From: Nitrososphaerota archaeon
GTDB taxonomy: Archaea; Thermoproteota; Nitrososphaeria; Nitrososphaerales; Nitrosopumilaceae
Assembly: GCA_028867275.1 (NCBI GenBank)
Contig: JAGWGU010000014.1
Span: forward strand, 1 to 34,665
Reading direction: 5' to 3'
Length of the DNA: 34,665 nucleotides
Below are positions 1 to 34,665 of the stretch, in pieces (positions within the stretch are counted from its first letter, which is position 1; each line of letters starts with the position of its first letter). Position numbers and translations under genes: made by a program. Below the pieces are notes generated by a model. It searched no databases, had not been told where the DNA came from, and was given only the letters and a program-made list of their open reading frames with translations.

Positions 1-277
1 TCGTGTAAAACTCTAGTCTGCTACCTTCTGGCTTTAGAGAATCAATCTCTTCAATTCGGCCTTTGTATTTTAGAGATTTTGCCACAATCTCAGCTGTTTG
101 TTTGGCTCGTAGAAGAGGACTAGTAAATACATGATCTAGTTTTATTTCCAGAGATTTTAGACCATTTGATAGATCAGTAATCTCTTGTTTTCCTTCTGAG
201 GTAAGTGATCTTTTGGAATCACCAGGTGACAAAGAGTGCCTTCCTGCTTCGCCGTGTCTCAGTATTAACAAATCCAT
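1..277 (-). CDS. SixA-like histidine phosphatase, 3' end cut by window
   Basis: About 92 N-terminal residues are visible and the C-terminus lies outside the window. The protein opens with MDLLILRHGEAG; RHGEA is the phosphate-binding motif holding the catalytic His of the histidine phosphatase (phosphoglycerate mutase-like) superfamily. It is followed by a D-S-K-R-S-L-T-x-x-G stretch typical of SixA phosphohistidine phosphatases and by FTSPLLRAKQTAE, the conserved SPLxRAxQTA block. The family removes phosphate from phosphohistidine or small phosphoesters in the cytoplasm; the substrate here is unknown. It is divergent from the thymidylate-kinase-like pair. SixA is favoured over other phosphoglycerate mutase-like enzymes because of the compact start and the D-x-x-R-x-L-T-x-x-G block. 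Confidence 0.85.
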   Translation of the reverse strand, partial: MDLLILRHGEAGRHSLSPGDSKRSLTSEGKQEITDLSNGLKSLEIKLDHVFTSPLLRAKQTAEIVAKSLKYKGRIEEIDSLKPEGSRLEFYT

Positions 278-429
278 TGACCAATCATCAATTTTTCAGT
301 TATTTATGAGTTAGAGAAAACATGATTCCACTCATCATCAATCAGATTTGAAATAGTCAGATATGTAAAAATCGACCATGACTTATTATGTTTCATAGAG
401 ATACAATCACTATATAGATTACAGTCATT

Positions 430-463
430 ACTTGATACCAATTCTACAGAATTAATATCAAGT
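430..463. promoter_or_regulatory. Long palindrome just upstream of the thymidylate-kinase-like pair
   Basis: An inverted repeat is centred between 446 and 447. Outer arms are CTTGATA (431-437) and TATCAAG (456-462), plus one further matching pair at 430/463. Inner arms are AATTCT (440-445) and AGAATT (448-453) around an AC centre. Only two positions per arm (438-439 against 454-455) fail to match. A TATA-like CTATATAG lies at about 412-419, which would put the transcription start near 440, inside the palindrome, with the start codon at 472. That position fits a repressor operator. A hairpin in the short leader is the alternative. Confidence 0.6.
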
Positions 464-471
464 GAAAGAAT

Positions 472-1194
472 ATGACAACTATAAAACCTAAAATTGCCTC
501 AAACCGCAGTGATTCAAGCATGAAGAATGAATCTAGAGGCAAGCTCATCATTGTAGAAGGCATAGATGGCTCTGGAAAATCAACTCAGATTCACCTTTTA
601 GAAAAATGGCTTGCATACAAAGGTATCAGTGTTTTCAAGTCCGAATGGAATTCTTCAGAGATGGTAAAGGAGATTACATCCAAGGGGAAAAAGAAGGGAT
701 TGCTTACTCCAACCACCTTTAGCTTGTTACACGCTACAGATTTTGCAGATAGATATGAAAGGAACATTTCTCCTTTACTGAGAGCAGGTCATTTTGTTCT
801 AGCAGACAGATATGTGTATACAGCTTTTGCAAGAGACATTGTCAGAGGTTGTAATCCAGAATGGGTCAAGAAGGTGTATGATTTTGCAATAAAGCCAGAT
901 GTTGCATTTTACTTTAAAGTTCCAGTTGACATTGCAGTTGACAGAATTCTGATAGGCAGACCCAAGCTGAAATATTACGAAGCTGGAATGGACATGAATT
1001 TGAGTAATGATCAGTATGAAAGCTATAGGATTTTTCAGGGAAGAATAATAGAGCAGTATGATTCGCTTGCGGAAAGTGAAGGATTTACAATAATAGATGG
1101 AACGATGAATATTGAAGAGCAGCAAAATATCGTAAGAAAAAAGATCATGCCTTTGTTAGATCACCAGACAAGCAAAACAAGGATCAGGAGATAG
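472..1194 (+). CDS. Thymidylate-kinase-like P-loop kinase, first of a tandem pair
   Basis: 240 aa. After a polar N-terminal extension of about 22 residues the kinase core begins with a canonical Walker A, GIDGSGKST (about 30-38). The DRY signature (about 112-114, in LADRYVYTAFARD) is the nucleoside-monophosphate binding motif of dTMP kinases, and an IxGRPxxKYYE segment (about 161-170) sits where the LID is expected. The family transfers phosphate from ATP to dTMP, giving dTDP for DNA synthesis. The second copy starts 3 nt after this stop, so the two are surely co-transcribed. The extension and unusual LID leave the true substrate open; another nucleotide or a non-nucleotide phosphate acceptor is possible. 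The ATG at 472 is used. A second in-frame Met at codon 17 would remove most of the extension. Confidence 0.88.
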   Translation: MTTIKPKIASNRSDSSMKNESRGKLIIVEGIDGSGKSTQIHLLEKWLAYKGISVFKSEWNSSEMVKEITSKGKKKGLLTPTTFSLLHATDFADRYERNISPLLRAGHFVLADRYVYTAFARDIVRGCNPEWVKKVYDFAIKPDVAFYFKVPVDIAVDRILIGRPKLKYYEAGMDMNLSNDQYESYRIFQGRIIEQYDSLAESEGFTIIDGTMNIEEQQNIVRKKIMPLLDHQTSKTRIRR

Positions 1195-1197
1195 AAA

Positions 1198-1929
1198 ATG
1201 GCACGAACAAAATACAAAGATCTTGGAAAAAAAACGGTAGAGTTCTATGGCCAGGGCATAAAGAACCTGCAAGACATAGAAATCAAGGGAAGACTCATTG
1301 TAATAGAAGGCCCAGATGCATCTGGACGTAGTACACAGATCCAAGAGATTACGACAAGATTAGAGGCAGATGGTCACGCCGTACTCAATACGGGTCTTAA
1401 AAGATCAGAACTTGTAGGCAGAGGAATATTGGAAGCAAAAAGAGACTATAACCTGGGAAGAAAAACTCTAGCACTGTACTATGCTGCAGATTTTGCAGAT
1501 CAATTCGAATACAAGATAATACCTGCATTACAGGCAGGATATATCGTACTTGCAGACAGATACATCTACACACTCATAGCAAGAAATCTGGTTAGAGGCC
1601 TAGACAGAACATGGTGTCACAATTTGTATGGGTTTGCCATAAAACCAGACATTGTATTTTATTTGGACGTAGAACCATCTGTTCTCATACATAGGGTATT
1701 CCAGAAAAATTCTACATTAGACCATTATGAATCAGGTGCAGACATTGGTCTATCAGAAGACATGTACGAGTCATTTCTTATTTATCAAAAAAGGATTTCG
1801 CAAGAGTTTCATGCAATGCAAAAAAAATATGGTTTGATACCCATAAATGGAAACAGAACAGTGCAAGAAATACACAATGACCTACAGAAAAGAATTGACA
1901 TTTTTCTTCAGCGTATAGGTCATCAGTAA
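1198..1929 (+). CDS. Thymidylate-kinase-like paralog with altered P-loop
   Basis: 243 aa, clearly a paralog of the preceding protein. Shared blocks include LADRYxYTxxARxxVRG, GFAIKPDxxFY and a YES-rich segment near 170-187. The P-loop reads GPDASGRST (about 38-46), so Arg44 replaces the Lys that contacts the ATP phosphates in almost all Walker A motifs. The DRY motif (about 120-122) is intact. By family knowledge, Lys to Arg there usually lowers or abolishes phosphotransfer. The copy may therefore be a regulatory or structural partner, for instance in a heterodimer with the first kinase, since dTMP kinases are dimers. It starts 3 nt after the first copy and has no promoter of its own. Retention of most motifs argues against simple decay. 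Confidence 0.85.
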   Translation: MARTKYKDLGKKTVEFYGQGIKNLQDIEIKGRLIVIEGPDASGRSTQIQEITTRLEADGHAVLNTGLKRSELVGRGILEAKRDYNLGRKTLALYYAADFADQFEYKIIPALQAGYIVLADRYIYTLIARNLVRGLDRTWCHNLYGFAIKPDIVFYLDVEPSVLIHRVFQKNSTLDHYESGADIGLSEDMYESFLIYQKRISQEFHAMQKKYGLIPINGNRTVQEIHNDLQKRIDIFLQRIGHQ

Positions 1930-2065
1930 TTAAAAACAAAAATACAACATACCATTGAAAAACCCCAAAATACTCAATAGCTACATTTTAGTCACCAATC
2001 ACACCTTTTTTCATGTCAATAAGATACGACAACTATTTCGGATTTGATACAATACGTAATTCAAA

Positions 2066-3433
2066 TCATTTTATGATTTGATTTGATTCCTTTTGTTTTA
2101 TTATCTTTCCAAGAGTGATAGTATCAAGAGTAGAACGAATTTTGCCTTCTTTGATTTTATTATTCCATTCTTTTACTTTGGTAAATTTTTCTCCATCTCC
2201 AATTATTTTCGTAGCCAACACAGGATTATTTGACCACCAAGAGATTGCAGTCTGGACTACATATTGTAAATCATTATCTGAAATAATTGGCCAGTGTTGA
2301 CTCAGCGTGTTCTCAAGTGGCAGATCAAGAAGACCTAGGCGTTTTTTTATCATAAACAATATCTCTGCAAATCTTGGTGGGTCTTCAAGTGCAGATATAG
2401 AAATTCTTACCATACTGCCATCTTGAGTGCTCTTGTCATTGTCTACAAATGTTATCTTTACCAATCCACGTGTGCCTGATATAGTAAGACTGTCTTTTTC
2501 AGTCTCGATTTTACCACCCATTTCCTTAATAATATCCAGCATGACCTGCAAACGTTCTTTCGGTATTGTTTCAATAGATATTGGAGTATCAGATTTTTTA
2601 TCCAAGAGAGCAGTTACTGCCTCAGAAGATTTTGTCAGATCAATCTTGATACAGCCCAACACTGTCTTTACCAATTCAAAATCATCGTTTTCAAATATCA
2701 TGGTTTCAGGGATTCTCTTGTCGGTAGTTGCCAGTCTTCGCAAGACGTTAAAAATCTCATCAGGAAGGTTTGGCAACTGGTCATATCCAATAAAGCCATG
2801 TTTGTTCTCACTATCAGATTTCCAAGTAGCTGTTATTGGTTCAGCAATAGTAGATACAATATTGTACACTGCACGTTTTTCCATAGGAGCAAGCATCGGA
2901 GTATCAGTGTTTAGGTAAGTGCGAAAATATACCGTACCTTCAAAACTTGAGCACTTGAGTACATTTCCCAGATTCACTTTGGCATAGAACTTTTCTTTTT
3001 TTGTATCAACTTTTAGAGGCACCCAGTCTCTTGATTTTGGATCAAACTCTTCCCATGATTCTTTGCTTGGTAGCTCAACTTGCTCCCGGTCTCCCAATTT
3101 TCTCACTTCTGGCTTGTAGAGTCTGGTTATGACCTTGACATGATCCTCTAGCGTGTGTACTGTGACATTGACGCCCCACAAAGAATCAAGAAATTCTTTT
3201 CGTTTTTCAGAATCAACAATTAATGTCCAACGTTTATCAACTGAACGCGGCCTTATCTCAAGCCTGTTGAGAATCTTGTCCAGCCTAGATTTTTGAGAGA
3301 ATTGTAATTGAGTGATTTTGGTAAACGTATTCTTGTAGGTTTCGCAAAGATTGGGTTTTCCCCTCTGAAAACAAACATCACAAAATTCAAGCGGTTCCAA
3401 ATCTATACCTCTCAGGATATCATCAAGGGGCAT
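2066..3433 (-). CDS. Uncharacterised 455-aa protein with N-terminal Cys cluster
   Basis: No family recognised. The N-terminus carries FCDVCFQRGKPNLC (about 17-30), a Cys-x2-Cys followed ten residues later by another Cys; this could bind zinc, but a fourth ligand is not obvious. The rest looks soluble, mixed alpha/beta, without signal peptide or membrane segments, with several charged helical stretches and a Trp-rich segment (AISWWSNNP) near the C-terminus. The start ATG lies directly beside a TTATAATG stretch, so the promoter is close by. It is a single gene with its 3' end toward the kinase pair. Probably restricted to this archaeal phylum (inference). A nucleic-acid related role is possible but unsupported. 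Confidence 0.8.
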   Translation of the reverse strand: MPLDDILRGIDLEPLEFCDVCFQRGKPNLCETYKNTFTKITQLQFSQKSRLDKILNRLEIRPRSVDKRWTLIVDSEKRKEFLDSLWGVNVTVHTLEDHVKVITRLYKPEVRKLGDREQVELPSKESWEEFDPKSRDWVPLKVDTKKEKFYAKVNLGNVLKCSSFEGTVYFRTYLNTDTPMLAPMEKRAVYNIVSTIAEPITATWKSDSENKHGFIGYDQLPNLPDEIFNVLRRLATTDKRIPETMIFENDDFELVKTVLGCIKIDLTKSSEAVTALLDKKSDTPISIETIPKERLQVMLDIIKEMGGKIETEKDSLTISGTRGLVKITFVDNDKSTQDGSMVRISISALEDPPRFAEILFMIKKRLGLLDLPLENTLSQHWPIISDNDLQYVVQTAISWWSNNPVLATKIIGDGEKFTKVKEWNNKIKEGKIRSTLDTITLGKIIKQKESNQIIK

Positions 3434-3500
3434 TATAAGTCAATTAAGAAAATTCAAAAGATTTTTTGCAATTAACATATTTTATTGATCGAAGTAAAAT

Positions 3501-4739
3501 TCATTCTCTTCTTAATGCAACCATTGGAGATAGTTTTGATGCCTTCCATGCAGGGTACATTCCAGCTATAACACTTAGTGTTAGAGAAAGCATCCAAACC
3601 TTAAGCAAATCCATAGGAACAAAGATTGGAGGTATGTGTACAGATGGGCCACCTCCCCCAATAGTAGTAGTTGTGACAATACTCATGATATAACCTCCAC
3701 CAATACCTATGATCAGTCCTAATGAAGCTCCCAGTACTCCGATCAAGCCAGCTTCTACCAGAAAGAGTGCAAGGATAGTAGTATTTTGTGCGCCAATTGC
3801 TTTCATTGTACCTATTTCCCTAATTCGCTCTGTAACTGAATTGTATAAAGTAGTGACAATACCAACTGCTCCTACAACAAGCGCAATAATTCCAACCATC
3901 AGAATAAAAGCAGCATTTCCACTTGCAGCTTGTTGTCTTACTGCCATAATTGCTTTAGGGGTTGTTGCTCCAAGAGTTTTTCCAAATTGTGATGTAAGTT
4001 CCTGTTGTACTGTATCAACATCATCAGGAGTCGTTGCAGCAACTATTACAGCATCATACTTGTTTAGCTTGTGCAGTAATTCATTGCCTGCATCTAGGTT
4101 AATAATCACTGAACGATCGACCATAGTATTACCAGATGGTTTTAGAATTCCTGAAACTACAAAATTCTTTGTTACGGTTATTGTCTTTCCACTTGCATCT
4201 GCATATGTAGCTGTTGCCTTAATTGTCTGGCCAAGTGTAACAAAAGCATTAGCTGCACCAGGTGGATTTACTATCGTATCACCCAAAATTGCAGAAGACC
4301 GATCGTTGGGTTTCACAGTAGAACCATCAACATATTCAAGATTAGGTAATTCTACAGTCAATTTTGTTGGATCAAGGGAAGTAACAGATGCTCTCTGAGT
4401 GTTTCCTTGAGAATCTAATGATACTGAGCCAGTATATTCTGGTATGACATCGGATATCAGCGGAAGAGACTTCATTTTCCCTATAACAACAGTATTAATT
4501 ATCAAGGCGTTGCTTGCAGATGTATCTCGAAATCCACGTTGTCCGCTGCTTACAAAGATAACATTAGCCGCCAAAGTATTGAATTGTTTTTCCAAAAATG
4601 CAGCCTGACCTGCACTTAGGCCATTCAATATGACAACTAGACTGCTTCCAAGTACAACCATTAGAATCGTAAGAAGTGTCCTAACTTTTCTGTCAACCAG
4701 TGCCTCAAACGATAGTAAAAAAATATCCTTAGGATTCAT
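3501..4739 (-). CDS. ABC transporter permease, MacB/FtsX type
   Basis: About 412 aa from ATG 4739, which follows a GAAGGAAA ribosome-binding sequence; an in-frame ATG at 4763 lies deeper inside the upstream gene and is less likely. One N-terminal membrane helix (TLLTILMVVLGSSLVVILNG) is followed by a long extracytoplasmic domain of about 230 residues (MacB-type periplasmic core domain). A C-terminal FtsX domain then has three further helices, including AFILMVGIIALVVGAVGIV and a glycine-rich IGVLGASLGLIIGIGGGYI. The loop RIREIGTMKAIGA is the conserved coupling segment that contacts the ATPase. It is the last gene of a three-gene operon with the ATPase and the CARDB-like protein. MacB-family systems act on envelope substrates, exporting or releasing lipoproteins, peptides or toxins, more often than importing nutrients. 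Substrate unknown. Confidence 0.92.
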   Translation of the reverse strand: MNPKDIFLLSFEALVDRKVRTLLTILMVVLGSSLVVILNGLSAGQAAFLEKQFNTLAANVIFVSSGQRGFRDTSASNALIINTVVIGKMKSLPLISDVIPEYTGSVSLDSQGNTQRASVTSLDPTKLTVELPNLEYVDGSTVKPNDRSSAILGDTIVNPPGAANAFVTLGQTIKATATYADASGKTITVTKNFVVSGILKPSGNTMVDRSVIINLDAGNELLHKLNKYDAVIVAATTPDDVDTVQQELTSQFGKTLGATTPKAIMAVRQQAASGNAAFILMVGIIALVVGAVGIVTTLYNSVTERIREIGTMKAIGAQNTTILALFLVEAGLIGVLGASLGLIIGIGGGYIMSIVTTTTIGGGGPSVHIPPIFVPMDLLKVWMLSLTLSVIAGMYPAWKASKLSPMVALRRE

Positions 4740-6858
4740 TTTCCTTCTTTTTTGTACCGTCAAATATTGAGACTATATCAGTGTCTCCCTGTGTCAACAA
4801 CTTTAACTTTTTATTTTTGGATTTTTTCTTTTTTATCAAGAATGCAATCAATGCAGCTATTGCAATTGCAGACCCAATGATCACAGGAAGAGGAATCTGA
4901 TCAAAGATTGATGTTTGTTGATTCGCAGTATTGCTAGGTTGTGAACTTCTACCAGAAACACCCACTGTGCTATTTAGGATTACAGTATGAAAGTTCTTTA
5001 GATCATCTGCATATGTGACTTTGAATGCAACCTGATACATTCCAGGCGATAGTGAATTAAGTCCTCTAAGTGGTATACTAATTGGAATTGGGGAATCAGG
5101 CGAGAGATCTCCTATGAATTGTTGTGTAGAGCCTCTCTGTCCGCCACCTTGTCCACTAAATCCTTGGCCACCACGACTTTGTCCACTAAATCCCTGACCA
5201 CTAGCTTGGCCACCAAATCCTTGGCCTCCACGACCTTGGCCACTAAATCCTTGCCCTGATGAACCTTGGTCAGATTGTGAGGATAATTGGGCATTTTGAT
5301 TATTTGTTGAATTTGCAAGTCTTGCAGTTCTCATTGCATCCAATAGTTGGGAAGGCGCAAGCTGTATTGTGGTATACAATCCAGTTGTACTACCCTGATT
5401 AAGCAAATTACCTGCAATATTGGGAGTACCACCTAGTGAGCTTATAGATAGATCATAGATTTGAAGCTTGATATCACCAACTACAAAAGTTCCCAAGGTA
5501 AGAGAGTTTGTTTGCGATTGTCCTTTTGAGACATAATTTGCAGTCAATGTAAAAGAAGCAGGAGTATTGATCAAAGTATTTGCTGCATACACCTTGGTTG
5601 TCAACACTTGCCTATCTCCCGGTTCCATGTTTTGTATTGTCCAAGTGGATGGACCAACAACTGATACAGAGGTTGATTGCGGTACAAGTGAGATCAGAAT
5701 GTTTGACATAGGATTAGTGCTATTGTTTTGAACAGCAAAGTTCAGATCATCCAGTGTTGCGGCAGTAATCACAGGAGTTGTGGTATTTCCAAGATATGAC
5801 AAGTTAAGAGATTGTGGTGGGTTTGGTGCAATAACAAGCCCTGTACTAATTGTAGTAGTTGAGAGTTTACCCCAAGCATTTTGATAATTTATCTGAAGCT
5901 GCACTTCTTGGGTGGAGCCACTTGCAGCAGTACTGGGATAAACTATGGTGCTTATCACTGCTTTTGATTTTGCAGGTATTGTACCCAGGTTGAAAGTGTT
6001 AGGCCCCAGGTTGACAATCTGAGTAGTTGATGATTGTAATACAACAGACCCTCCACTGTTGCTTCCTGTACTGCCTTTAGAATTACCAAGGTTTACGATT
6101 GTTGCTACCACTCCTGTTGCATCAGCAGAACCCTTGTTTTCAATTGCTATTGAGATAGGATTTTTACTTTGAGGAGCAAGATCAGAGGTTATGGTGGATG
6201 CATCCAACACCACCTTTCCTGGAAGAACAAATGGCACATTGAGTAATGCAGAAGTACATTGTTGTCCAACTACTCCAACCTGGACATAATTTGCCACAAC
6301 AGTTGTAGTAAAAGTACCCACTTTGGCTGTTGGTAATACATTTATGTTAAAATACATTGTAAATGACGCGCCAGCTGGGACTTGCCCATAATAGTTTCCC
6401 ACAGCAGGATTATTTGCAACTCTTGTTGCCTGATTATATTTTTGGAGTAATTGTGGGTTCTTACTTTCACCAGTGGGTTCAAATCCTGATGGAAGGTTAA
6501 GAAATGCAGTTACCGAAGTTATTGGAAAGGCTGAATTTCTATTGTTAAACACTACTGCAAAAACAGATGGCCCTTCTCCCGGACCTATCTCCTTTTTGAC
6601 AGGATTACTTGTAACATCCGTGGCAGAAGATGTTCCTTGATCTACCCAATACGAATCAACAACTACAGGACCCGCATAAGTAGCATCTAGTATGGTGGTA
6701 AGAGGTGCAAAACAATCCTGTGTCTGCACCTGTCCATATGCATCAAGAGAAGTAATTGCAGAAGGCGCAAAAAGCATTACAATTAAAATTGGAATTACAA
6801 TTTTTGGCACCATTCTTTTTCCAAAAAATCTTTTAACAAAAACTCTAGTTGAAGACAT
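4729..6858 (-). CDS. Secreted, membrane-anchored CARDB/S-layer-like protein of the ABC operon
   Basis: 709 aa. A basic N-terminus with a hydrophobic stretch (about 17-38) forms a signal peptide or anchor. The body is a series of beta-rich segments with phrases such as ISIAIENKGSADATGVVATI and AAKSKAVISTIVYP, typical of CARDB/COG1361 alternating-beta cell-surface domains. A Gly/Gln/Ser-rich tract occupies about residues 527-577. The C-terminus has one membrane helix (IPLPVIIGSAIAIAALIAFL) and a Lys-rich cytoplasmic tail. The stop overlaps the permease start and the start overlaps the ATPase end, so the three are translationally coupled. Such proteins probably act as the extracellular partner of the MacB-like transporter, for example a substrate-binding or adaptor scaffold at the S-layer (inference). 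Confidence 0.85.
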   Translation of the reverse strand: MSSTRVFVKRFFGKRMVPKIVIPILIVMLFAPSAITSLDAYGQVQTQDCFAPLTTILDATYAGPVVVDSYWVDQGTSSATDVTSNPVKKEIGPGEGPSVFAVVFNNRNSAFPITSVTAFLNLPSGFEPTGESKNPQLLQKYNQATRVANNPAVGNYYGQVPAGASFTMYFNINVLPTAKVGTFTTTVVANYVQVGVVGQQCTSALLNVPFVLPGKVVLDASTITSDLAPQSKNPISIAIENKGSADATGVVATIVNLGNSKGSTGSNSGGSVVLQSSTTQIVNLGPNTFNLGTIPAKSKAVISTIVYPSTAASGSTQEVQLQINYQNAWGKLSTTTISTGLVIAPNPPQSLNLSYLGNTTTPVITAATLDDLNFAVQNNSTNPMSNILISLVPQSTSVSVVGPSTWTIQNMEPGDRQVLTTKVYAANTLINTPASFTLTANYVSKGQSQTNSLTLGTFVVGDIKLQIYDLSISSLGGTPNIAGNLLNQGSTTGLYTTIQLAPSQLLDAMRTARLANSTNNQNAQLSSQSDQGSSGQGFSGQGRGGQGFGGQASGQGFSGQSRGGQGFSGQGGGQRGSTQQFIGDLSPDSPIPISIPLRGLNSLSPGMYQVAFKVTYADDLKNFHTVILNSTVGVSGRSSQPSNTANQQTSIFDQIPLPVIIGSAIAIAALIAFLIKKKKSKNKKLKLLTQGDTDIVSIFDGTKKKENES
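5131..5275 (-). repeat. Gly/Gln/Ser-rich short tandem repeats within the CARDB-like gene
   Basis: On the coding strand, imperfect repeats encode units of the type SGQGFSGQ-GRGGQGFGGQ about five times. At DNA level the top strand repeats blocks such as ccttggccacc and ccactaaatcc. The tract lies between two beta domains and would form a flexible linker outside the cell. Such repeats change copy number easily. Confidence 0.8.
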
Positions 6859-7618
6859 CTTTTTCTATCCTCCCATCTCTTAGTAATATGGATCTATCTG
6901 TAGACTCGGCAAGTTCTGGATTGTGTGTTACCATAATTATTGTACGTTTGAATTTATGTGAAAGCATTTTTAACATGTCAAAGACATCTTCACCGGTTTT
7001 GGTATCCAAGTTACCAGTAGGTTCATCAGCCAAAATTATAGAAGGGTTGTTTATCAAGGAGCGAGCTATTGCAACTCTTTGTTGTTGTCCACCACTAAGG
7101 TTTATTGGTTTTTGATTTTTCTTGTCAGCAATATCAAGTGCTTCCAAGATCTTCATTGCACGTAAATTTGCATCATCACTTGACATACCAGCAATTATTC
7201 CAGGCAGTTTTACATTTTTGTGGACAGAAGTTCTATTAATTAGATTAAACGACTGGAAGATAAATCCAATACGCCTATTTCTCAGGGTAGCAATTTCAGA
7301 ATCATTAAGAGAAAATATGTCTATTCCATCGATGTAGATTTTTCCGCTTGTTGGCCTATCAAGTGCACCAACCATATTTAGAACTGTGGATTTTCCACTG
7401 CCAGATGGTCCTACAACTGATACAAATTCACCCTTTTTGATAGAAAAGCTTACGTTATCCAATGCGACAACCCGCCCTGCAGCAGAATCATAAATTTTAG
7501 AAAGATTCTCCACTCTTAGGGCAAAGGATCTATTATCTACAATTTCATTTTGTGTGTTTTTTTCAACTACCAAGTCTTTTGTCATGTTTTTCAAAATCGA
7601 TCCCTTTTTAGAATTCAT
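6845..7618 (-). CDS. ABC transporter ATP-binding protein, LolD/MacB type
   Basis: 257 aa. A non-conserved N-terminal 35 residues precede a complete nucleotide-binding domain: Walker A GPSGSGKST (about 70-78), Q-loop in FIFQSFNL (about 119-126), signature LSGGQQQRVAIARSL (about 174-188), Walker B IILADEPTGNLD (about 194-205) and the H-loop in MVTHNPELA. The GNLD after Walker B and the overall spacing are characteristic of LolD/MacB/FtsE-type ATPases. It powers the permease encoded two genes downstream. The operon promoter carries the tandem AACATTGTTA-type element at 7723-7745 with a TATA-like stretch at about 7706-7716. This implies a leader of about 65-80 nt, unlike most genes here, which look leaderless. 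A later Met at codon 12 is an alternative start. Confidence 0.95.
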   Translation of the reverse strand: MNSKKGSILKNMTKDLVVEKNTQNEIVDNRSFALRVENLSKIYDSAAGRVVALDNVSFSIKKGEFVSVVGPSGSGKSTVLNMVGALDRPTSGKIYIDGIDIFSLNDSEIATLRNRRIGFIFQSFNLINRTSVHKNVKLPGIIAGMSSDDANLRAMKILEALDIADKKNQKPINLSGGQQQRVAIARSLINNPSIILADEPTGNLDTKTGEDVFDMLKMLSHKFKRTIIMVTHNPELAESTDRSILLRDGRIEKDVFN

Positions 7619-7722
7619 CTATTTCAATTTCATAATCATAAAAAAGATCACCATGTGACCTACATAGGTTTAGAAGGAAAGTCATGATTCTCTTCTTTAT
7701 TTTTAGAATAAAATGCTTATCA

Positions 7723-7745
7723 AACCTTGTTAAGGAACATTGTTA
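7723..7745 (-). promoter_or_regulatory. Tandem operator A (ABC operon)
   Basis: Two direct copies of a 10-bp element, AACCTTGTTA (7723-7732) and AACATTGTTA (7736-7745), are separated by AGG, giving a 13-bp period. Each unit contains a 4-1-4 palindrome core of the type AACA-T-TGTT. The element sits about 7-8 bp upstream, in the direction of transcription, of the TATA-like stretch of the ABC operon. The same arrangement recurs at 9136-9158 and 9780-9802. Confidence 0.7.
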
Positions 7746-7762
7746 GTGAAGTCAGTAATAAT

Positions 7763-7784
7763 TTTCTACTCAAGAAAGTAGAAA
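7763..7784. other. 8-bp hairpin
   Basis: TTTCTACT (7763-7770) and AGTAGAAA (7777-7784) form a perfect inverted repeat around a 6-nt loop. It lies about 40 nt past the stop of the micro zinc-finger gene and just upstream of operator A. It could end the zinc-finger transcript, although no clear T-run follows on that strand, or be part of the ABC promoter region. Confidence 0.35.
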
Positions 7785-7823
7785 CTAGGACCAAAGACAG
7801 GTTGCATTTTGTATCATACATAT

Positions 7824-7988
7824 TCAATAGACTTTGAAGCAGTCTTTGTGGTAATATTTGGGAGGTCTTGCGCCAATTCGCACTACAATATCCCCCTCAA
7901 TCAATTTCACAGTGCATCGTCTACACACATTATTTCCAAGTGAGATTAACCTTGCAACATCTCTTGGCTCTAGTCTAATTTGCATCAT
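7824..7988 (-). CDS. Micro zinc-binding protein, 54 aa (CxxC...HxxC)
   Basis: A short ORF starting with two adjacent ATG codons (7988 and 7985). It encodes a basic protein with Cys22-x2-Cys25 (VCRRC) and His47-x2-Cys50 (YYHKDC), a CX2CX21HX2C pattern that would hold one zinc ion in a treble-clef or LIM-like knuckle. The segment before it (IRLEPRDVARLISLG) looks helical. AT-rich TATA-like stretches lie at about 8001-8028. It stands between the ABC operon and the next minus-strand unit, with a clear coding character and a plausible promoter. Function unknown; small proteins of this type usually bind nucleic acid or proteins. Confidence 0.72.
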   Translation of the reverse strand: MMQIRLEPRDVARLISLGNNVCRRCTVKLIEGDIVVRIGARPPKYYHKDCFKVY

Positions 7989-8077
7989 ACATAATCCTGC
8001 GCTAAAAAATTTGAGTCATATTCTATAAATTTTGATTAAGACATGGTTTTTGCCAAAAAAGTTTGTAGCGCATCACA

Positions 8078-8218
8078 TTAATTTTCCCAATACCATTTCT
8101 GCCTGAATCCATCGTGTTTTGCAGGATGCGCAGCCTTGAAATGTATATCCAACCTCACAGCGTTGTCAAACACCATACCACATTCCTTACATTTGAAATC
8201 TCTTTTTTTATCAAACAA
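8078..8218 (-). CDS. Micro C2H2 zinc-finger protein, 46 aa
   Basis: A TTG-started ORF (8218) overlapping the stop of the upstream membrane-protein gene by 8 nt, with a G-rich GGGGC seven to eleven bases before it. It contains a textbook C2H2 finger, C10-x2-C13-x12-H26-x4-H31, with Phe17 and Leu23 at the usual hydrophobic core positions (CKECGMVFDNAVRLDIHFKAAH region). The C-terminus is short and aromatic (KWYWEN). No ATG or GTG is available in this frame after the preceding in-frame stop, so TTG initiation coupled to the upstream gene is the best reading. Archaeal single-finger proteins of this kind are mostly uncharacterised; DNA, RNA or protein binding are all possible. Confidence 0.75.
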   Translation of the reverse strand: MFDKKRDFKCKECGMVFDNAVRLDIHFKAAHPAKHDGFRQKWYWEN

Positions 8219-8669
8219 ATTCTTTGCCCCAATTTTTCTTTTTATCAAATAGTGATGAGTCAGGTAGTATCTGCTCTTTTTTAAGATCCCTTAACAATAT
8301 GGCAGAAAATGCAATTATTCCCATTTGGACGACTTTAGTAACTATATCAATTGTACCAACATCAGTCTGAATACCAACTACTGGAAGATTGATATTTCTT
8401 GATGCAATGTAAAGTCCTATTAAAAAGACAGACAAAATTATAGATATCACATAAGGGGCTCTACTGTGAAGCCTGTTTTTTAACATCCATATCCCCAAGG
8501 GAATATACACTATACCTGCAGTTGCAAAAAACATTGTTTGGATTTGGGAACCAACATCAGAACTGCCTGCATCAAAGGATTCAGCATATGATGAAATTAG
8601 ATAGATAATTCCACTTAGAGACATGAGCACTGTAACTATTACAATAGATAACCTAGTTGATTTTTTCAT
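8211..8669 (-). CDS. Four-helix membrane protein, unknown function
   Basis: 152 aa with four predicted membrane helices: LSIVIVTVLMSLSGIIYLIS (about 7-28), MFFATAGIVYIPLGIWML (about 46-63), YVISIILSVFLIGLYIAS (about 73-90) and IVTKVVQMGIIAFSAILL (about 109-126). It ends in a charged cytoplasmic tail. No catalytic motif or known family was recognised. The start ATG directly follows the stop of the DUF6659-like gene and the end overlaps the C2H2 micro gene, so the three form one operon under tandem operator B. Confidence 0.82.
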   Translation of the reverse strand: MKKSTRLSIVIVTVLMSLSGIIYLISSYAESFDAGSSDVGSQIQTMFFATAGIVYIPLGIWMLKNRLHSRAPYVISIILSVFLIGLYIASRNINLPVVGIQTDVGTIDIVTKVVQMGIIAFSAILLRDLKKEQILPDSSLFDKKKNWGKEFV

Positions 8670-9098
8670 CTAATCATCTTCTTTTTTATTTAGATTTGTC
8701 TTCAAAACAGATAGTATTAGAAATGGCATTGTAGCAAGATCAATATTTTTTTCAGCAGAAACACATAGGATTTCGTCTTCTAGTGGAAAATTCATGGATA
8801 CTAGTTTATCACCATATGAAATAGTAAAATTCACAGACCCCAACTGTGAATCATGTTCCTTACGCATTCTTATCCCCAATGCAGTCTCCATGAGTAGTAT
8901 TTCCTCATTTCTTGGATCTACAAAAGATCGTATTCCTTTCTTTTTATTTCCAGTAAGCAATTTACCTTTATTGCTTATGATTCCAGCAAATCTGATGTTA
9001 GGATCTAAAGTGAGAATTTCATCACAGACAGATTCCAGTATTTCTTGCGAATATTTTTTGGATTTAGAAATATAAGTTGGCTCCAATTCAATATGCAT
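8670..9098 (-). CDS. DUF6659-like, roadblock-like small protein
   Basis: 142 aa, soluble. The pattern of an N-terminal helix, the block IRFAGIISNKGKLLTG, a middle acidic stretch and the strand pair VNFTISYGDKLVSMNFPL resembles the abundant thaumarchaeal DUF6659 family. That family looks like a roadblock/LC7 or profilin-like alpha/beta fold (fold assignment is my inference). Many copies usually occur per genome, often near regulators, and none is functionally defined to my knowledge. It is the first gene of an operon with the four-helix membrane protein and the C2H2 micro protein. A TATA-like GTTTTATTC at about 9118-9127, some 24 nt from the ATG, supports leaderless expression. The tandem operator lies just upstream. 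Confidence 0.8.
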   Translation of the reverse strand: MHIELEPTYISKSKKYSQEILESVCDEILTLDPNIRFAGIISNKGKLLTGNKKKGIRSFVDPRNEEILLMETALGIRMRKEHDSQLGSVNFTISYGDKLVSMNFPLEDEILCVSAEKNIDLATMPFLILSVLKTNLNKKEDD

Positions 9099-9135
9099 AT
9101 TTTTTTACCAATTAGTTTGAATAAAACGATTATCT

Positions 9136-9158
9136 AACATTGTTAAAGAACATTGTTA
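9136..9158 (-). promoter_or_regulatory. Tandem operator B (DUF6659-like operon)
   Basis: A perfect direct repeat: AACATTGTTA at 9136-9145 and again at 9149-9158, separated by AAG (13-bp period). It sits about 8 bp upstream of the TATA-like stretch serving the gene that starts at 9098, the same geometry as operators A and C. This is the most regular of the three copies. Confidence 0.78.
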
Positions 9159-9218
9159 GTTGAGTAAGTGTTTTTCTTTTTTGAGAAGGATTAAACAAAA
9201 AGGAAGAAAAGTTTTGGA

Positions 9219-9740
9219 TCAGGATAATGATCCACTGGACGGAGTTGTGCTTCCAGGTGCAGATGGAGATGAGTTTTGAGGATTACCACCTATATGGAAT
9301 CGATGTTTCATCGTCCCATGTTGGCCGCCCATTGCAAAACTGCCCATTCCAAATCCTCCCAACTGGAAGGAATGTCCTGGAGAGGTATACAGTACTGTGC
9401 CATTGGCTGGATCGACAATCACGGAATATACCATGTTCTTGTCATCAATGACCTTGAAACTGTATACAACAAATCCTTGTACAACAGTCAGGCTTCCACC
9501 TATTGTTTTTCCATTGGTTACTGCTGATGCAGCAGTATCAGATGCTGTAGAGAATTTTGTCTGTACGTTAGACATTATTGTCTGCTGAAGATTGATGGAA
9601 CCTTGTATTGTTGGAGGTTGCTGACTTTGTGTTCCTTGAACTTGTGCAGATGCTACTGACACTCCTGCTGTAGCAATGATTGCCACACCAATTATGATGG
9701 CAAGCACCTTTTGGTTCGTGGTGAAGTTTTTTGCGTTCAT
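9219..9740 (-). CDS. Secreted PepSY-like protein
   Basis: 173 aa. The signal peptide is clear: a basic start, then VLAIIIGVAIIATAGVSVASAQV with an Ala-x-Ala cleavage site near residue 32. The mature part has a helical segment followed by GGSLTVVQGFVVYSFKVIDDKNMVYSVIVDPANGTVLYTSPG. This is the beta-hairpin pattern of PepSY-type domains, which bind and inhibit proteases or act as small envelope modules. The tail is rich in Gly, Met, His, Ser, Pro and Thr; the His/Met residues could bind metal (inference). A TATA-like TTTATTAAAT at about 9762-9771 lies about 26 nt from the ATG, and tandem operator C lies directly upstream. It is divergent from the winged-helix gene. Confidence 0.82.
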   Translation of the reverse strand: MNAKNFTTNQKVLAIIIGVAIIATAGVSVASAQVQGTQSQQPPTIQGSINLQQTIMSNVQTKFSTASDTAASAVTNGKTIGGSLTVVQGFVVYSFKVIDDKNMVYSVIVDPANGTVLYTSPGHSFQLGGFGMGSFAMGGQHGTMKHRFHIGGNPQNSSPSAPGSTTPSSGSLS

Positions 9741-9779
9741 TATTCATCAGTACACCAGTTATTTAATAAAAAATTGCTA

Positions 9780-9802
9780 AACTATGTCAGTGAACATTGT
9801 TA
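9780..9802 (-). promoter_or_regulatory. Tandem operator C (PepSY-like gene / winged-helix divergent region)
   Basis: AACTATGTCA (9780-9789) and AACATTGTTA (9793-9802) are separated by GTG, again with a 13-bp period. It lies about 8 bp upstream of the TATA-like stretch of the PepSY-like gene and about 75 bp from the divergent winged-helix start, so it could serve both directions. The first half-site is the most degenerate of the six. Confidence 0.68.
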
Positions 9803-9876
9803 CTGAAAGGTAAAAGTAGTATGAATGTCAGTTTCAATCTTCTGAGAAATTTGAAGTAAAAAGCTTAATACATAAT

Positions 9877-10203
9877 TTGCACGGCAGAACAATAATCTTG
9901 TCGCATGAATACAGAGACCGAGTCTACATCAGAAAAGACATCATATTAAAATTAACAGAACACGGCGAACTCAATCAAACATCACTTCTCAGTTATTGCG
10001 GTTTGAATTTAATGAAGCATAAAGACATTCTAGAGAGTTTAGAGAGAAAAGGTTTCATAAACAGAACAGAGCAGGCATGGGGAAACAAGAAGATAATAAA
10101 ATACGCAGTGACACAGAAAGGACGAGAATTTTGTAAAATGATTTTAGAACCATATGAAGATATATTTCCTAGGAGTGAAAAACGTGATCAAGAACAAAGT
10201 TAG
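9877..10203 (+). CDS. Winged-helix DNA-binding protein
   Basis: 108 aa. A winged helix-turn-helix is visible: KDIILKLTEHGELNQTSLLSYCGLNLMKHKDILESLERKGFINR (about 20-63) gives three helices, followed by a wing with strands around KKIIKYAVTQKGREF. The C-terminal helix is charged. This resembles archaeal PadR/ArsR-like small regulators, often autoregulatory. The reading frame begins with TTG at 9877. A second TTG at 9898 (giving MSHEYRDR) is equally credible because a TATA-like TTAATACAT at about 9865-9873 is about 28 nt before it. It is the nearest regulator to the three tandem operators and the leading candidate to bind them (inference). Confidence 0.85.
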   Translation: MHGRTIILSHEYRDRVYIRKDIILKLTEHGELNQTSLLSYCGLNLMKHKDILESLERKGFINRTEQAWGNKKIIKYAVTQKGREFCKMILEPYEDIFPRSEKRDQEQS

Positions 10204-10240
10204 CGAAGCATTTTTAATGCAACAGGAGTGTTCTTAGTAA

Positions 10241-10771
10241 ATGTCAGAGCCAGAGAATAACCCATCAGAAAAGAACGGACCCACAGATGACAAAGATGAG
10301 AAAAAAGAATCTGAAAATATTCTGAAAATTTTAGATGAACTCCTATCCCACACTAACAGTTCACGACGCTTGTTTCTGATTTTTATCACGAGTGCATTAT
10401 TTTTTGGACCAATTGCACTAATACTTGGAGGAGTTTTACTTGAACATCCAGATTATAACATAAGGCACTTGGAACCAAGCGGATACAACTTTGCAGATAT
10501 GCACCGCATTGCCGGAACACATCTTCAGGTTGTAGATCAAAATGGTACAGTAATCAGGGAATTACCAATGATACCAGCGCCTGGAGGAGACAGGTCTCAT
10601 ATAGGGCCCATATTTTTCGGTCTGCGAATATTCATCATAATTTCAATAGTGTTTGCTGCAATATTGCTATTCATTGCAATAAAGGAGTACCGCTTCTTTT
10701 CGCATTGGAACAAGAGATTTAGCAAGTACAAGGCACTAAAAGACAAAGTAGACAAGGAACTTGAAGACTAG
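10241..10771 (+). CDS. Two-helix membrane protein, unknown function
   Basis: 176 aa. An acidic, lysine-rich N-terminal 45 residues are followed by a membrane helix (FLIFITSALFFGPIALILGGVLL, about 46-68), an extracytoplasmic loop of about 55 residues with several His and Pro, a second helix (FIIISIVFAAILLFIAI, about 126-142) and a charged cytoplasmic tail that may be helical. No known domain recognised. It follows the winged-helix gene by 37 nt on the same strand and could be co-transcribed with it. Probably a phylum-restricted protein (inference). Confidence 0.78.
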   Translation: MSEPENNPSEKNGPTDDKDEKKESENILKILDELLSHTNSSRRLFLIFITSALFFGPIALILGGVLLEHPDYNIRHLEPSGYNFADMHRIAGTHLQVVDQNGTVIRELPMIPAPGGDRSHIGPIFFGLRIFIIISIVFAAILLFIAIKEYRFFSHWNKRFSKYKALKDKVDKELED

Positions 10772-10800
10772 ATCAGTTAGACAGAGCTAATTTTTTGTTA

Positions 10801-10810
10801 GATTATATAC
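10801..10810 (+). promoter_or_regulatory. TATA box of sufC
   Basis: GATTATATAC centred about 28 nt before the sufC ATG at 10833. This is the spacing expected when transcription starts at or next to the start codon. An out-of-frame ATG at 10823 falls before the inferred start site and would not be translated. Confidence 0.6.
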
Positions 10811-10832
10811 CCAAAAGCAACCATGATTCTTA

Positions 10833-11609
10833 ATGGCAATACTTGAGATTAAAGACCTGCATGTACAAAGAGACGGCAAAGAAATTCTCAAAGGAGTAAA
10901 TCTCAAGACAGGGCCAGGAGAAGTTCATGCAATCATGGGTCCAAACGGATCCGGTAAAAGCACATTATCATATACAATTTTAGGTCATCCAAAATACGAA
11001 GTTACAAAAGGAGATATTTTACTAGACGGAGAAAGCATTCTTGGTCTTTCACCTGATGAAAGAGCAAAGAAGGGACTGTTTCTAGCATTCCAATATCCAA
11101 CAGAGGTTGCAGGTGTAGGCTATTCTCATTTTCTTAGAACTGCATACAACGCATTAAGCAAATCACTTGCAGATGAAAAAAGAGAAGTTTTCCTCACAGT
11201 AAGAGAGTTCCAAAATTATTTAAAAAAGAATCTTGACGAAGTTGGATTAAAGCATGACTTTCTGTCAAGATATCTAAATGAGGGGTTCTCTGGAGGAGAA
11301 AAGAAAAGATCAGAGGTTTTACAGATGGCAGTACTTCAACCAAGAATTTCAATTCTTGACGAACCAGACTCGGGTTTAGACATTGACGCAGTACAAGCTG
11401 TAGCAAAAGCAATTAGTGCAGTATCAAGAAAGGATGCAACAGTGATTGTAATCACGCACTATGCAAGAATTCTCAAGTTCCTTGACAAGCTTGATTATGT
11501 TCATGTAATGGCACAAGGAAAAATGATCAAAGAAGGTCCAAAAGAGCTTGCTGATGAACTAGAACAGAAAGGTTATGCATGGCTTGGAATTCAAGAAACT
11601 GCACAATAA
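10833..11609 (+). CDS. sufC: SufC, Fe-S cluster assembly ATPase
   Basis: 258 aa, the normal SufC length. Walker A is GPNGSGKST (about 36-44), the signature is FSGGEKKRSEVLQ (about 152-164) and Walker B is ISILDEPDSGLD (about 172-183). The K-K-R-S-E after the signature and the D-S-G-L-D after Walker B are diagnostic of SufC against other ABC ATPases. SufC hydrolyses ATP to drive conformational change of the SufBCD scaffold that builds Fe-S clusters in the cytoplasm. Its partners sufB and sufD are encoded at 32.4-34.7 kb on the other strand, so sufC is transcribed separately from its own TATA box. The next gene is a peroxiredoxin, which fits an oxidative-stress setting. Confidence 0.97.
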   Translation: MAILEIKDLHVQRDGKEILKGVNLKTGPGEVHAIMGPNGSGKSTLSYTILGHPKYEVTKGDILLDGESILGLSPDERAKKGLFLAFQYPTEVAGVGYSHFLRTAYNALSKSLADEKREVFLTVREFQNYLKKNLDEVGLKHDFLSRYLNEGFSGGEKKRSEVLQMAVLQPRISILDEPDSGLDIDAVQAVAKAISAVSRKDATVIVITHYARILKFLDKLDYVHVMAQGKMIKEGPKELADELEQKGYAWLGIQETAQ

Positions 11610-11650
11610 AGAATTTTCACATTTACATCTAGTAATTTTAGAGACATAAT

Positions 11651-12097
11651 ATGAAAATAGGTGACCTTGCACCAGACTTTGAACTAGAGTCAAATACAGA
11701 TGAAAAGGTAAAACTCTCATCTCATCTTGGAAAGAAAAAGATAATTCTATTCTTCTATGTAAAAGACAACACTCCAGGTTGCACTGCAGAGGCAACTGGA
11801 ATCAAGAGTCAATATCCAAAGATATCATCCAAGTATGAAGTCATTGGAATAAACCAAGATTCAATAGAATCACATGCAAATTTTTGCCAAAAATACAATC
11901 TTCCCTTCAAAATGCTTTCAGATCCAAACAAAAAGGTAGCAGCGCTTTACCATGCACGAGGAATCCTTGGGACATATACAAAGAGAATGACATATCTCAT
12001 TGGATTGGATGGAAGAATTGAAGACATTATAGAAGGAATGGGTGCCTCAAACCACGTAAGCTTTGTTCAGGGTCTTTCAGACTCAGAGCACAACTAA
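11651..12097 (+). CDS. Peroxiredoxin, Bcp/PrxQ type
   Basis: 148 aa, typical length. The family reduces hydrogen peroxide and organic hydroperoxides using a peroxidatic Cys. Here that is Cys44 in DNTPGCTAEATG, within the conserved T-P-G-C-T. The usual PrxQ resolving Cys five residues later is absent (Ala at that place). Cys79 in ANFCQKYNLPF lies in helix 3, where a subgroup of PrxQ proteins carries its resolving Cys, so an intramolecular Cys44-Cys79 disulfide is plausible. The block LPFKMLSDPNKKVAALY and the late YLIGLDGRIEDI strand complete the fold. It sits 41 nt after sufC on the same strand. It is probably separately promoted, though co-transcription cannot be excluded. Confidence 0.93.
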   Translation: MKIGDLAPDFELESNTDEKVKLSSHLGKKKIILFFYVKDNTPGCTAEATGIKSQYPKISSKYEVIGINQDSIESHANFCQKYNLPFKMLSDPNKKVAALYHARGILGTYTKRMTYLIGLDGRIEDIIEGMGASNHVSFVQGLSDSEHN

Positions 12098-12170
12098 TAA
12101 AAAAAAGACAATAATAATGTCTAAAGTTTCTTACATTGGTGTACAAACCCAATTTTTTTAATCAGTAGAC

Positions 12171-12329
12171 ATGCAAATAGACAATCAACCAAAGTCAAAT
12201 GACTTTTACACAAACTGCATGCGATACTTTGAAGCGTTAAGAAAGACTGGAAAGCAGGACTATGGTTTTGAAGATGAGTTTTTCTACACCATGCCTGCAA
12301 TGTCAGAAAAAATCGTTAGTGAGCAGTAG
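12171..12329 (+). CDS. Small acidic/aromatic protein, 52 aa
   Basis: ATG at 12171 to TAG at 12329. The sequence is rich in Tyr, Phe, Asp and Glu (for example NDFYTNCMRYFEALRKTGK and YGFEDEFFYTMPAM), with one Cys and a likely helix in the middle. There are no membrane segments. The balanced composition and position between the peroxiredoxin and the tRNA support a real micro gene. No function recognised. Confidence 0.6.
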   Translation: MQIDNQPKSNDFYTNCMRYFEALRKTGKQDYGFEDEFFYTMPAMSEKIVSEQ

Positions 12330-12360
12330 ATATTCAAAAATCAAGACATACACGGTTTCA

Positions 12361-12370
12361 GTTATATATT
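12361..12370 (+). promoter_or_regulatory. TATA box of tRNA-Leu
   Basis: GTTATATATT centred about 26 nt upstream of the first base of the tRNA (12391), an ideal archaeal box A position. Confidence 0.65.
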
Positions 12371-12390
12371 CAGTAAAGGGATCTCTCGTT

Positions 12391-12489
12391 GCAGAGGTAC
12401 CGAAGCCCGGTCAACCGAGAGGGACTCAAGATCTTTCGTAAGAAATCCCTTCCCTTAGGGGTTCGTGGGTTCAAATCCCACCCTCTGCA
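12391..12489 (+). tRNA. tRNA-Leu(CAA) with a short canonical intron
   Basis: Acceptor strands GCAGAGG (12391-12397) and CCTCTGC (12482-12488) pair fully, with discriminator A at 12489. The CCA end is not encoded. The T arm is GTGGG-TTCAAAT-CCCAC. The anticodon stem AGGGA (12420-12424) pairs perfectly with TCCCT at 12446-12450, which requires removing an insert after position 37. The anticodon CAA is 12427-12429. After splicing, a class II variable arm of 14 nt (TCCCTTAGGGGTTC) remains, as expected for leucine. Without the intron the anticodon stem would contain two G-U pairs and the variable arm would be about 28 nt, which is unlikely. T-rich DNA follows the gene and may end transcription. 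Confidence 0.93.
12431..12444 (+). other. tRNA intron at position 37/38
   Basis: The 14-nt segment ATCTTTCGTAAGAA lies between G37 (12430) and A38 (12445). It can fold as a TCTT/AAGA mini-stem, so a relaxed bulge-helix-bulge substrate for the archaeal splicing endonuclease is possible. Boundaries follow the canonical intron position and may shift by a base or two. Confidence 0.75.
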
Positions 12490-12617
12490 TTTTTCTCTTC
12501 TTTTTCTCCCTTCTCTGCCTTTGCTTACGGTTTGGTTCATCATATCCTCGATGATTTTCTCCCATGGCAATCCATACTAGTGTTTATTAGAAAATTTTTC
12601 TATGGATACAGTAAGAA

Positions 12618-13835
12618 ATGAAACCCAGAGATAAGATACCAGGCCCAAAAGCTATACGTGTTATTGACACCATGAAAAAACATGCCTATGATTCTACATT
12701 CATGTATTCACTGGTTGTTTCGCATGGACACAACTGCATCATTGAGGACATTGACGGTAACAAGTATCTTGATTTTACATCAAACATAGGTGCCTGTCCT
12801 TTAGGCTATTCACACCCTGATATTATAGAGATACTTGCTCAATATTCATCAAATGGAACATACAAGATAGCAGGGCAGGATTTTTACTGCCAAGAACATG
12901 CAGACCTTGCAGAAAATATTTCAACAATATTACCATCAGGGTTTAAGACATTTTTCATAAACAGTGGTGCAGAAGCAGTTGAAAATGCAATAAAAATTGC
13001 CTATAGAAAGATGGGTCCACTTCCTGGAATTTCCTGCACTGGTGCATTTCATGGAAGAACATTGGGGGCTCTAAGTTTTACATTTAGCAGACCTGTTCAC
13101 AAATTCAACTTTCCTGAATTTCCATCAAAGAGAATCAAGTTTTGTACAAATGATAACGATCCAGAGATTGATGCAGCAGAGAAGATCCTAAAAGAAAACA
13201 AGGCTGCATTCATCCTAACTGAGATAATCCAAGGAGAAGGAGGATACAATATCGCAAGTAAAAAATTCATTTCATCTCTGAGAAAATTTGCGACAAAATA
13301 TGGAGTTCCTCTCATTTTGGATGAGGTCCAGTCAGGGATAGGACACACTGGCAAGTGGTGGGCCTTTGAGCACTATGGTATAAAACCTGACATAATGAGT
13401 ACTGCAAAGGCACTACAGATAGGGGCAACAGCATTTGACAAAAAATTTGATCCAGGTCAGAGATCAGTACTATCAAGCACATGGGGAGGAGGAAATAGAA
13501 TAGACATGGCAGTAGGTTCGCGAGTGATTCAAGTAATAAAACGAGACAAGTTGCTTGAGAATGCAACAAAGATGGGTCGCGTACTCAAAAACGGTTTGAT
13601 GGAGATGACTGGAAAGAAAGGAATAGTAGATGTCAGGGGATTGGGTCTAATGGTTGGCATAGAGTTTGATTCAGCGATACGTCGTGACAAAAAACTTGTA
13701 GAATTGTTCAAGCATGGCCTGTTGACTTTGGGAGCAGGCCAAAAGTCAATGAGAATCATACCGCCACTGATAATTACAAAAGATCAGATTCATGAAGGTC
13801 TTGACATCATGCACAAAGTTTTGATGAGAACCTAG
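12618..13835 (+). CDS. Class III PLP aminotransferase (acetylornithine/4-aminobutyrate type)
   Basis: 405 aa, family length. Fold-type I features in order: SGAEAVENAIKIA (about 116-128), the pyridoxal-phosphate ring contact GAFHGRTLGALSFT (about 142-155), LDEVQSGIGHTGKWWAFEHYGIKPDI (Asp235 binds the pyridine nitrogen) and STAKALQIGA with the Schiff-base Lys264. GKWWAFEHYG resembles 4-aminobutyrate and related omega-aminotransferases more than ArgD. It moves an amino group between an omega-amino acid and 2-oxoglutarate, but the exact donor is undetermined. The stop overlaps the stop of the convergent acyl-CoA dehydrogenase gene at a CTAG. Confidence 0.9.
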   Translation: MKPRDKIPGPKAIRVIDTMKKHAYDSTFMYSLVVSHGHNCIIEDIDGNKYLDFTSNIGACPLGYSHPDIIEILAQYSSNGTYKIAGQDFYCQEHADLAENISTILPSGFKTFFINSGAEAVENAIKIAYRKMGPLPGISCTGAFHGRTLGALSFTFSRPVHKFNFPEFPSKRIKFCTNDNDPEIDAAEKILKENKAAFILTEIIQGEGGYNIASKKFISSLRKFATKYGVPLILDEVQSGIGHTGKWWAFEHYGIKPDIMSTAKALQIGATAFDKKFDPGQRSVLSSTWGGGNRIDMAVGSRVIQVIKRDKLLENATKMGRVLKNGLMEMTGKKGIVDVRGLGLMVGIEFDSAIRRDKKLVELFKHGLLTLGAGQKSMRIIPPLIITKDQIHEGLDIMHKVLMRT

Positions 13836-15085
13836 TATGCATCATACTTGTCGCCCATTTCAAGCGATGCTATCTTTAGTTTGAGCACTTCGTTTGCACC
13901 CTCATAGATTACAATTGCCCTAGAATCAAGAAAGTGTCTTGCCACTCGGCTTGTTTTCTGGTACCCATATGAGCCAAATATCTGAACTGCTCTGTTTGCA
14001 CAATCAAAGGCTGCATTTGTGGCATGCAATTTGGCAATAGCTGCAAGTCTGTCTGCCCTGTTACGTAGGGTAGAGTATTCTTTGTTCTCTCGGTTGAGCA
14101 TAGACAACCAATTTGCATCCTTTTCTTTGAGGTCTTCGACATAATCATGTAGTTTTTGTCTTGCAGCACCTGCCCTATACACAAGCCACCTAGAACTTTC
14201 AATGCTTACAATCATTGTAGCAATATGTTCTTGAATGAGTTGTTTTTTTGCAAGAACTGAACCATGTTGTTCTCTTTTTTGAGAATATCGAATTGATTCA
14301 TCAAGACAGTCTTTCATCACACCTACAGCCCCTGCTGCCACGCTCAATCTACCATCAATCAGTGCACTAAATGCCACACTAAGACCATTTCCAATTTTTC
14401 CAAGAAGGTTTTGTTTTGGAACAAGACAGTTTTCAAAAGTAATCTCGGCATTTTTCACCGTAAGCAATCCCATTTTATTTTTCATTTCCTCAGCAGTAAA
14501 GCCTTTGGAGTTTGTATCTACAATAAATGCAGAGATCTTTCCATCTGGACCTCTTGCATATGTTGTGATCACCTTGGCAAATGTTCCATTTCCCACCCAG
14601 TGCTTTGTTCCGTTGAGGACATAATTGTCTCCACGTTCTTCAAATTTTGTTGTCATTCTTCCAGGATCACTTCCGGCATCAGGCTCAGTTAGCGCAAAAC
14701 CCATTATACTGGTGCCATTTGTCGTGTTTGTAAGATACTTCTTTTTTTGTTCTTCAGTCCCCCAATTTTGTAATACCATTTGGCCAATAGATACATGTGC
14801 AGAGAAAAATGTGCGAAGCGAGTTTCCCTCTCTGCCAATTCTCTCTATTGCAAAAAGATATGTCAGGATGTCATATCCAAGACCTCCATATTTTTTTGAT
14901 ATCGGGCATCCAAGCATTCCAATTTCTCCAAATTCTGGAATTACGCGGTCATTTAGTTTCTCATCTAGATAACATCTTGTTTCATAATCTCTAATAGACT
15001 TGCAGACTCGATCTATCTTGTCAAGAAAAACTTTCTGTTCTTCTGAGACCTCAAAATTCATCTTGGACACATTAGAGTAAGACAT
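13832..15085 (-). CDS. Acyl-CoA dehydrogenase
   Basis: 417 aa. FAD-dependent enzyme oxidising an acyl-CoA to the enoyl-CoA. Visible family features: the N-terminal helical domain, GFALTEPDAGSDPGRMTTKFEERGDNYVLNGTKHWVGNG (the FAD and substrate-binding beta domain, about 134-170), and near the C-terminus QIFGSYGYQKTSRVARHFLDSRAIVIYEGANEVLK. The Glu of YEGANE is in the position of the catalytic base in many members, for example glutaryl-CoA and medium-chain types. ALTEPDAGSDP and the lack of a signal peptide suggest the glutaryl-CoA/short-chain clade (inference). Its role in this autotroph could be amino-acid or 4-hydroxybutyrate-related acyl-CoA chemistry. The start is ATG 15085, with a second Met at codon 9. 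Confidence 0.93.
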   Translation of the reverse strand: MSYSNVSKMNFEVSEEQKVFLDKIDRVCKSIRDYETRCYLDEKLNDRVIPEFGEIGMLGCPISKKYGGLGYDILTYLFAIERIGREGNSLRTFFSAHVSIGQMVLQNWGTEEQKKKYLTNTTNGTSIMGFALTEPDAGSDPGRMTTKFEERGDNYVLNGTKHWVGNGTFAKVITTYARGPDGKISAFIVDTNSKGFTAEEMKNKMGLLTVKNAEITFENCLVPKQNLLGKIGNGLSVAFSALIDGRLSVAAGAVGVMKDCLDESIRYSQKREQHGSVLAKKQLIQEHIATMIVSIESSRWLVYRAGAARQKLHDYVEDLKEKDANWLSMLNRENKEYSTLRNRADRLAAIAKLHATNAAFDCANRAVQIFGSYGYQKTSRVARHFLDSRAIVIYEGANEVLKLKIASLEMGDKYDAY

Positions 15086-15130
15086 GGTTTTGTTCAGTCA
15101 GCCTCAAGAATTATCATTTCGTTTTAGTTT

Positions 15131-15253
15131 CTATACTTTTACTATTTGGATCTCTCTTACATTGTGTCTGGATAGATCTTCATGCAGAGCTGCGTGGGAT
15201 TCGTCGGTAAAAGTCAGGTTGCATCTATAACATTTCCACGCTCTAGTGCTCAC
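15131..15253 (-). CDS. Micro C2H2 zinc-finger protein, 40 aa
   Basis: GTG start at 15253. A single finger fills the protein: C8-x2-C11-x12-H24-x5-H30 (WKCYRCNLTFTDESHAALH region), with Phe15 as core residue. It is followed by a 10-residue tail ending in QIVKV. A strong TATA element lies 26 nt upstream (15271-15288), consistent with leaderless expression and independent of the neighbouring dehydrogenase gene. It is not homologous by eye to the finger at 8078 beyond the metal ligands. DNA, RNA or protein binding is possible. Confidence 0.75.
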   Translation of the reverse strand: MSTRAWKCYRCNLTFTDESHAALHEDLSRHNVREIQIVKV

Positions 15254-15270
15254 ATAATTAGTACGTGATT

Positions 15271-15288
15271 TTAATTTATAAATATATT
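15271..15288 (-). promoter_or_regulatory. TATA box of the 40-aa zinc-finger gene
   Basis: On the minus strand the element reads AATATATTTATAAATTAA and is centred about 26 nt before the GTG at 15253. It is the main support for that start codon. Confidence 0.6.
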
Positions 15289-15449
15289 GTACTTGTCAGA
15301 CATTCTTTGCATAACTGGAACCTAGGATCAAAATGATTGAAATTATTTGCTTTTTTGTGTCATATTTTGGGAATTTTTTATCAAGACATGGATCAAACTA
15401 CATACTCAAAGACCTCAATTTATAAAATGAATTTACATCAGAGACCAAA

Positions 15450-16070
15450 TTGGAGTTTAAAAAATTAAGGGAACATGTAAAAAAAAAGATTGGCCAAAAT
15501 GATTCTGCTCATGATTTTGAACACATCATGAGAGTGCTCAAAAATGCAACAATCATTGCAAGAAAGGAAAAAGGAGACATCAGAATCATAACAGCTGCAG
15601 TACTATTACATGACATAGTTTCATATCCAAAGTCCGATCCTCGCTCAAAAAATTCTTCAGTAGAAAGCGCACAAGAATCAAGAAAGATTTTAAAAAAATA
15701 CAATTTCAGCCAAGATGAGATTGAGGTCATATCTGATGCAATAAAAGACCATAGTTTTTCAAGAAGCGTTATACCCAAGACATTAGAAGGAAGGATACTC
15801 CAAGATGCAGATAGATTGGATGCACTTGGTGCTATAGGAATAGCAAGGACGTTCTCAGTTGGTGGTGCAGAAAAAAGGCCATTTTATAATAATAATGATC
15901 CATTTTGCAGTAAACGTACACCAGATGACAAGAGTTGGACCTTGGATCATTTTTACAAAAAACTTTTGTTGCTTGAGAAGACAATGAATACGAGTGCTGG
16001 AAAAATTGAGGCAAGAAAGAGAATTAAAATGATGAGAAAGTTTCTAGATGAATTGAAAAAAGAGATCTAG
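15450..16070 (+). CDS. HD-domain metal-dependent phosphohydrolase
   Basis: 206 aa. HD superfamily: SAHDFEHIMRVLKNA (about 19-33, first metal-ligand His), AAVLLHDIVSYP (about 49-60, the HD pair His54-Asp55), IKDHSFSR (about 92-99) and LQDADRLDALGAIGIARTF with the distal Asp. The order HxxxH...HD...H...D is that of the uncharacterised COG1418-type cytosolic hydrolases, similar to yeast YGR-type and bacterial YedJ proteins. Substrates are likely nucleotides or related phosphoesters. TTG is the start (15450), with a TATA-like TTTATAAAAT at about 15419-15428; the nearby ATG at 15427 is out of frame. The stop overlaps that of the convergent 103-aa gene. Confidence 0.9.
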   Translation: MEFKKLREHVKKKIGQNDSAHDFEHIMRVLKNATIIARKEKGDIRIITAAVLLHDIVSYPKSDPRSKNSSVESAQESRKILKKYNFSQDEIEVISDAIKDHSFSRSVIPKTLEGRILQDADRLDALGAIGIARTFSVGGAEKRPFYNNNDPFCSKRTPDDKSWTLDHFYKKLLLLEKTMNTSAGKIEARKRIKMMRKFLDELKKEI

Positions 16071-16378
16071 CCGTAATCTACATATCGTTTGTATCTTTTT
16101 TCAATCTCAGAATTATTACCAGTTAGAATTCTTCGAATTTCATCAGCATGTTTGTCCTTGATATAAGCAAGCATCTCTGTAAAATTTTCATTTACAGGAT
16201 ATGCAGTTGTCAGAGGTTCTAGCATTTTGAAATATTCAGCAACTTTTTCTCTGAATTGTTCTTTTGTAGGTCTTCTTATCCTATTCATGCGAAACCAGAC
16301 TGATGCCCAACTCGCACCCACTACGTGTGGTAGCAAGTCATACGCACGTGTTATCTCAAATGTTTGGTCTTCTCTCAT
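16067..16378 (-). CDS. Conserved-looking 103-aa protein at the end of the heme operon
   Basis: The start overlaps the hemB stop by 4 nt (ATGA), so it is translationally coupled to hemB. It is helical, Arg/Tyr/Trp-rich and soluble (DLLPHVVGASWASVWFRMNRIRRPTKEQF; a second helix pair around YFKMLEPL and MLAYIKDKHADEIRRIL). No Cys, no metal motif and no family recognised. The position after hemB suggests a tetrapyrrole-related role, but this is inference only. The gene could also simply use the operon's promoter. Confidence 0.8.
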   Translation of the reverse strand: MREDQTFEITRAYDLLPHVVGASWASVWFRMNRIRRPTKEQFREKVAEYFKMLEPLTTAYPVNENFTEMLAYIKDKHADEIRRILTGNNSEIEKRYKRYVDYG

Positions 16379-17355
16379 CGCTCGTTGAGTGTTTTTGCTG
16401 CACCCTTTGAGAAATATGTTACTATCATGTCTGCACCCGCACGTTTTATGGCAGTAAGAATTTCCAATGTGACCTCTTTTTCATCTATATATCCAGCCAT
16501 AGCAGCTGCCTTGACAAGAGCATATTCTCCTGAGACACTGTATGCTGCAATCGGTACATTGAATTTCTCTCTAGTCATTGAAATCAGATCTAGGTAAGCG
16601 AGCGCAGGTTTTATCATGACAATGTCAACTCCCTCTTGTATGTCAGTTTCTACCTCTCTCATTGCCTCTTTGGGATTGGTATACGGTAATTGGTAGGTCT
16701 TTCTATCCCCAAACTGAGGAGCAGAGTGGGCCATGTCCTTGAATGGAGAGTATAATGAAGATCTGTGTTTTGCAGAGTGGGACATTATTGCAACATCATG
16801 AAATCCTGCATCATCTAGGCCTTGTCGTATTGCCTTTACTTGTCCATCCATCATTGCAGAAGGTGATACAACATCAACTCCTGCTTGGGCTTGGCTTACT
16901 GCAACTTTTGCAAGAGTTTCAAGACTGGAATCATTATCTATCTTGTCTCCCTTGACCAATCCACAATGACCAGAACTTGTGTATTGACAGAGACATACAT
17001 CTGCCATTATTGCAATATCATTTCCAAGATTTTTTTTTATTTCAGAAATTGTTTTTTGCACAATTCCATTTTGAGTAAAAGCCGCTGTACCATGTTCATC
17101 TTTGTGTGAAGGGATTCCAAATACCATTACTGCAGGAATTTTCAATTCGGCAATAGAGTTTACTTCGGTTGCCACATCAGCAAGTGGGAGCCTTTCCATG
17201 CCAGGCATTGAACTTCCCTGGATTCTTGATTTTAGATCTTCTTGCACAAATATTGGACAGATTAGATCTCTTGGTGATAACCTTACTTCTTCCAAAAGTT
17301 CCCTAATTTTACCAGTTTTTCTCAAACGTCGTAGTCTCAAATTAGGAAAAGACAT
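16375..17355 (-). CDS. hemB: Porphobilinogen synthase (delta-aminolevulinate dehydratase)
   Basis: 326 aa from ATG 17355, chosen because AAGGTG lies about 11 nt upstream; an in-frame TTG at 17364 would add three residues. The enzyme condenses two 5-aminolevulinate molecules to porphobilinogen. Zinc-type active site: DVCLCQYTSSGHCG with Cys121, Cys123 and Cys131 (ATG numbering). The two Schiff-base/substrate lysines are Lys196 in SHSAKHRSSLYSPFKD and Lys249 in VMIKPALAYLD. The family usually has Glu after the second Cys; here it is Gln. It lies 36 nt downstream of hemA and is followed by a coupled 103-aa gene. Confidence 0.97.
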   Translation of the reverse strand: MSFPNLRLRRLRKTGKIRELLEEVRLSPRDLICPIFVQEDLKSRIQGSSMPGMERLPLADVATEVNSIAELKIPAVMVFGIPSHKDEHGTAAFTQNGIVQKTISEIKKNLGNDIAIMADVCLCQYTSSGHCGLVKGDKIDNDSSLETLAKVAVSQAQAGVDVVSPSAMMDGQVKAIRQGLDDAGFHDVAIMSHSAKHRSSLYSPFKDMAHSAPQFGDRKTYQLPYTNPKEAMREVETDIQEGVDIVMIKPALAYLDLISMTREKFNVPIAAYSVSGEYALVKAAAMAGYIDEKEVTLEILTAIKRAGADMIVTYFSKGAAKTLNER

Positions 17356-17391
17356 TATACACAAAACACCTTATTTTAGCAATATAATTTG

Positions 17392-18648
17392 TTACTCTCT
17401 TGTCTTATAATCAAAGAGTCTTGTGACAGTTTTTAGGATTTCAGAATCTCCTTGTTCTGAGGCCTTTCGTAGATTATTCATTGGAATGGACATGATATCT
17501 TCAACAATTGCTTGTGTGAGTTGATCAATAATTCGTATCCTTTGTTCATCTTTTTCTCCTAACATTGAAAGTGCCTTTTTCAATTCCTTTACTCGTGCTT
17601 GGTCTATCTCCTTGAAGACATTGGTTACAATGGGTTCTACCTCAAGTCTTTTCATTGCTGCTTCTACTACAGGTAATTCTTCATTAATTATATGCTCTGC
17701 TGATGATACTACGCCCATTCTGTTTTTCATGTTCTTTTCCACCATCTCAGCAATTTGATCCAAGTTCATAACCTTGACTTTATCTATTGTTGATACCTTG
17801 TCATCAACAGTTCTTGGATTAGAAAGATCCATTATGAGCATTCCATCTTTTCTGGACTCCATTGCTTCTTTTACTCTTTCATGCGTAACAAGAAAATAGG
17901 GTGCAACAGTAGCTACAAACAACACATCAATCGATTTGAAATTGGCAGTGGCTTCCTCAAATTGTATTGGTTTACCACCTGCAGTCTCTGCAAAAGCCTT
18001 TGAACGCTCAAATGTTCTGCTTGTGACAAGAAAGTCAATCTCTCTTTTTTTGAGTGATTTTGCAACAAGACTTGCTGCCTCCCCAGTCCCAATCAGCAAA
18101 ATATGCTTTGACTTTAAGTCATCAATGTTTTCTTCTGCAAGGTTTACTGCCATAGAGCCAATTGAGATGCTTCCCTTGCTGATTCCTGTTGCTTGTCGTA
18201 CACGAGCTCCAATTTTGATTGCCTTGTCAAACAAGGTATTGAGATTATCCCCAGAGGCCTTTAGTCCCTTTGCTGTACTGATTGATTCTTTTACTTGACC
18301 AAGTATTTGCTCTTCGCCAATTACAAGAGAGTCAAGACCAGATGTGAGTTTGAGCAGATGAGTATATGCGTCAGTTCCCTGGCTTATCTCAAGGTTTTCC
18401 TTGAACGCATTTTCTTCTAGTCCTGCAACTGATGCCCATGTTTTTTTTATTTTGGCAAGATCTGCAGAATTGGTACAACCAAAAAGTTCAACCCTATTAC
18501 AGGTTTGCAGTATGACACATTCCTGCAATCCAGAATGTTTTAGAAAGGATTCATAGGCAGAATCCAGATCTGGAAAAGTGAACCTTTCAAGCATGTGAAT
18601 TGGTGACTTTCTAAAAGTAACTCTAGCGTTGATAACATCACTTGCTAT
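17392..18648 (-). CDS. hemA: Glutamyl-tRNA reductase
   Basis: Reduces glutamyl-tRNA to glutamate-1-semialdehyde, the first step of tetrapyrrole synthesis. Catalytic Cys in VILQTCNRVELFG, a conserved SGLDSLVIGEEQILGQVK block, an NADPH-binding HILLIGTGEAASLVAKSL, then the C-terminal dimerisation helices. The first ATG (18594) gives 400 aa but removes the N-terminal strand. The frame continues upstream in hemA-like sequence (VINARVTFRKSPIHMLERF) with no ATG, GTG or TTG before a stop at 18655-18657. I extend to an ATA at 18648 (418 aa), which overlaps the TAG of the preceding gene by 4 nt. The true start is uncertain: a rare ATA/ATC/ATT start, or a sequence error near the GTGATG at 18637-18642. 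Confidence 0.93.
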   Translation of the reverse strand: MASDVINARVTFRKSPIHMLERFTFPDLDSAYESFLKHSGLQECVILQTCNRVELFGCTNSADLAKIKKTWASVAGLEENAFKENLEISQGTDAYTHLLKLTSGLDSLVIGEEQILGQVKESISTAKGLKASGDNLNTLFDKAIKIGARVRQATGISKGSISIGSMAVNLAEENIDDLKSKHILLIGTGEAASLVAKSLKKREIDFLVTSRTFERSKAFAETAGGKPIQFEEATANFKSIDVLFVATVAPYFLVTHERVKEAMESRKDGMLIMDLSNPRTVDDKVSTIDKVKVMNLDQIAEMVEKNMKNRMGVVSSAEHIINEELPVVEAAMKRLEVEPIVTNVFKEIDQARVKELKKALSMLGEKDEQRIRIIDQLTQAIVEDIMSIPMNNLRKASEQGDSEILKTVTRLFDYKTRE

Positions 18649-19298
18649 ATCAGATCACCTAGCATTTCCATAACCCGCTTCTGTGCTTTTTTTAGATTTC
18701 CATCTCGTATTAATTGTTTAATATGATTGTCATTCATAACACCATATAGGAACTTTTTTCGTTCGGGAAACGTATGGATCTTGTCCCTTGCGGCCTTTCT
18801 TGCAAAATCCTGCAATTTTATATGGTAAATGTCCTCTTTTTTTATTACTTTTTTAAAGATCTTTTCTGCCTGAAGTTTGAGTTTTCTTGCCATGGCAGGA
18901 CTTCGGCCCCCTGTAGATACTGCAATTTGGACAGTGTCATCTATGTTTATAACAGAACCAAATGCAAAGTCGCTGACCTCCGGATCATCTGCAGCATATG
19001 CATAACATCGCATGGACTTGGCCTGTTCCACAATTTTGCGATTAAGTTCCTTGTCATCAGTTGTTGCCAATACCATGAATGGTTTGTATTTTTTTAGAAA
19101 ATTTGCGTTGACAAGCATCATTTGCTTGAAGGAGATTTTCTTTTGCTTGACATAGTTTTGAATTTGCCTGTTGGTTGAATCACTGATAAGAAGAATCTTA
19201 CATTCTTGGGTCAATAACGTATTTACTTTTTTGAGTCCCTCGTTTCCTCCACCTACCACAATCACCAAATTTCCTCGAAGATTTAGATCAACTATCAA
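18645..19298 (-). CDS. Precorrin-2 dehydrogenase / Met8-like siroheme synthase
   Basis: 217 aa. NAD-dependent oxidation of precorrin-2 to sirohydrochlorin, and in some members iron insertion. Rossmann start VDLNLRGNLVIVVGGGNEGLKKVNTLL (about 3-29), then ATTDDKELNRKIVEQAK, the DDPEVSDFAFGSVINIDDTVQIAVSTGGRSPAMARKLK block with the catalytic Asp region, and a helical dimerisation C-terminus. The uroporphyrinogen methyltransferase domain of CysG is absent. The start is TTG at 19298, supported by the TATA element at 19321-19331. First gene of the operon with hemA, hemB and the 103-aa gene, and divergent from the siroheme decarboxylase gene that uses its product after iron insertion. Confidence 0.92.
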   Translation of the reverse strand: MIVDLNLRGNLVIVVGGGNEGLKKVNTLLTQECKILLISDSTNRQIQNYVKQKKISFKQMMLVNANFLKKYKPFMVLATTDDKELNRKIVEQAKSMRCYAYAADDPEVSDFAFGSVINIDDTVQIAVSTGGRSPAMARKLKLQAEKIFKKVIKKEDIYHIKLQDFARKAARDKIHTFPERKKFLYGVMNDNHIKQLIRDGNLKKAQKRVMEMLGDLI

Positions 19299-19320
19299 CG
19301 GATCTTCGCTGACTGGGAAT

Positions 19321-19331
19321 GATATTTATAG
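19321..19331 (-). promoter_or_regulatory. TATA box of the Met8-hemA-hemB operon
   Basis: CTATAAATATC on the minus strand, centred 28 nt before the TTG at 19298. The divergent siroheme decarboxylase gene starts at 19387, with a TTTTTAATTG stretch at about 19353-19362 as its own box, so both promoters share an 88-bp spacer. Confidence 0.65.
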
Positions 19332-19386
19332 ATTCTATGAGAAACTAGGTAACGTTTTTAATTGTAGGATAGGTTTTCCATGTAAC

Positions 19387-20400
19387 ATGGACAAGCTGGA
19401 CAAAGAGATTCTAAATGAGATCCAGTGGACTTTTCCTTTGACCCCAAAACCATATGATACCATGGCAAAAAAATTTGGCCTGTCAAATGAAGAGTTGATG
19501 CAAAGACTTGTCATACTCAAAGAGGCTGGGATAATCAGACAGATTAGTGCAATATTTGACACACGAAAACTAGGATACAAAAGTGCGCTTGTTGCAATGG
19601 CAATAGACCCAGACAAATTAGATGATGTTGCAAATCAGGTAAATAGACATCCAGGTGTCAGTCACAATTATGAGAGAAATCATGAATACAACTTGTGGTT
19701 TACTCTAGCAGTTCCTCCTGGATCTGATCTAAAGACAGAGATAGACAAATTTTCAAAGTTATCAGGAATTAGAAAGACAAGGCTTCTTCCTACAATCAAG
19801 CTATTCAAGATAGGAGTAAAACTTGAGATGGTAGAAGAAAAAAAATCAGACATTAAACCATCAGAGGAGAAGAAGAAAATCACAGAGACCAAGTTTATTG
19901 CAACAGAAGAGGAAAGGAACTACATACGAGAACTGCAAAAAGATCTAGAGATAGTTGAAAGACCATTTTTAAAATCTGCACAAAAACTTGGAATAACTGA
20001 GGAACAACTTCTTGAAAAGATAAAGCAATACGAAGAGACAGGAATAATGCGAAGATTTGCAGCCATCTTAAGACACAGGGAAGTTGGCTTTACTGCAAAT
20101 GGCATGATAGTATGGAAAGTTCCAGACGAAAGAATCGAAGAAGTTGGCTCAAAACTGGGTGCGTTTCCACAGATAAGCCATTGTTACCAGAGACCTGTAT
20201 ACCAGGACTGGCCATACAGCGTATTTTCAATGGTTCATTGCAAATCAATTCAGGAAGCAGAGGACATGGCAAAAGAGATTCAAAAGCAAGTAAATGTAAG
20301 TGATTACAAAATTCTCTTCAGTTCTAGAGAATTCAAAAAGACCCGGGTCGAATATTTCGTAGAACACGAGTTTAACATCGAAGACCCAATTACGGCATAA
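19387..20400 (+). CDS. Siroheme decarboxylase, AhbA-AhbB fusion
   Basis: 337 aa from ATG 19387. A longer frame beginning at 19171 runs antisense through the Met8 gene and is not used. Two Lrp/AsnC-like halves each have a helix-turn-helix-like start (LDKEILNEIQWTFPLTPKPYD; YIRELQKDLEIVERPFL) and a ferredoxin-like domain with the heme-substrate motifs SHNYERNHEYNLWF (about 92-105) and SHCYQRPVYQDWPY (about 264-277). A charged linker joins them (about 148-172). AhbA and AhbB normally form a heterodimer that decarboxylates siroheme to 12,18-didecarboxysiroheme in the alternative heme pathway. Here both are one polypeptide. The context with hemA, hemB and Met8 supports this over a transcription factor. 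Confidence 0.93.
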   Translation: MDKLDKEILNEIQWTFPLTPKPYDTMAKKFGLSNEELMQRLVILKEAGIIRQISAIFDTRKLGYKSALVAMAIDPDKLDDVANQVNRHPGVSHNYERNHEYNLWFTLAVPPGSDLKTEIDKFSKLSGIRKTRLLPTIKLFKIGVKLEMVEEKKSDIKPSEEKKKITETKFIATEEERNYIRELQKDLEIVERPFLKSAQKLGITEEQLLEKIKQYEETGIMRRFAAILRHREVGFTANGMIVWKVPDERIEEVGSKLGAFPQISHCYQRPVYQDWPYSVFSMVHCKSIQEAEDMAKEIQKQVNVSDYKILFSSREFKKTRVEYFVEHEFNIEDPITA

Positions 20401-20420
20401 TCATGTGATAAAATAAATTT

Positions 20421-20750
20421 CTATGATAGTTCAACCACTGATTCAGTAGCAGATGCTAATGTTACCTTGATTGAGATTATCTTACTTTGATACATGAAGA
20501 ATTTTTTGCCAGACAAATTTGTATCTCCTGAGACACGTACAAGTCCAGAGTTGTGGAGCCTGCGAACCCATCTATACACCTGGGTTAGTGGAATTCCAGA
20601 CATTGTACTAATATCCCATGCTGATTTTGGGGTGTCAATTGTAGACCTGAGTATCTGCATGGCTTGGTCATTTGACATGATTTTTAAAATATTGTCCGCA
20701 TCTTTGTTTTCAAGGATTCGGCCTTGTTGTAATACTTGCATGGTAATCAT
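20421..20750 (-). CDS. ArsR-like winged-helix regulator
   Basis: 109 aa. A winged helix-turn-helix is evident: NDQAMQILRSTIDTPKSAWDISTMSGIPLTQVYRWVRRLHNSGLVRVSG (about 27-76), where IPLTQVYRWVRRL is the recognition helix, then the wing NLSGKKFFMYQSK. No metal-binding Cys pair is present, so if it senses anything it is not through the classical ArsR Cys site. A TATA-like TTATATTTTTG lies at about 20765-20775. Three TGCAA repeats at exact 10-bp spacing lie upstream (20796-20825) and may be its own operator or that of the ribbon-helix-helix gene just before it. Confidence 0.85.
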   Translation of the reverse strand: MITMQVLQQGRILENKDADNILKIMSNDQAMQILRSTIDTPKSAWDISTMSGIPLTQVYRWVRRLHNSGLVRVSGDTNLSGKKFFMYQSKIISIKVTLASATESVVELS

Positions 20751-20795
20751 ATCAGGCTACAAAAATATAACAAGAGCGATTAGACTGAATTCATT

Positions 20796-20825
20796 TGCAA
20801 ACATCTGCAATCGTTTGCAATCATT
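20796..20825. promoter_or_regulatory. Three 10-bp direct repeats TGCAA, regulator operator candidate
   Basis: TGCAA occurs at 20796-20800, 20806-20810 and 20816-20820, exactly one helical turn apart. The intervening bases are ACATC, TCGTT and TCATT. All repeats face the same side of the helix. They lie between the ArsR-like gene (ATG 20750) and the end of the ribbon-helix-helix gene, the last repeat touching its stop codon, and 20-50 bp upstream of the ArsR-like TATA box. Confidence 0.6.
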
Positions 20826-21355
20826 TACTCAGTAAATTTGAACGACATCATGCCTGAATTATACTCAAAATCAGCCTTTTTCTCCAAAACATCTCTAAAG
20901 ATCAACTCAAGCACAGTAGTATGATACAGAGACCAGTTCTCACCAAGATCGTGTTTTATGATAAACGTATGAACATTATTTTTGATGTTATGATTTATTT
21001 CAATTGAGGATGCACGCATTCTTGCCTCAAACCAAGAGATGAACGAGTCCAAATTAAAGTCACCTCGCATGAATAATGCAGTATCTCTTACTACGTTTTT
21101 TCCAATACGAGTTGCCATCTCAATTGTGTGTTCCTTAGTTAGATTTCCAAAAAGTTCGAGAATGATTGGTTTAGCGATTGGGATCATTCCCACCTTTGCT
21201 TCATACATGTCCCACTCTACGTATCTTTTGAAGATATGATTGACAAATGTATTGAGACTGGTTTCACGATGTTCAGATTCAGAACGAAGTTTATTGAGTA
21301 CATCCTCATCTATTCGAAACGTCATGGTTGACGTCTTTTTTTGATTGATAACCAC
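20825..21355 (-). CDS. Ribbon-helix-helix protein with C-terminal effector-like domain
   Basis: 176 aa. N-terminal ribbon-helix-helix: TSTMTFRIDEDVLNKLRSESEHRETSLNTFVNHIFKRYVEW (about 8-48), with the strand TMTFRID contacting DNA as a dimer. The remaining 125 residues form a conserved-looking alpha/beta domain (LFGNLTKEHTIEMATRIGKNVVRDTALFMRG; a late strand TFIIKHDLGENWSLYHTTVLELIF) that resembles small ligand- or redox-sensing domains (inference). This architecture suggests a dedicated regulator of nearby genes. It is upstream of, and in the same direction as, the ArsR-like gene; the two may be co-transcribed, with 74 nt between them. Confidence 0.83.
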   Translation of the reverse strand: MVINQKKTSTMTFRIDEDVLNKLRSESEHRETSLNTFVNHIFKRYVEWDMYEAKVGMIPIAKPIILELFGNLTKEHTIEMATRIGKNVVRDTALFMRGDFNLDSFISWFEARMRASSIEINHNIKNNVHTFIIKHDLGENWSLYHTTVLELIFRDVLEKKADFEYNSGMMSFKFTE

Positions 21356-21407
21356 TTCACTTCGTTAATTCTTCTTTGAATATAATTTGTTTTATTTCTC
21401 TGGAAAC

Positions 21408-22406
21408 CTAGGCAGTTTGTACCGAGGCTTTCAGATCATATGATGGCCATTGGTTGAAAAGCCCAATTATCTCGTTTTTATCATCATCGTTTAGATACTT
21501 GCCATCAGACATTGCAGAGAACATTTCAATCTCTTCTTCACTTACAACGGTAGGTAATACAGATGAGACAGGCCTTTGCGATAAGATGAACTTGATTGCA
21601 AGTTCAGTAATGTTCAAGCCATTTCTTTTTGCAATAGGCATCAATTGATCTACTTTCTTTAGAGCCTCTTGCACCCAGTCACCACTCCTTACGGAACGGT
21701 GATCTTTTTCGCTGATTTTTGTGTCTGCATTGACTTTTCCTGTCAAGATTCCAGAAGCATCAGGTACGCGAACCAAGATTCCCACATTGCTCTTTTCTGC
21801 CTCATCGATGAGTATGTTTCCAGGGTTTTGTTCAAGAATATTGTAGACAGTCTGTACTGCAGTGGCATTCGTTATCCTCATAGATTCAAGCCCCTCTTGA
21901 GTCCATCCTATAGCAGGACCGAGGGCTATTTGGTAACTTTTGATCATTCCTTCCTTTGTCTTTTTGTCCAAGAATTCAAAAATTTGCTTGTCACGTATTG
22001 TGTGGATTTTTGGATTATGCAATCCATATACATCGACGTGATCAGTTTGCAGTCTCTCAAGACTTTTTTTCAAGGCAAAATCAGTAAATTCAGTTGTAAA
22101 TTTTTGTGGAAGTTCCTTGTGACCTATTTGCTCGTTTGAATAAATGTCATAGCCATATTTTGTAGACAAGACAACTTGGTTTCTCATTCCAGAGAATACC
22201 TCACCAATTAGCTTCTCACTTTTTCCCCTTCCATAGATATCTCCAGTCTCAAAATAATTAATTCCCAGATCAAATGCACGCTTTAGCATTTTCTTGGCTT
22301 CATCGTCTTCGATCTTTTTACCCCACCAATCTAGTCCAAGTGTCCATGCACCAAATCCAATTTCAGATACTTGGATTCCACTCTTTCCTAGTTTTCTGTA
22401 TTTCAA
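21408..22406 (-). CDS. Aldo/keto reductase
   Basis: 332 aa. NADPH-dependent carbonyl reductase fold: start MKYRKLGKSGIQVSEIGFGAWTLG, then NYFETGDIYGRGKSE (Tyr58 is the catalytic Tyr; the partner Asp position of FDTA is Glu53 here), VVLSTKYG (Lys) and DVYGLHNP (His). The C-terminal RPVSSVLPTVVSEEEIE block is the usual cofactor-binding end. The Asp to Glu change is conservative but unusual. The start overlaps the DUF1802 stop by 4 nt, so it is third in an operon with the chlorite-dismutase-family protein and DUF1802. Substrate unknown. Confidence 0.92.
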   Translation of the reverse strand: MKYRKLGKSGIQVSEIGFGAWTLGLDWWGKKIEDDEAKKMLKRAFDLGINYFETGDIYGRGKSEKLIGEVFSGMRNQVVLSTKYGYDIYSNEQIGHKELPQKFTTEFTDFALKKSLERLQTDHVDVYGLHNPKIHTIRDKQIFEFLDKKTKEGMIKSYQIALGPAIGWTQEGLESMRITNATAVQTVYNILEQNPGNILIDEAEKSNVGILVRVPDASGILTGKVNADTKISEKDHRSVRSGDWVQEALKKVDQLMPIAKRNGLNITELAIKFILSQRPVSSVLPTVVSEEEIEMFSAMSDGKYLNDDDKNEIIGLFNQWPSYDLKASVQTA

Positions 22407-22951
22407 TTCACAATACTCCTAAACTCCGATAATTTTTGTTGAAGCTCTGCTTCATTTAAAACAGCTGTACCAGCTTCAGCATTGACATTTAATTCTATCC
22501 AAGATTTGCAACCATGATATTCAGGAAGTATTGGAATCTCTATTGGAGTAATCTTGTACGCCTTGAGAAATATTGCAGTCATTGGTTTTTGCGGCATCCA
22601 GTTCATCCGCTCAACCATATACGAGTCACTCCAGATATGAAAGTCTGACAACTCTTCCATCTTTTGCATTGAGGAGACATCATGTTCTGCAAGCACCTCA
22701 GCATAAGAAGTAATTCTGTTAAAACCATCTCTTGGCTTTTGTTCTCGCACATCTGCAAGATATCTGTAAAATTGTGACTTTAGAGATGAATTGTCCTGGT
22801 GTTCATATGTGGGAAAGAGAGCAAATTTTTTGCCCTCAACCTTAAAACCAGATGCAGTCTCAAGTATTCCTCCCTTTCGAAGCAAAACGGTTTGGTCTCC
22901 ATTTTCAAGTGCTGTTATTACAGTGGCCCATTCTTTTAGTGCCTTCATCAT
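22403..22951 (-). CDS. DUF1802 family protein
   Basis: 182 aa, soluble. The pattern MKALKEWATVITALENGDQTVLLRKGGILE...FALFPTYEHQ...LK is that of DUF1802, a small family found in bacteria and archaea without known function. The N-terminal part resembles a MutT/nuclease-like alpha-beta module by inspection only. Coupled by 4-nt overlaps to the chlorite-dismutase-family gene upstream and the aldo/keto reductase downstream, so a shared process, possibly heme- or redox-related, is plausible. Confidence 0.85.
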   Translation of the reverse strand: MMKALKEWATVITALENGDQTVLLRKGGILETASGFKVEGKKFALFPTYEHQDNSSLKSQFYRYLADVREQKPRDGFNRITSYAEVLAEHDVSSMQKMEELSDFHIWSDSYMVERMNWMPQKPMTAIFLKAYKITPIEIPILPEYHGCKSWIELNVNAEAGTAVLNEAELQQKLSEFRSIVN

Positions 22952-23619
22952 CCAAGACTCCTAATTAGAGGAACAATGTCTTTTTTGACACAGACAATCA
23001 TCGGTGTGTCAACTGCGATATATCCACTGACTCGGGTTTCTCTCAAGTCCATTATTAGATCTTGAAACTTGTGCAAAGTGTCAGTTTCAAATGCAAGCAT
23101 AAAGTCCTCATCATGTATTCCAAATGAATAGGTAGTATTGAGCAAAACCTCAGGATACTTGTGTCCAACCTGAATGTGCTCTGCCATCATTTCTTTTCTT
23201 TTGTCAAGTGGCAACAGATACCATTCTCGCGTTTTGATGAAAGGGTATACGACAACGTACTTTTTCTGATCTTCTCCCCCAAGCCAACCACGCGGTGTCG
23301 GATTATTGGCATACATTGACGGTCTTGTGCTGGATAAATATACATGAGTGGGTACAATGTATTTTCCAAAGACTGTAAGGTATAGTTTTGATACAACATC
23401 CTGAATTTTTTCAACAGAATCAGATACAAACCAGAACAAAAATTCTGCATCATCTCTTAGACCAAGAGTAGAATATGTCCTGTACTTTATCTGGGAATTT
23501 TTAAGAACAATTTCGACTTCTTTTGCAGATTCCTCTTTTGCAAGGTCTGCCATCCACCGCCATTTGGGGTCTACCTTGAAAAATGAAAAATTGAAAAATT
23601 GTCGCGGCTGTTCGCTCAT
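22948..23619 (-). CDS. Chlorite dismutase-family protein, coproheme decarboxylase-like
   Basis: 223 aa from ATG 23619, supported by a TATA element at 23643-23652; an in-frame GTG at 23640 is too close to it. Family landmarks: FWFVSDSVEKIQ, RGWLGGEDQKKYVVVYPFIKTREWYLLP and the heme-ligand block MMAEHIQVGHKYPEVLLNTTYSFG. In ATG numbering the proximal His is His148. Thirteen residues later lies Asn161, where true chlorite dismutases carry Arg and coproheme decarboxylases usually Gln. Tyr125-x3-Lys129 matches the catalytic Tyr/Lys pair of ChdC (HemQ), which oxidatively decarboxylates coproheme to heme b. Chlorite dismutation is therefore unlikely; heme synthesis or heme binding is likelier. First gene of a three-gene operon. 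Confidence 0.9.
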   Translation of the reverse strand: MSEQPRQFFNFSFFKVDPKWRWMADLAKEESAKEVEIVLKNSQIKYRTYSTLGLRDDAEFLFWFVSDSVEKIQDVVSKLYLTVFGKYIVPTHVYLSSTRPSMYANNPTPRGWLGGEDQKKYVVVYPFIKTREWYLLPLDKRKEMMAEHIQVGHKYPEVLLNTTYSFGIHDEDFMLAFETDTLHKFQDLIMDLRETRVSGYIAVDTPMIVCVKKDIVPLIRSLG

Positions 23620-23642
23620 GGAGACTAGATTTATTGTCACCT

Positions 23643-23652
23643 TATTTAAAAT
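23643..23652 (-). promoter_or_regulatory. TATA box of the chlorite dismutase-family operon
   Basis: The minus strand reads ATTTTAAATA, about 28 nt upstream of the ATG at 23619 but only a few bases from the GTG at 23640, which decides in favour of the ATG. Confidence 0.65.
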
Positions 23653-23739
23653 CTGATCAAGTTAATCACGTGTGGAAAACCAAAATCTGGCACTGGGTTT
23701 CATGACATATCTTAAATTAGCGAAAAAAGTAGAAAAGAC

Positions 23740-23832
23740 GTGAGCAGAAACACCAAGATGGCAATAGGAATTGGCTCTATTTTTACTGCATTCACAGTTG
23801 TAATGATCATTATTGTTCTCCAGTCTTACTAG
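23740..23832 (+). CDS. 30-aa single-helix membrane peptide
   Basis: GTG 23740 to TAG 23832. A polar, basic start (MSRNTKMA) precedes one hydrophobic helix of about 20 residues (IGIGSIFTAFTVVMIIIVLQ), giving an N-in or C-in single-pass peptide. A TATA-like ATATCTTAAATTAG at 23707-23720 lies about 27 nt upstream, consistent with leaderless expression. Too short for statistical coding evidence alone, but the membrane composition, promoter and uninterrupted frame agree. Such peptides often tune larger membrane complexes; the partner is unknown. Confidence 0.6.
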   Translation: MSRNTKMAIGIGSIFTAFTVVMIIIVLQSY

Positions 23833-23901
23833 AGTGCAAATCTGAAATAAAGCTCAAAATGGATCGGATCCATTAAATGATACACCGATTTCTTTAGAAA
23901 C

Positions 23902-24270
23902 ATGGTAATTATCAGGCACCAGCCAATAAATGAGATAATAATTCATGAGCTTGTCAAAGTCAATAGCATTGAGGATTTTCTAAGTATAAAGACTAACAAT
24001 GTACCATTGGGTAGTTCTGCACCGCCAGCACGTTGGGCAGATGGCATATTGTATGAACCACAGGGTTTTCCTCCCACGCCTGAGATCATCAAGGACCAGA
24101 TGGAAGGCAAGATACATTTTGCAGCAATAGAATATACCGAGATGCCACAATACAGGCAATATCTGAAAAATAATAACAACAATGTTCTCTTGCCAATAAT
24201 TGACATGTCACACAACGAAGCAACAAAACAGATTGCCCAGTGGTTGAAAGGTCAGATAATTTCTAAATAA
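23902..24270 (+). CDS. Uncharacterised 122-aa protein
   Basis: Soluble, mixed alpha/beta. Visible features: an N-terminal VIIRHQPINEIIIHELVKV strand-helix, a Pro/Gly-rich middle (LGSSAPPARWADGILYEPQGFPPTPEI), an aromatic segment AIEYTEMPQYRQYL, an Asn run (NNNNN) and a C-terminal helix. No signal peptide, membrane helix or metal motif. No family recognised. It stands alone between the 30-aa membrane gene and the convergent coiled-coil gene. Confidence 0.75.
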   Translation: MVIIRHQPINEIIIHELVKVNSIEDFLSIKTNNVPLGSSAPPARWADGILYEPQGFPPTPEIIKDQMEGKIHFAAIEYTEMPQYRQYLKNNNNNVLLPIIDMSHNEATKQIAQWLKGQIISK

Positions 24271-24325
24271 AATCATTACAAATCTGTGATGAATCCAGAT
24301 AGCAAAAATTAGAAACTCAGATTTT

Positions 24326-24478
24326 CTAAATTCCTAGTTTTTCTTCAATGTTTTCCAGTCTATCTTCTAGTGCTTGCAGTCTATCCTCTATGGAGGCATT
24401 CCGACCATTTGGATTTTCTTTGATCAGTCTTTGAAATTGTTCTTCAATGATTTGTTTTACTTTGTTTTCATCTAGCAT
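24326..24478 (-). CDS. 50-aa coiled-coil protein
   Basis: ATG 24478 to TAG 24326. Two helices: an N-terminal DENKVKQIIEEQFQRLIKE and a heptad-patterned SIEDRLQALEDRLENIEEKL with Leu/Ile at a and d positions, separated by an NPNGRN turn. It would form a small coiled-coil dimer or hairpin. A repeat of RL-x-x-LEDRLE is visible. It is a clear coding pattern but too short for family assignment. Function unknown. Confidence 0.65.
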   Translation of the reverse strand: MLDENKVKQIIEEQFQRLIKENPNGRNASIEDRLQALEDRLENIEEKLGI

Positions 24479-24592
24479 TTCTATTTAGATGAGTATTCCT
24501 TGTTTTTATCAATATTGAAAGAATCAATCGTGACATCTTACTAGTTCTGCCCATCAAAACACTTATTATTTGAGAATGGAAAATTTTGTTAA

Positions 24593-24892
24593 ATGCCAAA
24601 CATAGACCAACTGAACAGACCACAAAACAAGCTAGAACCAATCGAAGGTGTAATCGAGAGCATTAGCGAACCAAGAACTGTCAACCTAAAAACTGGTGGA
24701 CAGGCTCAAGTTGCAGATGCAATGCTAAAAGATGAGACCGGACAGATCAAGCTTAGCTTGTGGGATGCACAGATAAAGATGGTAAAACAAGGTTCCAAAG
24801 TAAGAATCGAAAACGGCTACATTTCCACATTCAGAGGCGAAAATGCACTCAATGTCGGAAAGTTTGGAAAACTAGTAGTGTTAGAATTTTAG
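24593..24892 (+). CDS. Single OB-fold nucleic-acid-binding protein
   Basis: 99 aa. OB-fold pattern: KLEPIEGVIESISEPRTVNLKTGGQAQVADAMLKDETGQIKLSLWDAQIKMVKQGSKVRIENGYISTFRGENALNVG. The D-E-T-G-x-I-x-L-x-L-W-D core and the K-V-R-I-x-N-G-Y strand are typical of archaeal RPA/SSB-like single OB domains. It may bind single-stranded DNA or RNA, or act as an accessory subunit to a larger RPA. No zinc finger. The stop overlaps the stop of the convergent membrane-protein gene. Confidence 0.88.
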   Translation: MPNIDQLNRPQNKLEPIEGVIESISEPRTVNLKTGGQAQVADAMLKDETGQIKLSLWDAQIKMVKQGSKVRIENGYISTFRGENALNVGKFGKLVVLEF

Positions 24893-25500
24893 ACATATCT
24901 GCTGCTAGATTGATTATTCCCCTTTCTCCAATCAATTACGCTAAGTATTGCACCAGATATTATGACAATAATTCCAATAATTAACAAGAATCCGGCTTCT
25001 GCCAATGGTAGTATGTTTTTGACAAATGGTGAATTGGGGTCAGTCAATGCCTTTGACTTTTCAGGGTTTTCTGTAAACAGCATCACCACAGTGATTGGTT
25101 CCTTGCCCTTGTTTTCTATGTTAAAGCTATAGGTATCTGCTTTTGGCACATCAAATGATTTTATAAAAATTGGATCATTGTCTGTAAACGAACCAAACTT
25201 GTCTCCAAAGATGTTTGATATGGATATTGCCACAGAATCATCTGGATTATAGTCCACAATGTGAACTCCCCACATCAGGGGCACGTGGGCAGTACTTGTA
25301 GTATGTGAAAAAGTGTACACATTACCTGCATCAATTTGGACTTTATCAGATACACTGTCAAACAGGCTTTCTGGAGATGGAAAGAAATCCCCACCCGGAC
25401 TGCCAGATGGCATTTTTGGCATTACAGAATATGCAATGGATGCTGCCATTACAATCATGACTGCCCCAGCAATTGCAACTATTGGTCCACGTTTTTTCAT
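24889..25500 (-). CDS. Membrane-anchored extracytoplasmic protein with two helices
   Basis: 203 aa. N-terminal helix (IVAIAGAVMIVMAASIAYSVM, about 7-27), an extracytoplasmic beta-rich domain of about 130 residues (DAGNVYTFSHTTSTAHVPLMWGVHIVDYNP...), then a C-terminal helix (ILPLAEAGFLLIIGIIVIISGAILSVI, about 165-191) and a basic tail. The domain KSFDVPKADTYSFNIENKGKEPITVVMLFTENP looks like a jelly-roll or emp24/GOLD-like beta sandwich (inference). It starts 2 nt after the PAC2 stop, so it is in one operon with PAC2. Function unknown. Confidence 0.82.
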   Translation of the reverse strand: MKKRGPIVAIAGAVMIVMAASIAYSVMPKMPSGSPGGDFFPSPESLFDSVSDKVQIDAGNVYTFSHTTSTAHVPLMWGVHIVDYNPDDSVAISISNIFGDKFGSFTDNDPIFIKSFDVPKADTYSFNIENKGKEPITVVMLFTENPEKSKALTDPNSPFVKNILPLAEAGFLLIIGIIVIISGAILSVIDWRKGNNQSSSRYV

Positions 25501-25502
25501 GT

Positions 25503-26282
25503 TTAGCTAATGTATCCCAGTTTTTTATCATTCTGTGACATTGGCAATGAATCTCCTCCAGCCCTTTGCCCCATTTGCTCCTCAATTGTCTTTACAAGAT
25601 GTTCTGTATCTTGCGCCTTTTTTGCAATGCCTGTCAAGTCAAGTTTGAGATCCATCATCTTTACCAGCGTTTCAAGTACAATTTTTGATGCCTTGGCATC
25701 TACAACATATCCAGATGTTTCACCAAGAAGACAGATTCCAGTTATTCCTTTTCTTTTCCCCACGCCAATGATAAGGCCATTCATTCCAGTTATGCTTCCA
25801 CTGTTCATTGTAGATATCCCATAATTTTGGAATTCATTTACAATTTGTGGAGCAGTGCTTGTGCCATAGACTTTGGGAGTTTTAGAAAATGTCCCTGTAA
25901 TATATGCAGCAAGAGTATAGATTGTTTTGACTCCAAGCTTATCACAAATTTTTGCAATTTCTTCTGCCATCTCATACTCGCTTTCAGGAGTCACAGGCTG
26001 TGCATCGCCACTTAATAGAACAAGATCATTTGTCACCCCTTTGGAATAGTAAAAAGTATTTTTCATGAGATCAGTTGTACCATCGGGTTGAATCAACACC
26101 TGTGGCGGAAATGATGATGAAAACATGTTTGCAAATGGAATTGCTTTTAATTCTTCAATCATGTGATCAATTGCAAGTTTTCCTACATACCCGCTTCCTG
26201 GAAATCCGCAAATAAGAGATGGGTTTTTGAGATTGGGCATCTCGGTTATTTCTACAACAATGTGTTGAGGAAGAGACAACAT
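25503..26282 (-). CDS. PAC2 family protein, proteasome assembly chaperone-like
   Basis: 259 aa, the usual archaeal length. Starts with LPQHIVVEITEMPNLKNPSLICGFPGSGYVGKLAIDHMIEELKA, with the G-F-P-G-S-G-x-V-G-K-L-A signature, then YYSKGVTNDLVLLSGDAQP and the GISTMNSGSITGMNGLIIGVGK block, and a C-terminal helix. PAC2 proteins chaperone archaeal 20S proteasome assembly (PbaA/PbaB) or have related roles. The extreme C-terminus is KKLGYIS, which carries a Tyr near the end but is not a clean HbYX motif, so proteasome docking is uncertain. It is coupled to the downstream membrane protein. Confidence 0.9.
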   Translation of the reverse strand: MLSLPQHIVVEITEMPNLKNPSLICGFPGSGYVGKLAIDHMIEELKAIPFANMFSSSFPPQVLIQPDGTTDLMKNTFYYSKGVTNDLVLLSGDAQPVTPESEYEMAEEIAKICDKLGVKTIYTLAAYITGTFSKTPKVYGTSTAPQIVNEFQNYGISTMNSGSITGMNGLIIGVGKRKGITGICLLGETSGYVVDAKASKIVLETLVKMMDLKLDLTGIAKKAQDTEHLVKTIEEQMGQRAGGDSLPMSQNDKKLGYIS

Positions 26283-26325
26283 CGTTACGAAAAAATTAAT
26301 TCAATATTAATGAAGCGTAGGAATA

Positions 26326-27243
26326 CTATCTACGTCTAGATTTTTTCTTTGTTTTTCTCTTGGCAGTTCTGGTTGTTTTTCTTTTAGCGGTTTTTGTTGT
26401 TTTTCTTCTTGGTGCTTTTTTTGGGCGAGACTTGCGCTTGGCTGTTTTTTTAGCTGGTCTTCGTTTTGCCTTTCGTGCCTTTGCTTTTCTTGCTTTTGCT
26501 TTTCTTGCTTTTGCTAGCGCCAGTTGTCTTGCCTTGTTCTTTCTCCTCTGAGCTGCTAATGCTGCCATTCTTTTTCGTTTCTTGGCTGCAAGTGCTGCCA
26601 GTCTCTTTCTTCTCTGAGCTGCAATCTCTGCCAGTTTCTTTTGAACTGTTGCCAATGCATTGCTTGCCTGTGCCTCAAGTTTTAGAAGAGATTCAAACTT
26701 TGGCCTCAAGACAGCTTCTGCCTTTGTAGATGCCTTTAGTTGTTCAATCAATGCGGGTTTGATATGACCATGTTTTTTTAGCTGGTCTTCAACCTTGGCC
26801 TTTTCCTTTTCACTTGATTCTATTGCCTTTTCTAATCTAGTATGAGCAGACTCTCTTTCTTTTAACTCGGAATGTAATTCGGCTATTTTTTCACCAATAT
26901 ACTTTAGTCTTTCAGCCATAGTGTTCTTGTCTTCAGACCCATACTCGCTTTGCTGGGTTGCTTGGTCTTTTGCTTCCTCTTCCTGTTTTAGTCTCTCCTC
27001 TGCCGCAATCTTGAGTCTCTCTATGCTTGCCTTTTGTGAAAGGTGTTGGTTGAGAAGCTGTATTGCGTGGTCTTTGGCCCTTATCAGGTCTTCCTTTTTC
27101 TTCTCTAGAGATACAAGGCCTGATGATGATCTTCGCTTTTTAGAAACAGCCTCTTTTAGTTTATTTTCAACCTGTTTTCGTAATTTGGATACTGTAGCCT
27201 TTTTCATACTATGTGATTTTAGGAGAGCCTCAAGGGATGTCAT
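26326..27243 (-). CDS. Coiled-coil protein with histone-H1-like lysine-rich tail
   Basis: 305 aa in two parts. Residues about 1-180 are charged helices with coiled-coil character (EKKKEDLIRAKDHAIQLL; EKIAELHSELKERESAHTRLEKAIESS). Residues about 205-305 are a repetitive Lys/Arg/Ala tail: AAQRRKR-LAALAAKKRKR-MAALAAQRR, then repeated KARKA units, then PAKK/TAKRK-type blocks ending SRRR. The tail resembles eukaryotic H1 and bacterial H1-like DNA condensers, so nonspecific DNA or RNA binding is likely, with the coiled coil oligomerising it. The tail's DNA is T/C-rich on the given strand and repetitive. Likely chromatin-associated in an archaeon that also has other histones (inference). Confidence 0.85.
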   Translation of the reverse strand: MTSLEALLKSHSMKKATVSKLRKQVENKLKEAVSKKRRSSSGLVSLEKKKEDLIRAKDHAIQLLNQHLSQKASIERLKIAAEERLKQEEEAKDQATQQSEYGSEDKNTMAERLKYIGEKIAELHSELKERESAHTRLEKAIESSEKEKAKVEDQLKKHGHIKPALIEQLKASTKAEAVLRPKFESLLKLEAQASNALATVQKKLAEIAAQRRKRLAALAAKKRKRMAALAAQRRKNKARQLALAKARKAKARKAKARKAKRRPAKKTAKRKSRPKKAPRRKTTKTAKRKTTRTAKRKTKKKSRRR

Positions 27244-27400
27244 GCGATTATGAGCCTTTGTAATCGATTAAGTTTTTGTTATGATCAGTATTTGACATAT
27301 GAGTTAAAATTTTCAACATATTTTTGATCTTTTTAACAAAATTTTGACATGCGATAAGGGTCACCAAGTAGATTTTATTTAGCAAGTATGCATAGAAGTC

Positions 27401-27712
27401 ATGGATTTTCATCCATCACAGCTACCAGTTGCCCATTCATTTCAGATCGATGATGAGCAAAAGGCCCAGGATCTGGCAGAGCAGATGGTAAGACTTGGTT
27501 TTTCAGCACAAAAGGGTGCATTCAGAGTAATCATGACAAAGGAGCAAAAGACTGCAAAGAAGATAGGTTTTACAATTATGAATGAACTCAATTTCGGATT
27601 AAAGAAAGCAAAACAAGAGCGCGATGTAAGATATTGGATTTATAGTCATGATGCAGACCACTATGCAATGGTCCTGATAAGCTCCAAAGTCATGGAAGAG
27701 CTAGGTTTTTGA
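27401..27712 (+). CDS. Uncharacterised 103-aa protein
   Basis: Soluble. Two helices (DEQKAQDLAEQMVRLGF; KEQKTAKKIGFTIMNELNFGLKKAKQE) flank a strand, followed by VRYWIYSHDADHYAMVLIS. No known domain. A TATA-like ATTTTATTTAGC at about 27372-27383 sits about 24 nt before the ATG. Its last 12 nt overlap the end of the convergent PAP2-like gene. Conserved-looking charge pattern; function unknown. Confidence 0.78.
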   Translation: MDFHPSQLPVAHSFQIDDEQKAQDLAEQMVRLGFSAQKGAFRVIMTKEQKTAKKIGFTIMNELNFGLKKAKQERDVRYWIYSHDADHYAMVLISSKVMEELGF

Positions 27713-28360
27713 TCTATCAAAGATAAGTTCTATCTTTAGTTTTTTGGATACAATATTTGCAATCAGTACACCAAAGATTACTCCAGCAACTATGGTCAAC
27801 GGATATTCTTGCAACAAGTATAGTCTGCTTGCTGATACTACTGCAGGATATATCCACAAGAGATAGCACCCGCGCGGAAATCTTTGTGATAATGCATATC
27901 CAATGATAAATGCAAATATTGTAGTCCTTACGGTGGCTCCTGCAGGAAAAGTGCCCTCTATTGCACACGGAACACCCACATCTGCGCCAGATTTGATTGG
28001 CAAATTGGCCCCCAGATAATCAAGCATTGGCTTTTCATATCCAGTATAGCATCTCATATAGGCCACAACCATGCTGCCTACCAACAATGAGAGGAGAAGG
28101 ACAAGGCCAAGACGCCTTGTTCTTTTTATTATAAACAGTATAATGCTGATAAATATCGGATATAGTACCCACCCAAGTTCCGTAAACACATCCATGGTAA
28201 GGTCTACGACAGGATTTCCCACAAGTTTTGAAAGTGTTGTTTCAAATCCCGTATCATATACGAATAGAACTTTTGCAACAGCAAGATAAAGTAGAATTAG
28301 AAATGACAGCAACAATAAGAAGAACGTTCTACTTCGTATGTCAAAGACCCAGCTTTGCAT
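27701..28360 (-). CDS. PAP2-like membrane protein with degenerate phosphatase motifs
   Basis: 219 aa from ATG 28360, which has AAGGAGAG eight bases upstream; an ATG at 28393 lies before it in frame. Five or six membrane helices. The PAP2 (type 2 phosphatidic acid phosphatase) motif positions are readable but altered. Motif 1 is only RCYTGYEKP. Motif 2, normally PSGH, is FPAGATVRT. Motif 3, normally SRxYLGxHYPxD, is SASRLYLLQEYPLTIVAG, with Glu at the nucleophile His place. The family uses those two His residues for phosphate transfer, so hydrolase activity is doubtful. It may bind lipid or phosphate, or be a non-enzymatic relative. Confidence 0.8.
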   Translation of the reverse strand: MQSWVFDIRSRTFFLLLLSFLILLYLAVAKVLFVYDTGFETTLSKLVGNPVVDLTMDVFTELGWVLYPIFISIILFIIKRTRRLGLVLLLSLLVGSMVVAYMRCYTGYEKPMLDYLGANLPIKSGADVGVPCAIEGTFPAGATVRTTIFAFIIGYALSQRFPRGCYLLWIYPAVVSASRLYLLQEYPLTIVAGVIFGVLIANIVSKKLKIELIFDRSKT

Positions 28361-28436
28361 TGAAATTCTCTCCTTGATACAACATCTAACCATTTGCTTG
28401 GTATGACCATATTAAAATCAGATTGCTTGCCTTTTC

Positions 28437-28517
28437 ATGGTTTCAGGGAATGACACAAGTCAAGGAGATGAAAAACCATTTGGCGCACATATTTACAGAT
28501 GGTCTTTTGATCCTTGA
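28437..28517 (+). CDS. Possible 26-aa micro-ORF
   Basis: ATG 28437 to TGA 28517, encoding MVSGNDTSQGDEKPFG followed by HIYRWSFDP. A TATA-like CATATTAAAATC at 28408-28419 lies about 24 nt upstream on the plus strand, and the same AT-rich stretch could serve the divergent PAP2-like gene. The 11-bp hairpin at 28502-28531 overlaps its stop codon. Real expression is unproven. It could also be the remnant of a longer gene. Confidence 0.35.
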   Translation: MVSGNDTSQGDEKPFGAHIYRWSFDP

Positions 28518-28531
28518 CTAGATCAAAAGAC
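28502..28531. other. 11-bp perfect hairpin
   Basis: GTCTTTTGATC (28502-28512) and GATCAAAAGAC (28521-28531) are perfect inverted repeats around an 8-nt loop. No T-run follows, so it is not a classical terminator. It overlaps the end of the micro-ORF. Alternatives are a protein binding site or RNA processing signal. Confidence 0.6.
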
Positions 28532-28651
28532 GGATTGATTTCTTATAAGATTCACTCATCTTTTCCACATATCATACATATTCCTATGATGTTCTGTTTA
28601 TCGCAAGATGACAATCATCTTCTATTTTTTATGCAATTACAGTACACATAG
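28532..28651. other. Gene-free stretch with a small terminator-like hairpin
   Basis: No ORF of coding character on either strand. AAGATGA (28605-28611) and TCATCTT (28615-28621) form a 7-bp stem with a 3-nt loop, followed by CTATTTTTTATG. This could end a plus-strand transcript arising from the 28.4 kb promoter region. The T-rich part also serves as the possible TATA-like box for the structured RNA candidate downstream. Confidence 0.4.
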
Positions 28652-28728
28652 TTTAGAAACCGTGGACGTGTCTTTCTTTGTACGATCACAAGCCAGTCTG
28701 ACACACCCTAACATCCACGGTTTCTGAA
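28652..28728 (+). ncRNA. Candidate structured RNA
   Basis: A 77-nt element closed by a 15-bp helix: TTTAGAAACCGTGGA (28652-28666) with TCCACGGTTTCTGAA plus A (28714-28728), one G-U pair, otherwise perfect. Inside the 47-nt interior, GTGTC (28668-28672) pairs with GACAC (28700-28704) and TTGT (28678-28681) with ACAA (28688-28691), giving a stacked three-helix rod. A TATA-like TCTATTTTTTATG (28621-28633) is about 25 nt upstream. It is GC-richer than its surroundings and lies in a gene-free stretch, with no coding frame. The strand is inferred from the TATA position. A large inverted repeat of a small transposable relic is the alternative. Confidence 0.5.
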
Positions 28729-28894
28729 AATATCTACATCACAGATATTCATTCAGTAAAGTTGCCAAGCCTCTGTAGGTTCTTAGATCATATCCAGTCA
28801 AGTTGTTGTTGGTTCCTACCAAAGATTGATCGGTAAGAAGAGCCAGACAAAGACGACTAAAAGATTTTAACCACATCCAGAGATAGGAACGATA
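28729..28894. other. Spacer before pgk
   Basis: No ORF of coding character. A TATA-like AAAAGATTTTAACC at 28858-28871 sits about 30 nt upstream of the pgk TTG start. A 4-bp palindrome (TTGG...CCAA) around 28810-28823 is too weak to call. Confidence 0.5.
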
Positions 28895-30106
28895 TTGAGA
28901 ATATTAACAATCAATGACTTTGATACAAAGGGCAAGACTGTATTTCTCAGAGTAGATATGAACTGTCCCATAGATCCTGTCACAATGGAGATAATCGAGA
29001 CAAGCAGAATCAGAGAGTCTACCGAGTCCCTCAAAGATTTAGAGGGCGCTAAGGTAGTGATCGGCTCACACCAAGGAAGAGTAGGCAACAAAGACTACAC
29101 AGGAATGGAAAAACATGCAAAGGTGTTAGAGCAAATACTTGGCCGCAAGATAAAGTACATTGAAGATGTCATAGGCTCCGAGGCACAAAGAGAAATTAAA
29201 AACATGAAAGATGGTGACATCATACTACTTGATAATCTAAGATTATGTGCAGAAGAGAATTATGAGTTTTCAGCCGCCGATGCATCTAAAACAATAATGG
29301 TACAAAGACTTTCAAAATTATTTGATATCTGCGTACTTGATTCATTTCCAAGCTCACACAGATCACATCCATCAATAATTGGCTTTGCGTATGTTCTTCC
29401 GTCATGCGCGGGAAGACTGGTAGAGCGCGAAGTCAGAAAGCTGGATGAAATCATGACTGTAGCCAAGGGACCACATGTAGTTGTACTCGGAGGCTCTAAG
29501 GTAGTCGACAGGCTTGAGGCAATAAAGGAGTTAATTCAAAATGGCAGAGCAGACCAAGTTCTTCTTACAGGCGTAATTGCCAATGTCTTTTTGAGGGCCC
29601 AAGGAAGGATCAAGTTTCCCCTTGGAATCAAAAGAGAGGAAGAAGTAGTATCAAAGGCACATGCGTTGATTGGTGAATACCCAGATGTGTTTTCAGTTCC
29701 AGTAGATATTGCAGTTGAAAGAAATGGAAAGAGGGAGGAGATGGATGTTCGTGAACTTGTAAAAGGTGATCAGATATTTGACTTGGGACCAAAATCAGTC
29801 GATTATTACCTAAAGTCAATCCAGGGTGCAGGAACTGTATTCATGAGCGGTCCTGCAGGATTTTTTGAAAATGAGAATTTCAAATTTGGAACAGAGTCGC
29901 TTCTTCACGGAGTAGCAAATTCATTTGCAACCACAATTGTAAGTGGCGGACATCTCACTGCGGCATTGAAAAGATATGGTCTTGCCGAGAAGATAAACCA
30001 CATCAGCACTGCAGGAGGTGCATTGGTTCTATACCTGACTGGCGTAAAGCTACCAATGATTCAAGCATTGGAAGAAGCTGCTACAAGATATCGTTCTAAA
30101 AAGTAG
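28895..30106 (+). CDS. pgk: Phosphoglycerate kinase
   Basis: 403 aa. Interconverts 1,3-bisphosphoglycerate + ADP and 3-phosphoglycerate + ATP. In this autotroph it works mainly in gluconeogenesis. Landmarks: FLRVDMNCPIDP (substrate-binding Asp/Asn), SHQGRVG, LLDNLRLCAEEN, the Arg-containing PSSHRSHPS, VVLGGSKVVDRLEAI (nucleotide-binding Lys) and MSGPAGFFENENFKFGTESL. The C-terminal motif is SGGHLTAAL, with His where bacterial and eukaryotic enzymes have Asp (GGDT); archaeal enzymes are known to be divergent. The start is TTG at 28895 with a TATA box about 30 nt upstream. Its 3' end overlaps the convergent winged-helix/zinc-ribbon gene by 11 nt. Confidence 0.95.
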   Translation: MRILTINDFDTKGKTVFLRVDMNCPIDPVTMEIIETSRIRESTESLKDLEGAKVVIGSHQGRVGNKDYTGMEKHAKVLEQILGRKIKYIEDVIGSEAQREIKNMKDGDIILLDNLRLCAEENYEFSAADASKTIMVQRLSKLFDICVLDSFPSSHRSHPSIIGFAYVLPSCAGRLVEREVRKLDEIMTVAKGPHVVVLGGSKVVDRLEAIKELIQNGRADQVLLTGVIANVFLRAQGRIKFPLGIKREEEVVSKAHALIGEYPDVFSVPVDIAVERNGKREEMDVRELVKGDQIFDLGPKSVDYYLKSIQGAGTVFMSGPAGFFENENFKFGTESLLHGVANSFATTIVSGGHLTAALKRYGLAEKINHISTAGGALVLYLTGVKLPMIQALEEAATRYRSKK

Positions 30107-30431
30107 CTTTGCATTCAGAGTTTGGGCATACCCTAGGTTCTAGCTTTCCCAGGTAAACTTCCTGATTGCAAGAATTGCATTTTATTTTCTCTACCACATC
30201 GAAGAGCTTGTACCAGTTGGTGGTAAAGTTCTGAGCAATTTGTCTGATGAGTCCAGCATCACGCAACTGGTTAAAGTATTGTTCCACGTCATCAATGGTA
30301 ATAGAGCTGTCAAGGCCATTATTTTTGAGCAGTTCAAGTATTTCGTCATTTGTAAATCGCAGATTCGTATCATTGAACTTTTCAAAAATAGTTTTTCTAA
30401 TCTGAAGAGGTACGGTATTTGAGATGGACAA
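30096..30431 (-). CDS. Winged-helix protein with C-terminal zinc ribbon
   Basis: 111 aa. N-terminal helix-turn-helix-like part (TNDEILELLKNNGLDSSITIDDVEQYFNQLRDAGLIRQIAQNF), then a zinc ribbon KCNSCNQEVYLGKLEPRVCPNSECKATF with two Cys pairs (C-x2-C and C-x4-C). The start is TTG at 30431, one base after the sufU stop, and no ATG occurs earlier in the frame, so it is translated with the SUF operon. Zinc-ribbon/winged-helix proteins are often transcription factors; a regulator of Fe-S biogenesis is an attractive but unproven role. The ribbon could also hold an Fe-S cluster or iron as a sensor. Confidence 0.8.
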   Translation of the reverse strand: MSISNTVPLQIRKTIFEKFNDTNLRFTNDEILELLKNNGLDSSITIDDVEQYFNQLRDAGLIRQIAQNFTTNWYKLFDVVEKIKCNSCNQEVYLGKLEPRVCPNSECKATF

Positions 30432-30432
30432 T

Positions 30433-30873
30433 TTAGTAAAGACCTGAAGCTTCTTCTTTTATCTTGTCTGCAGATGCAGTGTCTTTTAGCTTGTCAACAA
30501 GATAAGAGTAGAGGCCAGATTTTAGAACCTTCAATGACAACAAGGCACATTTTATCCTAGCAGGGCCAAGATCATGCAAGCCGAGATTGTCAAGAATGTC
30601 TTCTTTTGTAAGCTTTTTGACATATTCAAAATCTTTGCCTAGAATAAGTTCGGTCAACATGGATGCGCTTGCCTGGCTTATGGCACATCCTTTTCCTGTA
30701 AATTTTACGTCTGCAACCTTGTCGTCTTTTATGTTAAGGTGCATCTCAAGCTCATCACCACATAATGGATTGCTGTCCCTCTGTGCAATATCAGGATTTT
30801 GTATCTTTCCATAGTTTCTTGGATTTCTATAGTAATCAAGTATGATTTCTCTGTAAATATCAGCACTACTCAT
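30433..30873 (-). CDS. sufU: SufU/IscU-type Fe-S scaffold or sulfur acceptor
   Basis: 146 aa. Three conserved Cys: Cys38 in NPLCGDELEMH, Cys63 in GKGCAISQASASML and Cys109 in ARIKCALLSLKVL, plus Asp40, the standard SufU/IscU ligand set. The extra residues between the second and third Cys favour SufU over IscU. It accepts sulfur from the SufS persulfide and passes it to SufBCD, or acts as a scaffold. It overlaps the sufS stop by 4 nt. Confidence 0.95.
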   Translation of the reverse strand: MSSADIYREIILDYYRNPRNYGKIQNPDIAQRDSNPLCGDELEMHLNIKDDKVADVKFTGKGCAISQASASMLTELILGKDFEYVKKLTKEDILDNLGLHDLGPARIKCALLSLKVLKSGLYSYLVDKLKDTASADKIKEEASGLY

Positions 30874-32114
30874 AGCTTGAACAACTCCTTTGCTCTATTA
30901 AGTGACCTGATAAAAACATCTATCTCTTCTTTTGTATTATAGATATAAAAGCTTGCGCGGGATGTTGCAGACACATCTAATCTTTCCATCAATACCTGTG
31001 CACAGTGATGTCCAGATCTAATAGCAATTCCATCTTCATCAATTATAGTAGCAAGGTCATGTGGATGAATGTCTCCTAAATTGAAAGATATTACACCACC
31101 TCTTTTTGTTACATCTTTTGGACCATACAGTATGATTCCTTTCATTTGAGAAAGTTTGTCCAGTGCATATTTTGTCAATTCCATTTCATGCTCTCGTACT
31201 TTGTCCATCCCTATATTATCAAGATAATCAATGGCTGCGGCAAATCCAATGACATCAGCAATGTTTGGAGTTCCAGCTTCGAACTTGTATGGCAAATCAT
31301 TCCATGTAGTTTCATACTTGTGGACCTCTCGTATCATGTCTCCTCCGCCATTGAACGGAACCATCTCTTGAAGTAATTCTTTTCTTGCCCACAAAACTCC
31401 AACTCCAGTAGGGCCAAGCATCTTGTGTGCAGAAAAGGCAAAAAAGTCGCAGTCAAGTTTCTGCAAATCTACTTTAAGATGTGGAACAGATTGTGCTCCA
31501 TCAATTAATACCCGTACGCCATATGCCTTGCACCTTTTTACAATTTCTTCAGAGTTAGTTATTGTTCCCAAGACATTAGACATTTGACTAAATGTTACAA
31601 TCTTTACTTTTCCTGTCTTGAGATAGTTATCCAAGTGATCAAGGATTAGTTCCCCGTTGTCATCTACTCCAATGTATTCCAGTTTTGCTCCTTTTTCTTT
31701 TGCTAAAAGCTGCCATGGCACTATATTGCTATGATGCTCATATTCCGTAGTTACTATGATATCGTCTTTGTTGATGTTTTGTCGTCCCCAGGCATATGCA
31801 ACAAGATTGATTGCCTCAGTAGTACCCCTCACAAAAATAATCTCTTCACGATTTTTTGCATTTATGAATTTGGCTATCTTGTCTCTTGTTGTTTCATACG
31901 CAAGTGTTGCTTCTTCAGCAAGCTCATGGACTGCTCGGTGAATATTAGAATTGTAATTCAGATAATAGTTGCTAATTGCCTCAATCACTTGGATTGGTTT
32001 TTGAGTAGTAGCTGCATTGTCGAGGTAAACAAGCGGTTTGTCTTTGTGTACTTTACGTTTTAGAATTGGAAAGTCATTTCTAATATTTTCAATGTTTATG
32101 AAACTTGTTTGCAA
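30870..32114 (-). CDS. sufS: SufS cysteine desulfurase
   Basis: 414 aa. PLP-dependent removal of sulfur from cysteine, forming a persulfide for Fe-S assembly. Schiff-base Lys in FFAFSAHKMLGPTGVGVLW, the FVRGTTEAINLVA and TEYEHHSNIVPWQLLAKEKGA blocks, and the catalytic Cys in IRSGHHCAQVLMERLDV. The RSGHHCA motif marks group II (SufS/CsdA), which needs an activator such as SufU; sufU follows with a 4-nt overlap. The start ATG is 1 nt after the stop of the Rieske gene. Confidence 0.97.
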   Translation of the reverse strand: MQTSFINIENIRNDFPILKRKVHKDKPLVYLDNAATTQKPIQVIEAISNYYLNYNSNIHRAVHELAEEATLAYETTRDKIAKFINAKNREEIIFVRGTTEAINLVAYAWGRQNINKDDIIVTTEYEHHSNIVPWQLLAKEKGAKLEYIGVDDNGELILDHLDNYLKTGKVKIVTFSQMSNVLGTITNSEEIVKRCKAYGVRVLIDGAQSVPHLKVDLQKLDCDFFAFSAHKMLGPTGVGVLWARKELLQEMVPFNGGGDMIREVHKYETTWNDLPYKFEAGTPNIADVIGFAAAIDYLDNIGMDKVREHEMELTKYALDKLSQMKGIILYGPKDVTKRGGVISFNLGDIHPHDLATIIDEDGIAIRSGHHCAQVLMERLDVSATSRASFYIYNTKEEIDVFIRSLNRAKELFKL

Positions 32115-32115
32115 A

Positions 32116-32436
32116 TTAATTTACCTCAATGTAGATCTCGTTTTGTTCTATTTTAACATTGTAGATTTTGAGTGGTACTTCAGCTGGAAGGTTTTCCGGT
32201 GCACCAGTTTTTAGATTAAATGTAGATAAATGCAATGGACATGTGACACCCTCTTCTGTTAGTATTCCAGTTGAGAGATCTGCATCTGCATGTGTACAGA
32301 TTCTGTCTGATGCATAGATCTTTCCATCAAGATTTGCAAGTAGAATTTTTTTATCTTCATAATCAAAGTCCATCATCTCACCTTTCTTTAGTTTACTTGA
32401 TTTACAAACACGAACCCACTTGGACAAAAGTATCAC
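32116..32436 (-). CDS. Rieske-type [2Fe-2S] ferredoxin in the SUF operon
   Basis: 106 aa. Cys47-x-His49 (ICTHADADLSTG) and Cys66-x2-His69 (TCPLHLSTF) bind the Rieske cluster, with the linker length usual for NirD/BphF-like small Rieske proteins. The start is GTG at 32436, overlapping the sufD stop by 4 nt. The flanking sufD and sufS genes suggest an electron-transfer role in cluster assembly or a client of it, rather than nitrite reductase or dioxygenase partnership. Cytoplasmic; no signal peptide. Confidence 0.92.
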   Translation of the reverse strand: MILLSKWVRVCKSSKLKKGEMMDFDYEDKKILLANLDGKIYASDRICTHADADLSTGILTEEGVTCPLHLSTFNLKTGAPENLPAEVPLKIYNVKIEQNEIYIEVN

Positions 32437-33833
32437 CTGTATTTGTAATGACTTTCAAAGGTGTCAGTCTCACGATATCTTGTTTCTTCAACTTCAAGCA
32501 TAGCCTTGAGTTGTTCATCGGTCTTAATAGTAAGATTGCGTCCTGCCCATTTGGAATCTATCAAGTAACTTATCCAGGCGCGAACCTGATACGACATCTT
32601 TCTTGAGAGTGGTTCAAGGAATCCCTCTACAATTATTTTCTGGGCATCAGACTTGCTCAAGCATCTTGTTGCAAGATAGAATATTTGTTCTTCATCCATT
32701 TGGGCAACTGATGCAGAGTGTGTTGCCTTGACATCATTTGTAAATATTTCAAGCCCTGGTATAGAATCAGATTTTGCGCCCTTGTCAAGCAAGATAGAGT
32801 GTCCTGAAAGATATGATTCAGCATGGTGTGCATCTTTTTCAATTCGTATCATTCCCTTAAAGAGAGATTTTGCTGTATCTTTGAGAACAGATTTTTCTAA
32901 AACTCTGCCAATTGTAGAAGGTGCATTATGAATCAAATTGGAGGCAAGATCATATGACTGGTTCTTGTTTCCAAAAACCACTTCGGTATCTTGTGCAGTA
33001 GCACCTTGGCCATTAAGAAAATTATCTACTTTATATCTAGAAAGATGAGAACCAAACAATCCAAGGTACCAATTCATTCTTCCGTCACGCTCTATTCTTG
33101 CAACTCTTGAAGAAAAGTTGACAGCTGTTTCATCCATTGCCTGTAGTGTAATCAAGTCAAATTGACTGTTTGGACTGATTGATACATCAAGTAGTTCAAG
33201 ATATGCCTGTTGTTTTGCGGCTTGTGGTGCATAGATTTCCTGAACAATAGATGCCTTGCTGCTATCCTCTGCGACTATAACATTGCGTGAGATGGTAGAG
33301 GTTTGGTCAAGTGAAAGAGATGATACCAGATGAATTGTTTTTTCAAGAACAAGATTTCGTGGAATATAGATGAATATTCCAGAATTGAAAAATGCATTGT
33401 TTAGTGCAATATACTTGTCTCTCTTTGAATCAGTTTGCTCAAATGATTTTTTTATCTTGTCACCGTGATTTTTGATTGCGTCCTGGATAGAACACATTAC
33501 AAGACCTTTTTCTTTTAGTTCTGATGGAATGTGTATCTTGTGTATGTTTGTGCCGACTTGTACTATACTTGGGTTATCTCCAATTTCTACTAGTCGGTCT
33601 TTTACAAAATCTGGAATCGTGCTGTCAGAGCTAAGAGAGAAGGTTATCTGTTCTGAATCCATCTTGTTTGCGTCGCTGTACTTGTTATAGAGAGGAGAGA
33701 CTTCTTGTGGAAGTTGCTGAAATATTGTAAAAGAATTCTTGCGATATTCTCGTAGCCATGCAGGATCATTATTTGCATCTGAAATCTCTTCTATGTGACT
33801 AGAGTCAAGTTTAGAAAGAACAAAAGACGACAT
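32433..33833 (-). CDS. sufD: SufD, Fe-S cluster assembly scaffold subunit
   Basis: 466 aa. SufB/SufD beta-helix family: helical N-terminus (SPLYNKYSDANK), core with VPRNLVLEKTIHLV, and a C-terminal segment ATHSASVAQMDEEQIFYLATRCLSKSDAQKIIVEGFLEP, the conserved block that binds SufC and carries the essential His. SufD pairs with SufB and SufC; it has no clear scaffold Cys set. It lies 28 nt after sufB, with a 4-nt overlap to the Rieske gene. Confidence 0.95.
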   Translation of the reverse strand: MSSFVLSKLDSSHIEEISDANNDPAWLREYRKNSFTIFQQLPQEVSPLYNKYSDANKMDSEQITFSLSSDSTIPDFVKDRLVEIGDNPSIVQVGTNIHKIHIPSELKEKGLVMCSIQDAIKNHGDKIKKSFEQTDSKRDKYIALNNAFFNSGIFIYIPRNLVLEKTIHLVSSLSLDQTSTISRNVIVAEDSSKASIVQEIYAPQAAKQQAYLELLDVSISPNSQFDLITLQAMDETAVNFSSRVARIERDGRMNWYLGLFGSHLSRYKVDNFLNGQGATAQDTEVVFGNKNQSYDLASNLIHNAPSTIGRVLEKSVLKDTAKSLFKGMIRIEKDAHHAESYLSGHSILLDKGAKSDSIPGLEIFTNDVKATHSASVAQMDEEQIFYLATRCLSKSDAQKIIVEGFLEPLSRKMSYQVRAWISYLIDSKWAGRNLTIKTDEQLKAMLEVEETRYRETDTFESHYKYR

Positions 33834-33861
33834 TTTACATCACAAATTGACGCAATCGGCA

Positions 33862-34665
33862 CTAGCCGACTGAGCCATCCATTTCCATTTTAATTAGTCT
33901 ATTGAGCTCCACCGCATATTCCATAGGGAGCTCCTTGGTAAATGGCTCTATGAATCCATTTACGATAAGTGTGAGTGCTTCTTCTTCAGTGAATCCCCTT
34001 GTCATCAGGTAAAAGATTTGTTCATCACCAATTTTTCCAACAGTTGCTTCATGGGTTACTGTAGCATCTTCTTGGTTGATTTCCATGTATGGATAAGTGT
34101 CAGTCTTTGATATGTCATCTAGCAACAAGGCATCACATCTAACGGAGGCTTTGACATCTGTTGCGCCTTTTGCTACATGTAAGAGACCTCGGTATGTTGT
34201 TCTACCATTACTTTTGCTGACTGATTTTGATGTTGTTCTAGATGTGGTATGTGGCGCAAGGTGTACCATTTTTGCACCAGTATCTTGGTGTTGGTTCTTG
34301 CCTGCAAATGCAATAGAAAGTGTTTCACCATGTGCACGAGGTCCCATGAGATAGATTCCAGGATATTTCATTGTTAGTTTGCTTCCAATGTTTCCATCAA
34401 TCCATTCTACACGTGCGCCTTCGTATGCGTATGCTCTCTTTGTAACTAGATTGTATACATCATTACTCCAGTTCTGAATAGTTGTGTATCTCAGTTTTGC
34501 ACCCTTTAATGCAATCAATTCTACAACCGCAGAGTGTAGAGATTCTGATGAATATACTGGTGCTGTACATCCTTCTATGTAGTGTACTTCTGCACCTTCG
34601 TCTGCAATGATAAGAGTTCTTTCAAATTGACCAATGTTTTCTTTGTTGATTCTAAAGTATGCTTG
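33862..34665 (-). CDS. sufB: SufB, Fe-S cluster scaffold subunit, N-terminus outside window
   Basis: 267 residues of the C-terminal part are visible; the frame runs to the window end. Motifs: [97 protein letters not shown]. The GC-TAP and the H-E-A-T-V-G block are SufB hallmarks that hold sulfur and cluster. It is the scaffold on which clusters form with SufC and SufD. It appears to head the minus-strand sufB-sufD-Rieske-sufS-sufU operon, whose promoter lies beyond the window. Confidence 0.96.

Follow-up and report, generated by a model that had tools for sequence, protein, structure and literature searches.

In Ca. Nitrosotalea, a set of genes, mostly for secreted or membrane proteins, is preceded in a fixed promoter geometry by the 22-bp inverted repeat AACNNTGTT-N4-AACANNGTT, with (A/C)AA and a TTTAT-like TATA box following it gap-free. 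The operator is conserved at orthologs, and it is linked to a gene for a winged-helix protein. The window, a stretch of 34,665 nucleotides, carries three such promoters, A, B and C, and belongs to a 1.70-Mb genome (G000) that is 96% complete and has Ca. Nitrosotalea devanaterra (LN890280.1) and N. bavarica among its close relatives. A first reading of the window, made from the sequence alone, had proposed a small, previously undescribed envelope-stress or surface regulon beside the winged-helix gene. A genuine regulon with mostly surface or secreted products, linked to this gene, was indeed found. It is larger than proposed, with about nine promoters in the window genome and a core that is conserved across many families of the ammonia-oxidising order, and the conserved unit is the winged-helix gene together with a membrane-protein gene at 10241-10771 that the proposal lacked.

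The operator and its promoters

The sequence-only reading rested on paired units at a 13-bp period, and these are present as described: AACCTTGTTAAGGAACATTGTTA at 7723-7745, AACATTGTTAAAGAACATTGTTA at 9136-9158 and AACTATGTCAGTGAACATTGTTA at 9780-9802. It took them for tandem 10-bp units; a direct-repeat reading was rejected on a symmetric mismatch test, in which the half-sites mirror each other. The test used the pattern AACAWTGTT-N4-AACAWTGTT, which is symmetric under the direct and the inverted readings and hence unbiased. Mismatches in the left half fell on offset 3 (6) more than on offset 5 (2), and those in the right half on offset 5 (23) more than on offset 3 (1), a left-right difference with Fisher p=2e-4; the mirror match is imperfect at some positions, such as the outermost base. 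From the inverted symmetry, binding by a dimer would be expected.

The frequency of the operator was assessed by pattern searches across the genome. The exact core AACNNTGTTNNNNAACANNGTT occurs 3 times in the window genome against 0 for the reversed control, and with one mismatch the counts are 10 against 1. Across the genus the exact core is found at most three times per genome, while its reversed control gave 0 matches in all 14 of the 14 members drawn. With one mismatch, six related genomes hold 7-18 sites against 1-5 control matches each. The pattern originally proposed, allowed three mismatches, recovers the three window sites and distant sites on other contigs, and its reversed form gives 0. 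Random frequency, which would have spoken against the regulon, was thus not observed, and the reversed-pattern controls exclude chance or local duplication as the source of the sites. In places a third unit, AAC-N3-GTT, follows at the same 13-bp period (L125:2482-2516 in G042; L128:2512-2546 in G014); the three-unit array of G042 adjoins a different small winged-helix-like ORF, and no close homolog of the window's winged-helix gene was detected there.

Oriented by the gene that they face, 45 sites align gap-free through a downstream block, (A/C)AA-N3-TTTA(T/A)T, which played no part in site finding and is conserved at AA in 44, at T in 45 and at a further T in 43 of the 45 promoters. Most targets have their start codon 36-41 bp past the operator end, with a mode of 37, the background being about 0.4% for each position and side. 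The three window sites face minus-strand genes as first reported, with TTTTATT or TTTATT beginning about 8-9 bp beyond the site. The TATA box, assigned by sequence only, is centred about 25 bp ahead of the start codon, a distance that points to leaderless transcripts, on which the operator would span about -59 to -38. Such an arrangement implies leaderless promoters with the operator probably just upstream of BRE/TATA, and all 45 gap-free promoters share the placement that characterises archaeal BRE-proximal activators. These typically bind upstream of the BRE and aid recruitment of TBP/TFB (PMC5512572, PMC6737238), so activation is favoured. The TATA-proximal position given by the first reading stands, while its even choice between repression and activation does not, as the fixed spacing upstream of the BRE favours activation.

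Operator A (7723..7744, minus strand) matches the exact core, has TTTTATT at the standard offset and faces an ABC operon; its TATA-like box (7708..7713, minus) falls within the gap-free alignment, and the site recurs at the ABC ortholog in four genomes (G035, G006, G014, G015). A putative leader ORF of 25 codons (7608..7685, minus), read from the sequence, has its ATG exactly 37 bp from the operator, and its stop overlaps the start of the ABC ATPase gene (ATGAATTCTAA), an arrangement suggestive of translational coupling through a leader peptide. In L116, L127 and L088 the ABC gene has a similar short ORF ahead of it, as found by a regular-expression scan that is incomplete and missed the window's own ORF. 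The first gene of the operon encodes a LolD/MacB-like ABC ATPase (6845..7618, minus; PF00005, E=8.2e-36), for which LolD/MacB models score below cut-off and no specific equivalog model passes. The operon also holds a MacB/FtsX-type permease (3501..4763, minus), with PF02687 and PF12704. All three Pfam families are above cut-off, which bears out the MacB-like ABC operon originally described, and the combination of an ABC ATPase with an FtsX/MacB_PCD permease is that of a MacB/LolCDE-type ABC exporter. The large secreted protein of the operon (4729..6858, minus), an open frame with a signal-like N-terminus and a C-terminal TM segment, had been called a CARDB protein, an identity not supported by Pfam, which returned no match.

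Operator B (9136..9157, minus) is likewise an exact core match, with an ATG 37 bp beyond and a TATA-like box at 9121..9126 (minus) in the 45-promoter alignment. It faces the gene of a DUF6659 protein (8670..9098, minus; PF20364, E=1.6e-13), five orthologs of which have the same promoter. The target had been described as a membrane-protein operon. A small membrane protein is present (8211..8669, minus; from the ORF list, with sub-threshold Pfam matches only) but as the second gene, after DUF6659. Between operators A and B, on the minus strand of the 7838-8000 region, lies a small conserved ORF (MQIRLEPRDVARL...CRKC...), zinc-ribbon-like, whose relatives occupy the corresponding position in L111, L116, L127 and L193.

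Operator C (9780..9801, minus) has one mismatch to the core and a TATA-like box at 9765..9770 (minus), placed by the same alignment. It faces the gene of a secreted, probable PepSY-domain protein (9219..9740, minus), and the winged-helix gene runs divergently from it. By itself this protein reaches a PF03413 score of 15.6, below the cut-off of 24 (PepSY profile E=0.02), and its AlphaFold core resembles YpeB/YpmB/Rv0603 with probability 0.84-0.96 and weak E-values.

Beyond the window, the same genome has targets at C30 (another PepSY gene and a secreted protein of PsbP-like type), C68 (the gene of a 95-aa winged-helix protein), C72 (a protein of 76 aa), C43:30358 (a large surface protein, Ig-like/MG2) and C9 (a small membrane protein); a weak site within a coding region (C43:73340) is probably due to chance. 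The same promoter is kept at orthologs in N. devanaterra, N. bavarica and others, and conservation upstream of orthologs, whose failure would have counted against the regulon, accordingly holds. The targets are mostly secreted or membrane proteins, the multicopy PepSY family being the commonest with 22 proteins, which form the loosest cluster, with some links distant or low-complexity. The PepSY profile (PF03413) matches 18 of the 19 clustered proteins that were aligned, at best with 2.6e-7.

The winged-helix gene and its membrane partner

The likely regulator is the winged-helix protein encoded at 9898..10203 on the plus strand (PF14947, E=2.1e-7), which AlphaFold models as a winged helix with pLDDT 87. 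Its start is probably the TTG at 9898 rather than 9877, because conservation begins at SHEYRD. It scores 31.3 bits for HTH_45 (PF14947), above the cut-off of 25.5, and its many fold matches include MarR, PadR (a single structure) and Sso10a relatives. The recognition region CGLN-x-x-KHK and the C-terminal PYE-x-x-FPR are nearly invariant across the order. In about 30-35 loci a site lies about 90-130 bp ahead of the winged-helix frame (operator C at about -98), and the divergent target varies, being PepSY, DUF6659 or ABC. The gene's own promoter shows no site at the 37-bp position in Nitrosotalea, and the gene was not detected in two site-bearing Nitrosotalea genomes that are 78% and 84% complete (G002 and G029). 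A paralogous winged-helix gene (G000:C55:1170-1469), with orthologs throughout Nitrosopumilaceae, faces a convergent membrane-protein homolog on the opposite strand and forms a sister module.

Adjoining the winged-helix gene is that of a two-TM protein (10241..10771, plus), recognised by two hydrophobic segments and a family alignment, and this pair is kept in nearly all loci examined. No Pfam family was assigned to the partner; matches to SHOCT and EMC3_TMCO1 were weak and scattered and were left unused. Conserved cytoplasmic segments, ENIF-x-ILD...TKK and WNKRY...KIDKEL, stand on either side of a loop that ranges from a few to more than 150 residues. Homologs whose chosen frame contained a stop were left out of the protein alignments. 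The membrane family is present in 36 of the order's roughly 52 genomes, against 1 of about 248 others sampled in the phylum, and in that lone outlier (G389, 60% GC) the winged-helix gene adjoins as well. Ahead of the partner gene is a half operator, the single unit AACAAAGTT (10193..10201, plus), 39 bp before the ATG and of the form AACMNNGTT with a TATA box. This form lies near the same position in 55 of 80 winged-helix/membrane junctions, is kept in a genome of 75% GC (L181) and reads AACCTTGTT in G389. Several such pairs per genome are found in Nitrososphaeraceae (G119, G122, G057 and G208, for example), where the outside loops of the partners differ greatly in length, as if different signals were sensed.

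The link between site and gene pair extends beyond the genus. A matrix built from 41 Nitrosotalea sites and no others was run, at a threshold of 5 bits, on 47 loci of other genera. It gave 30 matches within 500 bp of the pair against 1 elsewhere in 2.4 times more DNA (72-fold, p=2.5e-15); the matches span several families, and since related loci are not fully independent such p-values are optimistic. An ATG stands at 36-39 bp in 22 of the 30, and PepSY proteins are the targets of the sites in L099, L101, L103, L123, L177 and L186. Matches are present in 24 of the 47 loci, and about half of the 47 have no full site at the matrix threshold. In several of the latter a related form, TAACNNTGTTACGT-N-TCA, is seen, a hint that site and winged-helix protein changed together. 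Exact-core sites are rare outside the genus; in three cases (G053, G079, G140) the winged-helix gene is no more than about 600 bp away, against a chance expectation of about 0.01. The regulatory system looks very old.

Proposed mechanism and its rivals

From the operator, its placement and the gene order, we infer a mechanism that we consider fairly probable. The winged-helix protein 9898-10203 would bind the 22-bp palindrome as a dimer and, from about -59 to -38 of leaderless transcripts, would recruit TBP/TFB, activating the genes of secreted PepSY and other envelope proteins. The two-TM protein 10241-10771, whose role as a sensor is suggested by its topology and gene order, would sense an outside or membrane cue through its variable loop, and its conserved cytoplasmic ends would control the winged-helix protein, so transmitting an envelope signal; the half operator ahead of its gene would provide feedback. 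The wider proposal, of an order-wide dyad of winged-helix activator and two-TM sensor that governs a secreted-protein programme through the 37-bp operator and half-operator feedback, we judge to have an even chance of being right.

The same protein might instead repress from the palindrome, blocking TFB beside the BRE until released by a ligand or by the membrane partner. Its closest folds are single-winged-helix MarR/PadR proteins, many of which are repressors, and only about 3 bp separate the end of the operator from the conserved (A/C)AA element. Nevertheless, the operator overlaps neither the TATA box nor the start site, its spacing is strict, as contact with TBP/TFB would lead one to expect, while a repressor can work from varied positions, and archaeal sites upstream of the BRE are typically activating (PMC5512572, PMC6737238), which makes repression unlikely, if still worth serious thought. 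The fixed distance to TATA would also suit a core-promoter element read by one of several TFB proteins, and ammonia-oxidising archaea possess several TFBs, and these change in biofilms (PMC12448741). With its 22 bp, however, the inverted repeat far exceeds a BRE in length, and the sites cluster beside the winged-helix gene across families, so that we give this explanation very little credence.

Two further readings, both improbable in our view, place control elsewhere. In one, another winged-helix protein, such as the 95-aa protein of C68, is the main regulator and 9898-10203 a neighbour or co-regulator. Autoregulation is common, and in five Nitrosotalea genomes the C68 gene itself stands exactly 37 bp from an operator; G002 and G029 keep both sites and C68-type genes without a detected homolog of the 9898-10203 gene. 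Genome distribution disfavours this candidate: sites outside the genus adjoin the 9898-10203 type of gene, no C68-type match was found in genomes such as G048 and G228 and only a distant one in G053, and the recognition helix differs. In the other, the trigger is redox: direct oxidation would strike the invariant cysteine 34 of the winged-helix protein, and the membrane protein would have some other role. C34 is invariant in 25 diverse members, the top fold matches include the redox MarR proteins AbfR and SarZ, and OxsR of Haloferax, a single-winged-helix protein with a site upstream of BRE/TATA, needs a conserved cysteine (PMC9426492). That cysteine is reported in the terminal dimer helix (PMC9426492), whereas C34 ends the helix before the recognition helix, and a redox trigger would leave the conserved membrane partner unexplained.

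Relation to known systems and significance

The winged-helix protein shares with Sso10a the HTH_45 domain, and Sso10a-2 is among its fold matches. It differs in that its C-terminal helix ends in PYE-x-x-FPR, and the NCBIfam Sso10a model scores 29.8 against a cut-off of 60; its appearance is more that of a specific regulator than of a chromatin protein. SurR of Pyrococcus, an ArsR-type activator/repressor with GTT-N3-AAC half-sites, is similar as a winged-helix regulator with GTT/AAC half-sites. The units here are AAC-N3-GTT, 4 bp apart, the protein has no CxxC and the target genes are others. Ptr2, EarA, Tar/TK0271 and OxsR also have their sites directly upstream of BRE/TATA, with TBP/TFB recruitment shown or proposed (PMC5512572, PMC6737238, PMC9426492). 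The present system differs from them in site sequence and protein subfamily, in its strict 37-bp spacing to predicted leaderless start codons and in its membrane partner gene.

The closest analogue is the bacterial HAAS-PadR dyad, proposed as an alternative to two-component systems in envelope responses (PMC11237479), in which a stand-alone winged-helix regulator is invariably encoded beside a membrane-linked signalling protein; here the two genes adjoin in nearly all loci and in distant families. The archaeal partner differs in having two TM helices with short conserved cytoplasmic ends, and the promoters are archaeal TATA/BRE promoters with a defined palindrome. A Pfam scan of 30 partner proteins showed no HAAS, DUF1700, DUF1129 or DUF1048-like domain among the families listed, and PadR (PF03551) scores 16.7 against a cut-off of 27 on the winged-helix protein. 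The pair was not assigned to the HAAS-PadR group, because the HAAS domain was looked for in the partner and not found.

The open-licence literature searched gave no specific description of the operator motif or of the winged-helix/membrane pair, nor, for ammonia-oxidising archaea, a defined operator with a linked regulator; the control system is provisionally regarded as undescribed to date, as the sequence-only reading had supposed. Ammonia-oxidising archaea drive much of global nitrification. The analysis supplies the operator in precise form and the fixed geometry of its promoters, names candidates for the regulator and its membrane partner, and lists target genes. The regulon predictions are testable in cultured species such as N. 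viennensis and N. devanaterra, and the operator offers a means to annotate surface-response genes in uncultured relatives. If true, the proposed system would represent a new kind of membrane-to-DNA signalling dyad in archaea.
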